Shown here piece after piece: positions 1-64,000 of a DNA stretch of 64,000 bases. Every line of letters begins with the position of its first letter. The stretch's first letter is position 1. The notes under the pieces were generated by a model, which was not told the DNA's origin, ran no database searches, and was given only the letters and a program-made list of their open reading frames with translations. The DNA lies in NCBI GenBank assembly GCA_025359185.1, contig JANYHF010000025.1, forward strand, positions 124,001-188,000, read 5' to 3'. This stretch comes from Hyphomicrobiaceae bacterium. Lineage in GTDB: Bacteria; Pseudomonadota; Alphaproteobacteria; Rhizobiales; Hyphomicrobiaceae. The position numbers and the translations under genes were made by a program.

Positions 1-1484
1 TGCGCCAGGTGCTGCAAGGTGCGGTCGCACTGTTCTTTGTCGAGCAGCACGCCGTTGCGCACCGTATGCGAGACGACCAGCCGCCGGGCGCCGGACAAAT
101 CGGCGTCGGTCACTTGCAGATCGGGATCATGCGCGCTGACGTCGTAATGGCTTGAGAGCGTGCGGCGGACACGGCGGTAGCCTTGCTCGTCGTGGATCGA
201 GCGGACCAGGGCGGCGGGCGAACCGGCGGTGTCGCTGATTTCGAACAGCCGGAAATCGCGCATCACCTTGGGGCTGAGATATTGCAGCACGAAGCTGTCG
301 TCGCGGAACTCCGCCCACGCCGTTTTTAGCGTGCCGAGCGCATCGCCGTTGCCCGCAAAATCCGGGAACCACTCGCGGTCCTCCGTGGTCGGCTCTTCGG
401 CGATACGCTTGATGTCGCGCATCATGGCGTAGCCGAGCGCATAGGGATTGAGGCCGTTGAAATGCGGCTGATCGAAGCGTGGCTGGGTGACTACGGACGA
501 ATGGCTGTGCAGGAATTCCAGCATCGAGCCTTCGGTGAGCTGGCCAAGCTCGTGCATCCGGTTGAGGATTTCGTAGTGCACGAACGTGGCGCAACCCTCA
601 TTCATCAACTTGGTCTGGCGCTGGGGGTAGAAATACTGCGCCAGCATACGGACGATGCGCAAGAGCTCGCGCTGCCAGTCAGCGAGCTTGGGGGCGTTCT
701 TTTCGAGGAAATAGAGCAGGTTTTCCTCGGGCAGGCCAAGCGCCGCGCCCTCTTGCGGCGTGCCGCCACCGCCGGTCTTCTTGGCCTCAGGCTCCGGCCC
801 CGCGCCTTTGGGTACCGTGCGCCAGAGATCGCTGAACGTCGATTCCTCATACTCACGCCGTTGCTGCAGGCGCTCGCGCTCCTGCGCCAATGAGCGTACA
901 CGCCGCTTACCAGGATGCCGGCTGATGCCTTGCTGCATCAGCGCGTGTGCCGAATCCATGACGGCTTCGACCGCTTCGAGCCCGTAATGCTCCTCGCATT
1001 CGCTGACGAACGACTTGGCGAACGACAGATAGTCGAGGATGGCGCCGGCGTCGGTCCACTGTTTGAACAGGTAGTTGTTCTTGAAGAAATGGTTGTGGCC
1101 GAAAGCGGCGTGGGCGAGCACCAGCACCTGCATGGTCATGGAGTTCTCTTCCATGATGTAGCTGATGCAAGGATCAGAATTGATGACGATCTCATAGGCC
1201 AGCGCCCGGTGACCGCGCTTGTACATCGCATCTTCACGCGCAAAATGCTTGCCGAACGACCAGTGCCGGTACATCTGCGGCATACCGATTGAGGCGTAGG
1301 CGTCCAGCATCTGCTCGGCGGTGATGACCTCGATCTGGTTGGGGTAGACGTCGAGCCCCATCTCGCCGATGGCGATCTCTTCGATGGCGGCGAAGGATTT
1401 TTTCAAGAGGTCGTAGCTCCACTCCGCGCCCTCATAGAGCGGTGCGACCTTGCCTTTGCGCTTTGCCGGTTTTGCTGTCGTCAT
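1..1484 (-). CDS. spoVR: SpoVR family protein (3' end outside window)
   Basis: No line of the ORF track covers this gene because its stop lies beyond base 1. Reading the minus strand from the ATG at 1484 gives a continuous frame of about 494 codons starting MTTAKPAKRKGKVAPLYEG. The sequence has the look of the SpoVR/YcgB family: an N-terminal block with WSFGKHF and AYEIVINSDPCISYIMEEN, then an FGHNHFFKNNYLF stretch. The family is usually about 500-520 aa, so only a short C-terminal piece is missing. Its molecular function is unknown; in enteric bacteria it is co-transcribed with yeaH and prkA under general stress control. Here it is the third gene of that trio, 121 bp after yeaH, with a large inverted repeat between them. 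Identity is confident, function is not. Confidence 0.93.
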   Translation of the reverse strand, partial: MTTAKPAKRKGKVAPLYEGAEWSYDLLKKSFAAIEEIAIGEMGLDVYPNQIEVITAEQMLDAYASIGMPQMYRHWSFGKHFAREDAMYKRGHRALAYEIVINSDPCISYIMEENSMTMQVLVLAHAAFGHNHFFKNNYLFKQWTDAGAILDYLSFAKSFVSECEEHYGLEAVEAVMDSAHALMQQGISRHPGKRRVRSLAQERERLQQRREYEESTFSDLWRTVPKGAGPEPEAKKTGGGGTPQEGAALGLPEENLLYFLEKNAPKLADWQRELLRIVRMLAQYFYPQRQTKLMNEGCATFVHYEILNRMHELGQLTEGSMLEFLHSHSSVVTQPRFDQPHFNGLNPYALGYAMMRDIKRIAEEPTTEDREWFPDFAGNGDALGTLKTAWAEFRDDSFVLQYLSPKVMRDFRLFEISDTAGSPAALVRSIHDEQGYRRVRRTLSSHYDVSAHDPDLQVTDADLSGARRLVVSHTVRNGVLLDKEQCDRTLQHLA

Positions 1485-1515
1485 GCCAGTGACTATCCCC
1501 GCTAGGTCAATAGAA

Positions 1516-1599
1516 GCGAATAGTGAGTAGCGAATAGCGAATAGAGCTCCAACTTCGCACGCTTTTTCCCCTATTCACTATTCGCTACTCCCTGTTCGC
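1516..1599. repeat. Long imperfect inverted repeat between yeaH and spoVR
   Basis: The left arm 1516-1544 and right arm 1571-1599 are reverse complements at 26 of 29 positions, with a 26-base loop. The arms are built from short direct repeats of GCGAATAG-type units. The element fills most of the 121-bp gap between two co-oriented genes and would form a strong hairpin in the operon mRNA. It could act as an attenuator or an mRNA-stability/processing element, or be a mobile palindromic repeat. No U-tract of terminator type follows on the minus strand. Confidence 0.75.
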
Positions 1600-1605
1600 T
1601 CTTTC

Positions 1606-2892
1606 TTACGCCGCCTCCGCCGATCCGGAGAACAGCTCGCGGAACACGGGATAGATGTCGCTGGGCGACGACACGCGGCGCATGGCGAAATTCTCGTTGC
1701 CATCGACCAGCTCTTCGTAGCCGGTCCAGACCAGGCTGTCGGACATGCCGCCGCGCTGGTTCTCGGGCGCGACCTCGATATAGGCGAAATACTGCGTGAG
1801 CGGAAGGATGCCCTCCTGTAGCAGAGCCATGGCCTTGTCCATATCGTCGTCGAAGTTGTGACCATCGGAGGCTTGGGCCGTATAGATGTTCCAATCGGAC
1901 ACTGGATAGCGCTCCTTGACGATTTCCAGCATCTTATCGAACGCCGTCGAAATCACCGTACCGCCGGTTTCGGTGCCGCGGAAGAAGGTTTCCTCGTCCA
2001 CTTCTGCCGCCTCTGTCGTGTGCCGCACGAACACGACGTTCACTTCGCGATAGTGCCGGGTGAGAAAGACGTGCAGCAGCATGAAGAACTGCTTGGCGAG
2101 GTCTTTTAGCTGCTCGGTCATCGAGGCCGAGACGTCCATCAGGCAGAACATGACGGCTTGCGTCGTCGGTTTGGGGACGCGGTCGAAACGGTTGTACTGC
2201 ATGTCGAGCGGGTCGATATAGGCGACGGTTTTGCGCAAACGTACGAGCCGGTCAAGACGCTGGCGCAGTTCCGCGATCTTGGCCAAATTATTCGGCGTTT
2301 TGGCCTCTTCGGCGGCCAATTCATCTTCCATGAGCTTGATCGACAGGCTGCTGGGCCGGCGCAGGGCAATGCGGCGGGCGAGGCTGTTGCGCATGGTGCG
2401 CACACGGTTGAGTTTCGACGGCGGGCCATCGGACGAATAGCCAGCCCGTACGGGCTTGGGCGACTTCATGTCCTTCAGCTTGGCCTTGATCATGTTCGGC
2501 AGCTTCAGGTCTTCGAAGAACAGATCGAGGAATTCGTCCTTGCTCAGCGAAAACACGAAGTCGTCCTCGCCCGCCCCATCCGGGCTGCCCTTGTTGCCGG
2601 AGCCGCCACCGCCGCCCTGCGGCTTGGGAATGGCGTCGCCCGCCGAATAATCATGGTTGCCCGGCAGCACGAAGTCGCGCGAGCCCGTCGATGGATTGTG
2701 CCGGAACGTCGGCTCCCTCAAGCTCTTTGCACGGATCGACACCCGCTCGCCGCCCGCCACATCCGACACCTTGCGCTTTTTGAGGGCGTCCCGCACCGCC
2801 TCGCGCACTTCGTTCTTGGCCCGTCGCAAGAAGCGTTGGCGGTTGCCAAGGCTCTTGGCCTTGGGGTTCAAGCGGCGGTCGACGATGTTCAT
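1606..2892 (-). CDS. yeaH: YeaH/YhbH family protein (DUF444), von Willebrand A-like
   Basis: This 428-aa protein begins MNIVDRRLNPKAKSLGNRQR, typical of the YeaH/DUF444 family. A Gly-rich linker lies at about 92-100. Residues ~245-428 look like a von Willebrand A fold with a MIDAS-type motif DVSAS at 253-257. The family has an unknown biochemical role and is genetically tied to the PrkA kinase and SpoVR, which flank it here. The vWA fold suggests a metal-dependent protein-interaction role, which is inference. The gene is the middle one of prkA-yeaH-spoVR. Both gaps around it (137 and 121 bp) carry long inverted repeats, unusual for an otherwise compact operon, and these may tune the relative amounts of the three proteins. 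Confidence 0.93.
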   Translation of the reverse strand: MNIVDRRLNPKAKSLGNRQRFLRRAKNEVREAVRDALKKRKVSDVAGGERVSIRAKSLREPTFRHNPSTGSRDFVLPGNHDYSAGDAIPKPQGGGGGSGNKGSPDGAGEDDFVFSLSKDEFLDLFFEDLKLPNMIKAKLKDMKSPKPVRAGYSSDGPPSKLNRVRTMRNSLARRIALRRPSSLSIKLMEDELAAEEAKTPNNLAKIAELRQRLDRLVRLRKTVAYIDPLDMQYNRFDRVPKPTTQAVMFCLMDVSASMTEQLKDLAKQFFMLLHVFLTRHYREVNVVFVRHTTEAAEVDEETFFRGTETGGTVISTAFDKMLEIVKERYPVSDWNIYTAQASDGHNFDDDMDKAMALLQEGILPLTQYFAYIEVAPENQRGGMSDSLVWTGYEELVDGNENFAMRRVSSPSDIYPVFRELFSGSAEAA

Positions 2893-2917
2893 TTCGTTTC
2901 GCTCAATTCATAAGGGA

Positions 2918-3002
2918 GGCAGCGGGCAGCGGGCAACAGGCAGCGGGAACAAAGAAGCGACATACCTTTCTTCCCGCTGCCTGTTGCCCGTTGCCTGCTG
3001 CC
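2918..3002. repeat. Long inverted repeat between prkA and yeaH
   Basis: The left arm 2918-2949 and right arm 2971-3002 match as reverse complements at 30 of 32 positions around a 21-base loop. The arms consist of tandem GGCAGCGG / GGCAACAG-like octamers. It sits in the 137-bp gap between prkA and yeaH and would fold into a very stable mRNA hairpin. It is the same architecture as the element between yeaH and spoVR but a different sequence. I see no U-run after it on the minus strand, so a simple terminator is not obvious. Confidence 0.8.
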
Positions 3003-3029
3003 ATTCTGGAGTTACCCGTTGCCTTTGTC

Positions 3030-4976
3030 TTAAGACGATTTTTTGACCCGCATATACCACTCGACCAGCCGCCTCACTTGCCTTGGCGTGTAGCCGCGCT
3101 CTTCCATGCGATTGACGAACTCGTCGTGCTTCTTGGCGGTGTCGCCGTCCTTCTTGGCACCGAACGAGATCACCGGCAGCAGGTCTTCGACCTGGCTGAA
3201 CATGCGGCGCTCGATGACGTCGCGGATCTTCTCATAGGACGTCCAGCTCGGATTCTTGCCGCCGTTCTTGGCGCGGGCACGCAGCGAGAACTTCACCACT
3301 TCGTAGCGGAAGTCCTTTGGATTACCGATGCCTGCAGGTTTTTCGATTTTGCTCAATTCCTGATCCAAGAGACCGCGGTTCATCAGCTGGCCGGTGTCGG
3401 GATCCTTGAAGTCGTGGTCTTCAATCCAGGCGTCGGCATAGGCCACATAGCGGTCGAACAGATTCTGGCCAAAATCGTTGTAGCTTTCGAGATAGGCCTT
3501 CTGCACCTCGTTGCCGATGAACTCAGCGTAGCGGGGCCCGAGCTCTTCCTTGATGAATTCGAGGTACTTGTCTTCCGTGTCCGCCGGATGCTGCTCGCGG
3601 CGGATCGACTGCTCCAGCACGTACATCAGGTGCACCGGATCGGCGGCAACCTCGTGTGTGTCGTAGTTGAAGGTTTCCGACAGCACCTTGTAGGCAAAGC
3701 GCGTGGACGTGCCGTCCATGCCCTCATTCATGCCGCCCGCATCGCGGTATTCAAGGATCGTTTTGGCGTGGACGTCGGTGTCCTTCAGGCTCTCGCCGTC
3801 ATAGACGCGCATCTTGGAGTACAGGCTCGAATTTTCGTGTTCCTTGAGACGAGTGAGCACGGAGAACCGGGCCAGCATTTCCAGCGTACCCGGCGCACAC
3901 GGCGCTTTGTTGACTTCGCTGGTAGCCAACAGTTTCTCGTAAATCTTCCGCTCTTCGGTGACGCGCAGGCAGTAGGGCACCTGCACCATGCAGATACGGT
4001 CGAGGAACGCCTCGTTGTTCTTGTTGGCCTTGAAGGTTGCCCATTCGCTTTCGTTGGAGTGGGCGATGATTACGCCCTGATAGGGCAGTGCGCCGACATT
4101 CTCTGTGCCAACATATGTGCCGTCCTGCGTTGCGGTGAGCAACGGATGCAGCATCTTGATCGGCGCTTTGAACATTTCGACGAATTCGAGCAAGCCTTGT
4201 GTCGTTCGGTTGAGGCCGCCCGAATAGGAGTAGGCGTCGGCATCGTTCTGGCCGTGGAATTCCAGTTTGCGGATGTCCACCTTGCCAACCAGGGACGAAA
4301 TGTCCTGGTTGTTCTCGTCGCCCGGCTCGGTCTTGGCGACGCAGATCTGGCGTAGTTTCGACGGGTACAGTTTTACCACGTTGAACTTCGAGATATCGCC
4401 ACCGAACTCGTCCAGCCGCTTGATGGCCCAGGGGCTCATGTAGCCGGTAATCTTGCGGCGCGGGATGTGATACTTTTCTTCCAGCATCTGCGCTGTGCTG
4501 TCGGGCTGGAACAGGCCGAGCGGGCTTTCGAAAATCGGGCTGATCTCGTCGCCCGCTTTCAGCACATAGACCGGGCAGGTCTCCATCAATTCCTTCAGCC
4601 GCTCAGCCAGCGAGGACTTGCCACCGCCGACCGGCCCGAGCAGATAGAGGATCTGCTTACGCTCTTCCAACCCCTGCGCCGCGTGCCGGAAATAACCGAC
4701 AATGCGCTCGATGGTTTCTTCCAGGCCGTAAAAGTCCTTGAACGCCGGATAAACCTTCAGCGTGCGGTTCATGAAGATGCGGCCGAGCCGGGCGTCGCGC
4801 GCCGAATCGATGAATTGCGGCTCGCCAATGGCCGTGATCATGCGTTCAGCCGCGCTGGCGAACAGCATTGGATCGGTCTTGCAGCCCTCAAGGAATTCCC
4901 GGAGCGAGAGCTGCGACTGCTTGTTGCGGTCGTAGCTCTTTGCATAGATATCGAAGATTTCATTTTCTGATGTCAT
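3030..4976 (-). CDS. prkA: PrkA family serine protein kinase (AAA+ N-terminal domain)
   Basis: PrkA proteins combine an N-terminal AAA-type ATPase domain with a C-terminal kinase-like domain; in enteric bacteria the gene is induced by starvation and stress. I take the ATG at 4976 (MTSENEIFDIYAKSYDRNKQ, 648 aa) instead of the longer ORF-track start at 5117, because GAGG lies 6-7 bases upstream and this matches the normal family N-terminus. The extra 47 residues look like translated upstream DNA. A Walker A motif, GPVGGGKS, lies at about 114-121. This is the first gene of the prkA-yeaH-spoVR unit. The 556-bp region upstream should hold the promoter, but I could not identify boxes. The kinase substrate is unknown. 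Confidence 0.95.
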   Translation of the reverse strand: MTSENEIFDIYAKSYDRNKQSQLSLREFLEGCKTDPMLFASAAERMITAIGEPQFIDSARDARLGRIFMNRTLKVYPAFKDFYGLEETIERIVGYFRHAAQGLEERKQILYLLGPVGGGKSSLAERLKELMETCPVYVLKAGDEISPIFESPLGLFQPDSTAQMLEEKYHIPRRKITGYMSPWAIKRLDEFGGDISKFNVVKLYPSKLRQICVAKTEPGDENNQDISSLVGKVDIRKLEFHGQNDADAYSYSGGLNRTTQGLLEFVEMFKAPIKMLHPLLTATQDGTYVGTENVGALPYQGVIIAHSNESEWATFKANKNNEAFLDRICMVQVPYCLRVTEERKIYEKLLATSEVNKAPCAPGTLEMLARFSVLTRLKEHENSSLYSKMRVYDGESLKDTDVHAKTILEYRDAGGMNEGMDGTSTRFAYKVLSETFNYDTHEVAADPVHLMYVLEQSIRREQHPADTEDKYLEFIKEELGPRYAEFIGNEVQKAYLESYNDFGQNLFDRYVAYADAWIEDHDFKDPDTGQLMNRGLLDQELSKIEKPAGIGNPKDFRYEVVKFSLRARAKNGGKNPSWTSYEKIRDVIERRMFSQVEDLLPVISFGAKKDGDTAKKHDEFVNRMEERGYTPRQVRRLVEWYMRVKKSS

Positions 4977-5383
4977 TTCGACCTCTGCCTCGCCTGTTGT
5001 TCCCGCTTTCCGAACCCGCTCGCCAACGGCTGCGACACCGCCATAAGGTTCAGCGCGGCCAATTGCGCGCGTCAAGATCCCGGCACACCTGCCCGCAGAC
5101 CCAATCTCGTGATGCACATACTACCATTCCCGGAGCGGAAACTGACAAGAAAAATGCGTCTCCGGCCGATGCAGCGCGTGATCAACTCAACGCGACCATT
5201 GATGCCAAAAATGGTGTTTCGAAGAACGCGGAAACCAATCGGCAAAGCGAGCTCGATGGGAACGTCGCAAGGACATGGACACGGTCCCGGACAAATCAGC
5301 GCTAGCACGAATCATAGCATAGGTCGCGGGCCGCGCGGATCACGAATGTTGGTGGTGACGGCGCGGGGGCAATTCAATTCAAA

Positions 5384-5476
5384 CGTCATGGCCGGGCCTG
5401 ACCCGGCCATCCAGGGTCCAATGCACAAGCGTCGGACTTGCTGTCCTGGATGGCCGGGTCAAGCCCGGCCATGACG
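5384..5476. repeat. Palindromic repeat, family A, in the 556-bp gap 4977-5532
   Basis: An almost perfect 93-base inverted repeat opens with CGTCATGGCCGGGC and closes with GCCCGGCCATGACG. Each arm is itself a small palindrome (GGCCGGG..CCCGGCC), so the unit can fold as two nested hairpins. A single-arm relative is at 12542-12572. It lies downstream of the oxidoreductase gene and upstream of prkA. The remaining bases of the gap (4977-5383 and 5477-5532) contain no ORF I can support; the prkA promoter must be here. Elements of this kind are common between genes in Hyphomicrobiales genomes. Confidence 0.8.
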
Positions 5477-5532
5477 AAGTCGATAAGAAACGAGCGATTG
5501 AGTGGGTCGAAGAACCGTCGCCTGGTAGGCCG

Positions 5533-7689
5533 CTACGCCGCCCGAATCCAGACCCGGTTGTCGTGAAACGGCGCGCCGCCATGTGGTGCCGATTGCGCTG
5601 ATCCCGTGAGGGTGTTGATACCGGCGCCGCCAGCGAACTGGCTATTGGGGGCAACGCCTTCCACAATCACCACGCCGCGCTGCTGGCCTACGGCCGCCTT
5701 GGCCACCAGGCCGATTTCGCCGCGTGTGTTGCCGATGCGTATCGGTGCGCCGTCATTCAGTGCGAGGCACGCGAGGTCGTCGGGGTGGATGAGGGCGTGC
5801 GGCGGTCCGTGTTTAGCCCGTGACGACGGCGTTTCGTTGAACGTTGAATTGAGATAGCCGCGCGCTGGGGAGGTGGCTAGCCTGAAGGGGTGTGCGGCGT
5901 CGGTTTCCTCCGTGACCGCCCAATGATCAGGGAATGTAGGCAGTTCCGCGTAACCGCCCTTCAGGCCTTCACGCGCGGGTATGGCGGACCAATCAGCCTT
6001 GAAGCGGAACTTCTTGTTCGGCCAAGCAAAGCCGTTGAGAAAATGCGCCTCCTCATAGGGCGGCATGACATCGATCCAGTGGCGGCGCTCCAGCTCTTCG
6101 ATGCCGGGACGGCCTGAGTTGGTCAGCGTCCAGTCGATGATTTCGCGCGGGGTCATATCAAACCCCCGATGCTCCGCGCCCACGCGCTTAGCCAGCGCAC
6201 CAATCACGTCATGATTGTGCCGGCATTCGCCCGGCGGCTCCACCAGCTTGGGGCCGAGTTGGATGTGCGGGTGCCCGCCCGCCTGATAAACGTCGTCGTG
6301 TTCGAGGAACATGGTCGCGGGCAGCACGACGTCGGCCATCTGCGCGGTCGCGGTCATGAATTGCTCGTGCACGCAGGTGAACAGATCTTCGCGCGCAAAT
6401 CCCTTTCGGACCCGGTTCTGGTCGGGCGCGACTTCCATCGGATTGGTATTCTGAAACAACATCGCCTTGACCGGCGGCCCGCCCGCGAGATCATACGGGT
6501 CGCCATTGAGCGCCGCGCCGATGCGGCTCTGGTCGATGGCGCGCACGCTGAGGTCGCGAACGTCCAGCCCTTCAATCAGCGTCTTGTTCCATTTGTAGAT
6601 GCCCGACAGCGAGTGCAGCGCGCCGCCGCCCTCATGCGCCCAGGCTCCCGTCACCACCGGAATGCAGGTCACGGCGTGCATGTTGGCCGCGCCGTTGCGT
6701 GACCGGGTGAAGCCGTAGCCCAGCCGGAAGAACGTGCGTTTCGTGTTGCCGATGAGGCGCGCGAAGGCCACAATTTCGGGCACCGGCAGGCCCGTGATGG
6801 CGCTGGCCCATTCCGGCGTCCGGTTGGCCAGATGCGCCTGCAACTCTTTCGGCCGGTCGGCATATTTATTGAGATAATCCCAATCCGCCAGCCCGTCGCG
6901 GAACAGCACATGCATGATGGCGCAGGCCAACGCCCCATCGGTGCCAGGCCGGATGCAGATGGCGTGGTCGGCCTGGTCCATGGTTCCGTTCTGATATATG
7001 TCCACGGCCGCGATTTTGGCTCCGCGGTCTTTGCGAGCCCGAGAGGCGTGGGTCATCACATTGACTTGCGTGTTTACTGGGTTGGTGCCCCACAGCACGA
7101 TCAGGTCAGATTTTGCCATCTCCCGTGAATCCGGCCCCCAGAGCGCACCCGAGCCCACGATGGCGCCAGGCCAGGATGTGCCGGTGCAGATGGTGCCGTG
7201 GAAACGAGAGTACTTTTTCGCGTTGGTCAGCCGTTCGATGCCGTCGCGCATCACGAGGCCCAGGGTGCCGGCATAGTAGTAGGGCCAGACGCTGGTGGCG
7301 CCGAACTTGGCTTCGGCCGCGTTGAAGGCGTCGGCGGTGCGGTCGAGAGCTTCGTCCCAGGTGATGCGCGTAAACTGCCCGGAGCCTTTCGGCCCCGTGC
7401 GCCGCAGCGGATACATCAACCGGTCCGGATGGTGCTGCCGCTCGGCATAGCGGGCGACCTTGGCGCAGATCACGCCCGCCGTGTAGTCGTTGCCCTTGGC
7501 GCCCCGCACCCGGCCGATCCTGCGCTCGTCCAGCAGTTCCACCTCCAGCGCGCAGGCCGAAGGGCAGTCATGCGGGCAAACGCTGTGGCCGATGGGAATA
7601 CGGGCGTCCATGGGGTGCGGCTCGGATCGAGGATTGATGGTGGGGTCCATAATAGCCGCTTCGCTGCGCGGGCTCCAGCCGTTTGCCAA
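5533..7689 (-). CDS. Molybdopterin-dependent oxidoreductase (DMSO reductase superfamily)
   Basis: This 718-aa protein has an N-terminal CPHDCPSAC motif and a fourth Cys 28 residues later, a C-x3-C-x3-C-x28-C set expected to hold a 4Fe-4S cluster. The body has the usual MGD-binding features of the family, for example VLWGTNPVNTQVN, and a C-terminal molydopterin-dinucleotide domain with the HPFRLATSPARGYLNSTFNE region. No signal peptide is visible, so it is probably cytoplasmic. The substrate cannot be told from sequence, and I could not assign the Mo ligand. Start choice is uncertain: TTG at 7689 follows GAGGGAG closely, while ATGs at 7650 and 7611 would put the protein start nearer the cysteine motif, as is normal. 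It is divergent from the polyamine transporter, 89 bp away. Confidence 0.88.
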   Translation of the reverse strand: MANGWSPRSEAAIMDPTINPRSEPHPMDARIPIGHSVCPHDCPSACALEVELLDERRIGRVRGAKGNDYTAGVICAKVARYAERQHHPDRLMYPLRRTGPKGSGQFTRITWDEALDRTADAFNAAEAKFGATSVWPYYYAGTLGLVMRDGIERLTNAKKYSRFHGTICTGTSWPGAIVGSGALWGPDSREMAKSDLIVLWGTNPVNTQVNVMTHASRARKDRGAKIAAVDIYQNGTMDQADHAICIRPGTDGALACAIMHVLFRDGLADWDYLNKYADRPKELQAHLANRTPEWASAITGLPVPEIVAFARLIGNTKRTFFRLGYGFTRSRNGAANMHAVTCIPVVTGAWAHEGGGALHSLSGIYKWNKTLIEGLDVRDLSVRAIDQSRIGAALNGDPYDLAGGPPVKAMLFQNTNPMEVAPDQNRVRKGFAREDLFTCVHEQFMTATAQMADVVLPATMFLEHDDVYQAGGHPHIQLGPKLVEPPGECRHNHDVIGALAKRVGAEHRGFDMTPREIIDWTLTNSGRPGIEELERRHWIDVMPPYEEAHFLNGFAWPNKKFRFKADWSAIPAREGLKGGYAELPTFPDHWAVTEETDAAHPFRLATSPARGYLNSTFNETPSSRAKHGPPHALIHPDDLACLALNDGAPIRIGNTRGEIGLVAKAAVGQQRGVVIVEGVAPNSQFAGGAGINTLTGSAQSAPHGGAPFHDNRVWIRAA

Positions 7690-7778
7690 CCATCTCCCTC
7701 GATTGACTTGGCCAGTGGCCTCATGCTTGGCTAGAGATCACAAAGAACACTGCCTTTGGGGAAACGGATCAGCGCGAC

Positions 7779-8912
7779 ATGCACGGACAGGCTCCCAGCA
7801 TTGCGCCCAGGGTGGCGGCAGCGGGCGAGGCGGCGATTTCCATCGAGCGCGTCAGCAAGAGCTTTGGCGGCGGCGAGGACATCGTGCGCGCGGTCGATGA
7901 CGTGTCGCTGGCCATACGCAAGAACGAGTTCTTCACCCTGCTGGGCCCGTCGGGCTGCGGCAAGACCACGTTGCTGCGGCTGATCGCGGGTTTTGAACAT
8001 CCGACGCGCGGGCGGCTGTTGTTGGATGGCCAAGATATCTCCGCCTTGCCGCCCTTTAAGCGGCCCGTCAACACCGTGTTCCAGAACTACGCGCTGTTCC
8101 CGCATATGACGGTGGCCCAGAACATCGGATTTGGCCTGGAGATGCTCGGCAAACCGCGCGCCGAAATTTCGGCGACCGTCGACCGGATGCTGAAGCTCGT
8201 TCGCATGGAGGAGTTGAAAAACCGCCGTACCAGCCAGATCTCCGGCGGTCAGCAGCAGCGGGTGGCCCTCGCCCGGGCGCTGGCGCCTCAACCCAAGGTG
8301 CTGCTTCTGGATGAGCCGCTTTCGGCGCTGGATTTCAAACTGCGCAAGGATATGCAGATTGAGCTGAAGCGGCTCCAGCACGAAACCGGTATCACATTCG
8401 TGTTCGTCACGCACGATCAGGAAGAGGCGCTCACCATGTCTGACCGCATCGCGGTGATGAACAAGGGCAAGGTGTTGCAGATCGGCAGCCCGCGCGATAT
8501 TTATGACCGCCCCGCCGAGCGGTTCGTCGCCAACTTCATCGGCGATACCAATTTCCTCGATGCGGAGCTGGAATCGTTCGCCAGCGGTATCGGCACCGTC
8601 CGGCTGCCAAGCGGTGCCAGGATGAACGCCAGTCTGCCCGTGGATGCGGCCGTGTCCAACGGAAAGGTGAGCGTCGTTGTGCGGCCGGAACATGCGCGGC
8701 TGACACGCGATCTGGCGTCTGCCGCGCTCAAGGGCAAACTCGACACTGTCGTCTATTTCGGCACCGACACGCATTACCACCTCAAGCTCGCGTCGGGCGA
8801 ACCCTTCATGGTGCGCCAGCAGAACACACGCGACGGAGCGGCTGCCTTCGCGGCTGGCGAAGACGTTGGCATCACCCTCAGCGATAACGCCGTTCAGGTT
8901 CTGAGGGACTGA
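7779..8912 (+). CDS. potA: Spermidine/putrescine ABC transporter, ATP-binding protein
   Basis: This 377-aa ATPase powers an importer of the polyamine/opine family. Walker [10 protein letters not shown] is at 56-64, the Q-loop region [10 protein letters not shown] at ~101-110, the signature ISGGQQQR at ~154-161 and Walker [13 protein letters not shown] at ~174-185. The C-terminal ~100 residues form a TOBE/OB regulatory domain, as expected for PotA/PotG. It is the first gene of a four-gene unit with 1-bp, overlapping (-8 bp) and 17-bp junctions, in potA-B-C-D order. Uptake of spermidine or putrescine is inferred from the family; related compounds such as other polyamines are possible. Confidence 0.93.
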
Positions 8913-8913
8913 C

Positions 8914-9870
8914 ATGGCAGAGACCACATTCAGTGCCGGCCTGCTGCCCGATGATAACGCCGAACATGTTGCGCGCGCGGCGGAACAAGCCAGTGTGCGC
9001 ACGCGCTGGGCGCTGTCGCTGCCGTCGCTGCTGATCATCGGCATTTTCGGCATTGTCCCGCTGCTCGTCATTGTCGTCTATTCGTTCCTGGGTGCGGCGG
9101 CCTATGGCGGCGTCGAGTGGCGTTTCTCGACGGACGCCTATGTGGGCTTTCTGTTTCAAAAAGACATCTTTGACGACACGCTGCATTTTGCGCCCGACTA
9201 TCTGCAGATCTATCTGCGGTCGTTTTTGTTTGCGCTCGGCACCACGGCGATCTGCCTGCTGCTGGGTTTCCCAACGGCCTACTTCATGGCGACACGCCCG
9301 CCCGCGCAGCGCAATTACTGGGTGCTGCTGATCACCATTCCGTTCTGGTCGAACCTGTTGGTGCGGACACTCGCCGTCATGCTGATCATCCGCGACGAGG
9401 GGCTGCTGAACGACGGACTGATCTGGGCCGGAGCGATCCAGAAGCCAGTCATTATGCTGTATACGAATTTCTCCATCGTGCTCGGGCTGTTCTACAGCTA
9501 TCTGCCGTTCATGATCCTGCCGCTCTATGCGAGCCTGGAAAAGATGGATTTCCGGCTGGTGGAGGCCGGTTTCGATCTCTATGCGACGCGCGGAAAGGTG
9601 TTGCGGCGCATCATCATGCCGCTGGCGTTGCCGGGCATTGTCGCGGGCTGCATGTTGGTCTTCATTCCGGCACTGGGCGCTTATGTGACGCCGCTCATTC
9701 TGGGTGGCGGAACCCATCTCATGATCGGTGATCTGATCGGCCAGCAATTCGGGTCGGGCCGCAACTGGCCGTTTGGCTGTGCCCAGGCGCTGATCCTGAT
9801 GGCCTTCGTGCTGGTGACGCTGACGCTCTATGTGCGGTTGTCCGGTGGCAAGGTGCAGCAGCATGGCTGA
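8914..9870 (+). CDS. potB: Polyamine-type ABC transporter permease 1
   Basis: This 318-aa inner-membrane permease has about six membrane segments after a ~30-residue cytoplasmic N-terminus. TM1 is around LLIIGIFGIVPLLVIVVYSF. The EAA loop that docks on the ATPase is seen around LVEAGFDLYATRGKVLRRII. The protein pairs with the next permease to form the translocation channel. It starts one base after the potA stop and ends inside the start of potC (TGA/ATG region 9863-9870), so translation is very likely coupled. The family assignment is firm; the exact substrate is inferred from the binding protein. Confidence 0.93.
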   Translation: MAETTFSAGLLPDDNAEHVARAAEQASVRTRWALSLPSLLIIGIFGIVPLLVIVVYSFLGAAAYGGVEWRFSTDAYVGFLFQKDIFDDTLHFAPDYLQIYLRSFLFALGTTAICLLLGFPTAYFMATRPPAQRNYWVLLITIPFWSNLLVRTLAVMLIIRDEGLLNDGLIWAGAIQKPVIMLYTNFSIVLGLFYSYLPFMILPLYASLEKMDFRLVEAGFDLYATRGKVLRRIIMPLALPGIVAGCMLVFIPALGAYVTPLILGGGTHLMIGDLIGQQFGSGRNWPFGCAQALILMAFVLVTLTLYVRLSGGKVQQHG

Positions 9871-10714
9871 CGCAACCACCGAGGTGCCGCTGGTGCGGAC
9901 GGGTGCTTTTGACCTGAAGTGGCAGCCCGGCTTCGGCGTGGCAACGATGGTCTGCCTTGTGCTGCTCTATGCACCCATGATTGTGTTGTTTGTGTTTTCC
10001 TTTAATGGCAGCGACTCCATCACGCGCTGGGGCGGCTTGCCAAATTGGCACTGGTATACTGAGGCGTTTGCCGATCAGGAATTCCGCAGCGCCGCCATGA
10101 ACACGATCAAGATAACCGTCGTCGCCACGATCATTTCCACATTGGTTGCCACCGCTGCTGCCATCGGCACCACCCGTGGCCGCCGGTTCGCTGGCCAAGG
10201 TGCGATTTACACGGTCGTCAACCTGCCCTTGATGGTTCCCGAAATCATCACCGCGATTGCCACGCTGTCGTTCTTTTCCTTGCTGGCGCAGTATGCGGGG
10301 ATCAATTTCGGCATCGGCAACCTGATGCTGGCCCACACCGTGTTCTGCATCCCCTTCGCCTATATGCCGATCCGGGCGCGGCTGGAGGGCATGGACGAGC
10401 GGCTCGAGCAGGCCGCGGCCGATCTCTATGCGACGCCCTGGCAGGCCTTCAAGCGCGTGACCTTGCCCTTGCTGGTCCCGGGCATCAGCGCGGGCACGGC
10501 CCTCGCCTTCATCGTCTCCTTCGACGATTTTACCATCACGCAGCTGGTCGCGGGTCCTGGCCAAACCACATTGCCGCTCTATATCTGGGCCAAAACCCGC
10601 AGGCCGCTGACGCCTGAGTTGAATGCCATGTGCACGATCCTCCTGGCGATCTCGATTCTCTTTGTGGTTGGGTCATTCCTGATCGCGAACCGCCGCCGTT
10701 CCAAAACTGAATAA
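9863..10714 (+). CDS. potC: Polyamine-type ABC transporter permease 2
   Basis: This second permease (283 aa) starts at ATG 9863 (MADATTEVPLVRTG); the longer track ORF from 9830 only adds residues that overlap potB. The start overlaps the potB stop by 8 bp. There are about six membrane segments, with TM1 around VATMVCLVLLYAPMIVLFVF. The EAA loop is visible as EQAAADLYATPWQAFKRVTL, and FDDFTITQLVAGPG is typical of PotC/PotI. It works with PotB as a heterodimer in the inner membrane. The binding-protein gene follows 17 bp later. Confidence 0.93.
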   Translation: MADATTEVPLVRTGAFDLKWQPGFGVATMVCLVLLYAPMIVLFVFSFNGSDSITRWGGLPNWHWYTEAFADQEFRSAAMNTIKITVVATIISTLVATAAAIGTTRGRRFAGQGAIYTVVNLPLMVPEIITAIATLSFFSLLAQYAGINFGIGNLMLAHTVFCIPFAYMPIRARLEGMDERLEQAAADLYATPWQAFKRVTLPLLVPGISAGTALAFIVSFDDFTITQLVAGPGQTTLPLYIWAKTRRPLTPELNAMCTILLAISILFVVGSFLIANRRRSKTE

Positions 10715-10731
10715 CCAAGGGAGTACGTTGA

Positions 10732-11766
10732 ATGAAATGTCGCATGATTGGTTTCGCGGCTGCCGCCGCCGCCCTGGCCATGTCTGCCAGCCCCGCGCTG
10801 GCTGCGGGCGAACTGCACATCTACAACTGGGGCGACTACACCAACCCAAAGCTGATCGAGAAATTCTCCAAGCAGTTTGACGTCAAAGTCTCACTCGACG
10901 TTTACGATTCGAACGAGACCATGCTCGCCAAGGTGCAGGCTGGCGGCTCGGGCTACGATGTTGTCATGCCGTCCGACTACACCGTGAAGATTATGATCGA
11001 GGGCGGCCTGCTCGCCAAGACCGAGCCCAACACCATGGCCAACTTCAAGAACATGCGGCCCGAATTCGTCGGCGTCTATTGGGACGAGGGCCGTCACTAT
11101 TCCGTGCCCTGGCAGTACGGCAAGACGACGTTCGTCGTGAACACCGACAAGTACAAGGGCGACATCGACACGCTGAAAATCCTGTTCGACCCGCCAGCCG
11201 AATTGAAGGGCCGCATCAATGTGCTCGACGACTTAAACTCGCTGATCCACGCGGCCGAGCGCTATGCGGGCGTGCCGCGTTGCGGCGGTGACAAGGAAGC
11301 CCTGAAGAAGGTCAGTGATGTACTGTTGGCCGCCAAGCCCAGCTGGCGTACCTTCAGCTATGACACCATCACCAAGCTGACATCGGGCGACGTAGACGTG
11401 ACGCAAACCTGGAACGGCGCCGCCTACCGGATGCGCCAGAAGATTCCGGCCGCCAAGTTCTCCTTTCCGAAAGAGGGCATCGAGGGCTGGATGGACAACG
11501 CCTCCGTTCTCAAAGACGCCAAGAACATGGAGAACGCTAAACTGTTCCAGAACTTCATCATGGACCCCGAGAACGCCGCGTTGATCTCAGAGTTTGCTGG
11601 CTACGACAACGGCATCACCGGCTCGCTGAAATTCCTGCCCAAGGAATTTGCCGAGTCGCCCGAGTTAAACGCCCCGGCCGGTGCGCCAGTGCCCGAATTC
11701 GTGCCGCCGTGCCCGAAAGAGGTGGTCGAGATGTACAACAAGATCTGGACCAATTTGAAGAAGTAG
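10732..11766 (+). CDS. potD: Polyamine-type ABC transporter periplasmic binding protein
   Basis: This 344-aa binding protein has a Sec signal peptide, MKCRMIGFAAAAAALAMSASPALA, with cleavage near residue 24. The mature protein begins with the hallmark ELHIYNWGDYTNP of the PotD/PotF family. A purine-rich GGGAG lies 8-9 bases before the ATG. It captures the substrate in the periplasm and delivers it to PotBC. The family binds spermidine, putrescine or similar diamines; the ligand here cannot be read from sequence with certainty. It is last in the transport unit, and a GC-rich hairpin 13 bases after the stop probably ends or stabilises the transcript. Confidence 0.93.
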   Translation: MKCRMIGFAAAAAALAMSASPALAAGELHIYNWGDYTNPKLIEKFSKQFDVKVSLDVYDSNETMLAKVQAGGSGYDVVMPSDYTVKIMIEGGLLAKTEPNTMANFKNMRPEFVGVYWDEGRHYSVPWQYGKTTFVVNTDKYKGDIDTLKILFDPPAELKGRINVLDDLNSLIHAAERYAGVPRCGGDKEALKKVSDVLLAAKPSWRTFSYDTITKLTSGDVDVTQTWNGAAYRMRQKIPAAKFSFPKEGIEGWMDNASVLKDAKNMENAKLFQNFIMDPENAALISEFAGYDNGITGSLKFLPKEFAESPELNAPAGAPVPEFVPPCPKEVVEMYNKIWTNLKK

Positions 11767-11779
11767 GACTGCTTGCGGT

Positions 11780-11800
11780 CCGGGTGGCTACGCCGCCCGG
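11780..11800 (+). terminator. Hairpin after the pot operon
   Basis: A 9-bp stem, CCGGGTGGC / GCCGCCCGG, with one G-T pair closes a three-base TAC loop, 14 bases after the potD stop. What follows is pyrimidine-rich but not a clean T-run, so it may be a weak terminator or an RNA-protecting 3' hairpin. Confidence 0.5.
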
Positions 11801-11919
11801 GCCTCTGCTGTTGCTGCAAGCCTTTGTTGAGCGCTCAAGGTAACGCGGCGTATTTATTTGGGTTTTCCCGGGCGGGACAGCTGTTGGCTGTGTTCAGTGC
11901 AAACCGTAAAGGTCTGAGC

Positions 11920-12519
11920 GTGACCGGTTCTCCGACGAGCCCAAAAACAGACCTCATCGAACGCGACCGCTCCTGCCTGGTTGTCATCGATGTTCAGAAA
12001 TTCTTCCTCGACAAGCTGCCGCTCGATCAACGCCAACCGCTGGTGGACCGGATCGGGTGGATCATGCGTGTTGCCACGGCGCTCGCCATTCCTATCATCG
12101 CAACCGCCGAGGATAGTGCGCATGACGGGCCGCTGGTGCCAGACCTCGCCGGCCTGCTGCCCAAGGGCCAAACGGTGTTCAACAAGATGGTCTTCGGCCT
12201 CGCCGGTCAGCCCGATATCCGGGCGACTATCGAGGGCAGCCGCTGCGACACATTCGTCCTTGTTGGCCTCGAAACCGACGTCTGTGTCGCCCACTCAGCC
12301 TTCGGGCTGCGCGACCTTGGCAACCGCACCGTCGTGATCTCCGACGCCACCGGCTCCCCGCCGCCGTATCACGAAGCCGGGCTCGCGCGACTACGCGATG
12401 CCGGCATAACCGTCACAACCGTCAAGGGCTTGTACTATGAATGGGTGCGCGACTTGGCCACTCACGCCCGTGTGAAGGCCGCCATCAACCAACCCTCGCC
12501 GTACGGGCTAACGCTTTAG
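11920..12519 (+). CDS. Isochorismatase-like cysteine hydrolase
   Basis: The isochorismatase superfamily includes isochorismatases, nicotinamidases and N-carbamoyl hydrolases. The three catalytic positions are visible as Asp24 (VVIDVQKFF), Lys89 (VFNKMVFG) and Cys122 (ETDVCVAHS), counted from a GTG start at 11920 (199 aa). I prefer that start because AAAGG lies about 9 bases upstream. The ORF-track start at 11773 adds 49 residues, mostly Cys/Arg-rich sequence translated from the hairpin region. The substrate is unknown. It follows the polyamine transporter in the same direction after 153 bp and might hydrolyse an imported amide, but this is only positional inference. Confidence 0.85.
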   Translation: MTGSPTSPKTDLIERDRSCLVVIDVQKFFLDKLPLDQRQPLVDRIGWIMRVATALAIPIIATAEDSAHDGPLVPDLAGLLPKGQTVFNKMVFGLAGQPDIRATIEGSRCDTFVLVGLETDVCVAHSAFGLRDLGNRTVVISDATGSPPPYHEAGLARLRDAGITVTTVKGLYYEWVRDLATHARVKAAINQPSPYGLTL

Positions 12520-12541
12520 CTCATTGATAAGAATCAACCTT

Positions 12542-12572
12542 CGTCACGGCCGGGTCAAGCGCGGCCATGACG
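12542..12572. repeat. Half-unit of palindromic repeat family A
   Basis: The sequence starting CGTCACGGCCGGG and ending CGGCCATGACG is a short palindrome nearly identical to one arm of the 5384-5476 element. It lies in the 154-bp gap between the isochorismatase-like gene and the GMC oxidoreductase gene. It can fold into a hairpin and may serve as a 3' stabiliser or terminator for the upstream gene. No coding sequence is seen in the rest of the gap. Confidence 0.65.
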
Positions 12573-12673
12573 AAAAGAAAGTAGTCCCCCCGTTCACCTT
12601 GCGGTGAGATGGACGCGGGCTGGGACTTTGGCTGCTGGGGCGAATCCGCTACAAGGCTTGGCAACCCGTCCTC

Positions 12674-14305
12674 TTGAGTCCCTCCATGCAGCCTCTCTCC
12701 CGTCCCATCTCCTCTCTGCGCCCCCACTACGACGTTGTCGTCGTCGGCTCGGGCTATGGCGGCGGGGTGACGGCGTCGCGGCTGGCGCGGGCGGGCAAGC
12801 GGGTGTGCGTGCTGGAGCGCGGCAAAGAGTATCTGCCGGGGGATTTTCCGGCGCGGCTGACCGATATGCGCGCCGAGACCATGATGTCGGGCGGCAATGG
12901 CAAGCCGGGGCTGTATGACCTCAGGGTCGGCGAGCACATGCATGTGCTGGTGGGCTGCGGGCTTGGCGGCGGATCGCTGGTGAATGCCGGCGTGGCACTG
13001 CGGCCGGATGCGCGCGTATTTGCCGATCCGGTTTGGCCGGGGGAGATTTCGTGGGGAGATGGCTCGCTGGACGAAGGTTACGCACGGGCGGCGGCATGGT
13101 TGCGTCCGGCGCGTGATCCGTTGGCGGAGCAAATGACCAAGTTCCGCGCGCTGGACCGGGCGAGCGGCGCACTGGGCACCGCGCCATCGGCCGCCGAAGT
13201 GGTGGTGAGTTTTGAAGCCACCGTCAACGCGGCGGGGATTAAACAACCGGCCTGCACGCGCTGTGGTGATTGCTGCGGCGGCTGCAATGTCGGCGCCAAG
13301 AACACGATCGCGATGACGTATTTGCCCGATGCGGATCGTCATGGAGCTGAGATATTTTCGCAAGTGCGTGTGGACTTTATCGAGCGGCAGGGCGCGGCGG
13401 GCTGGCGGATTTTCTGGCGGCCAACCGGGGACGCCAAAGCTGAACTTGCGGCGATCACGGCCGATATGGTTGTGCTCGCCGCAGGCTCCCTCGGCACCAC
13501 CGAAATCCTGCTGCGCTCGCGCGAAAGGGGCCTCCCCTTGTCGGACCGGCTCGGCCACGGTTTTTCGGCCAACGGCGATATCATCGCCTTTGGTTACAAC
13601 GCCAAGGAGCGCGTGAACGCGGTCGGCGTTGGCCATCCAGCGCGGGCGGACGTGCCGCCGGTTGGGGCTAGCGTCAGTGGGCAGATCATCGTCGATGATC
13701 CCGATGACCTGTCGCGCAGTCTGATCGTTCAGGAGGGCGTGCTGCCGTCAGCGGTCGGCCCGCTGCTGCCGGTTGTGTTCGTGCCGGGCGGCCGCATCCT
13801 CGGGGCGGCACACGCGCTGCTGAAGGGCGTGTACGACGGACCGCTCGCGCGCACGCACACGTTCTTTGTCGTCTCGCACGACGATGCCAAGGGCCGCATC
13901 GTGCTGCGCGATGGCCGCGCGGTGATCGACTGGCCCGGCGTGATGGACCAGCCCGTTTATGATCGCGTTGACAAGGCGCTGGTTGATCTGTGTAAGGTCA
14001 ATGGCGCGGCTTATGTCAAGAACCCGATGTCCGAGGGCGTGATGGGCAAGAAGCCGGCGACTGCGCATCCCTTGGGCGGGTCGGGCATGGGCAAGGACGC
14101 TGCGCGCGGCACCGTCAACCACAAGGGGCAGCCGTTCACGGGGGAAACCGCCGGCGGCGTCCATCAGGGGCTCTATGTCAGCGATGGGTCGATCATTTCA
14201 CGCTCGCTCGGATGCAATCCTCTCTTAACCATCACCGCGCTGGCCGAGAGGGCTGTGCAACTTATCGCGGATGACTATCAATTGCGCTTTCGCATCACTG
14301 GATGA
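12674..14305 (+). CDS. GMC family FAD-dependent oxidoreductase (cholesterol-oxidase-like)
   Basis: This 543-aa flavoprotein has an N-terminal Rossmann motif, VVVVGSGYGGG, at ~21-31, and HPLGGSGMG near the C-terminus carries the active-site His of the GMC superfamily. A Cys-rich CTRCGDCCGGCNVGAKNT stretch is typical of the bacterial cholesterol-oxidase-like branch. Substrates in this branch are sterols, alcohols or glucosides and cannot be assigned here. The start is TTG 12674 or, four codons later, ATG 12686. There is no signal peptide. Gene 3' of it is prmB, 58 bp away. A short in-frame exact duplication of GCGGAACTGA appears just past the stop (14330-14350). Confidence 0.88.
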   Translation: MSPSMQPLSRPISSLRPHYDVVVVGSGYGGGVTASRLARAGKRVCVLERGKEYLPGDFPARLTDMRAETMMSGGNGKPGLYDLRVGEHMHVLVGCGLGGGSLVNAGVALRPDARVFADPVWPGEISWGDGSLDEGYARAAAWLRPARDPLAEQMTKFRALDRASGALGTAPSAAEVVVSFEATVNAAGIKQPACTRCGDCCGGCNVGAKNTIAMTYLPDADRHGAEIFSQVRVDFIERQGAAGWRIFWRPTGDAKAELAAITADMVVLAAGSLGTTEILLRSRERGLPLSDRLGHGFSANGDIIAFGYNAKERVNAVGVGHPARADVPPVGASVSGQIIVDDPDDLSRSLIVQEGVLPSAVGPLLPVVFVPGGRILGAAHALLKGVYDGPLARTHTFFVVSHDDAKGRIVLRDGRAVIDWPGVMDQPVYDRVDKALVDLCKVNGAAYVKNPMSEGVMGKKPATAHPLGGSGMGKDAARGTVNHKGQPFTGETAGGVHQGLYVSDGSIISRSLGCNPLLTITALAERAVQLIADDYQLRFRITG

Positions 14306-14363
14306 GCAGGAAGCAGCACTGGATCGGCGCGAACTGAGCGGAACTGAGCGGAACCAACACGCC

Positions 14364-15275
14364 ATGACAGGCCCCATTGACGAGCTGTTGACCTTGCGCG
14401 ATCTCTTGCGTTACGCCGTGTCGCGCTTCCGCGAGGCCGGCATCGCCTATGGACACGGCACCACAAACGCCCTCGACGAGGCCGCATTCCTGCTGCTGTG
14501 GGGCCTCAATCTGCCCATCGATCAGCTCGATCCGTTTGTCGACGCACGGTTGACACGGGCGGAGCGGGAGAAACTCCTTGCCCTGATTGACACTCGCATC
14601 ACCACTCGCAAACCAGCTGCCTATCTGACGGGCGAGGCGTGGATCCGTGGGCATCGTTTCGTGATTACTGAGGATGTGATCGTGCCGCGGTCCCTCATCG
14701 GCGAGCTGCTGGCGGGTGAGGGTGCCAGCGTACTGATGTCCGGCGATCCGCCCGCGCGTATCCTCGATCTGTGCACGGGCTCAGGCTGCCTCGCCATCCT
14801 GGCGGCGCTGGCTTTCCCCGAAGCGGCGGTAGACGCCGTTGAATTGTCCGCAAGCGCCTTGTTGGTGGCGCAGAAAAATGTCACTGATTATGGCCTGGAC
14901 GCGCGCATCAAACTCTTCGAAGGCGATCTATTTGCCCCGCTGAAGGGCCAGCGCTATGACCTCATCATCAGCAATCCGCCCTATGTTACCGATGCGGCTG
15001 TGGCGGCGTTTCCCCCCGAACATGCCAGCGAACCCATCATGGCGCACGCGGGCGGGCTGGATGGGTTGACCATTGTACGCCGCATCCTCGCTGAAGCTCC
15101 CACCATACTGGCACCGGACGGCCAGCTGCTCGTCGAAGTGGGCTCGGGCCAGAATGCTCTGGCAGCGGAGTATCCGCATCTGCCCTTCCTGTGGCTCGAC
15201 ACCGAAGAAAGTACGGGCGAAGTGTTCCTGTTGCCGGCCGAAGCGCTGGGGCCTCCTCGCAAGAAGCGCAAATGA
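14364..15275 (+). CDS. prmB: 50S ribosomal protein L3 N5-glutamine methyltransferase
   Basis: PrmB methylates a glutamine of ribosomal protein L3 using S-adenosylmethionine. The ATG at 14364 (MTGPIDELLTLRDLLRYAVS) gives 303 aa, the usual size. The track ORF starting at 14271 adds 31 residues that overlap the end of the GMC gene. The SAM motif DLCTGSGCLAI is at ~135-145 and the NPPY motif that binds the target glutamine is at 204-207. The N-terminal helical domain (1-90) is as in PrmB, which sets it apart from PrmC, the release-factor enzyme. A good hairpin follows the stop by six bases. Confidence 0.92.
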   Translation: MTGPIDELLTLRDLLRYAVSRFREAGIAYGHGTTNALDEAAFLLLWGLNLPIDQLDPFVDARLTRAEREKLLALIDTRITTRKPAAYLTGEAWIRGHRFVITEDVIVPRSLIGELLAGEGASVLMSGDPPARILDLCTGSGCLAILAALAFPEAAVDAVELSASALLVAQKNVTDYGLDARIKLFEGDLFAPLKGQRYDLIISNPPYVTDAAVAAFPPEHASEPIMAHAGGLDGLTIVRRILAEAPTILAPDGQLLVEVGSGQNALAAEYPHLPFLWLDTEESTGEVFLLPAEALGPPRKKRK

Positions 15276-15280
15276 AAATC

Positions 15281-15302
15281 GGCCGCCCATGGCGGGGCGG
15301 CC
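15281..15302 (+). terminator. Hairpin terminator after prmB; gap 15276-15563
   Basis: An 8-bp GC stem, GGCCGCCC / GGGCGGCC, with a 6-base loop begins six bases past the prmB stop and is followed by GAGTTATT. It lies in a 288-bp gap between convergent genes (prmB and pbpC). The rest of the gap, roughly 15340-15560, is distinctly AT-richer than its surroundings and carries no ORF or RNA gene that I recognise. Confidence 0.6.
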
Positions 15303-15563
15303 GAGTTATTCAGTGGGAGCAGAGAGCAGGAGAGAGAAAAAGTTAACGGCGGGGCCAGTGGTTAACGTGCAGGCGAGTGGCAAACCCTCAAGTGATTTTT
15401 TAGCTTCGGTCAATTGTCTCTAATGCATTGAAGAATAACGCGAAAATATTGCCACCCCGTTTCAACGGGCGGTAAAATTCTCCACTAATTTTAGATATCG
15501 GACCCAAAATCGTTAGATTGGCGAAATTGACCCGGCGACCGTTAACCCTTGCGGCTGCAACCG

Positions 15564-17813
15564 TTAATGCAGCACCACTTGTACCCGGTCCACCTTGCCG
15601 GTGGCATCAATCACCGAGACGCGGGCAAAGCCGTGGCCTGCGGGCACAAAGCTCGCCGCGCGGCTGAACGGGTCGGACGGAACGGGGGCGTCATCGACCA
15701 TCCAGGTCAGTGGCAGCACGCCGCCCTCGGCTTTGAGGATGACAGGCCGCGCCGTGCCATCTGGCGCTTGAGCGAGGTCCAATTCGGACTTGTCCGGAGG
15801 AAAGGCGATGGCGAGTTCGGGATCGGCGAAGGGCTTGCCCTCGGTCTTGTCCTGACGGTCAGCACCGAACACTTTGAGCGGCGGCGGCAGATCAATGCCC
15901 ACTTCCGCACCCTCAGGTGCCGCAGCCAATGGTACGCGGCGGCCTGGTATGCGCGCAAAGGCATCGAACAGGATCGGCGCGGCCGTGCCGACGCCGGTGA
16001 TGCCTGGCTCCGGCACGCCATCAGGCCGGCCCACCCAGACAGCGATGGTGTATTTGCCATCGAACCCCGCAGCCCAGGCGTCGCGGAAGCCGTAGGACGT
16101 GCCCGTCTTATAGGCGATCTCGCCGCCCTTGGCATTGCGTGGCGGTGGCGTGCCGCGCAGGATGCTCTGGATGTACCAGTCGGGAACCGGGGCGAGCAGC
16201 CGGGGTGCCAGATTAAGCGTGTGCTGATCCTTGCGGTCAGCGATCTGGTGGAGGAGTGCAATGGACTGCCCGCCGCGAGCGATCCCGGCATAAAGCTGCG
16301 TAAGATCGCGCAAGGTGATGCCGACGCCGCCAAGGCCGACGGCCAGCGATGGCCCCGCGTCCAGCGGCAACTCATAGGGCACGCCGGCTTCCTTCAGCCG
16401 CGCCATCATCCGGGTTGGCCCCACGGCCGCCAGCATTTTTACGGCGGGCACGTTCAAAGATTGCCGCAGCGCATCACGCACACTGACCATACCGTGGAAC
16501 AGATCATCGAAATTCTTCGGCGCATAGCGGCCAAAGCGCGTCGGCTTGTCGTCGATCATGGTGTCGGGATGCGCGATGCCGGCCTCGAAGGCGAGGCCAT
16601 AGACCAGCGGTTTGAGCGTAGAACCGGGCGAACGGAGCGCGTTGGCCATGTCGATGGGGCCAAAGCGCTTGATGTCGAGATAGCCGGGCGAGCCGACATA
16701 GGCCAAGATTTCTCCATTGGTGTGGTCGGCTGCGACGATGGCGATGGAGAGCCTTGGGCCTAGGCTGGCAGCCGACGTGCGGGCGAGGTCTTCGAGCGCG
16801 GTTTGCAGCGGCCGGTCCAGCGTCAGCCGATGGATGAGCGTTTCGGGATTGGCGGCGACGGCCTCTTCGCTGAGATGGGGTGCAAGCTGAGGAAAAGGCT
16901 TTCGCGCCGTTGGCATGGGTTCGGCGTCCGCATGGGTTGCCTCGGCAGTATCGATCACTCCGGCCGCCAGCGAACGGGCAAGCACTCGGGAGCGGGCGAG
17001 CTTAGCGGCCTCGGGGTGCAGATCGGGCCGCCGCGCTTCGGGCGATTGCGGCAGCGCCACCAACAGTGCCGCTTCGCCCGCTGACAGCCGCATCGGCTCC
17101 TTGCCGAAATAGGCGAGCGAGGCTGCCCGCACGCCTTCCAGATTGCCTCCGAATGGCGCGAGTTTCAGATAGAGCCGCAGGATTTCCGGCTTGGTCAACC
17201 GCTGTTCTATCTGCACGGCACGGATCATCTGGCGTAACTTGCCGAGGCTGGTTCGCTCGTGCTTGCCATCAAGCAGCCGGGCCACCTGCATGGTCAGCGT
17301 AGACGCGCCCGAGCGGATGCGGCCGTAGCGTAACACGAGGCCAACGGAGCGGAAGAGCGCGAGCGGGTCAACGCCAAGATGGGTCGCAAAGCGCTTGTCC
17401 TCATAGGCAAACAGCATAGCGAGGTAACGCGGATCGACCGTGGTCTCGTCCACCGGCAGCCGCCAGCGGCCATCCTTGGTTGTGAACGGCCGCAGTAGCT
17501 TGCCGTCGCGGTCGAGGACTACGATGGAACCTTCGGTGGCCGCGGCAAGGGGCGGCGGGCCGAGTTGGTTGACAAAGAGTGCTGGCAGAACAATCAAAAA
17601 GAGGGCCAACACGAGCCCGGCGACGATCAGCTTGGATGGACGGAAAAGACTGAATGCCTGGTTGGGCTTTCCCGTTCTACCCCCATCCGGTCCTTCCCCC
17701 CTTAAGGGGGAGGGACCCCTAGAGTCATGAATTTCCGCTCCATCGGCTCCAGTGTCTCCGCCCCCTTGAGGGGGAAGGAACAAGGTGGGGGTGGGGCGGG
17801 AAAGCCTCTCCAC
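15564..17813 (-). CDS. pbpC: Penicillin-binding protein 1C
   Basis: PBP1C is a bifunctional peptidoglycan glycosyltransferase/transpeptidase anchored in the inner membrane. The membrane segment is at 61-81. The glycosyltransferase motif EDKRFATHLG is at 138-147, followed by GASTLTMQ at 169-176. The transpeptidase motifs are STLK (Ser398-Lys401), SLN (452-454) and KTG (569-571). The C-terminal ~90 residues form the PBP1C-specific domain. Translation seems to start at GTG 17813, directly after the macroglobulin stop (TAA-GTG) with GAGG eight bases upstream, so the two are coupled. Residues ~8-47 are translated from a palindromic repeat (see 17678-17798) and are Pro/Gly-rich filler; without them the length is about the family norm. 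Confidence 0.93.
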   Translation of the reverse strand: MERLSRPTPTLFLPPQGGGDTGADGAEIHDSRGPSPLRGEGPDGGRTGKPNQAFSLFRPSKLIVAGLVLALFLIVLPALFVNQLGPPPLAAATEGSIVVLDRDGKLLRPFTTKDGRWRLPVDETTVDPRYLAMLFAYEDKRFATHLGVDPLALFRSVGLVLRYGRIRSGASTLTMQVARLLDGKHERTSLGKLRQMIRAVQIEQRLTKPEILRLYLKLAPFGGNLEGVRAASLAYFGKEPMRLSAGEAALLVALPQSPEARRPDLHPEAAKLARSRVLARSLAAGVIDTAEATHADAEPMPTARKPFPQLAPHLSEEAVAANPETLIHRLTLDRPLQTALEDLARTSAASLGPRLSIAIVAADHTNGEILAYVGSPGYLDIKRFGPIDMANALRSPGSTLKPLVYGLAFEAGIAHPDTMIDDKPTRFGRYAPKNFDDLFHGMVSVRDALRQSLNVPAVKMLAAVGPTRMMARLKEAGVPYELPLDAGPSLAVGLGGVGITLRDLTQLYAGIARGGQSIALLHQIADRKDQHTLNLAPRLLAPVPDWYIQSILRGTPPPRNAKGGEIAYKTGTSYGFRDAWAAGFDGKYTIAVWVGRPDGVPEPGITGVGTAAPILFDAFARIPGRRVPLAAAPEGAEVGIDLPPPLKVFGADRQDKTEGKPFADPELAIAFPPDKSELDLAQAPDGTARPVILKAEGGVLPLTWMVDDAPVPSDPFSRAASFVPAGHGFARVSVIDATGKVDRVQVVLH
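17678..17798. repeat. Palindromic repeat family C inside the 5' end of pbpC
   Basis: This repeat contains a CCCCTTAAGGGG palindrome (17698-17709) and, ~55 bases on, CCCCTTGAGGGG followed by GAAGGAACAAGGTGGGGGTGGGG. Close relatives are at 27735-27788, 42461-42512 and 59360-59830, all intergenic. This copy sits within the reading frame of pbpC, between its probable GTG start and the membrane segment, without breaking the frame. If pbpC instead starts later at a poor codon, the element would be a leader between the two genes. Confidence 0.75.
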
Positions 17814-20800
17814 TTACTGCGCCTCAACCTTCAATTTGCCGGCGTCCGTCCGTGCAAAACGATCAGGCGCGTACATATCTTCGATGGTGGCGGCGGGCAG
17901 CAGGTAGTCGCCGGGCGTGACAGCGCGGACCACATAGGCGAGCGTGACAGAGTTGCCGGCAGGTGCGTCTTTGCTTGCAGCCAGAGCATCCTCCGTATTC
18001 GCATTGGCATCGGGATTGTCAGCACCATCACTATTGTCCGCAGACGCCGCATCAGCCGGTGCACCCGTGCTTCCCGCGTTCAAGTTCAGCGCAGCCACGA
18101 ACCGGTCATCGCGGAACTCGGTGTGTTCGGCATGGCCCAACTGCTTCAGCCAGGGCATGTTGCTGGTGCTGCTGCTCTCAACCAGACGCGGGTTTTCGAC
18201 TTCGAAACCCGCAGGCAGCCGGTCAACCACCAGCACACGGCCGGCCTTGCCGTCCGTTGGCGTCACTTTCACCAGCACCACAACACGGTCGTTCTGCTTC
18301 AGCGTGGTCAAGCCCTTCACGGCGGCGATGGGCTTGCCATCAAGCGTGAAGTAAGTGCGCTCCAGCTTGAAGCCCTTGGACGTCGCGGGTTCCGGCGTCA
18401 GCGATTCGCCCGAGACCGTGACGACGGCCTGCACATCGGTGTCGCTGCTGTTGGTGACCACGAACGGGCTCTTGGTGAGATCGTCCAACGTCAAGCCCCG
18501 CATCAGCGCGCCAGTCTGTGGTTTGCCGTTGACGTCGAGTGTCAGCGTCTTGCCTTGCTCGATCAAGCTGCGGGCGGCCAGAAGCATCCACGATTGTTCC
18601 TGTGTGGACGTATAGGTGTGCGACAGCCGCGATTTGCTCACCAGTTCGGCAAGGCGCGAGGCGGACTGCTTGCGTACGCCAGTTTCGGAAACCAGAGCCA
18701 GCGTGGCAGCGCCATCGCGCAAGCCCGAGCCGTAGTCGGCCCGCGCATCACCGTCAGCGGCGTCCTTCTCCACATCGGCAATGGCGCTATCGAAGGCTTT
18801 GCCGGCGCGTTCGGTGTCGCCATAGAGCGCGAGGGCGGCGGCGATCTGCGCCTTGGCCATCGGATTGGCGAAGCGGTCGAGACGGGTATCGGCGTAATAG
18901 CGCAAGTCGCCGATGGGCGCGCGGCCGTTGCGGGCGAGCACATAAAGGGCGTAGGCGATGGATTCGCCGCCCTTTTCGAAGTCGGAGGCGTAGCTCACCG
19001 AGTTCTGCAACTTGTCGAGGGCTTGGCTAAAGGCACGCGGCTGCACCGTAAAACCCTGTTCCTTGGCGCGACCGAGGAAGTCGGTGACATAGGCGCTTAG
19101 CCACAAATCGCCGTTGCTCGGACCCCAGAGGCCGAACGCGCCGGACGAGTCCTGCATGTCATAGAGACGGTTGATGGCCTCCTGGATGCGGGTCTTGGCT
19201 TCCGACTCGCCCGTGATGCCAGCGGCGGCGGCGACCTGGTTGAGATAGAGCAGCGGCAGTGCGCGGCTGGTCGTCTGCTCGGCACAGCCGTAGGGGTAGC
19301 GGTCAAGCGCGGCCAACAGTCCGGGCACGTCCAGACTGGCGGCCGGGCCAACGGCGAGCGTCACCTTTGAGCGCTCGGGGATCAAATCCTTCAGCACGTC
19401 AGCGGTGACGGTGATCTTGCCAGTCTTGGCAGACAGGGTCTGCACCGTCGTGCGCTTCACGTCGCCAGCAGGCGCGTGCACCTCCAGGCCGAAATTGCGG
19501 TGTACCAAGATGTTTCCGGGGCCTGTGAGTGACACGGCGTAGCTGATCTTGCCGGCTTTGGGTGAGGCGAGCGCCGCGATCTGCAACTTACGTTCGCCTG
19601 CCCCCAGGACAACATCCTGGTCGAGCGCCATGCTCTTGCTGCTGCCTTCGGTTTGCTCGACGGCGACATGATACGTGCCCGCTGCACCTTCAACATTGTG
19701 CACGTCGAACACCAGCTGGCTCTTGTCGCCAAGCGTCAGGAAACGCGGACCGGACACCAGCATGGCGACCGGATCGCGCACGATCAGTTCCTTGTCGGCA
19801 TGGCCGAGCTTGGTCTTGGTCCAGGCGACGGCCATGACGCGCAGCGCGCCATTGAAATCGGGGATGTCGAACGTGACCTCGGCTTTGCCATCCGCGCCGA
19901 CCTTGAGGATGCCGGAGAACAGAGCAACGGGCGCGACGGTGGGCAGAGCCACAGCCGTATCGAGCCCACCGCCGTCACCGCCCGAGCGGGCAAGCCCACG
20001 TTCAGCGTGCATCCCATCGATGAGCTTTCCGTACAAGTCGCGGACTTCGACACCGAGGCGGCGCTGGCCGTAGAACCAGCCTTCCGGCGATGGCGTCTTG
20101 TAGGCAGTGAGATTGAGAATGCCGACATCGACGGCGGCGAGCACGACGCGCGCTTCTTCGCCTGCGGCCAAGCCGGTCAGCGAGACGGGCACTTTCAGTT
20201 TGTCACCGGATGGTGATTTGTCCGGCAAGGTGAAACTCACGCCGAGCGTCCGGCTGGCCGAATCCACCGGCACCCAATGCACGCCGATGGAGCGCGACGG
20301 CATCCGCTTGGCGGCCTCGTCCATGGGCCGGTAGAGCATGGCCGTGATATAGGAGCCTGGAGCCATTGCGTCACTGATCGGTATCTCGACGCTGGCGCCG
20401 GTCTTGGCCACATCGACCATCTGCATAGAGACCAAACCATCGCGCAATACGGCGATGATAGCTTTGCCTTCGCCCTCGGGCGCGATGTTCAGTTTGAGCG
20501 TGTCGCCGACTTTGTAACTCGCCTTGTCGGTGCCGATTTGGAGCACTTCGGGGCTGTCGGCTTTCTCGGCGCCGTACCATCCAGCATAGAAGGTTGTGCT
20601 GCTGGCCGGGCCGCCCGCTTCGGTCGAAGCGACTTGCAGGACGTACTCGCCCCATTGCACGGGAACGCTCAGTTTTCCGGGCGTGGCGGCATCAAGGTCA
20701 ATGGTGCCGTCGAGCACCTTGCTCGTGTAAACGACGGGCTCATAGGTCCATGAGCCGTTCTTGCCGTACCACTGGTACTGCCGGTCCACTTTCTTGACTT

Positions 20801-23153
20801 GCCACGCAAGCCCCTTGACGGCGGCGGGTTTGCCGTCAATGCCGATCATGACCAGATCGAAATTGGCGACGCCGCCACGTTCGAGCACTTTGTCCGAGGC
20901 GGGCTTGATGCCGATGGAGGCCGACCCCGGCAGGATCGGCATTGTTACGGCACGTTCAATCGTGCGGCCAGACGGTTCGCGAAGGCGGAGCGCGATCTTG
21001 GCCTCAAGTAGATGAGACGTACGCGGCAGTTGCGGCAAAGCGATGGTGACATCTGCATGTCCCTTGGCATCGGTCTTGCCCAGTGTTGGCAGCGACAGGC
21101 GCACCGGATTGACCTTTTCGTCATCCATGCCGAAGCGATAGCCCTGGAAGCCCGCCAGTCCTTGCGAGGCCTGGGTCACCAGGATATCGGCCTCAATGCC
21201 GAGATTGGCAGCAGGCGGACCATAGAGGTAGTGGCCGTCGGCCTTGATGATGCCGTCCTTGCCGGGCTCGAAGGCCATGGCAACCGGCGTCAGCGTCATA
21301 TCCAGGCGTTCGGGCACATAATCTTCGACCAGGAACGAGGTCTCGCCGATGGCGTTGCCCTTCGGGTCAGCGAAGACGCGAGCCCGCCAGGTGCCGGTCA
21401 TAGCTGTCGGCGGTAGGCCGAGTGTGAAAGAGCGTCCGCCCAGGCCGTCGTCCTTCAAAATCAGGCTCTGCTGTTCGACGCCGTCGGGGCGCTCGATTTT
21501 CATCGTGAGCGGAAGGTTTTCGGTAGCGTTGGCCTTGCGGTCGCGCAGCAGGCCCGTGAGATGCACCTGCTCGCCGGGGCGGTAGACGCCGCGCTCGGCC
21601 CACAGATAGGCGTCCAAAGGTCCGGGTGCGTCGCGTCCGGCAACGCCGCGGTCGGACAAGTCAAACGCACCGCCGTTCATATCGAGGAAGGCGTAGTCGT
21701 TGTCGGCGGTCTCGGCGATCAGGATGCCTGGCGCCTGGCCGCCTTCGCCGCGCGTAAGCCCGGCATCGAAATGCACGTAGCCCTGGGCGTCAGTCTTACC
21801 TTCGCTGAGCACCTCATTGTTGCGGGCGACGAGCTTGACCTTGGTGCCCTCCTTGGGCACGGCGGTCGCCAGCGAACGCACAAAGGCGTGTACGCCGTCA
21901 TCGCCCGTGAAGGCCGCAAGTCCCATATCCGAGACGATGAACCATTGCGTCGCCCGCGCCTTATAGTCTTCGAGCTTGCTGCCATCGGCCTCGGCCGACA
22001 TGACGTAGACGCCAGGTCCGAGATTGGGGATCATCTGGCTGACCGGGAACGCCGTGCTGACTTCCTGGTTCAGCTCCTGCTTCACGGCGAGGTCGCCCTT
22101 CCAGAGCGCCGAACCGGATTTGTTTCGGATGTCGTCGAACTGGTTGCCCGACAGCTGGCTGGTGAGATCGCCCTCGATGATCGTGCGCGCCAGGTTGCGG
22201 TCACCGATCTTGAAGACCTCGATCATCACCTTGGCCGTATTGACGCTGACGACCGGAATGCCCTGCTGACCCTTGTTGGGCAGCACGTAGTTCTTGCCCG
22301 AAAATCGCGCCATCGGTGAGCGGTCACGGACATAGATGGCGAGCGTCGCGGTCTTGCCGAGGTCTTCGCCAACGGACGATGGCAGGCCCGAGCGCAGCTG
22401 CACTTCGTAGCGTTGGCCATGTGTCAGGCCATCGATGCACAGCTGATAGTCTTCCTTGCTGACAGCAGCCGGATCGGCGCCGTTGAGGGAGATGAATTTG
22501 CTGTAGTCGAGCTGGCCAAGCACCAACGGGTCGGAGAACTGGACGCACAGGCGGGGCGTCACGGCGTCGCTGTCTACAGAGTAATCGGTGATGCGGAACC
22601 CTTGCTGGCCACGCAAGGTGTCATAGGCCTCGTGTACGGATTTGTCGTCGGCGAGGGCCAAGCTGGACTTGAAGGCGCTGAGCGCCGGACGCCACAATTC
22701 GCGCCGCTTCAGCGCTTCAGCGAGTACAGCCAGCGAGTCCGCCTTCAGCATATCGGCCTGGCCGAGCTGATAGGCGGTGAAGGCCGCACCCGTCGCATAT
22801 TCGTTGAAGGAGGTCTTCTCCTGGTCGTTCACCGGGTCGCTGGCCTCTAGCGCCTTGGCAAGCGCCAGCCAGCTCTTGGCATCTTGCGGTTCGAGGGCCA
22901 GCGCGGCCCCGAGGTTCTGCACCGCCTGCCGGTTGTCGCCCGCCTTGATCGACTGTTCGGCCAGCTTGTGCCAAGCGACTGCCGTCTTGCCCGCCGGGCT
23001 CCAGATCTTCTTAAGGGAGGCCTGAAGCCGCGTCGAATCCTGTGCAACGTCAGGGTGGAAGAACGGCTTTTCCGCCGCACTCACGAGACTTGGTGGGATG
23101 GCAAGGAGGATAAGGAGGAGAGCGACGCAGAAACCGGTCAAGTGACGGATCAT
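17814..23153 (-). CDS. Alpha-2-macroglobulin family protein (bacterial, thioester type)
   Basis: Bacterial macroglobulins are periplasmic protease traps that pair with PBP1C, thought to guard the envelope when it is breached. The 1779-aa product has an N-terminal Sec signal (MIRHLTGFCVALLLILLAIP) without a lipobox Cys, so it is probably soluble in the periplasm. A helical, TPR-like segment covers ~40-190, then a long series of macroglobulin beta domains. The thioester motif GCAEQ is at about residue 1290 and a helical thioester-ring domain follows. The internal bait region cannot be delimited by eye. The stop codon abuts the pbpC start, forming a classic two-gene unit. It is large, intact and of normal length for the YfhM type. 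Confidence 0.93.
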   Translation of the reverse strand: MIRHLTGFCVALLLILLAIPPSLVSAAEKPFFHPDVAQDSTRLQASLKKIWSPAGKTAVAWHKLAEQSIKAGDNRQAVQNLGAALALEPQDAKSWLALAKALEASDPVNDQEKTSFNEYATGAAFTAYQLGQADMLKADSLAVLAEALKRRELWRPALSAFKSSLALADDKSVHEAYDTLRGQQGFRITDYSVDSDAVTPRLCVQFSDPLVLGQLDYSKFISLNGADPAAVSKEDYQLCIDGLTHGQRYEVQLRSGLPSSVGEDLGKTATLAIYVRDRSPMARFSGKNYVLPNKGQQGIPVVSVNTAKVMIEVFKIGDRNLARTIIEGDLTSQLSGNQFDDIRNKSGSALWKGDLAVKQELNQEVSTAFPVSQMIPNLGPGVYVMSAEADGSKLEDYKARATQWFIVSDMGLAAFTGDDGVHAFVRSLATAVPKEGTKVKLVARNNEVLSEGKTDAQGYVHFDAGLTRGEGGQAPGILIAETADNDYAFLDMNGGAFDLSDRGVAGRDAPGPLDAYLWAERGVYRPGEQVHLTGLLRDRKANATENLPLTMKIERPDGVEQQSLILKDDGLGGRSFTLGLPPTAMTGTWRARVFADPKGNAIGETSFLVEDYVPERLDMTLTPVAMAFEPGKDGIIKADGHYLYGPPAANLGIEADILVTQASQGLAGFQGYRFGMDDEKVNPVRLSLPTLGKTDAKGHADVTIALPQLPRTSHLLEAKIALRLREPSGRTIERAVTMPILPGSASIGIKPASDKVLERGGVANFDLVMIGIDGKPAAVKGLAWQVKKVDRQYQWYGKNGSWTYEPVVYTSKVLDGTIDLDAATPGKLSVPVQWGEYVLQVASTEAGGPASSTTFYAGWYGAEKADSPEVLQIGTDKASYKVGDTLKLNIAPEGEGKAIIAVLRDGLVSMQMVDVAKTGASVEIPISDAMAPGSYITAMLYRPMDEAAKRMPSRSIGVHWVPVDSASRTLGVSFTLPDKSPSGDKLKVPVSLTGLAAGEEARVVLAAVDVGILNLTAYKTPSPEGWFYGQRRLGVEVRDLYGKLIDGMHAERGLARSGGDGGGLDTAVALPTVAPVALFSGILKVGADGKAEVTFDIPDFNGALRVMAVAWTKTKLGHADKELIVRDPVAMLVSGPRFLTLGDKSQLVFDVHNVEGAAGTYHVAVEQTEGSSKSMALDQDVVLGAGERKLQIAALASPKAGKISYAVSLTGPGNILVHRNFGLEVHAPAGDVKRTTVQTLSAKTGKITVTADVLKDLIPERSKVTLAVGPAASLDVPGLLAALDRYPYGCAEQTTSRALPLLYLNQVAAAAGITGESEAKTRIQEAINRLYDMQDSSGAFGLWGPSNGDLWLSAYVTDFLGRAKEQGFTVQPRAFSQALDKLQNSVSYASDFEKGGESIAYALYVLARNGRAPIGDLRYYADTRLDRFANPMAKAQIAAALALYGDTERAGKAFDSAIADVEKDAADGDARADYGSGLRDGAATLALVSETGVRKQSASRLAELVSKSRLSHTYTSTQEQSWMLLAARSLIEQGKTLTLDVNGKPQTGALMRGLTLDDLTKSPFVVTNSSDTDVQAVVTVSGESLTPEPATSKGFKLERTYFTLDGKPIAAVKGLTTLKQNDRVVVLVKVTPTDGKAGRVLVVDRLPAGFEVENPRLVESSSTSNMPWLKQLGHAEHTEFRDDRFVAALNLNAGSTGAPADAASADNSDGADNPDANANTEDALAASKDAPAGNSVTLAYVVRAVTPGDYLLPAATIEDMYAPDRFARTDAGKLKVEAQ

Positions 23154-23288
23154 TGTTCCACCGTTGGTAGATGCGCTTGGCGGACCGGCGCTGAACCGAT
23201 CAGCGGCAGCACCGGCCGTCGATCATCATGAGCATTTCCCCTTGGCGAAACAATGGCAGCATTGTTTCAGAACGTGTTAACAAACAAT

Positions 23289-23320
23289 AAAAAAGACGCG
23301 GGAACCGAAGTGCCCGCGCC
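23289..23320 (-). terminator. Rho-independent terminator downstream of the 213-aa gene
   Basis: Read on the minus strand, GGCGCGGG pairs with CCCGCGTC (one G-T pair) around a 10-base loop and is followed directly by six T. It lies about 150 bases after the stop of the 213-aa gene and 136 bases before the macroglobulin start, so it separates the two minus-strand units. It is the clearest intrinsic terminator in the window. Confidence 0.8.
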
Positions 23321-23340
23321 TTGATGTTTTCAATCCGTAG

Positions 23341-23463
23341 CCGTCGTCCCGGATGCGCTGCACCATTCTTCATGGTGCGGCGCATCCGGGATCCTCTCCG
23401 ATGTATAAGGTCCCGTGTCTGCGGCGCACCGCGAAGGAGCGCAGCGAAGCGCACGGGATGACG
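23341..23463. repeat. Palindromic repeat family B, in the 316-bp gap 23154-23469
   Basis: The core 23348-23390 is a near-perfect palindrome: CCCGGATGCGC and its complement with GCACCAT / ATGGTGC inside. An outer arm ends CACGGGATGACGG. Relatives are at 47597-47827, with fragments around 59930-60010. It occupies the gap between the 213-aa gene and the macroglobulin gene, together with the terminator at 23289-23320. The remaining 23154-23288 should hold the macroglobulin promoter; I cannot point to boxes with confidence. Confidence 0.75.
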
Positions 23464-23469
23464 GAGACA

Positions 23470-24111
23470 TTAGTGCCGGGTGCTGACGGTAGCGCCAGCG
23501 GCACCGGGCACAAGATGTCCGCCCAAAGGGTTCAGCACATCGTGTGGAACTTGGCCAACACCGGACGCCAGACGCTGCGGACGGATCACGGCCACGGTCT
23601 GACATTTGCTCCACAGCGCCGTGAAGCTCAATGAGGCCCGGTGAGCGGCGGCCGCGTTGAAGCATTCAAATGTCTCAAAGGCATCGCGGGTTTCAGGGTC
23701 GCGCCGCATACAGTCGCCGTGCCAGCTGAACGAAGTACCAAGCACCATCTGCTCATGGGCATCGACAAGGGCTGGATGCCGCGCCCAGCGGATCTCCGGG
23801 ACGCTGGTGGCGCCATTGTTCAAGAGGCCAAGCTCGATCCACTCGGTTAACAGTTCGGCGGGGTCGAGCAGGTTCAGAATCAGCTGCACCTGCACGCCAA
23901 GGGTCGAGAAATCGCGCAACGACGCAAGCATGGAGCGCGCGGCCGGGGACGCCGGTGAGCGGACCATCAGCGTAACGGTGCGCTGTGTCAAAGGTGGAGC
24001 TTCGACGGCGCTGAGGCGATCCAGGAAAAAACCGGCGAAACGGGATATGTTCTCTTGTTTCTCCTCAGGCTTCACAAATTTGGATTGCCGCGCGTTGTCA
24101 AAGAAGCTCAT
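23470..24111 (-). CDS. Uncharacterised 213-aa protein of the ParA/PBP cluster
   Basis: I do not recognise a family. The likely start is ATG 24111 (MSFFDNARQSKFVKPEEKQE, 213 aa), with GAGGG about 11 bases upstream; the 238-aa track form starts earlier without a ribosome site. There is no signal peptide or membrane segment, so it is expected in the cytoplasm. Residues ~40-200 look like an alpha/beta domain, with alternating hydrophobic strands such as RTVTLMVRS and VQVQLILNLL. There is a striking SFSWHGDCMRRDPETRDAFE segment with one His and several acidic and basic residues that could be a catalytic site. It follows the 1065-aa membrane protein by 192 bp in the same direction and ends before a strong terminator, so it is probably the last gene of that unit. 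Confidence 0.7.
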   Translation of the reverse strand: MSFFDNARQSKFVKPEEKQENISRFAGFFLDRLSAVEAPPLTQRTVTLMVRSPASPAARSMLASLRDFSTLGVQVQLILNLLDPAELLTEWIELGLLNNGATSVPEIRWARHPALVDAHEQMVLGTSFSWHGDCMRRDPETRDAFETFECFNAAAAHRASLSFTALWSKCQTVAVIRPQRLASGVGQVPHDVLNPLGGHLVPGAAGATVSTRH

Positions 24112-24303
24112 GTGGACTTGACCCTCTGGCCCGTTGCCACGTCCGCCGGGTACGATCGGCATCCGTCCGGGCATTGATTTCACCATGTGATATAACGGCC
24201 CATTGGGTTAACGAACGATTTCGGGTCGCCCAAAAAGTGGGCAAAAATGGCGCGATACGGGGCGTGAACGGGAAGAAAAATCGGCCCGGCCATTGCCCAC
24301 GGC

Positions 24304-27300
24304 TCAGGATGTGCGCTTGCGGCGGCTGCTGCCACGGCCGAATTTTGTGGCGATACGTTCAATTTCGATGTCTTCGCGGGCTCTGGCGGCGGCGTGGATA
24401 TCGACTGTGGCGTCGCCGCCCAGCGTATCCGATTGGCTATCTTGCCAATCGGGATCGATGGGCTGCCAGCCGGATTCGGCGCTATCGGCATCGCGGCTGT
24501 GAGCGATGAAGGTATCGATGTCGCTGGTTGTTGAAATCCCGGCTGGGGGCAATTGGGCTTCCGGCGCCTCGAAGGCGTCCCAGCTCTGCTGCAGTTCGGG
24601 CGCGACGGACTGCTGAGCGCCAACATGGAAGGCTTCCGGCACCATTGGCTCGATAGCATAATCGATCTGATGCACGCCGCCTGCCATCGTACTTTCGGCC
24701 GCCCAGCGGAACGCTTCGGGCAACCGCGCGGGAGCCTGCCAGGTGCGGGGGTCGCTGCTGGCGAGGGCCGCATTACCGTTACTGTAGTAGCTCTGCTGTG
24801 TAGGCTGACGGCTGGCCGTCCGTGTCGCATGGTCCGAATGCCGGTCCTGGCCGTTGTCTGACCAGGCTTTGGCGGCCGACAGGTTGGGCATCAGGATGAC
24901 GGTCGAGGCTTCGCCCGCATCGTAGGCCGACGGGCGGGGGCCAAATTCGGGATCAAGACGCGCCGTGCCCGCGACGGGCGATGCCGCGTCAAATGCGGTC
25001 TGCTGCCAGGATTGGTGCGTGGCCTGCTGGCCGGGCCGTATCATGCCGAGCACGTCGCCGCCATGGTCTGGCGCATACGGATAATGAGCATTGCCATTTG
25101 CACCTTGGCCATTGATGGCGCTGAGCGCCGCATCAAGCGACCGGGGCGACGCTGTGGTCTGCGCCGCCGTGGCCTCGGCCCGTGCCGCCAAAGCCACATG
25201 GCCAGCCTGATGCGTAGTCAAATCGCGCATGATCAACGCCAGTTCCGATACCGTCTCACGCAGCATCGCGACATCGGCGGACGGGCCCTCTTGTGGTGCG
25301 GGCGCCGTATGCTGTGGTTCGGACATGGCGTTCGCGCGCGACAAGGGCCGGCGTACGAAACTGGGTTCGACGATCATCTCGTCTTTGAGGCCCATGATCT
25401 TGTCCCAGAAGCCGGGTTTGCGCGCCGCATTGCCGTTGGCGTGCAGCTCATGCCCGCCATCGACCTTCAGCGTGCCATGATCATCGTCGCCATAGGTGCG
25501 GGAGATGTCGCGCTTGGTGCGCTCGATCTGGGCCCGCTTGGCGGTGATGCTGGCTTCAAGATCGAGCGTGTTCAACTCTGACTGGGCCGACATTTCGCGG
25601 CGGCGAAGATCGGCCTCCTGCTGCTTCGACGTGATGTTGGTCTCGATCATCAGCGTGTTGAGTTCGGCCTCCTTGCGCTTGGCCGATTTCACCGCGTCGT
25701 GCTCGATCTCCTTCAACTCAGATTCGAACACGATCTGACTGCTCTTCATCTCATTCTTTTTGATGCGGGCTTCGAGCTGCTTTTCCCGAACCGGCGTCAA
25801 CTCGTGATCGGCACCAACCACCATGTCCATGACGAAGTCCGACCACGCGCCCTTGTTGAAGCGATAAAGGCGGAAACTCTGGATGCCGGACCATTTGCTG
25901 CCGAGCTTCTTCAGCCGCGTACGCACGGCGCTGGCGGGCGGGAAGCTGGCCCGGCGGAATGGGCCGCCGCGCTCCTGGCTGGCAAAGAAATTGATGATGA
26001 ACTGGGCTTCCATCAGGTCTTCTTCCGAGAGATTACGGGCGCTGCCATCATGGTCGCCGCCCGCGCCTTCGCGCCCGGCAATCAGCGGCACGGCAACATA
26101 GTCATGGCCCATGTAATCGAAGGCGATGTGGCGCAGCGGCTCCATCTTGGCGCGGGCGTCGGGGTCATCGTGGATGGCGTAAAGGTCGTCAAGCGTGCGG
26201 TAAACCTCTCCGTCCGAAGCAGCACGGCGGCGGCGGGTACGCTCTTTCGACGACAGTGGTTTGGGGATCGACACCAGCAGCAGGCAGATATCGACAAAGA
26301 GTGCGATGGCGAGCGGAATATAATCGCGCTGGCCGAGGCCGGCTTCGGCATTGCTGACGGCTTTCACTTCGACGCCATTGGTCTGCACAGCGCGCAGTTG
26401 CTGGGTACGGATCTGGTCGGGCGTGGCGGGCAGTTTGAACTGCGCCAGACTCATCAGTGTATAGTTGAGACGGCGGAATGCTTCGATGGTGGCGTCGGCG
26501 CCTTCCACGGTCACGATTTCTGGCTTCTCCAGCAGTGGCAGCGCGTCGATAGATTTGACGGCGCTCTTCAGCGAGGCGGAGATCTGTGCATCCGGGCACG
26601 AGAAGGTCTTGCCCTGCTCGTCGGAAAATACGGTGGTATCGGCCCGCTTGGCAAAGTCGGAGCGAAGTTGCGTGAGCTGAGGATCGGAGCGGAAGGCATT
26701 GAAGCCGGCGACGGCCAGCTCCAGTTTGCGGCCAAGCGCTTTGATGAAGTCGTTGCGGGTGCCGGTCTTCAGGTCAAACGTGCTCTTGTCCTGCTTGACG
26801 ATCTTTTGCAGATCGCCGTCGAGCGCCGCGATGTCGGATTTGATGGACGCCGAACGCTGCTGCACGAACTGCGATGCGGTCGAGAAGCTGGCGGCATCGG
26901 ATTCGCGCAGACGGCGGCGCGGGCCATCGCCGGGGCGGCTGTTGGGGCAGGAGTTGCCCTTGGAGACTTCGTCGGCGGCTTTCTGCGTCGACACGACGGC
27001 AAGACCGTCGAACACCGTTTGCATCTGTGCCAGGCGCGTCTCGGCGCCATGCATCGCCGACTGCACCTGGGTGACGGCAGATTCGGCGGTGCGTGAGGCC
27101 TCCGAACGGCTTTCGAGGAACTTCCAATAGAAACCAAACGAGAAGCCGACGGAGATCAGTGTCAGGAACAAATAGCCGGCGATGTAGAGCGCGCGGACGG
27201 TGAAACCGGTGTCTTCGTTGAACAATTGATCAAGCAGCCAGACCACCATCAACATCAGCATGGCGACGGATGCGCCGATAGCGATCTTGAAAACCAGGTC

Positions 27301-27501
27301 CAAGTCGCCAAGATTGGCTTGCACGAGTTCGAGCATCCCGGAATAGGTGGAGATCCAGGAGAGGATGGCGAGACCGGCAACGAGCGCGATCTTTTTCAGA
27401 TCGTGCGTGCGCTTGTATTCCGGACGCTGGCGCAGCATTTTGGCTGTGCTGCCGCGTACGCCCGCAAAACTCGCCTCTGACTGTTGCATGGCTTTGGCCA
27501 A
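24304..27501 (-). CDS. Uncharacterised 1065-aa membrane protein with periplasmic domain and cytoplasmic coiled coil
   Basis: I cannot name a family. Membrane segments are predicted at ~38-57, 71-92, 104-127 and 395-413. By the positive-inside rule (KERTRRRR right after segment 4) the N- and C-termini face the cytoplasm and residues ~128-394 form a helical periplasmic domain, with Cys185 and Cys302 available for a disulfide. After segment 4, residues ~560-690 form a highly charged coiled coil (KRKEAELNTLMIETNITSKQ). The last ~350 residues are low-complexity with a KFGRGSSRRKRTS basic tail. The start is TTG 27501 or ATG 27489. It lies downstream of an atypical PBP and divergent from a ParA gene, so a scaffold linking the cytoplasm to wall synthesis is a reasonable but unproven guess. 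Confidence 0.75.
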   Translation of the reverse strand: MAKAMQQSEASFAGVRGSTAKMLRQRPEYKRTHDLKKIALVAGLAILSWISTYSGMLELVQANLGDLDLVFKIAIGASVAMLMLMVVWLLDQLFNEDTGFTVRALYIAGYLFLTLISVGFSFGFYWKFLESRSEASRTAESAVTQVQSAMHGAETRLAQMQTVFDGLAVVSTQKAADEVSKGNSCPNSRPGDGPRRRLRESDAASFSTASQFVQQRSASIKSDIAALDGDLQKIVKQDKSTFDLKTGTRNDFIKALGRKLELAVAGFNAFRSDPQLTQLRSDFAKRADTTVFSDEQGKTFSCPDAQISASLKSAVKSIDALPLLEKPEIVTVEGADATIEAFRRLNYTLMSLAQFKLPATPDQIRTQQLRAVQTNGVEVKAVSNAEAGLGQRDYIPLAIALFVDICLLLVSIPKPLSSKERTRRRRAASDGEVYRTLDDLYAIHDDPDARAKMEPLRHIAFDYMGHDYVAVPLIAGREGAGGDHDGSARNLSEEDLMEAQFIINFFASQERGGPFRRASFPPASAVRTRLKKLGSKWSGIQSFRLYRFNKGAWSDFVMDMVVGADHELTPVREKQLEARIKKNEMKSSQIVFESELKEIEHDAVKSAKRKEAELNTLMIETNITSKQQEADLRRREMSAQSELNTLDLEASITAKRAQIERTKRDISRTYGDDDHGTLKVDGGHELHANGNAARKPGFWDKIMGLKDEMIVEPSFVRRPLSRANAMSEPQHTAPAPQEGPSADVAMLRETVSELALIMRDLTTHQAGHVALAARAEATAAQTTASPRSLDAALSAINGQGANGNAHYPYAPDHGGDVLGMIRPGQQATHQSWQQTAFDAASPVAGTARLDPEFGPRPSAYDAGEASTVILMPNLSAAKAWSDNGQDRHSDHATRTASRQPTQQSYYSNGNAALASSDPRTWQAPARLPEAFRWAAESTMAGGVHQIDYAIEPMVPEAFHVGAQQSVAPELQQSWDAFEAPEAQLPPAGISTTSDIDTFIAHSRDADSAESGWQPIDPDWQDSQSDTLGGDATVDIHAAARAREDIEIERIATKFGRGSSRRKRTS

Positions 27502-27734
27502 TGCTCCCTACACATACTGACACGGCTTACGACGCAAAAGCCTTGAGAGAGGCCCAGATGAACGCGGGCCAATGAACGCGAGGTGAATGATCAGAGATCC
27601 GTGTGCTGCCCTCTTGGGATCAAGGCATTGCCCGTTGCAGAGCCGTACCCACCCCAGTCCAGTTCTTCTCTTCGCGGTTTATTCCGGCGAATCTTGGGCT
27701 GCGCGGCGGCAACACGAAGGGGCCGGACCCGATT

Positions 27735-27788
27735 GAAGTTCCCCCACCCCACCCCAACCTTGCTCCTCCCCCTTTCAAGGGGGAGGAG
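27735..27788. repeat. Palindromic repeat family C in the 319-bp gap 27502-27820
   Basis: A perfect 12-bp stem, CTCCTCCCCCTT / AAGGGGGAGGAG (27763-27788), has a two-base loop and is preceded by a CCCCACCCC tract. It sits between the atypical PBP gene and the 1065-aa membrane protein gene. The rest of the 319-bp gap has no supportable ORF. On the minus strand the hairpin lies 30-60 bases after the PBP stop and could attenuate read-through into the next gene. Confidence 0.75.
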
Positions 27789-27820
27789 ACGCAAATACCG
27801 ATGGAAAAACGTTTTTCGGT

Positions 27821-30259
27821 TCAAGGCGTGCGCAGGGCAACCTTGCCTTTGGTGGCGGCGGGTTGCAGTTCGGCCAACGCGGCCGGGGTTTTGACCTCGC
27901 CGGAGAGGTCCTGCAGCAGCACCTCAAGCAACGGAGCCGCCAGCTGCGCGGCGTGCAATTTGTGCGCAAACGGCTTGCTCGAATCGCCGGTGCCGACGAC
28001 GACGACGTAGGAATAGGCATCGCCGTTGGCGAACTGGATGCCGCCTGCCGCCCAGGCATCCACAGTGGAATCCGGGTCGGCGTTCACCTGCGTGCCGGTT
28101 TTGCCGAAATGCAGCGTCACGTTGGGTTTGCGGCCTGCGCACCAATCACCGAGGCTGGACAAGGTGCCAACGCGGGTCTTGCCAACTGTGTTGCACAAGG
28201 GGGCGGACAACAGCGTCTTGATCAGCGGCACGCCATCGGCCTTGATCAGCTTGAACGGCACGATGTCGCTTGCCGAGGCTTCCTTCGGCGGCGTCTGGGC
28301 AGCCAGCAGCGAGCGGTCGTAGCTCTTGACCAGCGTCGGCAGCCGGACCCGTTCGTTGCCGTGGCCTGTCAGCGCACCAAGAATCACCGCCGCCATCTGC
28401 TGCACCTTCTGCGGGCTGGCGGTGACCAGGCCGCGCACAGCCGCCGTGGTGGGCGGCGTCGCATCCTCACGGCCATTAGAGCGCGGCATGTTGAGGCCGA
28501 AACCCTCGATGAGATGGCGCACAGGGTCCTGGCCAAGCTGGGCCAGCCGCCGCTCAATCGGGTTGTTCAGTGAGCAGGCGAAGGCGAATCTCGCAGGAAT
28601 GGTGCGGTTGACGGTGCCCTTGCTGCAATTGAGCGCTACCCCTGGACCAGGCCCTTCGGTATCCAGATAGGGCGATTCCGCTGTGTCTTTGCCCTGGTTG
28701 GCCAAGGCGGTGGCCGCAATCATTTTGCCAATCGATGCGATGGCGCGCACTTCGCGGGTCGAATCGTAGTGTCCGTTGGTGCGAGCGATGGGTGAACCGA
28801 AATAGGAAGCGATATCCCGCATTTCGAAATAGCGGACCAGCTCGCCGTTCTGGTTGGCGGCGGCCACGATCACGTTTGGCATGTCGACATCGCCGGCCGC
28901 CGTCAGCGCTGCCGGATCGAGCGTGTAGCCTGGATTGATCGACGGGGCGAATTTCACCTGCAACTCGCCAAGCCGGGTCTTAATGCGCTCGCGCAGGAAC
29001 ATGTTGCGGGCGATATCGAGCGTGGTCGTGACACCGCGCACATATTCGCGCCAGCCGTAGCCGTATTCGTTCTTCATCTCCTCGCGAAGGCCATAGCGGC
29101 CATCGGGGATGAGTACGTTGGCGCGCAGCACCGGGTTGGCTTGAGCCGCCTTGGCGGCCGAGGGTGCAAACTGCTCAAGCGCGCGCTGTAACTTCGGCCG
29201 CACCTGAGGGTCTGGCGGGCCGTTGGCGATCTGCGTCAGGTCAAACCAGACCTTTTTCTGCTCCGCCGCATCAGTGATCAGCTCACTGGCACATTTGCGG
29301 GCGCGCACATCCACGATGTAGCGCCAGCGGTCCAACCGCACGGCGTTCAGACGTTCGCTACCTTCCAAGAGGATAATCGGCTTGTTGACGGCCGAAGCGA
29401 GCACGAACTGCTCAGCGGTCGTGAGCTCTTTGGCCGGCTTGCCGAAGACGACGCGGCTGGTCATTTCGACGCCATGCAGGGGTGAACCGCCCGTGCGTTG
29501 AGCCAGCCAGAGGTGATTGGCTGTCCACTGCCGCAACGGATCCTTGTCGCCATGCCGGGTCAGCGCCCAGTAAATCACTGGCGCGTCCCACCACTCGCTG
29601 ACCTTGCGGCGGAGCTTCTCCATCGTGCTCTCACGCGAGTCCGGCGGCGTTTCGTAGATCACGCGAGCCAGTTGCATGGGCAGCGTCGATCCGCCAACGC
29701 CGATCCGCACACCGTGGCTCGCGACCGAACGGTAGATCGTCGAGAGCGGGATTTTCAGCACGCCGATGAGGTCGATGCCGAAGGGATTCAGCCAGGTGCC
29801 GAGATTGCGGTCCTCGTGATAGACGAGGCAGCGCCAATACTGTTCCGGCACTACCTTGACGGGGATGGATTTGTGATCGGGATTGGCGACGTATCCCGTG
29901 TCGGCGAGTTGGATCGGTTTGCCCGTGGTGTTGACGTCTTGGGCGCTGTCCAGCAACGGATCGAAGGTGCCGACAAACGCGCCTTCGCGGTCATAAATGG
30001 CGGTCGCCAGCCAGCGCTCGCTGTCGTAGCGCAGCTTTTCACCGAGCCAGACCTGGCCAGTTATGCCTCTGACAGGAGCAACGACGTAAACGAGCACAAA
30101 AGCGAAGGCGACATAGGCGAGACCACTAATGATAACGTAGCGGCTCCAGCCGAGATACGGGTTGAGCATCACCGCATCGAGCAGAAAACGGGCAGTGCGC
30201 CGGGGCAGCGCCAGCAATCCCTCAATGACGAGCGACAGATATCGCAATATGATCAACAT
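27821..30259 (-). CDS. Atypical class A penicillin-binding protein (GT51 plus transpeptidase)
   Basis: This 812-aa protein has an N-terminal amphipathic/hydrophobic stretch, a clear membrane segment at ~41-62 and a periplasmic remainder. The glycosyltransferase domain is recognisable from HEDRNLGTWLNPFG (148-161) and GGSTLPMQLARV (189-200). The usual EDxxFxxHxG is altered: the Phe is Leu and the His is Trp. The transpeptidase motifs are intact: SIGK (Ser509-Lys512), SLN (563-565) and KTG (720-722). It is clearly distinct from the PBP1C encoded nearby and from ordinary PBP1a. It leads the minus-strand unit that includes the 1065-aa membrane protein, and its 5' end faces a ParA gene across 235 bp. 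It may be a specialised or regulated wall synthase. Confidence 0.85.
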   Translation of the reverse strand: MLIILRYLSLVIEGLLALPRRTARFLLDAVMLNPYLGWSRYVIISGLAYVAFAFVLVYVVAPVRGITGQVWLGEKLRYDSERWLATAIYDREGAFVGTFDPLLDSAQDVNTTGKPIQLADTGYVANPDHKSIPVKVVPEQYWRCLVYHEDRNLGTWLNPFGIDLIGVLKIPLSTIYRSVASHGVRIGVGGSTLPMQLARVIYETPPDSRESTMEKLRRKVSEWWDAPVIYWALTRHGDKDPLRQWTANHLWLAQRTGGSPLHGVEMTSRVVFGKPAKELTTAEQFVLASAVNKPIILLEGSERLNAVRLDRWRYIVDVRARKCASELITDAAEQKKVWFDLTQIANGPPDPQVRPKLQRALEQFAPSAAKAAQANPVLRANVLIPDGRYGLREEMKNEYGYGWREYVRGVTTTLDIARNMFLRERIKTRLGELQVKFAPSINPGYTLDPAALTAAGDVDMPNVIVAAANQNGELVRYFEMRDIASYFGSPIARTNGHYDSTREVRAIASIGKMIAATALANQGKDTAESPYLDTEGPGPGVALNCSKGTVNRTIPARFAFACSLNNPIERRLAQLGQDPVRHLIEGFGLNMPRSNGREDATPPTTAAVRGLVTASPQKVQQMAAVILGALTGHGNERVRLPTLVKSYDRSLLAAQTPPKEASASDIVPFKLIKADGVPLIKTLLSAPLCNTVGKTRVGTLSSLGDWCAGRKPNVTLHFGKTGTQVNADPDSTVDAWAAGGIQFANGDAYSYVVVVGTGDSSKPFAHKLHAAQLAAPLLEVLLQDLSGEVKTPAALAELQPAATKGKVALRTP

Positions 30260-30494
30260 AAGAGCTCACGCCATAACTGCCGGGGCGCGCCAGACGCGCC
30301 GCACGGATTGGCGTTGGCTAATGGCGCTTTGTGGCAATTTGAGAGAGACCGCTGGCGCGGGCTTATAGCGTTGCCCCACAAAGGCCGATAAGTTTCCTCA
30401 TGCATCGTGTAACACCTGCTGGGGCAGGGCGGGTATGGCGGGAAACCCGTGCCAGTTCCATGAGACCAGTAACCGTTGGGGCAGTTAAAGCGTC

Positions 30495-31613
30495 ATGGGT
30501 CAATCCATTGCAGTCATGAACACCAAGGGCGGCGTCGGCAAATCGACGGTCGTCATGGCGTTGGCCGAAACACTGTCGGCGTATCACGGCAAAAACGTGC
30601 TGGTGATCGATTCCGATTCGCAGACGTCCATGAGCAGCATGTTGATGCATATCAGCAGCTGGGAGCAGATGGAGCGCCAGAACCGGACGCTGGTCGATTA
30701 CATGTCGACCATGGTGCTGGGCAACGGCCAGGCCAGCTGGAAGGATTTTGTGGCCAGCGGCGTGTCGGACGTGGACGACGCGCGCAGTGTCTATCTGATC
30801 CCGAGCCATATGGAGTTGTCGCTGTTCGAGCGCGAGGTGTCGGCCCAGCAGCGCGAGGCGGAACTGCGCGCGGTCGTGCGCAATCTGCTCGATGAGGCGC
30901 AGCGCATGTTCGACGTGGTGCTGGTCGATTGCCCACCCGGCCTGTCGCTTTTGACGGAGTGCTGGCTGCGCGAGGTGCAGTTCGTCATTCCGCCCACAAA
31001 ACCCGACTATCTCGCCGTGCGCGGCCTCGCCATCTTGAAGAAATTTCGCGAGCAGTATGCCGCCCAGGGCTTTGCCGAGATGCTGGGAGTTTTGATCAAT
31101 CTCAAGGATGGACGCATCGCGTCCGAGGAGGATTGGCACGCCAAGCTGATGGCAGACCCGGAGAACAAGTGCTTCGAGAGCCACATTCCGCGCCGCGCCT
31201 ACATCCAGCGGGCCGCCGATTTTGACATGGGCAAGCGGACGTACATCGCCAAATATCCGGGCGATGCGGGGCAGAGCATCCGGGCAATGACGAAGGAAGT
31301 GCTGACCAGGCTGCACGAACGGGCAATGGCGATGCCGGTGGCCCCGCCGCGCCCAGCCCCGGTTGCCCGCAACGCGACGGCAACGGCGCAGCGCATGGTG
31401 CCGCCAGCGCAGCAGTCGCGGCCGGTACCGGTGATGGCAGTTGCCGAACAGGCGATGGACCCCGGTGTGGTGCCACATCTGCGCGTCGCAACGCCCGTGC
31501 GTCCGGTGGCGGCCTTCAGCCCGGCCATGAGTGCGGTGACCGCGGCGCTCGAATCGTCGGCGCGCTCGGAAGGTCCCCGGTTGGCGGTATCCGATGGCAA
31601 GCCCGCGAAGTAG
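30495..31613 (+). CDS. ParA/MinD-type ATPase
   Basis: This is a P-loop ATPase of the ParA family (372 aa). The deviant Walker A KGGVGKST is at 11-18, with the signature Lys at 11, the A' motif region is VIDSDSQTS and Walker B is DVVLVDCPPG. Such proteins position cargo (chromosomes, plasmids, chemoreceptors, wall machinery) by ATP-dependent gradients. No parB gene or obvious parS site is nearby, so this is probably an orphan ParA used for protein positioning rather than the chromosomal ParA. A disordered Ala/Pro-rich tail (~275-372) is unusual. The gene is divergent from the atypical PBP, with a 235-bp shared control region (30260-30494), and its 3' end overlaps matB by 20 bp. Confidence 0.88.
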   Translation: MGQSIAVMNTKGGVGKSTVVMALAETLSAYHGKNVLVIDSDSQTSMSSMLMHISSWEQMERQNRTLVDYMSTMVLGNGQASWKDFVASGVSDVDDARSVYLIPSHMELSLFEREVSAQQREAELRAVVRNLLDEAQRMFDVVLVDCPPGLSLLTECWLREVQFVIPPTKPDYLAVRGLAILKKFREQYAAQGFAEMLGVLINLKDGRIASEEDWHAKLMADPENKCFESHIPRRAYIQRAADFDMGKRTYIAKYPGDAGQSIRAMTKEVLTRLHERAMAMPVAPPRPAPVARNATATAQRMVPPAQQSRPVPVMAVAEQAMDPGVVPHLRVATPVRPVAAFSPAMSAVTAALESSARSEGPRLAVSDGKPAK

Positions 31614-33183
31614 CCCCCCGGTGCCCCTGAGCGGCCAGGGGGCTGAAATTGGCAACTTGTTTGTGCAAGCAGACGCGTCTTTTTCTACCTGCGATGCGGT
31701 TCCTCTGTTCGTCCTTGCCAGCGGCTCGCGGGTCTCTCGGGCAGATTTTTTGGCGCAGACCGATCAGATCGCCGGAGCGCTCGCAGATGCGGGCGTTCGG
31801 CCCGGTGACCGCGTCATGCTGCAAGCCGGCAAGTCCATCCCGGGCGTCGCCGTCTATCTCGCCACGCTGAAAATCGGCGCTGTCTTCAATCCGCTGAATA
31901 CTGCTTACACGGCACCCGAGGTTGCTTATTTTCTCGCCGACGCAGAGCCCAAGGTTGTCATCGCGCCGGCCGCCAAAATGTCAGGGCTGGCTGGTGGTGT
32001 GCGGGCGCTGCTCACGCTGGAGGCTGATGGTTCGGGCTCGCTGATCGAGGCCGCCAGGCAGGCCAAGCCGTTCGGCCCCGCCGTTCTGCGCACTGCCGAT
32101 GATCTTGCGGCGCTGGTCTACACCTCCGGCACCACGGGCCGCTCAAAGGGGGCGATGATCACGCACGGCAATCTGTTGTCGAATGCACGTACGCTGATCG
32201 ATCTGTGGGAGTTGCGGCCCGGCGAGGCGTTGATCCACGCGCTGCCAGTCTACCATGTGCACGGATTGTTTGTGGCGATGAACACCGCGTTGCTGGGTGG
32301 GCTGAAAATGCATTGGCTCGAAAAGTTTGACGTTGGGCACGTGCTCGGATTGCTCGCCCAATCGCAGGTGATGATGGGTGTGCCGACGTTCTACACGCGG
32401 CTGCTGCGTGAACGCGGGTTGGACCGGGCAGCCTGCGGTTCCATGCGCCTGTTCATCTCGGGATCAGCGCCTCTGCTCACTGAAACCCATACGCAATTCC
32501 ATGAACGCACCGGGCACCCGATTCTCGAACGCTATGGCATGACCGAGACGGGCATGATTGCGTCGAACCCGTGCCAAGGAACCCGCGTCGCAGGCAGTGT
32601 CGGTTATGGCTTGCCGGGCGTGTCGGTGCGCGTCGCCGATGATTTCGGCCGCGAGCTGCCGCGCGGGTCAACCGGCATGGTCGAGGTGCGCGGGCCGAAT
32701 GTCTTCAAGGGCTATTGGCGGATGCCTGAGAAAACCCGCGAGGAGTTCCGTGCCGACGGCTATTTCATCACTGGCGACCAGGGTGTGATGGCGGAGGATG
32801 GGCGGCTGGCACTCGTGGGCCGCGCTAAGGACCTGATCATCACGGGTGGTTTGAATGTGTATCCCATCGAAATCGAACAGGCGCTGAACGCGATTCCCGG
32901 TATCAGCGAATCAGCGGTGATCGGTGTGCCGCATCAAGATTTTGGTGAGGGCGTGGTGGCCGTTGTGACGGTTACAGACAATCAGCCAATTGATGAAACC
33001 GCCATTATTGCATCGCTGGCGGAACGTCTAGCCAAGTTCAAATGCCCCAAGCGGGTGATCGTTGTGGCAGAATTGCCGCGCAACGCCATGGGCAAGGTGA
33101 CTAAGGCTGAGCTGCGCGCAACGTACAAAGATCTATTCAATGGTGGCTACCCCGCCAACACGGAGGCCAGAATTCCCACATAG
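31594..33183 (+). CDS. matB: Malonyl-CoA synthetase (AMP-forming)
   Basis: MatB joins malonate to CoA with ATP, giving malonyl-CoA. The 529-aa acyl-adenylate enzyme has the AMP-binding loop YTSGTTGRSKGAM, the LPVYHVHGLF and RYGMTETGM segments that are characteristic of malonyl/methylmalonyl-CoA synthetases, and the C-terminal hinge GRAKDLIITGG. The catalytic Lys is in the C-terminal NAMGKVTKAEL. The start is either ATG 31594, overlapping the ParA gene by 20 bp, or GTG 31621 just after it. No malonyl-CoA decarboxylase (matA) or malonate carrier lies in the window. The 3' end overlaps the convergent tpiA-like gene by 37 bp. Confidence 0.85.
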   Translation: MASPRSSPPVPLSGQGAEIGNLFVQADASFSTCDAVPLFVLASGSRVSRADFLAQTDQIAGALADAGVRPGDRVMLQAGKSIPGVAVYLATLKIGAVFNPLNTAYTAPEVAYFLADAEPKVVIAPAAKMSGLAGGVRALLTLEADGSGSLIEAARQAKPFGPAVLRTADDLAALVYTSGTTGRSKGAMITHGNLLSNARTLIDLWELRPGEALIHALPVYHVHGLFVAMNTALLGGLKMHWLEKFDVGHVLGLLAQSQVMMGVPTFYTRLLRERGLDRAACGSMRLFISGSAPLLTETHTQFHERTGHPILERYGMTETGMIASNPCQGTRVAGSVGYGLPGVSVRVADDFGRELPRGSTGMVEVRGPNVFKGYWRMPEKTREEFRADGYFITGDQGVMAEDGRLALVGRAKDLIITGGLNVYPIEIEQALNAIPGISESAVIGVPHQDFGEGVVAVVTVTDNQPIDETAIIASLAERLAKFKCPKRVIVVAELPRNAMGKVTKAELRATYKDLFNGGYPANTEARIPT

Positions 33184-33908
33184 CCCTCAACCGCCCAGGC
33201 CGAGCGGCCGATGAACAATCCGTCGACGTTGGATTGTGCGGCGAGTTCGCGGCAGTTGCCGGGATTGACGCTGCCGCCATAGAGCACGGGCAGGGCGCGG
33301 CCGAGAGCGGCTTGCGTTTGCGCCTTGATCAGCGCGTGCTGCCGGTTGACGAAGCCGGGTTCGGCAGGCGTGCCACCCTCGCCGATGGACCAGACGGGTT
33401 CATAGGCCAAGAGGATTTCGGCATCGCGTTGCTGGGACTCAATAAGCGACAAGGCCGCCGCCACCTGCCGTGCCAGCACTTCGGCCGTTCGCCCTGCAAC
33501 GAATTCGGCCCGCGTGTCGCCGATGCACACCAGCGGCGTCAGCCCATGCCTCAGCGCCGCTCCCGTTTTCAGCGCCACAGTCTCGTCCGTCTCGCCGAAA
33601 TACGTACGCCGCTCGCTATGGCCGAGTTCAACCAATGTGGCGCCCACGTCCTTCAGCATCAGCGGCGAAATCTCTCCGGTCCACGCGCCTGCATCGGCCC
33701 AGTGCATGTTCTGCGCTCCCACACGTACGCGGGTGCCGCGCAACAGATCCGCCACATCAAAAATGGACGTGAACGGCGGAATGACGAAGGGTTGCGCACG
33801 GGTGTCGGCAATAACTGGGGACGCTGCCAGCGCCGAAGCAAAGGCCCGCGCCCCAACCCGCATCGTGTTCATCTTCCAGCTCGTACCGATCCAGAGCGTC
33901 TTTGCCAA
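33147..33908 (-). CDS. Triosephosphate isomerase family; EryH/TpiA2-like tetrulose-phosphate isomerase
   Basis: This 253-aa TIM-barrel isomerase carries catalytic Lys12 (TSWKMN), His97 (ELGHSERR) and Glu170 (AYEPVWSIG), plus the phosphate loop YGGSVNPGN. I choose TTG 33908 because AGAGGA lies about seven bases upstream and the encoded MAKTLWIGTSWKMN is the normal N-terminus. The track start at 33953 overlaps the upstream gene. The WIGTSWKMN form and the two upstream partners match the second TIM of Brucella and Sinorhizobium, which works on tetrulose phosphates in erythritol breakdown. A role as the glycolytic TpiA cannot be excluded. Coupled to the gene before it (2-bp gap); overlaps matB 3' to 3'. 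Confidence 0.85.
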   Translation of the reverse strand: MAKTLWIGTSWKMNTMRVGARAFASALAASPVIADTRAQPFVIPPFTSIFDVADLLRGTRVRVGAQNMHWADAGAWTGEISPLMLKDVGATLVELGHSERRTYFGETDETVALKTGAALRHGLTPLVCIGDTRAEFVAGRTAEVLARQVAAALSLIESQQRDAEILLAYEPVWSIGEGGTPAEPGFVNRQHALIKAQTQAALGRALPVLYGGSVNPGNCRELAAQSNVDGLFIGRSAWAVEGYVGILASVLAG

Positions 33909-33910
33909 GA

Positions 33911-34843
33911 TCAAATCCTCTTGCCGAGGCCAGTATCGGCGTAAGGCGCCCAATAGCGCACGGATTCGGCGATAGCCGCGACCACGCTGCGGTCGTTGGG
34001 CTCGCGCTCGCGGAAGGCGAGTTCAAGGCAGATCTCGTTGTCGTGGCCGCCGCCTGCGCGGATGGAGTCCAGCAGCTTCTCAGGTAAAATGCGGCCGTCG
34101 CGGTTGTATTGCTCCGTAAACGGCCAATGGCCGCCCTTGTTCATCGAGCTTTGCTTGATGTGAATGATCGGCGAGGCGGCCGCGAAACCTCGCGCCCAGG
34201 CATAGGGATCGACGTCGGCCGGGTTCGGCGAGGACACATCACCATGATCGATGTCCACCATCGGCTTCAGCGGAATAGGCAACTGAGCGGCGGCGATGCG
34301 GGCTTGCAATGCTTTGGTCGAAGCAATCGTGTGCCCCAGTTCACGGCCGACGGACATAGGCTCCCAGAACAGCCAAGTCAGCCCGCGCACTCTTGCGTGG
34401 CTGGCAACCTCCCGCCAGCACTCCGTGGCAGCGCTAAGGATGGCTTCGCGGCGTGCCACATCATCATAATCGGCATACGTCAAGATCGCGAATTGCGTGC
34501 CGATGGCCGGACAGCCGATGTCGGCTGCGATGTCGGCGAGACCCTTGAACCAGCTGACATGATACGCCCGAACGTCCGCATCGGGATGGCCGAAGTGATT
34601 GAGCCGGCCATAGGGCCCCGTCATCATCGATGTGATCTTGGCGCCGGTATCCGCGCACGCCTTTGCCGCTGATCTGGTCAGCCGGGCCAGCACTGGCGCG
34701 GGCCACAGCGGCGTGATGAACTCGTGCACCATCTGGATGTGGCCAAGCCCGATCTCGCCCGCGACCACCCGGATCATTTCGCCGGGCTCGGCAAATCGGT
34801 TGACGAGCGGATTGGTGTTCATCGACAGGGTAAAGCCCATCAC
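33911..34843 (-). CDS. eryC: EryC-like tetrulose-phosphate racemase/isomerase (AP-endonuclease-2 fold)
   Basis: This 310-aa sugar-phosphate isomerase/epimerase has a xylose-isomerase-like barrel. The start [19 protein letters not shown] and segments such as [37 protein letters not shown] and [17 protein letters not shown] closely resemble Brucella EryC, the L-3-tetrulose-4-phosphate racemase. Metal-binding acidic and His residues expected for this fold are present (EP in WEPMS, DIDHGD). It overlaps rpiB by 4 bp (ATGA) and is 2 bp from the tpiA-like gene, so the three are co-translated. No eryA kinase or eryB dehydrogenase lies in the window, so the source of its substrate is unclear. Confidence 0.82.
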
Positions 34844-35304
34844 TTGGCCTTGTTGTATTTGGCGTCCAGCGCATCCACTGCCGCAACGTTGCCAGCGGAC
34901 GAACCGTTGGGATCGAACTCAGACGCCAGCCACGCATCGACGATGCTCTTGGCCAGTTCGGGCCCGATGACGCGCGCACCCATGGTGATAATGTGGGCGT
35001 TGTTGCTCTTGGCGGCGCGCTCGGCCGAGTAGGTGTCGTGGGTTTGTGCGGCGCGGATGCCTGGCACCTTGTTGGCCGCCATGGCGACGCCAATGCCGGT
35101 GCCGCAGGCTAGGATACCGCGCTGGAATTTTCCGGCAGCGATTGCTGTGGCCACACGCTCTGCGGTCAAGGCGTAAAATTCCTTGCTGTTGTCCTTGCCA
35201 GGCGACAGGTCCGTCACTTCGAGGCCCGGTTTGGACGCTAGGTGCTTTGCGATCACCTCGATCAGCGGCAAACCGGCGCTGTCACCGGCGATGGCGATTT
35301 TCAT
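34840..35304 (-). CDS. RpiB/LacAB family isomerase, EryI-like
   Basis: This 154-aa sugar-phosphate isomerase of the RpiB family begins [20 protein letters not shown]. The catalytic Cys lies in [16 protein letters not shown] and the substrate loop in [14 protein letters not shown]. The family includes ribose-5-phosphate isomerase B and, in Brucella, EryI, which interconverts D-3-tetrulose-4-phosphate and erythrose-4-phosphate. The [14 protein letters not shown] and [11 protein letters not shown] features fit the EryI-like branch. It is the first gene of the rpiB-eryC-tpiA unit and its stop overlaps the next start. Erythrose-4-phosphate as product is an inference from this context. Confidence 0.87.
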
Positions 35305-35336
35305 TGTGTGAATTCCTTGGCGAGCCAGCCTGTAAG

Positions 35337-35954
35337 TTAATTGGCCCCGGCTGGTGGATCAACTCTGATCGACTTGTCGTAGACCATTGTCCAGACCGAG
35401 TGCACGGGCGTCGTATTTCCGGGCAGGGTAGTTTCGAAGCTCATTGGCAGGCCGCTGGCGGAATCGACATAGAGTTGCAGGCTGGCGAACGGCGCATCGG
35501 AGGACGGATCGGCGTCGCGCGACAGCTGGTAGCTGGTCATTATGCGGCCATCGTGCATGACTTGGCCGGGACAAACCGCCGTGGCGTCAGCGACGAATTC
35601 GTCGGCAAGCGCCTCCTCGCTGGCGACATAACCGTTTGCAGTGATCGCGGCCTGCGCAAAGGGCACCCAAAGGCCGCTTTCTTTGCTCCATCCCTTGTCA
35701 TCCCGCATGATCTGCTCAATATCGGGACTGGCGTCAGCACCGGTCTCGGTAAGGACCAGATGCACCCGATGCCGCGTCTCAAGCTCAAGCATCGTGGTAC
35801 TGACGGCGCCGTCACCTTTGACAACCAGCGTCTCACGCAGCGGCAGTGCCTTGAGGCGCGCCTGCAACGCGGTTCTGATTTCGCCGGCGCAATCAGCATG
35901 GACGAGCGAGGCTGACGAGTTCAAGAGAAGTAGCGCAACTAGGAGTTTTCGCAG
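35337..35954 (-). CDS. Secreted protein of unknown function, probable CTG start
   Basis: This is a periplasmic protein of about 205 aa with no recognised domain. The track ORF starts at TTG 36011, deep inside the gene before it. A perfect Shine-Dalgarno AAGGAGG ends six bases before a CTG at 35954, and starting there gives [20 protein letters not shown], an ideal signal peptide, with the mature protein beginning [10 protein letters not shown]. No ATG, GTG or TTG in frame gives a comparable start. The mature region has beta-strand patterns ([29 protein letters not shown]) that hint at a lipid- or ligand-binding fold like LolA, but this is a guess. It is translationally coupled to the 46-aa ORF that overlaps it by 16 bp. 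Confidence 0.75.
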
Positions 35955-36079
35955 GCGGCACCTCCTTGTCCCGTTCGTTTTTCCATGGCCATCTTGGCCT
36001 CGCTGGCGCAATCAGCCGCAGCCGGGCCCGCGCCGCCAACGAGAAGACCAAGCGCCACCGCGGCCCACAACATCAGCAT
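35939..36079 (-). CDS. 46-aa secreted microprotein between chaN and the secreted protein
   Basis: The ATG at 36079 overlaps the chaN stop (TGATG) and has GGAG seven bases upstream. The peptide is MLMLWAAVALGLLVGGAGPA followed by [26 protein letters not shown]. The first ~22 residues form a signal peptide; the mature peptide would be about 24 residues with two Cys. The mature start DCASEAKMAM resembles the start of the next protein ([10 protein letters not shown]), so it may be a truncated tandem paralogue or a genuine microprotein that couples translation. Its stop lies 16 bases inside the next gene. The track shows a longer 63-aa form, but its extra N-terminus has no ribosome site. Confidence 0.6.
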   Translation of the reverse strand: MLMLWAAVALGLLVGGAGPAAADCASEAKMAMEKRTGQGGAACENS

Positions 36080-37209
36080 CAGCCCGCTCCGGTCGATTTG
36101 TCCTGCAACTGCTTCTGCAGATCGAGGCACATATCGCCGCGCTCGCTGCGGGCGGTAAACCAGACATAATCGGCGGCCGGCTTGCCGCTAGGGTCACGCG
36201 GCACGGCGTCCTCAGGGTTCTCGACACCGGTTGCCACTTCGTTGAGTAGTATACTGACGACTTTCAGGCCAGACGCCCTGGTGTGCAGATAATAGGGCAC
36301 ACCACGGTCATTGCGGATGTGGCCGCCGCCCGCGATCAGGATCGCGCCGCCACCTGATTTGTCAGCAGCCTTGAGCAGATTGTCAGCTAGCACCGCATCC
36401 TTGTAGCGTTGCACGGACGTCATCTGCGCGGCATCGGTGTCGGTCAGCTGGTTGCAGTGGGCGGTCTTGATCTCGGCGGTCAGCGCGGTGTTCAGCGCCG
36501 CCGCGAACGGCACGCCGAGGCCAAGCCGCACGCGCTCGCCATAGGACAGCACACCGAGGCCGCCTTGGCTGACTTGCTGGACTTGGGTCTTGCTGGGGTC
36601 ACCGGGGTAGACGGTGAAGTTGGCCCCGAGGGCTGCTTCGGCGATCGGGCGGTAGAGGCTCCAGGCGGGCCAGCCGCTCGAGTCCCAGCCGAGTGTGGTG
36701 GCCATGCCGTCGGCGCTGGCGCCGCTGGCGATCTGATAGCTCGCCAGCGCATCGGCCTTGTCGGACGGGATCATTTCCATCACCACGGCCGGATGCTTAC
36801 CTTTGCGGGCCAACTCACGGATCAGCCAGGCCTGCAACTTGTGATGATCGGGGTTGTCGTGAGTCTCGCCGATGAGAACCATGTCGGCATCGGCGGCGGC
36901 GCGCACGACTTCGGTCGGCAGCACGCCTTCCTGGCGGTCGGTGGACCAGATGCGGCCAACCAGCGGATGCTCCCGGCCGAGCCGTGCCACCCAGTTCTGC
37001 AAGGGCGCCAGGGCCCCGGTGATGATGGTGCCGGGCTTCACCAGGGGGCCGGCATCGCCCGTGGTGCCCGACGGCGCAATCGGCAGCCGGAACTGCGGCA
37101 GCGCGTCGGGTGGCAGCTGCGTCTGCGCAAACTGGAACGAGTTGACCAGGCCAAGGAAAAGCGCGGTGAGGACGATCGCCACCACGTTGGTTATACTGTC
37201 GTCAATCAT
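36079..37209 (-). CDS. ChaN family protein (haem-binding-uptake/Tiki-like)
   Basis: This 376-aa protein of the ChaN/DUF399 family has members that bind haem or are Tiki-like peptidases. The true start is ATG 37209 (MIDDSITNVVAIVLTALFLG) with AAGGAG nine bases upstream; the 467-aa track form reads through carA's end. An N-terminal hydrophobic segment at ~5-24 anchors or exports the protein; I see no lipobox Cys. The diagnostic block VLIGETHDNPDHH is at ~110-122, with VMEMIPSDK and GGGHIRNDRGVPYYL downstream. It follows carA by 37 bp and overlaps the microprotein start, so the genes from carA to the secreted protein may be one transcript. The physiological ligand is unknown. Confidence 0.85.
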   Translation of the reverse strand: MIDDSITNVVAIVLTALFLGLVNSFQFAQTQLPPDALPQFRLPIAPSGTTGDAGPLVKPGTIITGALAPLQNWVARLGREHPLVGRIWSTDRQEGVLPTEVVRAAADADMVLIGETHDNPDHHKLQAWLIRELARKGKHPAVVMEMIPSDKADALASYQIASGASADGMATTLGWDSSGWPAWSLYRPIAEAALGANFTVYPGDPSKTQVQQVSQGGLGVLSYGERVRLGLGVPFAAALNTALTAEIKTAHCNQLTDTDAAQMTSVQRYKDAVLADNLLKAADKSGGGAILIAGGGHIRNDRGVPYYLHTRASGLKVVSILLNEVATGVENPEDAVPRDPSGKPAADYVWFTARSERGDMCLDLQKQLQDKSTGAG

Positions 37210-37246
37210 GGCAGGGTACTCCTTGAACGCGATACTTAGGTGGGTT

Positions 37247-38467
37247 CTACGCGGCGTCGCGTTCGGCCAAGGCGATTTGGCCGCGCGCGGCCCGCATATG
37301 ATTCGTGAAACGGCGGAACAGGTGGTGGCTGTCTTCGGGGCCGGGCGAGGCCTCGGGATGGTACTGCACTGAGAATACCGGGCGGCCCGTGAGCCGTAGC
37401 CCGCAATTGGAACCATCGAACAGCGAGACGTGGGTTTCCTCGACGCCCTTGGGGAGTGAGACGCGCTCGACCGCAAAGCCATGGTTCATCGACGTGATCT
37501 CGACCTTGGACGTGGTGTGATCTTTGACGGGATGATTGGCACCATGATGGCCGAGCTTCATCTTCATGGTTTTGCCCCCGAGCGCGATGCCGAGCATCTG
37601 ATGGCCGAGGCAAATACCGAACACCGGCAGCCCACTGTCAATCAGCTTGCGGATGACGGGCACGGCGTAGACGCCGGTCGCGGCCGGATCGCCGGGACCG
37701 TTGGAGAGGAACACGCCATCAGGCTTGCGGGCGAGGATATCGGCGGCGCTGGCAAAGGCGGGCACCACAGTTACCTTGCAGCCGGCGCTGGCGAGGCAGC
37801 GCAGGATGTTGCTTTTGATGCCGTAGTCGATGGCGACAACGTGAAACTCGGGAGCCGTCTGGCGGCCGAAACCCGTGTTCCAGCTCCAGCGCGTCTCGTC
37901 CCAGGTATAGCTCTGTCCACAGGTCACGTCCTTGGCAAGGTCGAGGCCGGCAAGCCCAGACCAGCCTGCGGCTTGCGCCTTCAGTTTGGGCAGATCAAAA
38001 CTGCCGGCAGGATCGTGCGCGATGACTGCGTTGGGCATCCCTTTGTCACGGATGAGCGCTGCGAGCGCGCGCGTGTCGATGTTCGCGAGCCCGATGATGC
38101 CGCGTTGCGCCAGCCAGGCGCTGAAGGTTGCCGATGAACGGTAGTTCGAAGGATCGGTCACGGCAGCGCGCAACACGCAGCCGCGCACACCCGAGGCCTG
38201 CGCCGGGTTGGACGTCTCGCTGTCCTCCACGTTCGTTCCCACATTGCCGATATGGGGGAATGTGAAGGTGATGATCTGGCCAGCGTAAGAGGGGTCCGTG
38301 AGGATTTCCTGATAGCCCGTCATCGCCGTATTGAAGCACACTTCGGCCACCACTGAGCCCGTTGCGCCAAGCCCCGCACCCTCAATCACCGTGCCATCGG
38401 CAAGCACCAGCACGGCAGTTGCGCTGGGCTCGGCCCAGGCGCCAGCCTTTCTCTTTGGTGTCGTCAT
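37247..38467 (-). CDS. carA: Carbamoyl-phosphate synthase small subunit (glutaminase)
   Basis: CarA releases ammonia from glutamine for the large subunit CarB in arginine and pyrimidine synthesis. The 406-aa product has an N-terminal interaction domain (VLVLADGTVIEGAGLGATGS ... TGYQEILTDPSYAGQ) and a C-terminal class I amidotransferase with the nucleophile Cys in GICLGHQMLG and the His-Glu pair in QYHPEASPGPEDS. Length is normal (~390-400 aa). carB is not in the window. The gene is transcribed away from a DUF465 gene 243 bp upstream; no riboswitch or attenuator was seen in that gap. Confidence 0.97.
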   Translation of the reverse strand: MTTPKRKAGAWAEPSATAVLVLADGTVIEGAGLGATGSVVAEVCFNTAMTGYQEILTDPSYAGQIITFTFPHIGNVGTNVEDSETSNPAQASGVRGCVLRAAVTDPSNYRSSATFSAWLAQRGIIGLANIDTRALAALIRDKGMPNAVIAHDPAGSFDLPKLKAQAAGWSGLAGLDLAKDVTCGQSYTWDETRWSWNTGFGRQTAPEFHVVAIDYGIKSNILRCLASAGCKVTVVPAFASAADILARKPDGVFLSNGPGDPAATGVYAVPVIRKLIDSGLPVFGICLGHQMLGIALGGKTMKMKLGHHGANHPVKDHTTSKVEITSMNHGFAVERVSLPKGVEETHVSLFDGSNCGLRLTGRPVFSVQYHPEASPGPEDSHHLFRRFTNHMRAARGQIALAERDAA

Positions 38468-38709
38468 CGGCCAAGCCTCCGTCCTGACGCTGAGGGGACG
38501 CTGCCCGAGGCCACCGTTGCCGGGCGACCCGAACCCATCATGCCCCTGGCTGTCGAGCCAGCACCCATCAAATAAGTTAATGTTAGCGGGACGTTAGGCG
38601 GCAAAGGCCAGCCGGTCAACCGCCAGGAAAAGGAAGGCGCCAGAAACAAAATTGGCGCTGCGGGGTTCCACAGCGCCATGCACCTGGATGGGAAGCTAAC
38701 GGGCTCCCG

Positions 38710-38889
38710 TCAATGCCTGGTCCGTCGCGATTCGAGTTTCGTCATCTGATCCTTTAATTGCAATTTCCGGCGTTTCAATTCGGCAATTTTGAGATCACTG
38801 CTGCCAGGCCGGTCAATTTCGTCCTGGATCATCCGCTCAAGGGCCTGATGTTTGGCCGAGAGCTCCTCAATTTGAGCAGGCTGCGCCAT
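38710..38889 (-). CDS. Small YdcH/DUF465 family protein
   Basis: This is a 59-aa helical protein, MAQPAQIEELSAKHQALERM..., of the YdcH/DUF465 family. These tiny, abundant alphaproteobacterial proteins have no assigned function. The start is ATG 38889, with GGAGG five bases upstream; the longer 95-aa track ORF is not needed. The sequence is a continuous charged helix with heptad-like spacing (KIAELKRRKLQLKDQMTKLE), so it likely forms a coiled coil. It stands alone, between carA and a divergent SDR gene. Confidence 0.9.
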   Translation of the reverse strand: MAQPAQIEELSAKHQALERMIQDEIDRPGSSDLKIAELKRRKLQLKDQMTKLESRRTRH

Positions 38890-39075
38890 TCTGTCCTCCG
38901 GTTGAAAAAGGGACAACAGTCGAAGTATGACAAAAAAATCAAACTGAGTCCATGGCGTGATAGTCAATTCACAGGCATTGCACGACTGTTTTGGCATAAA
39001 ATGCGTGACTGCCGAAACTTGAAGCTGGGGCGCATGTCAGCCTAAGTGGCGCGCAGAAACCAAGTTGGGAACCGT

Positions 39076-39873
39076 ATGATGGCAGGAACTCTCGCAGGCA
39101 AAGTCGCGCTGGTGACGGGCGCAGCACAGGGCATCGGGCTTGCGATCGTCAAGCGTTACGCTGCCGATGGTGCCGCTGTCATACTGGCGGACCGCAACGA
39201 AGCGGCCGGGACCGGGCAGGCCGAAGCCTTGCGCAAGACGGGCGCAGATGCGCGATTTGTGCACTGCGATGTGGCTGAGCCGGGCGAAATCGCGAACCTG
39301 ATGGCGGCCTCGCTCAAGGCGCACGGCCGTGTGGATGTGCTGGTCAATAACGCCGCCATCATTGATACGGCAGGCTTTCTCGATCTTGACCTGGAGACGT
39401 TTGATCGCGTGCTGGCCATCAACCTGCGCTCCTACTTTGTGCTTGGCCAGGCCGTCGCACGCCAGATGGTTGCGCAGATAACTGGCGGCTCTGCGCCCGG
39501 TGCCATCATCAATATGAGTTCGGTGAATGATCATTTCGCGCTGCCCGACCATGTGGCCTACACGGTGGCCAAGGGCGGCGTGCGCCAGCTCACCCGAGCC
39601 ATGGCGGTGGCGCTGGCACCACAGGGTATCCGCGTCAACGCTATCGGGCCAGGCACCATTGTGACGCCGCTGATTGCCAATGTGGTTACGGACGACGCTG
39701 TGCGTCGCCGCATCTTGTCGCGCACGCCGCTGGGCCGGTTCGGTGGGCCGGAGGAGGTCGCCTCAATTGCCAGCTTCCTGGCAGGCCCCGACTCCAGCTA
39801 TGTTACTGGCGAGACCATCTATTGCGACGGCGGGCGTATCCCCCTCAACTACACCGTTCCGGTCGCCGATTGA
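39076..39873 (+). CDS. Short-chain dehydrogenase/reductase (SDR)
   Basis: This 265-aa classical SDR (from ATG 39076) has the NAD(P) motif VTGAAQGIG near the N-terminus, an NNAA motif, INMSSVND with the catalytic Ser and VAYTVAKGG with the catalytic Tyr-x3-Lys. The C-terminus ETIYCDGGRIPLNY resembles sugar- or polyol-type SDRs, but no substrate can be set. The acidic residue after the second strand (ILADRN) suggests NAD preference. The track start at 39046 adds ten residues with no better ribosome site. Single gene; a hairpin follows 39 bases after the stop. Confidence 0.9.
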   Translation: MMAGTLAGKVALVTGAAQGIGLAIVKRYAADGAAVILADRNEAAGTGQAEALRKTGADARFVHCDVAEPGEIANLMAASLKAHGRVDVLVNNAAIIDTAGFLDLDLETFDRVLAINLRSYFVLGQAVARQMVAQITGGSAPGAIINMSSVNDHFALPDHVAYTVAKGGVRQLTRAMAVALAPQGIRVNAIGPGTIVTPLIANVVTDDAVRRRILSRTPLGRFGGPEEVASIASFLAGPDSSYVTGETIYCDGGRIPLNYTVPVAD

Positions 39874-39911
39874 GCGCGGCAATCGGACTGCAAGCAAACT
39901 TTTCCTAAGTC

Positions 39912-39930
39912 ATTGGCCAAGGCGGCCAAT
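39912..39930 (+). terminator. Possible hairpin terminator after the SDR gene
   Basis: A 7-bp perfect stem, ATTGGCC / GGCCAAT, with a five-base loop lies 39 bases after the SDR stop. There is no strong T-run after it, so termination is uncertain. Confidence 0.4.
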
Positions 39931-39979
39931 CAGGTTATGTTAAAACCACAATCAGGTAAGTGGCCAGGGAGAACGGGAC

Positions 39980-40471
39980 ATGCGGACGGCGGCGGCGGCT
40001 GGTAGGGGCCGGGGCGTGGGTTTGGCGATTTTAGCGGCAGGGATGCTAGTGTTGGCTCCGGCCATGGCGGCGGATAGTTCATTTGGCGGACTTTCAGGGT
40101 CCTGGGGCGGCAGCGGCATCATAAAATATACCGATGGCAGCAGCGAGAAGATGCGTTGCAATGCGCGCTATACCGGCGCGTCGGCGGAATTGTCGATGTC
40201 CATCAACTGCTCCAACAGCGCCCGCAACATCAATGTCAGCGGCCGGCTGCATAGCTCGGGCAACCGTGTGAGCGGCGACTGGAGCGAGTCCAATCTGGGC
40301 CTCTCTGGCAGCGCGTCGGGCAAAGCTGTGCCGGGCCGCCTGTCGTTGGGCCTTGGCGGTAGTGTCGCTGGGTCGTTGTCGGTGTCGTTTTCGGGATCGC
40401 AGCAGAGCGTCTCGATCACGGTGCAGGGTGGTGCGTTGCAGAGCGTCAACATGAACCTCGCCAAACGCTGA
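39980..40471 (+). CDS. Secreted protein of unknown function (Gly/Ser-rich)
   Basis: This 163-aa protein has a signal peptide (VGLAILAAGMLVLAPAMA, cleavage near residue 30). The mature part is rich in Gly and Ser with alternating hydrophobic residues (GRLSLGLGGSVAGSLSVSFS), suggesting an all-beta fold. The opening FGGLSGSWGGSGIIKYTDGS, with two Cys in the first third, is a pattern I have seen in hypothetical alphaproteobacterial periplasmic proteins, but I know of no function. It precedes the mla-like operon by 31 bp in the same orientation and could be co-transcribed with it. Confidence 0.8.
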   Translation: MRTAAAAGRGRGVGLAILAAGMLVLAPAMAADSSFGGLSGSWGGSGIIKYTDGSSEKMRCNARYTGASAELSMSINCSNSARNINVSGRLHSSGNRVSGDWSESNLGLSGSASGKAVPGRLSLGLGGSVAGSLSVSFSGSQQSVSITVQGGALQSVNMNLAKR

Positions 40472-40502
40472 TCTCTTTGACGAAACCCCTCGGAGACGCG
40501 AC

Positions 40503-41642
40503 TTGAACGGCGCGCCCAAGCTCGCCCGGGTGGAGGCCGGCGGCCGGATGCGGCTGGCGGCCACCGGGGCCTGGACGGGCGCGTTCAACCGGGAGATAGA
40601 GCAACTGCTGGCCGGACCACTGGCGAGTACGCTGGCGGGCTCGGGCGCAACGGTGATCGATGCGTCTGGGATTGCCGCGCTCGATACATTCGGGGCCTGG
40701 CGGCTTGAGCGGCTGGTGCGTCAGCAGGCGCGAAGCGGGGCCAATCTTGCCGTGGAAGGACTGCCGCAGCGCTTTGCCGCCTTGGCAGCGAACATCGCAC
40801 TGACCAACCAGACCTCTGCGCCACCACCGCCGCGCGCGCCAGGACTGCTCTGCGCCATTTCTGATGTTGGCCAAGCGGTTGCGGGCATCGGCAGCGATTT
40901 CGTCAGTTTCACCAACATGCTCGGCGCGATTGGCGCGGCTGCGGGCCGGATGCTGCTGCAGCCCAGCAAATTCCGGCTGACCTCAGCGGTGCACCAGCTC
41001 GACCGGGTGGGCCTGCAAGCTGTCCCGATCATCCTGCTCATTACGCTGCTCATTGGTGGCATCATTGCCCAGCAGGGTTTTTTCCATTTCCGGCGTTTCG
41101 GCGCGGAACTCTACGCCGTCGATATGACCGGCATCCTCGTGCTGCGTGAGATCGGGGTGCTGATCGTCGCCATCATGGTCGCGGGGCGCTCAGGCAGTTC
41201 GTACACGGCTGAGCTTGGTTCGATGAAAATGCGCGAGGAGATCGATGCGCTCTCGACCATGGGGTTCGATCCGGTCGAAGTGCTGATTCTGCCGCGCATT
41301 GTGGCATTGGTGCTGGCGCTGCCGATCCTGGCCTTTCTCGGCGCTATGGCGGCCCTCGTTGGCGGCGGGCTGATGGCTTCGGCCTATGGCGGCATGAGTC
41401 CGGCGGCGTTCATTGTGCGATTGCGGGAAGCGATTTCGCTGACCCATTTTGAGGTCGGCATGATCAAGGCGCCATTCATGGCACTGGCTATCGGCGTGGT
41501 GGCGGCGATGGAAGGCCTGAAGGTCGGTGGCAGCGCCGAATCGCTCGGCCTGCGCACGACGGCGTCGGTGGTAAAATCAATTTTCCTGGTCATCGTGCTC
41601 GATGGCCTGTTCGCCATCTTCTTTGCCTCGATCGGGATGTGA
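40503..41642 (+). CDS. mlaE: MlaE-type lipid ABC permease with fused STAS (MlaB-like) domain
   Basis: This 379-aa permease of the Mla-type phospholipid transporter starts at TTG 40503 with GGAG seven bases upstream. Residues ~1-110 form a STAS-like domain (ATVIDASGIAALDTFGAWRL), equivalent to the separate MlaB protein of E. coli. Residues ~115-379 are the MlaE permease, with several membrane segments and family motifs such as REIGVLIVAIMVAGRSGSSY and EEIDALSTMGFDPVEVL. The protein sits in the inner membrane and works with the ATPase and MCE protein encoded next. Direction of lipid movement between inner and outer membrane is not settled by sequence. Confidence 0.92.
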   Translation: MNGAPKLARVEAGGRMRLAATGAWTGAFNREIEQLLAGPLASTLAGSGATVIDASGIAALDTFGAWRLERLVRQQARSGANLAVEGLPQRFAALAANIALTNQTSAPPPPRAPGLLCAISDVGQAVAGIGSDFVSFTNMLGAIGAAAGRMLLQPSKFRLTSAVHQLDRVGLQAVPIILLITLLIGGIIAQQGFFHFRRFGAELYAVDMTGILVLREIGVLIVAIMVAGRSGSSYTAELGSMKMREEIDALSTMGFDPVEVLILPRIVALVLALPILAFLGAMAALVGGGLMASAYGGMSPAAFIVRLREAISLTHFEVGMIKAPFMALAIGVVAAMEGLKVGGSAESLGLRTTASVVKSIFLVIVLDGLFAIFFASIGM

Positions 41643-41646
41643 GGCC

Positions 41647-42390
41647 ATGACAGCGCCCGTCATCAGCGTCAGGGAGTTGCGGGTCGGCTTCGGCGCGGCC
41701 GATGTGCTGCGCGGGCTGACGCTGGATGTGCTCGGCGGCGAGATTCTGGGTGTCGTGGGTGGGTCGGGCGCGGGCAAATCGGTGCTGTTGCGCGCCATCA
41801 TCGGGCTGGTGCCTCTGCGGGCAGGCACTATCGAGGTATTGGGGACGAAAATGTCCAGCGCCACCGATGCCCAAAAGCGCGCAATCGAGCGGCGCTGGGG
41901 CGTGCTGTTCCAGCAAGGTGCGCTGTTTTCGTCGCTGACGGCACTGCAGAACGTGCAGTTTCCCATGCGCGAGTACATGCAACTGTCTGAGCGGATGCTG
42001 GGCGAGATGGCGGTCGCCAAGCTGGAGATGGTGGGGCTGCACGCGGACGACGGCCGCAAGTTGCCGTCCGAACTGTCGGGTGGCATGACCAAGCGCGTGG
42101 CGTTGGCCCGGGCACTGGCGCTCGATCCCGATATCGTGTTTCTCGACGAGCCGACCTCGGGTCTGGATCCGATTTCAGCGAGCGGGTTCGATCAACTCAT
42201 CCGCACCCTGCAACAGACGCTCGGGCTGACCGTCTTCATGGTCACCCATGATCAGGATAGTCTCTCCACGGTGTGTGACCGGATCGCCGCGCTGGCTGGT
42301 GGGCAAGTGGTGGCGCTGGGGACACTGGAAGCGATGCAGGCGAGCCGCCATCCGTGGGTTGAGGCGTATTTCAAGGGGCGGCGGCGTTGA
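41647..42390 (+). CDS. mlaF: MlaF-type lipid ABC transporter ATPase
   Basis: The 247-aa ATPase starts at ATG 41647, 4 bp after the mlaE stop; the track start at 41602 lies inside mlaE. Walker A GGSGAGKSV, signature [15 protein letters not shown] and Walker B DIVFLDEPTSGLD are all present, and the GMTKR variant of the signature is typical of MlaF/Ttg2A. It energises phospholipid transport by the MlaE permease. Directly followed by a 149-bp gap with a palindromic repeat and then the MCE gene. Confidence 0.93.
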   Translation: MTAPVISVRELRVGFGAADVLRGLTLDVLGGEILGVVGGSGAGKSVLLRAIIGLVPLRAGTIEVLGTKMSSATDAQKRAIERRWGVLFQQGALFSSLTALQNVQFPMREYMQLSERMLGEMAVAKLEMVGLHADDGRKLPSELSGGMTKRVALARALALDPDIVFLDEPTSGLDPISASGFDQLIRTLQQTLGLTVFMVTHDQDSLSTVCDRIAALAGGQVVALGTLEAMQASRHPWVEAYFKGRRR

Positions 42391-42460
42391 GCGGTTTGTG
42401 GATCACGTTGCGTAAGAAGCAGCAGAATTCTGGGTGAGGCCTTCCGGTCCCACCACCATC

Positions 42461-42512
42461 CTGTCCCAGCGTCCTCTCCCCATTGTGGGGGGAGAGACAG
42501 AGTGGGGGTGGG
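42461..42512. repeat. Palindromic repeat family C between mlaF and the MCE gene
   Basis: The hairpin CTCTCCCC / GGGGAGAG (42474-42496) is followed by an AGTGGGGGTGGG tail, as in the other family C copies. It sits inside an operon, between co-oriented genes of one transporter, and so may lower expression of the MCE gene relative to the ABC subunits. The MCE ORF can be read back into it (42483) but the real start is later. Confidence 0.7.
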
Positions 42513-42539
42513 AACGCCATCGGCTTTGCGAGGACGATC

Positions 42540-43721
42540 ATGGAAATTCGCGCGCGCTATCTGACGATCGGCCTGTTCACTCTGGGTGTGATCGCGGCCG
42601 GGTTCATGTTCGTCTACTGGCTCTACAACTCGGGCGGGCTCGGCGCGCGCGACAGGTACAGCGTGCAATACAAGGGCTCGGTGGCGGGGCTGTTTGTGGG
42701 CTCGCCTGTCACCTTCAACGGCTTGCGCGTTGGTGAGGTCTCCACGTTGCGCATCTCGCCGGTGGACCCCAGCCAAATGGATGTGGTCTTGAGCGTCGAG
42801 GCGGGCACCCCCGTGCGCAGTGACACCAAGGCCGGGATGGAGTTCCAAGGCCTCACGGGGGCCGCAGCCGTTGCCTTGACGGGAGGCAGCCCCGGCGCCG
42901 CGCCCGCGCCAGCCAACCGGCCCGGCGATCTACCGATGCTGATGGCCGACGCCAATGCCTCGCAATCGATGACGCAATCGGCCCGCACGGTGATGCAGAG
43001 ACTCGACACGGTGCTGACAGACAATGCTGAGCCGCTGAAGGCGACTATTGGCAATCTCAACACCTTCACTGGCGCGCTCGCCCGCAACTCCGACCGGGTG
43101 GACGGCATCATCAGCGGTATCGAGCGGATGACGGGCGCCACGGCCAAGAAGACGGCGGCGCTGGTTGTCGATCTCACCCCGCCTCAGAAATTCAGTCGCG
43201 CCGCAGCGCTTCCCAAGGTGCAGATTGCTTTGCCGGAGCCAACCGCCATTGGCACCCTCGACACCGAAAAGCTCGTCCTCGACCCCACAGCGGAGGCCGA
43301 TACGCCTGTAGGTGCGCAATGGGCTGATGCGCTACCCAAACTGCTGCAAGCCCGCTTTGTACAGAGTTTTGAAAACGCAGGGTTGGTCGGCTCAGTCATC
43401 CGTGGCGGCGATGCGGCGGCGTCTGACTATCAGCTGCAAACCGATGTCCATGCCTTCCGGGTGACGGGTGCCGTGCCCGCGCTCAGCGCCGAGTTTGAAC
43501 TCGCCGTCAAAGTCTTGAACGCCAAGGGCCGCATTGTCGCTGGGCGGGTGATCAAGAAGAGTGCGCCGATCTCAGCCAGCGATCCGAAAGCGGCTGCTGC
43601 TGGTCTCGACGAGGTGTTCGGCAAGGCCGCGGAAGAGCTGGTGCTGTGGACAGCCGAAACGGTCGCTGCCCTGCCGCCGCCAAAAGCCGATGACGGCGCG
43701 CCGATGCCGTTGCCGCAATAG
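42540..43721 (+). CDS. mlaD: MlaD-type MCE protein fused to an ABC-transport auxiliary domain
   Basis: This 393-aa substrate-binding component starts at ATG 42540 (MEIRARYLTIGLFTLGVIAA), giving an N-terminal membrane anchor at ~8-30. A single MCE domain covers ~38-115 (SVAGLFVGSPVTFNGLRVGE). A helical region follows to ~200. The last ~190 residues (QIALPEPTAIGTLDTEKLVL ... DEVFGKAAEELVLWTAE) resemble the PqiC/ABC_trans_aux domain that is normally a separate outer-membrane lipoprotein. The fusion would make one trans-periplasmic protein of MlaD and the auxiliary part. It acts in the periplasm with MlaE and MlaF. Assignment of the C-terminal domain is by pattern and should be checked. Confidence 0.85.
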   Translation: MEIRARYLTIGLFTLGVIAAGFMFVYWLYNSGGLGARDRYSVQYKGSVAGLFVGSPVTFNGLRVGEVSTLRISPVDPSQMDVVLSVEAGTPVRSDTKAGMEFQGLTGAAAVALTGGSPGAAPAPANRPGDLPMLMADANASQSMTQSARTVMQRLDTVLTDNAEPLKATIGNLNTFTGALARNSDRVDGIISGIERMTGATAKKTAALVVDLTPPQKFSRAAALPKVQIALPEPTAIGTLDTEKLVLDPTAEADTPVGAQWADALPKLLQARFVQSFENAGLVGSVIRGGDAAASDYQLQTDVHAFRVTGAVPALSAEFELAVKVLNAKGRIVAGRVIKKSAPISASDPKAAAAGLDEVFGKAAEELVLWTAETVAALPPPKADDGAPMPLPQ

Positions 43722-43814
43722 AACTAGGTTTTGGCGCGGTAAGGTTGGGCAGCGTCACGGCCTGGGTGCTATGGGGTGACATCGTGTCACTGCCAACCGA
43801 CGAGCGTCGCGCCC

Positions 43815-45398
43815 ATGCCGGCCACCAAACGCCCCAACATCCTTTTGCTGATGCTCGATCAGCTCGCGCCGCATTCGATGGCTGATTATGGGCACAAGCT
43901 GGTGCAGACGCCGCATATCTCAGCGCTGGCCGATGGCGGAACGGTGTTCGACAACTTCTATTGTAACTCCGCCCTGTGCGGTCCCTCGCGCGTCTCGTTC
44001 ATGACCGGGCAAGCCAACCACAAGCTCGGCGCCTACGACAACGCCGCCGAGTTCAAGGCCTCCATCCCGACCTTCGCCCACTACTTGCGGCGCGCCGGCT
44101 ACCGGACCTGCCTCGCGGGTAAAATGCATTTCGTCGGCCCCGACCAGCTGCACGGTTTTGAGGAGCGCGTGACAACGGACATGTATCCCGGCGATTTCGG
44201 ATGGACGCCAACATGGGAGGACCCGTCCAAGGTCCATTGGTGGTTCCACAATATGCTTTCCGTCACCGAGGCCGGTCCCTACGAGCGCACGCTGGAGATC
44301 GACTACGACGAAGAGGTGGCGCAGCGCGCCGCCCGCTGGCTCTGGGACGCCGGGCGCGGCACCGACGACCGGCCCTTCATGATGTGCGTTTCTCTTATGC
44401 ACCCGCACGACCCCTATATGGCGCCCAAGCATCTGTGGGATCGCTACAAGGATGCCGATATCGATATGCCCGTGGTGCCAAACATACCGGTTGAAAAGCG
44501 CGATCCGTTCGGTGCGCGCATGTGGGCGATGTACGACCGTGACGAGTATGAAGTGACGGCGGATCATGTCCGCACGGCGCGGCACGGTTATTATTCGATG
44601 ATCACATATGCCGACGAACTGATCGGCCAGGTGATGGCGCCTCTGAAAAAGCAGGGCCTCGCCGACAACACCATCGTCATCGTTTGCGCCGATCACGGGG
44701 ACATGCTCGGCGAGCGCGGGTTGTGGTTCAAAATGGTGTTCAACGAGCGTTCCGTCCGTGTGCCGCTGATCGTGAAACTGCCGGGCGAAAGCAAATCGCG
44801 GCGCGTGGCGCAGAATGCGTCGCTGATCGACATTCTGCCGACGCTGTTAGATATGGCCACCGATGGCAAACCGCCGGAGCTGGCCGCGCCTATCGAAGGC
44901 GCTAGCCTGATGCCTTTGATACGCGGCGAGGGAGCCAAGGGTTGGACGGACACGGTCTATGGCGAGTATCTCGCCGAGGGCACCACCGAGCCCGTGTTCA
45001 TGATCAAGCGCGGATTGCTGAAGCTGATCGTGGCTAAGGCCGATCCGGTGCAGCTCTATGACACGGCCGACGATCCCAACGAACTCACGAACCTTACCGC
45101 CGATCCGGCCCATGCCAAAGCGCTCGCGGCCATGACTGCCGAAGCTGCCAAACGCTGGGACAGCGACGCCATCCGCGCCGATGTGGTCGCCTCGCAGAAG
45201 GCACGCATCCTGGTACAGGACGCCCTCGTCACCGGCCGCATCGCGCCCTGGGACTGGGAGCCGCGCACCGACGCAGCCAAAGTCTACAACCGCAACTACG
45301 GCGGCGAACTCTACGATACCGACCGCCGCGCCCGCGTGCCGCAACGCCCTGAACCCGCCAAACGCACGCGCCGCAACTGGAACCGGGATGTGAAATGA
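43815..45398 (+). CDS. betC: Sulfatase, choline-sulfatase type
   Basis: This 527-aa type I sulfatase is counted from ATG 43815 (MPATKRPNILLLMLDQLAPH). The formylglycine site is Cys55 in CGPSR (C-x-P-S-R). Metal ligands include Asp14 and the DHGDMLGERGLW segment, a feature of choline sulfatases, as are GKMHFVGPDQLHGFE and SLMHPHDPY. Choline sulfatase hydrolyses choline-O-sulfate to choline and sulfate, feeding glycine betaine synthesis; the other bet genes are not in this window. No signal peptide, so cytoplasmic. It overlaps the next GNAT gene by 4 bp (ATGA). The exact ester is inferred from family resemblance. Confidence 0.85.
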   Translation: MPATKRPNILLLMLDQLAPHSMADYGHKLVQTPHISALADGGTVFDNFYCNSALCGPSRVSFMTGQANHKLGAYDNAAEFKASIPTFAHYLRRAGYRTCLAGKMHFVGPDQLHGFEERVTTDMYPGDFGWTPTWEDPSKVHWWFHNMLSVTEAGPYERTLEIDYDEEVAQRAARWLWDAGRGTDDRPFMMCVSLMHPHDPYMAPKHLWDRYKDADIDMPVVPNIPVEKRDPFGARMWAMYDRDEYEVTADHVRTARHGYYSMITYADELIGQVMAPLKKQGLADNTIVIVCADHGDMLGERGLWFKMVFNERSVRVPLIVKLPGESKSRRVAQNASLIDILPTLLDMATDGKPPELAAPIEGASLMPLIRGEGAKGWTDTVYGEYLAEGTTEPVFMIKRGLLKLIVAKADPVQLYDTADDPNELTNLTADPAHAKALAAMTAEAAKRWDSDAIRADVVASQKARILVQDALVTGRIAPWDWEPRTDAAKVYNRNYGGELYDTDRRARVPQRPEPAKRTRRNWNRDVK

Positions 45399-45892
45399 CC
45401 AGTGCGATCGTCATGCGTGACTATGCGCCAACGGATGAAGCTGCGCTGATCGGTCTTGTCCAGGACCTGCAGCGCTTCGAGGGGCCATTCTTTGACCGGC
45501 TGGTTCCTGCGGCCGAAATCGGGCCTTGGTATATCGAGCGCCTGCTGGCCGGTTGCGCCAATAACAAAGGCTTTATCCGTTTGGCAACCCGCGACGGAAC
45601 GGTCGTGGGTTATGCAACCATTCTGACCGTTGCAGCCATGGATGTTGCTGACGACCCCGGCGTTGTCCCCTTCAGCTACGCCTATATCGGCGAATTGTGC
45701 GTTGCGCCTGGGCAACGCGGCGGCGGCATCGGCCAGTTACTGATCGCCGATTGTGAGGCCCTGGCACGGCGCGCGGGGGCAAAATGGCTCCGCATCAGTT
45801 CTTTGTCGGGCAATCAACGCGCCTGCCGGATTTACCAAGCCGCCGGTTTTGCCGAACTCCGGGTGATTTTTGAGAAGGCGCTGGAGTCGTAG
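45395..45892 (+). CDS. GNAT family N-acetyltransferase
   Basis: This 165-aa acetyltransferase starts inside the sulfatase stop (ATGA overlap), so the two are coupled. The acetyl-CoA loop is visible as VAPGQRGGGIGQLLIAD, after a strand AYIGELCV. C-terminal SLSGNQRACRIYQAAGFAE is typical of the family. The substrate cannot be predicted. A small-molecule or protein amine is expected; linkage to choline sulfate use is only positional. Confidence 0.9.
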   Translation: MTSAIVMRDYAPTDEAALIGLVQDLQRFEGPFFDRLVPAAEIGPWYIERLLAGCANNKGFIRLATRDGTVVGYATILTVAAMDVADDPGVVPFSYAYIGELCVAPGQRGGGIGQLLIADCEALARRAGAKWLRISSLSGNQRACRIYQAAGFAELRVIFEKALES

Positions 45893-46025
45893 GCACATCC
45901 CAGCCGTGAGCTGTTGCCGTTCCGCCATGGCCCGGTCGCTCATTTGCTGATTTCTCAGCCCGTGATGGACGTGGGCCGGTCGCCTGACCTATCATCAGCG
46001 CAGGGAACAGGGTTGCGACACGCGC

Positions 46026-47558
46026 ATGGAGACAGACCTCAAAGCGGCGGAGCTGGCGGAGATCGAGCGGCAGCTTGACGGGCTGTGCGAGCGGCTCGAA
46101 GCGCGGCTGCGCGGGCACGAGGCCTACCGGGCGCTGGGCCAGCTCACAGCGCGCGAGGCACAAGGGCGGCCGATCGAAGCCATGGCGACGGGCGAACTGC
46201 GGGCGCATCTGGAGCGCGAGCTCAACGCCGATCCATTCTTCCGGCTACTGACCAAGCTCAGGGATGCGCAGTTCGCTTTGAAGCCACAAGTGAGCGCCCC
46301 TATGGCCGTGCCAGAACCGGCCAAAGCGGCTGCGCCTGCGGTCCCGGCGGTGGAGGTGACCGCACCAAAACTCAATGGAGCAGAGGCTAGTGCCGTCGTA
46401 GTCGAACCTGAGGGCCTCGCCGCCAAGCCTGCGCAACCGGCGCTCGCGTCCCAAGGCTCGACCTGGGACGCGGGCAATTTACAGGCGGCGGCTTTGGCGG
46501 CTGTGGCCTCGGCTTTTGGCACCACCGCCAAGACCCCATCGCCTGATGTACCCGCAAAGCCCGCCGACCCAGTGCCGCTGCCTGCCGTGGACCCAGGCCC
46601 CGCGACGGAAGCCCGGGCGAGGTCTGCTGAGCGCATCTGGCTTCCGCTTGCAGCCCCCCGGTCTGTGCTGTTTGGCCAGACGGCTGCGCCCGAGCATCCG
46701 CCGGTTGAGGCCAGCAAAACAGCCGCTGCGCCTCCCGTTGCCGAGCCGGTGGCGGCTAACATCGAGCCAGTTGCCATTGTGGTGGATGACACGCGCACGC
46801 GACAGCCGCGTATTGGCCTCGGCGATACAACTGCCGAATCCACCGTGCTTGCGACCCTGGCCAAGTTGCGCAGTCCCGCTGCCGTCCCAACGCCCGCCGT
46901 TGTGCCGGACCTGCCGCTCGCTCCGTTGGCCATCGAGGCCGGCCGGCGACTGGACCCGCACGCTGGCCCAAGGACGCCGCGCCTGTCGATGGAAGGCACG
47001 ATGGCCAATGTCGCGGCTGCGGTGGCAGCGACCGTGGCGGCGGCTGAGCGGATTTCGGGGCCGCAATCGACTTGGACGGCCCGGCCCGCAGTTGTGACCT
47101 TGCCGCCGCCGGGTTCGCCTGCAGCGCGGATTTCAATCCCAGATCGCCCGGCCGAAAGTGTGGTTCCGGCCACGCACATAGTCCGTGCCCCTGCCAGTGG
47201 CACCCTGTTCCGCGACCGCTCCAGGGAAGCCCCGGCGCCGCCGGTGTCCGACGAGGGGATGGAAATCCGCTTCGTTTCGCGGCCCGCCAGCCCCATGCTC
47301 GACGCCGTGCCTCGCCAAGTGCCCAAGCCGCTGGCAGATGTGCCGATGCCATCAGCCATCCCCTCGCGCAATGGCTCGTTAGCACAGGGCGGCCCCCTGC
47401 CTCCCGACTGGGAGGAAGCAAGCGTCGAAATCCGTCGCGCGCACGAAGTCTTGGCTGCGGCCACGCCCAACGGCGACCCCGCCCCCGTTGCCGAGCGCGC
47501 CTCCGCCGTGCTCAGCCGCTTCGTCAAAGTCCTGAAGCGCGACCGGCCAATGTCCTGA
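46026..47558 (+). CDS. Ala/Pro-rich protein of unknown function
   Basis: This 510-aa protein resembles no family I can name. Residues 1-95 are a charged helical region (METDLKAAELAEIERQLDGL ... LTKLRDAQFALKPQ). Residues ~100-440 are low complexity, rich in Ala, Pro, Val and Thr, and probably disordered. A short helical C-terminus follows (EEASVEIRRAHEVLAAATPN). Codon use with strong GC at the third position, and a long uninterrupted frame with a start 134 bp after the GNAT gene, support a real gene, although an antisense frame is open for most of the length too. No signal peptide or membrane segment. Possibly a scaffold or polar-type protein, but that is a guess. Confidence 0.65.
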   Translation: METDLKAAELAEIERQLDGLCERLEARLRGHEAYRALGQLTAREAQGRPIEAMATGELRAHLERELNADPFFRLLTKLRDAQFALKPQVSAPMAVPEPAKAAAPAVPAVEVTAPKLNGAEASAVVVEPEGLAAKPAQPALASQGSTWDAGNLQAAALAAVASAFGTTAKTPSPDVPAKPADPVPLPAVDPGPATEARARSAERIWLPLAAPRSVLFGQTAAPEHPPVEASKTAAAPPVAEPVAANIEPVAIVVDDTRTRQPRIGLGDTTAESTVLATLAKLRSPAAVPTPAVVPDLPLAPLAIEAGRRLDPHAGPRTPRLSMEGTMANVAAAVAATVAAAERISGPQSTWTARPAVVTLPPPGSPAARISIPDRPAESVVPATHIVRAPASGTLFRDRSREAPAPPVSDEGMEIRFVSRPASPMLDAVPRQVPKPLADVPMPSAIPSRNGSLAQGGPLPPDWEEASVEIRRAHEVLAAATPNGDPAPVAERASAVLSRFVKVLKRDRPMS

Positions 47559-47596
47559 CGGTTTAGAGGGCGACCCTACGGTTGACCTTGCGAACA

Positions 47597-47827
47597 CGTC
47601 ATCCCGTGCGCGGCGGACACGGGACCATGCGCATTGGACTGGTGCCGGAGCCACAAGTGATACCGGCGATCAAAAATAAGAACTCGTCATCCCGAGCGCG
47701 GTGAAGCGATTCTTCTTCGGTGCACCGCAGACGCGGGATCTTGTCATTCGAACAGGGGCTAGAGCCGCAAACAAGATCCCGGAACCGCGCTGCACCAAAA
47801 GAATGCTGCAGCGCATCCGGGACGACG
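47597..47827. repeat. Two family B palindromic repeats, gap 47559-47855
   Basis: A degenerate unit begins CGTCATCCCGTGCGCGG at 47597 and a second, fuller unit runs from CGTCATCCCGAGCGCGG at 47685 to CATCCGGGACGACGG at 47827. The second contains complementary halves (GCGGGATC ... GATCCCGG). It lies between two convergent genes, where it may serve as a bidirectional terminator. No gene is seen in the 297-bp gap. Confidence 0.7.
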
Positions 47828-47855
47828 GTTCTTGGGTCATACACCAGTTTCGCCT

Positions 47856-48719
47856 TCAAGCCAGTTTCGCCTTCAGGAATGTCACCGTGCGCGACCACGC
47901 GAGTTCGGCGGCCGTTTTGTCGTAGCGGGCGGCGTTGGTGTCGTTGTTGAAGGCGTGCTGCACGCCCTCGTAGATGAACAACTGGTAGTCGGTCTTGGCC
48001 GCTTTCAGCGCCGCTTCGTAGGCCGGAATGCCCGCGCCGATACGCTCGTCCTTGCCCGCATAGTGCAGCATCAGCGCGGCTTTGATCTTGGGCACATCGG
48101 CCGTGTCGGGTTGCGGTCCGTAATAGGCAACGGCGGCGCCGAGTTCAGCAGCGCGCACGGCCAACTGATTGGTCATGCCGCCGCCCCAGCAAAAGCCGAT
48201 GGCGCCGATCTTGCCATTCGAGTCTGCCCTGGCCCTGACGGGCGCGATGAGATCGGAGAGTGTGTCGGCGGCCTTGGCGGGATCAAGTTTGCCGATCAGA
48301 TCGCGGGCTTTGTCCTCGTCAGCCGGCGTACCGCCGGTGGTGCTGAGCAGATCGGGTGCAATGGCGTTGAAACCTTCGAGCGCAATCCGACGCGCAATAT
48401 CCTTGATATGGGCATTCAGCCCCCGGTTTTCGTGAATAACGATGACGGACGGACGCTTCGCGGTTGCCTTCGGGCTGGCGATGTAAACGTTGGTCTTGCC
48501 GTCCGGCCCCGGATAGAACGCGGTACTGATCGCCAGCCGCCCATCGTCCTCGGCGATCAGTCCGGCGACTGCGTAATTGTTCTGCAACGCCGCCAGCATC
48601 ACCGTCGCGGCGGTGGCGCCGCCCGCCAGCTTGGCCAGCCGATCCAGAAAGGCGCGCCGGCCGATGACGCCATGGGTGAAGCTGTCATAGAGATTGATGA
48701 TATCCTGGCTGATCGGCAT
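47856..48719 (-). CDS. Dienelactone hydrolase family protein
   Basis: This is an alpha/beta hydrolase of the dienelactone hydrolase family. The catalytic triad is recognisable as Cys in GFCWGGG, Asp in KDERIG and His in GVQHAFNND. The N-terminus has a twin-arginine-like signal, GRRAFLDRLAKLAGGATAAT, so it may be exported folded. I prefer ATG 48719 (MPISQDIINLYDSF, 287 aa) because GGGAG lies about eight bases upstream; the track start at 48737 adds six residues. The substrate is unknown; family members open lactones formed in aromatic degradation, but no such pathway is nearby. It is divergent from an SDR gene. Confidence 0.9.
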   Translation of the reverse strand: MPISQDIINLYDSFTHGVIGRRAFLDRLAKLAGGATAATVMLAALQNNYAVAGLIAEDDGRLAISTAFYPGPDGKTNVYIASPKATAKRPSVIVIHENRGLNAHIKDIARRIALEGFNAIAPDLLSTTGGTPADEDKARDLIGKLDPAKAADTLSDLIAPVRARADSNGKIGAIGFCWGGGMTNQLAVRAAELGAAVAYYGPQPDTADVPKIKAALMLHYAGKDERIGAGIPAYEAALKAAKTDYQLFIYEGVQHAFNNDTNAARYDKTAAELAWSRTVTFLKAKLA

Positions 48720-48835
48720 CGGACGCGCTCCCGTCATGGACCTTGGACGATGACCATGTTAGGCGACGAACCTGTCGGCAATGCGAAACAGCATCACGTT
48801 CGCGTGACAGGTATCGCGATTTCAAGGAACTGGAC

Positions 48836-49660
48836 ATGACGCAACGCTCCGTACTCATCACCGGATGCTCGTCGGGCATCGGGCTGGCGTCGGCCATGGC
48901 CACGAAGGCACGCGGCTGGCGGGTGTTTGCGACGGCGCGCAAGCCCGTGGATCTCGCACGGCTGACGGCGCTGGGCCTGGAAGCGCTGCCGCTGGAGTTG
49001 CGCGATCCCGCATCGGTCGATGCCTGCGCCCGCACGGCACTGGAGCGGACCGGCGGCAAACTGACGGCCGTGTTCAACAATGCGGCTCACGGACAGCCGG
49101 GCGCCGTCGAGGATCTCTCCGTCGAGCTGCTGCGCGATCAGTTCGAGGTCAATCTGTTTTCCTGGCACGCGCTGACCCGGCCCATCATCGCCGCCATGCG
49201 CAACACCGGCAGCGGACGGATCGTCAACTGCTCGTCCGTGCTCGGCCTGATCTCGCCGCCCTATCGCGGCGCCTACAACGCCTCGAAATTCGCGCTCGAA
49301 GCCTTGACTGAGGCCATGCGCCACGAACTGGCCGGGACCGGCATCCATGTCAGCCTGATCGAACCGGGGCCGATCGCGACGAACTTCGTAGACACCGCGT
49401 TGGCGCTGTTCCGCAAGAACATCGCTCTTGAAACGTCTGCACACCGTGAGACCTACCAGTTCCGGATTGCCGCAATGGCGGTAGGCGGCTCGCAGACATT
49501 CAAACTGCCGCCCGAAGCCGTCGCCGCCAAACTGCTGCACGCGCTCGAAAGTCCGCGCCCCAAAGTCCGCTACTACGTGACGATCCCGACCTATCTCGCT
49601 GTCGCAAGCAACCGGTTGCTGCCACAGTTTCTCAGGGACCAGTTTGTGCGCGGGGCGTGA
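48836..49660 (+). CDS. Short-chain dehydrogenase/reductase
   Basis: This 274-aa SDR runs from ATG 48836, which has AAGGA seven bases upstream; the track start at 48743 adds an unlikely N-terminus. It has TGCSSGIG for cofactor binding, FNNAAHG, the catalytic Ser in NCSSVLG and Tyr-Lys in YNASK. The C-terminal region (~190-274, e.g. RPKVRYYVTIPTYLAVASNR) is that of the retinol/hydroxysteroid-type SDR group. Substrate unknown. It ends 68 bp before the convergent outer-membrane protein gene, in a gap with an inverted repeat (GTAGCCCC / GGGGCTAC, 49671-49711) that may be a weak terminator. Confidence 0.9.
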   Translation: MTQRSVLITGCSSGIGLASAMATKARGWRVFATARKPVDLARLTALGLEALPLELRDPASVDACARTALERTGGKLTAVFNNAAHGQPGAVEDLSVELLRDQFEVNLFSWHALTRPIIAAMRNTGSGRIVNCSSVLGLISPPYRGAYNASKFALEALTEAMRHELAGTGIHVSLIEPGPIATNFVDTALALFRKNIALETSAHRETYQFRIAAMAVGGSQTFKLPPEAVAAKLLHALESPRPKVRYYVTIPTYLAVASNRLLPQFLRDQFVRGA

Positions 49661-49728
49661 TCCGCCGGGGGTAGCCCCGCTGCCATGATGAACTTGGAGC
49701 CGTGGGGCTACACCGTTGAATTGGACCC

Positions 49729-50448
49729 CTATGGATCCATCTTGAAGATGAAGCGGGCCTTGCCGACAAACATGTCAGCGGAGATCCCCGTATCAGTCTC
49801 ACCCACGGGTGCACCCGGTGCCAACGTTGTTGGTGCCAGCAGGTCGGCGGCGCCCAACTTCACCCAGTCGTATTCGGAGCCAAAAATGACATTGGGATAG
49901 AGCGCGTATTCAAAGCCGCCGCCCACGATCACGCCGTTGCCCCTGGCCTTGAATTCCGAGACCTGCGCTTGTGAGACGGTCACAATATTGGTCTGGTCGA
50001 TGTCGGCCGTGGCAAAGCCGGCCTTGCCGAAGATCATCCAGTTGTCATGAACGTAACCGAGCCGGGCGGTGAACGCCCACAGTTCCCGCACCGCCGTTTC
50101 GCGGGTACGGGCCGGTGCCGTGGGCGATTCTTCCTTGGCATCAATGCGGACAGTGTCGGTGAACGATACGTCCAGGCCGCCGACAACATTGCCCCATTGC
50201 CGCTGCACCCCGCCTTCGAGGCCTAAAGCGCCGCCCGAACTTGATTGATGCATGGCGTCGATGCCCGTCGAATCCGTATGGGTGAAGCTAACCCCAGACA
50301 CCGTGGTGCCGACATCGACGCCAAGATAGAAGCCCGACCAGCGGGCCCCGCTATCGACATCATCATCGGCCCGCGCGGCGGGAACGGCGCAGATGCCAGT
50401 GCTGGCGGTTACTGCCAGAGCCAAGGCTAGGTTCAATCGCCAATTCAT
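49729..50448 (-). CDS. Outer-membrane beta-barrel protein
   Basis: This 239-aa protein has a signal peptide (MNWRLNLALALAVTASTGIC AVPAARA, cleaved near residue 27). The mature part reads WSGFYLGVDVGTT, a standard opening of small Omp25/OmpW-like barrels in alphaproteobacteria. Alternating hydrophobic strands continue to the end (TARLGYVHDNWMIFGKAGFA), and the last residues RFIFKMDP contain the aromatic C-terminal strand, though not ending exactly in Phe. It forms an eight-strand-type barrel, probably structural. Single gene with its own promoter in the 291-bp region 50449-50739, in which I see no other gene. Confidence 0.87.
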   Translation of the reverse strand: MNWRLNLALALAVTASTGICAVPAARADDDVDSGARWSGFYLGVDVGTTVSGVSFTHTDSTGIDAMHQSSSGGALGLEGGVQRQWGNVVGGLDVSFTDTVRIDAKEESPTAPARTRETAVRELWAFTARLGYVHDNWMIFGKAGFATADIDQTNIVTVSQAQVSEFKARGNGVIVGGGFEYALYPNVIFGSEYDWVKLGAADLLAPTTLAPGAPVGETDTGISADMFVGKARFIFKMDP

Positions 50449-50739
50449 AGGGTACGTCTCCTCGTTGCCTGACGAACACCACGCAACGAACCAAGACGAA
50501 CCGCGCCATCAACCGAGACGTTAAACGGCTCTCAGTGAGAATCACGGATTGTTAAGTATGATGCACGCGCGCCATGTTCAATCAACGGCACGCATTGCCT
50601 GCAGACGGAAACCGTGCGTGGTTTCCGCCATTCGTAGCGCAAATGTCACAGGGGGCCTGCGACCCTGTTACCAAGTGTCTGTGGTGCGTTGCGCGGCGTT
50701 CCCTTACCCGTGGCCCCATTGGAGTGCTAAACAAGCGAC

Positions 50740-50931
50740 ATGGATACCTTTTTCACATATCTCACCCCCCTGGCTGTCGGCGCCGTCGCTGTCGTGCTCG
50801 GCCTCGGGCTGTGGAACATGCTGCGCGGCGGCAATCCAGGCACCAGCCAGAAACTCATGCGCTGGCGCGTAGGGCTGCAATTTGCCGCCATTGTCATCAT
50901 TATGACCGCGATCTATTTCACGCGGCATTGA
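50740..50931 (+). CDS. Twin transmembrane protein (HIG1 domain)
   Basis: This 63-aa protein has two membrane segments, around LTPLAVGAVAVVLGLGLWNM and VGLQFAAIVIIMTAIYF, separated by a short polar loop with GGNPGTSQKLMRWR. This is the HIG1/twin-transmembrane pattern of small inner-membrane proteins that associate with respiratory complexes in mitochondria and alphaproteobacteria. Its bacterial role is not well fixed. It is transcribed in the same direction as nudC, 36 bp upstream of it. Confidence 0.9.
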   Translation: MDTFFTYLTPLAVGAVAVVLGLGLWNMLRGGNPGTSQKLMRWRVGLQFAAIVIIMTAIYFTRH

Positions 50932-50967
50932 GGTGCCGGCTTCCTGCGGGACTGAAGGAAAATTGCC

Positions 50968-51903
50968 ATGCCCACTCTGGGGTCAGTCAAGTCGCTCGAC
51001 CGTGTCAGTCACAAGCGCGCCGATGCCGATTGGCTGGCGGCGCAGGCGGCCTCGGATGCGAGCCGCACGCTGCTGCTGGTGGATCTGAAGCCGGCCATCG
51101 TTTCGAACGCCGAACAGACCCAAGCGCAGCTGCGCTGGTTGCCGCACGCAAAGATTGCCGCCCTTGGCCTTGCCGACTGGCCGCGCCATTTTATGGGGCT
51201 CGACCCGGCACAAGTGCCGCATTTTGCCATTGCGATAACCGAGCATCGCGCCATCGCGACACCCGGCGGCCCGTTTTCCGTCCGCCCCTACGTCGATTTG
51301 CGCACGCTAGCCGTGCAAGGCCAGCTGACACCCGAGGAGCTGTCCATCGCTGGCGCCGCCCGCGCGCTCACTGAATGGCACAGCAATTGCCGATGCTGTG
51401 GCCATTGCGGTTCGGCGACCGACACCAAGGACGGCGGCTGGCGGCGCAAGTGCTTTGCCTGCGGCAAGGAATTCTTCCCTCGCACAGACCCCGTCGTCAT
51501 CATGCTGGTCACCCACGGCGATCGTTGCCTGATCAGCCACGAGCCCCGCTTCAAGGACATCCAGTTGCGCATGTTCTCGACGCTGGCGGGGTTCCTTGAG
51601 CCCGGCGAGGACATCGAACATGCTGTGCGCCGCGAGGTGATGGAGGAAGTCGGCCTGGATATCGGTGAGGTGCGCTATCAGGAGAGCCAGCCCTGGCCGT
51701 TCCCCCATTCGCTGATGCTCGGCTGCCGCGCCGAAGCCAAGACGATGGATCTAAAGCTCGATCCCGCCGAGATCGAAGAAGCCCGCTGGGTCGACCGCGC
51801 CGAACTCGCCATCATACTCGAAGGGCGGCATCCGGAGCACCTGACCCTGCCGGGGAAACACGCGATCGCGTACAAGCTGCTGCGGGCGTTTTTGGAGGGG
51901 TAG
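50968..51903 (+). CDS. nudC: NAD(+) diphosphatase / RNA deNADding Nudix hydrolase
   Basis: NudC cleaves NAD(H), and NAD caps on RNA, to NMN(H) and AMP. The 311-aa product has an N-terminal domain to ~130, a zinc ribbon with CxxC pairs at 144-147 and 162-165, and a Nudix box GFLEPGEDIEHAVRREVMEE. The marker SQPWPFPHSLM that sets NudC apart from other Nudix enzymes is present. Length fits alphaproteobacterial NudC. It ends in a hairpin shared with the convergent GNAT gene. Confidence 0.95.
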   Translation: MPTLGSVKSLDRVSHKRADADWLAAQAASDASRTLLLVDLKPAIVSNAEQTQAQLRWLPHAKIAALGLADWPRHFMGLDPAQVPHFAIAITEHRAIATPGGPFSVRPYVDLRTLAVQGQLTPEELSIAGAARALTEWHSNCRCCGHCGSATDTKDGGWRRKCFACGKEFFPRTDPVVIMLVTHGDRCLISHEPRFKDIQLRMFSTLAGFLEPGEDIEHAVRREVMEEVGLDIGEVRYQESQPWPFPHSLMLGCRAEAKTMDLKLDPAEIEEARWVDRAELAIILEGRHPEHLTLPGKHAIAYKLLRAFLEG

Positions 51904-51937
51904 GGTGCAATAGGCATCCTATTGCCCGTATTGCACC
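51904..51937. terminator. Bidirectional hairpin between nudC and the GNAT gene
   Basis: A nine-base-pair stem, GGTGCAATA / TATTGCACC, encloses an inner GGCA / TGCC stem and loop, right after the nudC stop (51901-51903). It lies between convergent genes and could serve both as a 3' end. No long T-run on either side. Confidence 0.6.
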
Positions 51938-51957
51938 TGCTACCACAGTTCACGTTC

Positions 51958-52410
51958 TCATTTGAGCTTTATCCGATACCGGACGTGATCGTCTGCCAGC
52001 ACAAAGCGGTCATAGAGAGTTCGCGCGACCGCGTTGCTTTCGGCTGTGTGCCACTCCAGGCGTGACCAGCCGCGCTCGCGACCCATATCGGCCAAGTCTT
52101 GAATCAACGCGCGACCCACGCCGTTGCCGCGCGCAGATGGATCGACATACAGATCTTCGAGGTAGCATGAGTTCGACGCCGTCCAAGTTCCTTCATGCTC
52201 GCGCGAAAGGGCAAAACCGATCATGACTCCGTCGCTGACCGCAGCCCGGCCGAATACAGCCGACGACGGATCAAGCAGCTTCGCCCAGGTTGCGTCGGTG
52301 ATCGCGCTGGACAATGTCGTGCGGTAGAAAATGAGATAGTCAGCCCAAAGGTGCCGCCAGACCGGCTCGTCGGTGGCGGCGATGTCGCGGATGGTTAGGG
52401 GGTGGGTCAT
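51958..52410 (-). CDS. GNAT family N-acetyltransferase
   Basis: This 150-aa acetyltransferase has the acetyl-CoA motif RGNGVGRALIQDLADMGRERG preceded by the strand LEDLYVDPSA. The C-terminus with WHTAESNAVARTLYDRF completes the fold. It belongs to a broad group whose substrates are small amines or protein N-termini, and no specific one is predictable. It ends 20 bp from the shared hairpin after nudC and starts upstream of the decayed hicA gene with a 50-bp gap. Confidence 0.9.
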   Translation of the reverse strand: MTHPLTIRDIAATDEPVWRHLWADYLIFYRTTLSSAITDATWAKLLDPSSAVFGRAAVSDGVMIGFALSREHEGTWTASNSCYLEDLYVDPSARGNGVGRALIQDLADMGRERGWSRLEWHTAESNAVARTLYDRFVLADDHVRYRIKLK

Positions 52411-52460
52411 CGGGGGGACTTTGTCGAGAAGGGTAAGGCGGCAGGAAAAGTCCGATAACT

Positions 52461-52835
52461 CTACAACAACTGCAAGAACTCGGCGGCGGTCAAACCAGCT
52501 TGTTCGATGATGTTCAACAGGAGCCCGCGTGGAATGTCCTAGCCTTTGTGAACCGGCACGGTGGTCGCCCGGCGAGGATCATTCGGGTCGCTCATCACAG
52601 GGTGGCTGCCTCGAACTCGCGAAATGACCAGACCAGCGCGTTCGAGCACTCGCAGGATGGCCCGCAGGGTTCCTTCGGGCAGATCTCCTGGGTGATTTGG
52701 GATTGTTGTAAATCGTCCCGTGGCCGGACAACACCAGATTTCATGCGACCCCGCTGCCTGGCGATGGAGCACGAATCCGAATCGCCTGAGTTTCCCAATG
52801 ACGTCGCGGTACCTGAACCCGCTCAGACGGCCCAT
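52461..52835 (-). pseudogene. hicA: Chimeric, interrupted HicA-type toxin gene
   Basis: The track shows a 98-aa ORF ending at a TAG. Residues 1-62 look like one HicA (MGRLSGFRYRDVIGKLRR, with GSH at His31), running straight into a second HicA lacking its first residues (VLERAGLVISRVRGSH, His78). After the TAG at 52539-52541 the same frame continues with DIPRGLLLNIIEQAGLTAAE and ends at a normal stop at 52461, the expected end of the second HicA. So the gene seems to be an in-frame fusion of two hicA copies with a nonsense codon near the end. HicA is an mRNA-cleaving toxin with a catalytic His; this one is probably inactive. It overlaps the hicB stop by one base. Confidence 0.8.
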
Positions 52836-53047
52836 CAGGCGCCTAAGATGAGCGGATAGTCGAACACGTCTTGCGCCGGCGCGAGGGCCGGATTCCCCGC
52901 AACATTTCCCTGCGCCTCCAACAATTTCCGCGCCACATCGCGGGCGATCTCGATGGTCTCTGCTATCGTCCTGCCCTGGGCGAGCAGCCCCGGCAGATAA
53001 ACGCCTTCAGGCAGCTTTTCGATGTGAAGCTTTGCGATCCGTTCCAT
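52835..53047 (-). CDS. hicB: HicB-type antitoxin, shortened
   Basis: This is a 70-aa HicB-family antitoxin (MERIAKLHIEKLPEGVYLPG...). The later part QGRTIAETIEIARDVARKLLE is intact, and the C-terminus VFDYPLILGA is family-like. Compared with the usual pattern in which LPEGVYL is followed by a short Ser/Asp-rich stretch before PGL, about six residues seem to be missing at position 18-19. HicB binds HicA and represses its own operon. With the damaged toxin downstream, this is likely a decaying module, or an antitoxin kept for protection. It starts seven bases after the lepA stop. Confidence 0.8.
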   Translation of the reverse strand: MERIAKLHIEKLPEGVYLPGLLAQGRTIAETIEIARDVARKLLEAQGNVAGNPALAPAQDVFDYPLILGA

Positions 53048-53053
53048 GGCCCC

Positions 53054-54904
53054 TCAATTCTCATCCATCTTCAGCGCCGCGATAAACGCCTCTTGCGGAA
53101 TCTCCACCTTGCCGAACTGGCGCAGCTTCTTCTTGCCCGCTTTCTGCTTGTCCAGCAGTTTTCGTTTACGCGAAACATCGCCGCCATAGCACTTGGCCAG
53201 CACGTCTTTCCTCAGTGCACGGATTGTCTCGCGGGCGATCACCTTGGCGCCCAGCGCCGCCTGGATCGGAATGACGAACAGATGCGGCGGGATCAGCTCT
53301 TTGAGCTTCTCGCACATGCCACGGCCGCGTTGTTCGGCGCGGGCGCGATGGACGATCATCGACAAAGCATCGACCGGCTCGGAGTTTACCAGGATCGACA
53401 TCTTGACGAGGTCGCCCTCTTCGTAGCCGGACACGGAGTAATCGAACGAGGCGTAACCGCGCGAGACGCTCTTCAAGCGGTCGTAGAAATCGAACACGAC
53501 TTCGTTCAGCGGCAGCGAATAGATCAGCATGGCGCGCTGGCCGACATAGGTGAGTTCGATCTGGCGGCCACGGCGGTCCTGGCAGAGTTTCAGCACTGAG
53601 CCGAGATATTCGTCGGGAACCAGGATCGTCGCCTTGATCCACGGCTCCTCGATCCGCTCGATCTGGCCCGCGTCCGGCATGTCGGCGGGGTTGTGCATCT
53701 CCATCATCGTGCCGTTGGTCCGGTAGACGTGGTAGATGACCGACGGCGCAGTGGTGATCAGGTCGAGATTGAATTCGCGGCTGAGGCGCTCGGTGATGAT
53801 CTCCAAGTGCAGCAGCCCGAGGAAGCCGCAGCGATAACCAAAGCCCAGCGCGGCCGAGGTTTCCATTTCGTAGGAGAAGCTGGCGTCGTTCAGGCGCAGT
53901 TTGCCGACGGCCTCGCGCAAGCTCTCGAAATCCGCAGCATCGACCGGGAACAGGCCACAGAATACGACAGGTTGAGCCGGTTTAAAGCCGGGCAGCGCTT
54001 TGGGCGTCGGCTTGGCCGCATCCGTCACCGTATCGCCGATGCGCGTGTCGGCAACTTCCTTGATCTGCGCGGTAAAGAACCCGACTTCGCCCGGCCCGAG
54101 CTGGCTCAGCATCTCCTGCTTGGGCCGAAAAATGCCGACGCGCTCGACCTGCTGCACGGCGCCCGACGACATCAGTTTGATCTTCTGGCCCTTTTTCAAG
54201 AACCCATCGACTACGCGGACGAGAACGATCACGCCCAGATAGGCGTCGTACCAGCTGTCGATCAGCAGCGCCTTCAGCGTGCCGTTGATGTCGCCCTTGG
54301 GCGGCGGCAGGCGAGTAACGATGGCTTCGAGCACGAGATCGATGCCGATGCCGGTCTTTGCGGAAATCGGCACGGCCTGGGACGCATCAAGGCCGATCAC
54401 GTCCTCGATCTGCTGCTTTATCCGGTCAGGTTCCGCCGCAGGCAGATCGATCTTGTTGAGGATCGGCACGATCTCGTGCTTGTTGTCGAGCGCCTGATAG
54501 ACGTTGGCCAAGGTCTGGGCTTCGACACCTTGCGAAGCGTCCACAACGAGCAATGACCCCTCGCAGGCGGCCAGCGACCGGGACACTTCATAGGCGAAAT
54601 CGACGTGGCCGGGCGTGTCCATCAGGTTGAGCTGGTACATTAGCCCGTCATGCGCCTTGTAGTCGAGGCGCACGGTCTGGGCCTTGATGGTGATGCCGCG
54701 CTCGCGCTCGATGTCCATGCTATCGAGCATCTGCTCCTTCATATCACGCAAAGCGACAGCGCCGCAGGTCTGGATCAGCCGATCCGCGAGGGTGCTCTTG
54801 CCGTGGTCAATGTGGGCAATAATGGAAAAGTTGCGGATACGCGATAGCGGCATCATCGCGTCGCCCGCGCTGGCGGCCGGTTTTTGTGCAGAGGTGTCGG
54901 TCAT
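53054..54904 (-). CDS. lepA: Elongation factor 4
   Basis: LepA/EF4 is a ribosome-bound GTPase that acts in translation. The 616-aa protein has G1 [10 protein letters not shown]3 DTPGHVDF, and G4 NKID, and the family end with ...[11 protein letters not shown]. The conserved C-terminal domain is complete ([20 protein letters not shown]). An N-terminal leader of about 17 residues precedes the GTPase domain. Length and motifs are normal. The 227 bp upstream (54905-55131), up to the tRNA, must hold its promoter; I see no second gene there. Confidence 0.97.
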
Positions 54905-55131
54905 GAGTTTGGTGTGCCGCAGGGGGCGGCGGGCGTCAAGGAGGGCGTGGCGCCTTGCTTAGTAGGTTGGGTCAAGCCTTCGCGCGAACCGACATCTCGG
55001 CCACATACGGTTTTGCAAAGGTATTGGGTCGCGCGAAGAGCGCATCGCCAATGGGGAGATTCAGCATGGTGCCCAGCACTTCGTGCCGGGCGGCCGTCTC
55101 CCGGAGCGGGTGTCGCCTGGCACAAGTATTA

Positions 55132-55206
55132 TGGTGCTGCCGATAGGAATTGAACCTACGACCCCACCCTTACCAAGGGTGTGCTCTACCCCTGAGCTAC
55201 GGCAGC
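55132..55206 (-). tRNA. tRNA-Thr (GGT)
   Basis: Read on the minus strand, a 75-base sequence folds as a full cloverleaf: acceptor GCTGCCG / CGGCAGC, D-arm GCTC-GAGC, anticodon stem CACCC / GGGTG with loop TTGGTAA (anticodon GGT, threonine), and T-arm with GTTCAAT-type loop, ending in an encoded discriminator A and CCA. All stems pair. It stands alone between lepA and a VOC gene. Confidence 0.96.
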
Positions 55207-55314
55207 TTGAGGCAATACAGTGGTGCCACAAGGCGAGGCAAGCCGCAAGCGCGAGTTAAGGTTGCCTGTCCCAGCTGCATCGATCTATGATTTCTTGAGC
55301 AGCGAGGTCTGGCA

Positions 55315-55692
55315 ATGGCGCAAACAGCACACCACGGCATTCGTTTCGGGCGGATGGCTGCGATGATCCCCGAACGGGACATCGACAAGGCGCGCGCGTT
55401 CTATACTGGCGTTCTCGGTTTTACGTCCACCTTCGAGAACGGCACTCCCGTGGGCTTCGTGATTTTGGAGCGTAACTCTGCGGAACTACACCTCACACTT
55501 CAACCGGACTACCCGGCTGCTCCCTTCAATGTCGCGCATCTGATGGTCGATAATGTGAACGGTCTCCACGCCATCTGTCTTGGCCATGGCCTCAAGATCG
55601 TGAAGGACCTCCGCGACCAGGACTATGGCCTGCGCGCCTTTGTGTTCGAGGACCCTGACGGCAACAGGATCGACGTCGGGCAGCCAATCTGA
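55315..55692 (+). CDS. VOC (glyoxalase/bleomycin-resistance fold) protein
   Basis: This 125-aa single-domain VOC protein has the family opening IPERDIDKARAFYTGVLGF and the closing FVFEDPDGNRIDVGQ. In metal-dependent members the metal ligands are a His/Glu set; here His is at RMAAMI in place of the usual leading His, and Glu lies in LHLTLQ-/FEDPDG parts, so metal binding is unclear. Function unknown: glyoxalase-like, dioxygenase-like or a binding protein. It is followed closely by the small ORF at 55699. Confidence 0.88.
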   Translation: MAQTAHHGIRFGRMAAMIPERDIDKARAFYTGVLGFTSTFENGTPVGFVILERNSAELHLTLQPDYPAAPFNVAHLMVDNVNGLHAICLGHGLKIVKDLRDQDYGLRAFVFEDPDGNRIDVGQPI

Positions 55693-55698
55693 GACTGA

Positions 55699-55875
55699 AT
55701 GGCTATGCCCAAAAATCCTACCGCCATTCGCATCGAAGCTGACCGACGGGCGCGGGCCGCCGCCGCCTTGCGCGCCAACCTCTCGCGCCGCAAGGACCAG
55801 CAGCGTCAACAAAGTGTTGACGAGCCCGCCCCGGCTGGCCCGCTTCCTGCAAAACCAGGTGTTACGAACGGTTGA
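55699..55875 (+). CDS. 58-aa Arg/Ala-rich small protein upstream of murA
   Basis: This ORF is below the track's size limit. ATG 55699 (or 55705) opens MAMPKNPTAIRIEADRRARA and continues AAAALRANLSRRKDQQRQQS to a TGA at 55875. It is a strongly basic helix followed by a Pro/Ala tail. Small Arg/Ala-rich proteins of this type (RAxALRxNLxRRK) are often found just upstream of murA in alphaproteobacteria, and that is the position here (134 bp before). The basic helix suggests nucleic-acid or ribosome binding. It starts six bases after the VOC stop, so the two are probably co-transcribed; no clear ribosome site. Confidence 0.7.
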   Translation: MAMPKNPTAIRIEADRRARAAAALRANLSRRKDQQRQQSVDEPAPAGPLPAKPGVTNG

Positions 55876-56009
55876 TGCCGGCCTTGCTCGCGCCAAGACC
55901 TGCCGTTAAGACTTCGCGCCACGTTGCGCTAGGCTCGGCTTCAGCCGCATTGTGCCGTCATGATTCTCCGCCGCCTCACGAGCGGTGAACGCTCCAGGGG
56001 ACACTTCAA

Positions 56010-57299
56010 ATGGATCGCATTCGCATCACGGGTGGGCACAAGCTCGAAGGCATCATCCCGATTTCGGGCGCCAAGAATGCCGCGCTGCCGTTGATGATCG
56101 CCTCCATCCTCACGCCAGAGACGCTCACCCTCAAGAATGTGCCGAACTTGGCCGACGTCAACATGCTGGCGCGGATCTTGCGCAACCACGGCGTTGATCT
56201 CACGATCGAGGGCAAACGGGCGGGCGGCAAAGGGCATCTGGGCGAGACGTTCCATCTCACCGCGCGCGAAATCGTCGATACCACGGCGCCCTATGAACTT
56301 GTCTCGCGGATGCGGGCCAGCTTCTGGGTTTTGGGGCCGCTGGTCGCCCGTTGCCGCCAGGCGCGCGTCTCCATGCCGGGCGGTTGCGCCATCGGCACGC
56401 GGCCGGTGGATTTGCATTTGCAGGGACTGAAACAACTAGGCGCCGAGATCGATATCGATGGCGGCTATGTGGTGGCCAAGGCGCCAAAAGGCCTCAAGGG
56501 CGCGCGGATCATTTTCCCCAAGGTGTCGGTGGGCGCCACGCACCAGATCCTGATGGCGGCGGTGCTGGCCAAGGGCGAAACCGTGATCGAGAACGCCGCC
56601 CGCGAGCCCGAAATCGCCGATGTGGCCCGCTGTCTGGTGGCGATGGGTGCCAAGATCGAGGGCGTTGGTACGTCGACGCTGCGCATCCAGGGCGTTGACC
56701 GCCTCGAAGGTGCGCGCCACGCTGTACTGCCGGACCGCATCGAGACCGGCACCTTCGCCATGGCAGTGGCGGCGGCAGGCGGCAACGTCATGCTGCAAGG
56801 CGCGCAGATCGAAGACCTGGAATCGGCGATGAACGTGCTGGCCGATTGCGGGGCCACCGTGAAGCCGACGCCCGATGGCATCCAAATCACGCGCAACGGC
56901 AACGGCATCGGCCCTGTCAGCGTCGAGACACAACCGTTCCCCGGCTTCCCCACCGATTTGCAGGCGCAACTCATGGCGCTGATGACCCGCGCCGATGGCA
57001 CCAGCACCATCCGCGAGACGATTTTCGAGAACCGCTTCATGCATGTGCAGGAACTCGTGCGGCTCGGCGCCGACATTCACATGCAGGGCGATATCGCCAC
57101 CGTGCGCGGCGTCAAACGGCTTACCGGCGCGCCGGTCATGGCGACCGATCTGCGCGCGTCGGTGTCCCTGGTCATCGGCGGGCTGATGGCCGAGGGCGAG
57201 ACCATGATCAACCGCGTCTACCATCTAGACCGGGGTTTTGAGCGGCTGGAAGAAAAGCTCAGCCGCTGTGGCGCACAGATCGAACGCATCACGGGATAG
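56010..57299 (+). CDS. murA: UDP-N-acetylglucosamine 1-carboxyvinyltransferase
   Basis: MurA makes the first committed step in peptidoglycan synthesis, transferring enolpyruvate from PEP to UDP-GlcNAc, in the cytoplasm. The 429-aa protein has the family opening [20 protein letters not shown] with the substrate-binding Lys and Asn, and the reactive Cys126 in [13 protein letters not shown], the target of fosfomycin. The C-terminus with [13 protein letters not shown] is typical. The standard Cys rather than Asp predicts normal fosfomycin sensitivity. Length normal. It is followed by the DUF900 hydrolase gene 71 bp later. Confidence 0.97.
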
Positions 57300-57370
57300 C
57301 GCGCCCGCCTGCCCCAATTCGGCCAATTGTACGTGGCACCCCTTAGTTAGTGTTGGCGGGGAGATAAGTC

Positions 57371-59296
57371 ATGGTCGGTTGGCTGGGCAAGGTGTGCGGA
57401 CCGCTTCGTCTCCATTGGCTGGCTGCGGCCGTCTGCATGCTGCTTGCCGTGGAACCGTCCGCCCACGCGCAATCTTCGGCTCAACTCGACACTGCCGCCG
57501 CAAAATTTGAGACACTCGCCAAGGCCGGCAAAACCGATGCCGCCATCGCGCTTGGCAACCGGCTGGTGCGCGCGGCCCGCAAAGCGCTGCCCAGAACCGA
57601 CCCGAGGCTGGGCGTTTATATCAGCGAACTTGCCCAGCTCTACAGCGATCGCGGACGTCTCGAGGCGGCGGCTAAGCTGGCGCTGGAGGCCCTGCTGCTG
57701 CCCGTGGCCGACAACAACTCACCGGGGCCTGACCTGAAAGCGCTGTCGGATATTCTGGCAAAAGCCAAAAAGCTCGATGCCGCCGAGGCCGCCATCGTGC
57801 GCGCGCTGGCGCTGGCCGAGGATGGTGACGGCCCAGGCAGCGTGCAGGCTCGCGCCCTGCAAACCCGCCTCGCCGAAATCTACGAACGTCAGGGCCGCAC
57901 GGCCGAGGCCGCGAACTTGCGGCAGCGCGTGGCGTCCCTACCGGATGACCTGGGGAGGCCCGCCGGCCAGACATTTGATTTACCCACTGCTGTGCCGCAG
58001 GACAAACGAAGTGCGCAAGAAGAAGGTGCTGGCGGCGGCGCATCCAGCGCCGATCAGCAGCAGCCTATGGCAGCGCCACCGCCTCCAGCCGTTTCAGAGC
58101 CGCAGCCAGGCGCAGCCGCTCCCTCGACCGAAGCCGCCCCGCCGCCAGAGGTGGTCGAAAAGGCGCCGCCCGCCAAGACGACGTTGGCCAAGCCGAAAAT
58201 GGGTGCACGCCGCAAACCGGCCGCCGCCACCCGGGCAGAGCCGAACTTTGCCAACATCGATCAGGCCGACTATAGCGTCGTCAACGTGTTCTACGGCACC
58301 AACCGGCAGCCAGGCCCCGGCTCCGCCCGCGTCTCCTTCACGAGTGGCGACGCCAACAAACTCACGCTCGGCATGGCCCGGGTTACGGTGCCTGCGTCGC
58401 ATCAGGTGCCGCAGGTCGAGCGGCCCTGGGCGCTGCGGGTGCCTGGCACCGAGATTGAGATCACTTTCGAAACCCAGGACCCCAAGAAGCATTTCACCAT
58501 CGCTTCGATCGAGGCCTTGCCACAGGATCAGTTCCTGGCCAAGGCGCGCGACCAGCTGGCGCAATCAAAAACCTTCAAAGGCCAGGCTTTTGTTTTTGTC
58601 CACGGCTTCTACAATACGTTCGATGATGCGCTCTACCGCACCGCGCAAATCGCCTATGACATGCAGTTCGACGGCGCTACCTTCATGTACAGCTGGCCGT
58701 CGGCGGGCACGCTGGACGCCTACCGTTCAGACCTGCCGCGCGCCAAGGCTGCGGGGCGGCATTTGCGCGCATTTCTCGATCTCGTAGCGCACAAAACCGG
58801 CGCAACCCGCATTTCGGTGATCGCCCACAGCATGGGCAACCGGCCGCTAATGGAAGCCTTAGACGAAACCGTCGCCTTCGACCGGCCGTCACCCGATACC
58901 GCTATCGACGAAGTGGTGCTGGCCGCGCCCGATGTCGGCCGGGAGGAGTTTTCCACGATGATCGGCCATATGCAGAATGTTCGCGGTGGCATTACTCTTT
59001 ATGCGGCGTCGAACGATCTGGCGCTGGCCGCCTCGCAAACCTTCAATCACGAACCGCGCGCCGGCGACACGCGCTATGGCGGCCCGCTGCTGCTGCCCCA
59101 CATGGACACCATCGACGCGACCCTCACCAGCCTGCAACTGTTCCGCCTCAACCACTATTACGTCGCCGAATCCTCATCGATCCTGTGCGATCTCGAACAT
59201 ATCCTGCGCAACGGCGAGCGCCCGCCCGACAAGCGCTCGAAGATGTTCATGAGCGTCAAGGATACGCAGGGCACGTATTATGCGTACAGGCCGTAA
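57371..59296 (+). CDS. Alpha/beta hydrolase, DUF900 family, with N-terminal TPR-like region
   Basis: This 641-aa exported hydrolase has a hydrophobic N-terminal signal (LHWLAAAVCMLLAVEPSAHA). Residues ~45-200 are helical repeats like TPRs (KLALEALLLP, AAIVRALALAE), then a Pro/Ala-rich linker (~205-290). Residues ~305-640 form the DUF900 alpha/beta hydrolase, opening with FYGTNRQPGP and bearing the nucleophile Ser in VIAHSMGN and the oxyanion-side HGFYNTFDDALYR. Substrate unknown; esterase or peptidase possible. TPR fused to a DUF900 domain suggests work on a protein complex in the envelope. It follows murA in the same direction; co-transcription possible. Confidence 0.87.
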   Translation: MVGWLGKVCGPLRLHWLAAAVCMLLAVEPSAHAQSSAQLDTAAAKFETLAKAGKTDAAIALGNRLVRAARKALPRTDPRLGVYISELAQLYSDRGRLEAAAKLALEALLLPVADNNSPGPDLKALSDILAKAKKLDAAEAAIVRALALAEDGDGPGSVQARALQTRLAEIYERQGRTAEAANLRQRVASLPDDLGRPAGQTFDLPTAVPQDKRSAQEEGAGGGASSADQQQPMAAPPPPAVSEPQPGAAAPSTEAAPPPEVVEKAPPAKTTLAKPKMGARRKPAAATRAEPNFANIDQADYSVVNVFYGTNRQPGPGSARVSFTSGDANKLTLGMARVTVPASHQVPQVERPWALRVPGTEIEITFETQDPKKHFTIASIEALPQDQFLAKARDQLAQSKTFKGQAFVFVHGFYNTFDDALYRTAQIAYDMQFDGATFMYSWPSAGTLDAYRSDLPRAKAAGRHLRAFLDLVAHKTGATRISVIAHSMGNRPLMEALDETVAFDRPSPDTAIDEVVLAAPDVGREEFSTMIGHMQNVRGGITLYAASNDLALAASQTFNHEPRAGDTRYGGPLLLPHMDTIDATLTSLQLFRLNHYYVAESSSILCDLEHILRNGERPPDKRSKMFMSVKDTQGTYYAYRP

Positions 59297-60143
59297 ATAG
59301 GTCAGTGCGTCATCCTAGGGTATTTCCGGTTCAGGTTGAAGCAGGCGCCCGCTGTTGAACTGCTTTCCCACCCCACCCACATCCCAGCCTTCGCAGGGCT
59401 ACGGCTTGGCAGGCTGTCCTACCTCCTCAAGGGGGAAGGAACGCAATTCACGAAAAAACGCATTGCCATGGATACTTGCGTCTCCTCCCCCTTGAGGGGC
59501 TACCGGATTCACACATCTCGAAAACATATCGCAACATCAGTGGTTTATCGGGTGGGGCGTCCACCTCTTCCTTGTGGGGAGGTCGGAGCCGAAGGCTCCG
59601 GGTGCGGGTAGGAGCTTGGAGAAATAGGACGTATATTTTTCTTCGGTAAAGGCGTGCGTTCTATTGAAAAATCAACACCTTGGCCGACCCCCACCCGTCG
59701 CTTGGCTCCGGCCTCCCCACAAGGGGGAGGCGGGAGCACGCGGCTCCGGCAATGCATGACTTTGCAGTCCAGTGCAACGCTGTAGACCTGAGTGAATGCC
59801 GAAGCCCTCGACCAGGGGAGGAACAAGGCGGGGGCGGGCGATCTCACCATGAACGGCGCTTCGATTCCGTCTGAACCAGAAAAGCTCTAGATGCGCTTCA
59901 GCTTCCTACATGGGTGAAGTGCGGAGCCGCGATCTTGTACGTGGTTCAAGCACCTGTCCGAGCCAGAAGATCCCGCGTCAGCGGTGAATCGATGAAGGAT
60001 CGCTGCACCGCATTCGGGCTGACAGGTTAGCAATTCTGATCGACAAATCTGCACGGGTCAAACCGTGAGCACACGGCCCAGCAAGGCAGTGTTGTGCACC
60101 GGGTATGCGTGTTCCGTGCTTTGCCCCTCTGCCAAACTCCTCC
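59297..60143. repeat. Repeat-filled 847-bp non-coding stretch
   Basis: This gap between convergent DUF900 and cysK genes has no convincing gene. It holds at least three family C units: around 59360-59440 (CCTCAAGGGGGAAGGA), 59490-59500 (CCCCCTTGAGGGG) and 59566-59730, including CCTTGTGGGGAGG and its complement CCTCCCCACAAGGGGGAGG about 130 bases apart. Family B-like fragments are at about 59920-60010. Short track ORFs here translate the repeats and are not credible. The region looks like a landing zone where palindromic elements have accumulated. Confidence 0.75.
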
Positions 60144-61130
60144 CTACACCCCCTCAAACAGCGCCGTGGACAGATATCGTTCGGCAAAACTGCACGCGAT
60201 CGTCAGGATACGTTTGCCTTCCATCCCTGGCCGCTTGGCGACTTCCAGCGCCGCCGCAACGTTCGCGCCCGTGGAAATCCCGCCTGGAATACCATCCAGC
60301 TTCGCCAGCAGCCGTGAGGTCGCAAACGCCGTGTCGTTGTCCATCTTGATGATTTCGTCGACCAGCTTCATGTCCATGACCGGGGGAATGAACCCGGCGC
60401 CGATGCCTTGGATTTTGTGCGGGCCGGGCACGCCACCGGACATGACGGGACTGTTGGTTGGCTCGACGGCGATCACCTTCAAGTGCGGCAAGCGTGGCTT
60501 CAGCGTGCGGCCAACGCCGGTAATCGAGCCGCCGGTGCCGACGGCCGAAATGAACACGTCGAGCTGGCCGCCGGTATCACTCCAGATTTCTTCCGCCGTC
60601 GTCCGTTCGTGCACTTCAGGATTGGCCGGGTTGCTGAACTGGCCGGGGATGATGGACTTGGGCGTTGCCGCCAGAAGTTCGTCAGCGCGGGCGATGGCGC
60701 CCTTCATGCCTTTTTCGGCAGGCGTCAGCACCAGTTCGGCGCCGAGGAAGGCCAGCAGTTTGCGCCTTTCGATCGACATGCTTTCGGGCATCGTCAGTAT
60801 AAGTCTGTAGCCGCGCGCGGCGGCAACGAAGGCGAGCGCAATTCCGGTGTTGCCCGACGTGGGTTCGATCAGGACACTGCCGGGACCGATCTTGCCGGCC
60901 GCTTCGAGGGAATCGATGAGCGACACGCCGATGCGGTCCTTGACCGAGGCGAGCGGGTTGAAGAATTCCAGCTTGAGCAGTATTTCGGCCTTGGCGCCGG
61001 CCTCCTTGGCGATACGGTTGAGGCGCACCACGGGGGTGTTGCCGATGGTCTCGGTGATGTCGTTGAACACCCGGTCGTGACCCCACTTGTGGGTGCCCTC
61101 AAGCGTCTTGATGTGGATGGACTCGTTCAT
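60144..61130 (-). CDS. cysK: Cysteine synthase A
   Basis: CysK makes cysteine from O-acetylserine and sulfide with PLP. The 328-aa enzyme has the PLP lysine in NPLASVKDRIG, the phosphate-binding loop TSGNTGIALAF, and the GTGGSITGVGRTLK block. The N-terminus with an extra ~20 residues (MNESIHIKTLEGTHKWGHDR) before IGNTPVVRLN is longer than the E. coli form and occurs in related alphaproteobacteria. Only this gene is on its transcript as far as I can see. Triple GAGCGGGAAT-type repeats lie 90-140 bp upstream and may be a control site. Confidence 0.95.
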   Translation of the reverse strand: MNESIHIKTLEGTHKWGHDRVFNDITETIGNTPVVRLNRIAKEAGAKAEILLKLEFFNPLASVKDRIGVSLIDSLEAAGKIGPGSVLIEPTSGNTGIALAFVAAARGYRLILTMPESMSIERRKLLAFLGAELVLTPAEKGMKGAIARADELLAATPKSIIPGQFSNPANPEVHERTTAEEIWSDTGGQLDVFISAVGTGGSITGVGRTLKPRLPHLKVIAVEPTNSPVMSGGVPGPHKIQGIGAGFIPPVMDMKLVDEIIKMDNDTAFATSRLLAKLDGIPGGISTGANVAAALEVAKRPGMEGKRILTIACSFAERYLSTALFEGV

Positions 61131-61219
61131 GATGAACTCCGGGTTTTGGGGGGAGGAAGGCCTGCACTCATCTTGGCGTATTGGCGCTGTGGACGCTAGG
61201 TGCGGGAACCATCACTGTT

Positions 61220-61271
61220 TGAGCGGGAATCGCCGCGAACCATACCTAAATGAGCGGGAATGAGCGGGAAT
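61220..61271. promoter_or_regulatory. Three direct copies of TGAGCGGGAAT upstream of cysK
   Basis: The 11-mer TGAGCGGGAAT occurs at 61220-61230, 61251-61261 and 61261-61271, and a weaker cousin, TGCGGGAAC, at 61201-61209. The spacing is 31 and 10 bases, close to three and one helical turns, so the copies face the same side of DNA. They lie 90-141 bp before the cysK start, in the 195-bp gap between cysK and dut. This pattern fits a binding site for a multimeric regulator; which one is unknown. Confidence 0.45.
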
Positions 61272-61325
61272 GAACACGTTCGTGCACTGAATTATACCTC
61301 TGCAAGCGGGCACCCACGCTCCAGA

Positions 61326-61967
61326 TTAACCCTTTCGCGAGCGTTTGCCCGTCGAACCAAATCCCCCCGCGCCTCGCTTGGTTTCGACAAGCATTGCCTT
61401 CTCTATGTATATCGCCGGCACGACGATGGCGAACACCAGCTGGGCAATCCGGTCGCCGCGCGCGATGGTAAACGGCTCCGTGCCGTGGTTAATCAGCAGC
61501 ACACCGATCTCGCCGCGATAGTCGGAATCGATGGTGCCAGGCGCGTTAAGCACGGTCACACCATGCTTAAGGGCGAGCCCGGAGCGGGGCCGGACCTGAC
61601 CTTCGCAGCCCAGCGGAATTTGCATGACGATGCCGGTAGGTACCAGCGCGCGTGCGCCTGGCGCAAGGGTTAGGGGGCTCTCTTCGGGCACAGCCGCGGT
61701 CAAGTCTACGCCTGAGGCGCCGTCCGTCTGATAGGCCGGCAATGGCAGACTTTCACCATGCGGCAGGCGCTTGATGGTCACTTCGAGCGGTTCGTCCTGC
61801 GGGCCATCGAAATCATCCAACTCGTCGAATTCGTCAATGCCCACAAGCTCCGCTAGATCAGCCATTTTGGCCATGATGTCGGCCAACTGGCGCGGGTCCG
61901 ATGGCAATCCATGACGGCCGATGGGGGATTTGGGAGCCGGAGGTCCGGCTTTTTTGCTCTTGATCAT
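61326..61967 (-). CDS. dut: dUTPase with acidic N-terminal extension
   Basis: Dut hydrolyses dUTP to dUMP and pyrophosphate, keeping uracil out of DNA. The five family motifs are present: [38 protein letters not shown], and the C-terminal GAGGFGSTG. Usual length is ~150 aa; here the protein is 213 aa because of about 58 extra N-terminal residues, with a basic start and an acidic helix ([18 protein letters not shown]). The start codon could be later, but no strong alternative is seen. It follows coaBC by 3 bp, so the two are co-transcribed, a common alphaproteobacterial arrangement. Confidence 0.95.
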
Positions 61968-61970
61968 GGT

Positions 61971-63182
61971 CTACGTTCTCCTCTTTGATAGGTGCAGGGC
62001 CGCCTTGGCGATCAGCCGTTCGGCGACCGCGACTTTGCTCAGTTTCGGCCAGCTCTCGACGCCTTCCGCCGTCACGACGTGAACGGTGTTTTCGGTGCCG
62101 CCCATCACACCGCCTGCAGCCGAGACATCATTGGCGACGATCCAGTCGCAGCCCTTGCTGGAAAGCTTGGCTTTGGCATTGGCGAGCACGGCCTGGGTCT
62201 CAGCGGCAAAGGCGATGACGAGGCGAGGGCGGGTGGGGCCAGGGGCGGCGAGGGCGCGCAAAATGTCTGGATTTTCAATGAGATCAAGTTTTGGCACGGG
62301 TGCGCCTTTGGCCTTCTTGATTTTTTCGTTTGGCGTATCGGCACTGCGCCAATCGGCGACGGCGGCCGCGAAAATTGCGACGTCGGCAGGGAGCGCTGCG
62401 GTGGCCGAAGCCAGCATCTCGCGGGCGGTTTCAACATGGAAAACGGTGACGCCGTTGGGATCGGGGAGGGAGACCGGACCCGAGATCAGCGTGACCGCCG
62501 CGCCCGCCCGCGCCGCCGCTTCGGCGATGGCGTGGCCCTGCTTGCCCGAGGAACGATTGGCGATGTAGCGCACCGGGTCTATGGGTTCGTGCGTCGGGCC
62601 GGACGTAACGAGCACCCGCAGACCTGTCAGCGGCCCCGGCTGGCCAAGCAGCGTCTCGATTTTTGTCAGGATTTGCGCTGGCTCAGCCATGCGTCCGACG
62701 CCTGTCTCTCCGCTTTCCGCCATCTCGCCATGCGTTGGAGGAATGATGTGAATGCCGTCAGCCACCAACTGCATCGCGTTGCGCTGCGTCGCTTTATGGG
62801 CCCACATGCGCGGATTCATGGCCGGGGCCAGCAGCACGGGTTTATCGGTCGCCAGCAAAACGGCGGTCGCAAGGTCATCCGCGTGCCCGCCCGCCATTTT
62901 CGCCATCAGATCGGCCGTTGCGGGTGCGACCACGATCAGATCGGCCTCGCGCGATAGCCGGATATGCCCGATTTCGTGCGTCCCATCGAGCGCCCAAAGG
63001 TTGGTAAACACCTGAGTGCCACTGATCGCGCCAACGCTGAGCGGCGTTACAAACTGCTGCGCCCCAGACGTCATCACTACACGGATTGTATGCCCACGTT
63101 CTCGCAGCCGCCGGATCAGCTCAAGGCATTTATAGGCGGCAATTCCGCCTCCGATGATGAGAAGTATGCGATGTGATGGCAA
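61971..63182 (-). CDS. coaBC: Bifunctional phosphopantothenoylcysteine synthetase/decarboxylase
   Basis: CoaBC performs two steps of coenzyme A synthesis: joining cysteine to 4'-phosphopantothenate (CoaB) and decarboxylating the product (CoaC, FMN-dependent). The 403-aa protein has the CoaC half first, with GGGIAAYK, the DGTHEIGHIRLS active-site His segment and PAMNPRMW, then CoaB with TSGPTHEPIDPVRYIANRSSGKQG. The probable start is TTG 63182, with GAGG seven bases upstream. Normal length. Co-transcribed with dut. Confidence 0.95.
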   Translation of the reverse strand: MPSHRILLIIGGGIAAYKCLELIRRLRERGHTIRVVMTSGAQQFVTPLSVGAISGTQVFTNLWALDGTHEIGHIRLSREADLIVVAPATADLMAKMAGGHADDLATAVLLATDKPVLLAPAMNPRMWAHKATQRNAMQLVADGIHIIPPTHGEMAESGETGVGRMAEPAQILTKIETLLGQPGPLTGLRVLVTSGPTHEPIDPVRYIANRSSGKQGHAIAEAAARAGAAVTLISGPVSLPDPNGVTVFHVETAREMLASATAALPADVAIFAAAVADWRSADTPNEKIKKAKGAPVPKLDLIENPDILRALAAPGPTRPRLVIAFAAETQAVLANAKAKLSSKGCDWIVANDVSAAGGVMGGTENTVHVVTAEGVESWPKLSKVAVAERLIAKAALHLSKRRT

Positions 63183-63269
63183 GGGGTTGCCTCAAGCTCA
63201 AGCAAGTTCTAGGCGTTAAACTATCACAAGCGACGGCAGCTGGGGAGCACGCCATCCACCATGGTTTTC

Positions 63270-64000
63270 TCACGGCTCCAATCTGTCGCGCGCCGCCGGT
63301 GATCCCGCTTTATCCTCAACCACCCGGCTCTGCCCAATGGGCCCCTCATCCGGCGCCTCGCTGGACCAACTCAGATGCCGATAGTCGAAGCCCGCCTCCA
63401 CGGTCGGCTTGATAATTTTGAAATAGGGCGAGAGATCGAAATCGCGCGGCGCAAACAGGCTGTGGTGCCGGATATGCAACACTTCCCAGCGCGCATAAGT
63501 GCTGACGCCGCGCCGCTTGATATCCATCCGCTCGACCCGCGGAAGGATAGGAAATCGAACATTTTCAAAGGCTTGCGCAATCATTGTGGAGCAGATCGCG
63601 CGCGTCGGTTCGCCCGATCCGAGCGCCAGCATCCGCCGCCTCCAGCGCACCGGCACAGGTGGGTTGGGCAAGAGGTAGCGGGCAAGGTCAATCAGGTTGC
63701 GAAGATCGTAGTTGTAGCCGAGGCGGGAAATGGCAAAGTCGATCACCTTGCGCTGATCACCTTCAGTCAGCCCCACTGGCCGGCAGATCCGAGTGTTGTA
63801 GCTGCGGTATTTGGAGACCGGCACGGCATGGACGCCGACGCCGAGATTGGCCTCGATTAAGGTGCGCGGCTCCGAACCATCCGGCGGCGCGCCAAGTGCA
63901 TCACCAACACAAAGCGCCGCGTGCGACCAGGTCGATTGCGTCAGATACTTAATGGCGTTCGAGATCTGCTGATTGCCCTCAATCAGAAGGATGTCGCCCG
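63270..64000 (-). CDS. YiiX/permuted-papain (C92) cysteine hydrolase, 5' end outside window
   Basis: The track shows only a 184-aa tail beginning at GTG 63824, but the frame is open to the window edge. The additional N-terminal part reads GDILLIEGNQQISNAIKYLT then QSTWSHAALCVGDALGAPPD. WSHAAL contains the catalytic His and AICSTMIAQAF contains the Cys, the permuted order seen in the YiiX/YaeF (NlpC/P60 superfamily) enzymes. Such proteins cleave amide or lipid-ester bonds, often in envelope or lipoprotein substrates. At least 243 residues are in the window. The start, and any signal peptide, lie outside. It is 87 bp upstream of coaBC in the same direction. Confidence 0.8.
   Translation of the reverse strand, partial: GDILLIEGNQQISNAIKYLTQSTWSHAALCVGDALGAPPDGSEPRTLIEANLGVGVHAVPVSKYRSYNTRICRPVGLTEGDQRKVIDFAISRLGYNYDLRNLIDLARYLLPNPPVPVRWRRRMLALGSGEPTRAICSTMIAQAFENVRFPILPRVERMDIKRRGVSTYARWEVLHIRHHSLFAPRDFDLSPYFKIIKPTVEAGFDYRHLSWSSEAPDEGPIGQSRVVEDKAGSPAARDRLEP

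Follow-up and report, generated by a model that had tools for sequence, protein, structure and literature searches.

A conserved inner-membrane protein of Hyphomicrobium-like bacteria and its suggestive association with a divergent class A PBP

The window analysed here, a stretch of 64,000 nucleotides from a Hyphomicrobiaceae bacterium, carries a minus-strand gene for a membrane protein with four hydrophobic segments (the 4-TM protein), which lies between the genes for a divergent class A PBP (PBPx) and for a small cytoplasmic protein. Genes for a bacterial alpha-2-macroglobulin (A2M) and for PbpC follow downstream:

27821..30259, minus strand: PBPx, divergent class A PBP with GT51 and intact SxxK, SxN and KTG motifs (Pfam, motif alignment)
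24304..27501, minus strand: 4-TM membrane protein gene, 1065 open codons from TTG 27501, likely start ATG 27489
23470..24111, minus strand: small cytoplasmic protein of 213 aa with a predicted degenerate PLD fold (AF2 model, Foldseek, locus survey)
17814..23153, minus strand: bacterial A2M with thioester motif GCAEQ, part of the neighbourhood and outside the obligate unit
15564..17813, minus strand: PbpC (PBP1C), adjoining the A2M gene (domain searches, locus survey)

At 1606-5117, also on the minus strand, lie genes that we take to resemble those for a kinase of the PrkA type and a VWA protein of the YeaH type, presumably ordinary.

The ATG at 27489 (aa 5) is a likelier start for the 4-TM protein than the TTG, since the first residue of most orthologues aligns with this Met. 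Orthologues were found in 59 of 100 related genomes (in one of the 59 the gene is split at contig ends) and share about 50% identity over aa 27-575, and protein identity at this level across dozens of genomes argues against a chance open reading frame. Named genera with relatives are Hyphomicrobium, Filomicrobium, Rhodomicrobium and Methyloligella. A class-wide sample (n=289) gave a match only in the window's own genome and none outside the order, the protein was absent from the plasmids searched, and a scan for promoters and terminators found no signals in excess over shuffles. The 4-TM protein is a real, conserved inner-membrane protein of Hyphomicrobium-like bacteria that has no family name.

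Hydropathy reveals four hydrophobic segments in the protein, at about aa 38-57, 64-96, 98-129 and 391-419, and an AlphaFold (AF2) model, built from an alignment of 55 homologues (48 orthologues and 7 paralogues), has a pLDDT of 87.7 overall and of about 95 over the loop helices. The features of the membrane and loop regions are:

27331..27390, minus strand: TM1, aa 38-57 (hydropathy; helix in the AlphaFold model)
27226..27294, minus strand: TM2, aa 70-92, ending WLLDQLF with invariant D91 (alignment, hydropathy, model)
27118..27192, minus strand: TM3, aa 104-128 (alignment, hydropathy, model)
26332..27111, minus strand: helical domain, aa 131-390, predicted periplasmic (alignment, hydropathy, model)
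26947..26949, minus strand: invariant Cys185 in KGNSCPNSRPGDGPRR, in the loop after the first long helix (55/55 aligned proteins)
26596..26598, minus strand: invariant Cys302 in TFSCPD, after a small beta-hairpin (55/55 aligned proteins)
26263..26331, minus strand: TM4, aa 391-413, with Cys406 (hydropathy; Cys406 in 48/48 orthologues)

Basic residues prevail in the N-terminus (8+/3-) and TM4 is followed by KERTRRRR, so the positive-inside rule predicts an N-in/C-in topology in which aa 131-390 would be periplasmic. This domain, including both of its Cys, is the best-conserved part of the protein. The loop contains exactly two Cys (185 and 302), which are invariant in 48/48 orthologues and in 7/7 distant paralogues, and a further loop Cys occurs in 0/48 orthologues. 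A C185-C302 disulfide is plausible.

Beyond TM4, conservation ends part of the way through the cytoplasmic region:

25777..26256, minus strand: conserved cytoplasmic alpha/beta domain, aa 416-575 (conservation; AlphaFold model)
25486..25776, minus strand: charged, helix-compatible, lineage-specific stretch, aa 576-672 (tail comparison, periodicity test)
24382..25485, minus strand: variable low-complexity cytoplasmic tail, aa 673-1040 (locus search, composition)
24340..24363, minus strand: IERIATKF, aa 1047-1054, a short C-terminal motif whose class recurs in 52/71 orthologues

A search of 80 loci returned zero homologues of the sequence beyond about aa 575. The tail of the window's protein is the longest of 71 (490 aa vs. 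a median of 275 aa), and its first 125 residues are 6% Pro+Gly and 37% charged, while most orthologue tails are richer in Pro and Gly from their start. What recurs is a C-terminal motif, [ILVAM][ASTIR]x[RKW][FLYIM], present in 52/71 orthologues, as opposed to 5 for shuffled sequences and 10 for a control segment close by. A variable linker that ends in a short motif suggests docking, and the motif may be a docking site. A second tail motif (RETATF-like, RETATFxVPxxEAxLP) is seen in many orthologues (L062, L064, L069 and others) and is absent from the window's protein.

These results bear unequally on the original prediction, which was made from the window's sequence. Its open reading frame, its four hydrophobic segments in a 1065-aa protein and its helical domain with exactly two Cys were all borne out, the domain being helical in a confident part of the model and its periplasmic side being predicted. 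It had also argued from size and from a conserved, charged coiled coil of ~130 residues that the reading frame was not random. The reading frame is real on the strength of its orthologues, and the coiled-coil argument was wrong because the region after aa 575 is lineage-specific. A coiled coil at aa 576-672 is unproven, as heptad or other helical periodicity there is not above that of shuffles. The basic end that it ascribed to the tail is likewise not conserved in character, and it is the short C-terminal motif that recurs.

Searches of the 4-TM protein against Pfam, NCBIfam, PHROGs, PADLOC and PDB sequences were empty or insignificant, and its AlphaFold model matched nothing among PDB folds at E 0.001 or better. 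A defence (PADLOC) or PHROGs family was discarded for want of a match, as was a viral origin, since a search with a paralogue as query gave no phage match and a BFVD fold search gave weak matches to uncharacterised viral models. No family model exists for the 4-TM protein. Its description as a protein of unknown family with an inside-out-inside topology stands after HMM, PDB-sequence and fold searches, with the topology as a prediction.

A first comparison is with paralogues of ~620 aa (L051:9058-10908, L052:9375-11168, L055:9119-10999 and others; alignment A2), which are 57-63% identical among themselves and align to the 4-TM protein with an hhalign probability of 99.2%. These paralogues share the TM layout, the same two Cys, the GxGP motif and the cytoplasmic domain; they differ in having no long tail and are only 18-21% identical to it. 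They have no shared neighbour genes and no family model, and none is found in the window's genome.

A second comparison, of the hydropathy and model of the 4-TM protein with a DUF4407 (PF14362) sequence (L196), shows a similar layout consisting of three N-terminal TMs, a long helical extracytoplasmic loop, TM4 and a cytoplasmic tail. TM2 ends in LDQLF in the 4-TM protein and in LDRF in DUF4407, and a GxGP loop motif is found in both, whereas the invariant Cys pair was not found as such in the collected DUF4407 sequences. Although the layouts are alike, the score and profile-profile tests failed and membership was rejected: the window protein has no PF14362 match, the best of 20 orthologues reaches E 0.72, short of the cut-off, and hhalign against six DUF4407 sequences gives a probability of 1-2%, equal to that of reversed controls. 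DUF4407 had 0 matches in the window's own genome and none in a scan of viral contigs. In a DUF4407 protein of a Rhodococcus plasmid (L201:2917-5403), the C-terminal region resembles that of a Ser/Thr protein kinase in sequence (HCDIKPENI) and a PP2C phosphatase gene adjoins; DUF4407 may be a kinase membrane module there.

The gene for the small protein lies directly downstream of the 4-TM gene in 59/59 loci with enough flank. It has no Pfam or NCBIfam model. Its AF2 model (pLDDT 82) matches NucT, Nuc and FAM83 in Foldseek at E 2e-5 to 1e-3, and also Zucchini, which points to a PLD fold. The HxKxxxxD (HKD) motif of such proteins is degenerate: the His is kept in 49/49 sequences, HxK reads HEQ (Lys to Gln), the Asp is missing and GSxN has given way to GDxMRR. 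R108, E120, W130, G132, R137, F163 and W167 are also invariant. The degenerate motif and these other residues together suggest that the small protein, as modelled, is a degenerate PLD, either a pseudoenzyme or an enzyme with altered function, whose site is conserved. Its invariant His/Glu and WxGDxMRR are accompanied by a C-terminus that is often TRH. In an order-wide sample of 249 genomes, 49 carry the small protein, and some of these lack the 4-TM protein.

On the other side, PBPx is directly upstream and on the same strand in 33/60 loci with enough flank, and the arrangement is also found in distant families. Its Pfam scores are weak (Transgly E 6e-15, Transpeptidase E 0.04), and it nevertheless carries both the GT51 catalytic and the transpeptidase motifs of a class A PBP, with nearly all of 49 sequences keeping E149, GxxxSTxxMQ, RRKxxE, SxxK, SxN and KTG.

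The 4-TM protein and PBPx also tend to be kept or lost together. Among 100 related genomes both are present in 56, both are absent in 39 and 5 are discordant (95/100 concordant); within the family the figures are 46 with both, 10 with neither and 4 discordant, with within-genus contrasts in g3, g9 and g22. Among the carriers of the pair is H. facile (L069). Both are retained where they are unlinked, whether on different contigs (G009, G023, G037) or about 25 kb (G045) or 40 kb (G004) apart. Three discordant genomes have the 4-TM protein without PBPx (G053, G055, G088) and two, both incomplete, have PBPx without the 4-TM protein (G001, G034). The small protein is kept in 9/10 family genomes that lack both, and the A2M-PbpC block persists without the 4-TM protein in G002, G021, G029 and the incomplete G001. 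Since genomes that have lost the pair usually retain A2M, PbpC and the small gene, the co-loss is specific, and the 4-TM protein tracks PBPx rather than A2M. Fisher tests of the association give p 5e-8 to 1e-21 with relatedness ignored. On a tree of the small protein, which stands in for the species phylogeny, there are three supported independent contrasts (five on the best tree), of which 2.9/3 are concordant on average and 0 opposed, a sample too small for significance (sign test p 0.25). The association is suggestive and not proved. Budding growth as the cause of the pair's presence was set aside, as the pair is missing from a genome (G021) that shares its genus with Hyphomicrobium sp. LHD-15.

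Because the 4-TM gene adjoins that of PBPx and tends towards joint retention or loss with it, an inner-membrane scaffold or regulator dedicated to PBPx is the role that we favour, tentatively and with real room for doubt; the 4-TM protein would be the founding example of such a partner. Nothing in the sequence of the 4-TM protein itself names a PBP-binding function. We infer a contact with PBPx, a direction of control and a role for the degenerate-PLD protein. In such a mechanism, TM1-4 together with the helical two-Cys domain in the periplasm would make the contact with PBPx, and that contact would set the place or timing of PBPx peptidoglycan synthesis by activating or positioning the enzyme. 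Signals of position or status would reach the cytoplasmic domain from proteins of the cytoplasm, among them possibly the always adjacent degenerate-PLD small protein, while the long variable linker would join this domain to the C-terminal docking motif. The original interpretation is partly upheld by these results, a scaffold-like role still being plausible; it had relied on the coiled coil and had overlooked three features of the surroundings, namely the small protein that is always next to it, the class A PBP that co-occurs with it and the nearby A2M-PbpC genes.

Most of the known class A PBP regulators come from gammaproteobacteria and Gram-positives, and one of them, CozE, has an inner-membrane topology. 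LpoA/LpoB/LpoP, MacP and CozE offer an analogy as dedicated partners that each control one bifunctional PBP (PMC10746261, PMC7593971, PMC7267771), and MacP, too, is located in the inner membrane (PMC10746261, PMC7593971). The 4-TM protein matches none of these regulators in sequence; unlike them, it has a large two-Cys helical periplasmic domain, a cytoplasmic domain and a long tail, and it is not an outer-membrane lipoprotein.

An alternative possibility is that the 4-TM protein belongs to A2M-PbpC envelope defence and repair, as a membrane sensor or anchor linking protease attack to wall repair. E. coli YfhM, an A2M, is membrane-anchored, and the YfhM-PBP1C pair is homologous to the genes downstream in the window. 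To our knowledge, the E. coli pair has been described without such a 4-TM membrane protein or PBPx. The window's A2M has a signal peptide whose cleavage site shows no evident lipobox Cys, and the anchoring of this A2M may therefore differ. A2M lies downstream of the 4-TM gene in 40/59 loci, mostly within 4 kb (one is inverted and distant), PbpC is in the neighbourhood in 36/51, and the known operon pairing of yfhM with pbp1C has a proposed role in defence and repair (PMC4498604). However, about a third of the 4-TM loci have no nearby A2M, the block persists in several genomes without the 4-TM protein and the presence of the 4-TM protein follows PBPx more closely, so we regard this role as unlikely. 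A membrane sensor or transducer, whose periplasmic domain would bind a ligand and whose cytoplasmic domain and tail would signal to the degenerate-PLD protein, seems to us similarly doubtful. The constant downstream position of the small gene and the helical two-Cys domain, with weak fold matches to helical sensors such as TorS, would fit it, but the TorS matches are insignificant (E above 0.5), the 4-TM protein has no HAMP, kinase or MCP domain, and the small protein outlives the pair in nearly all family genomes that lost it.

The shared bauplan, the resemblance at the end of TM2 and the GxGP motif would also suit a remote member of the DUF4407 superfamily with a DUF4407 role unrelated to PBPs; given the missed PF14362 cut-off and profile-profile scores no better than reversed controls, we think this improbable. 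Least probable, to a degree that we would be surprised to see it hold, is a functionally unrelated protein, such as a structural scaffold of the membrane, whose linkage to PBPx would reflect shared ancestry only. The few independent contrasts and the intergenic gaps of 190-320 bp in the window are compatible with it, but the two proteins co-occur where unlinked and are lost together specifically, with A2M-PbpC staying.

The favoured role as a PBPx regulator or scaffold could form part of something larger. It is conceivable, if rather unlikely, that the three genes make up a previously undescribed wall-synthesis module in Hyphomicrobium-type alphaproteobacteria, in which a divergent class A PBP clade and a disulfide-stabilised inner-membrane regulator would be joined by a cytoplasmic degenerate-PLD adaptor that couples the state of the membrane or of its lipids to the synthesis of peptidoglycan. 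If the proposed role is correct, names could be given to three nameless protein families (the 4-TM protein, the two-Cys paralogues and the degenerate-PLD neighbour), and a partner devoted to one additional, divergent class A PBP would offer a way into the control of wall growth in Hyphomicrobium-like alphaproteobacteria.
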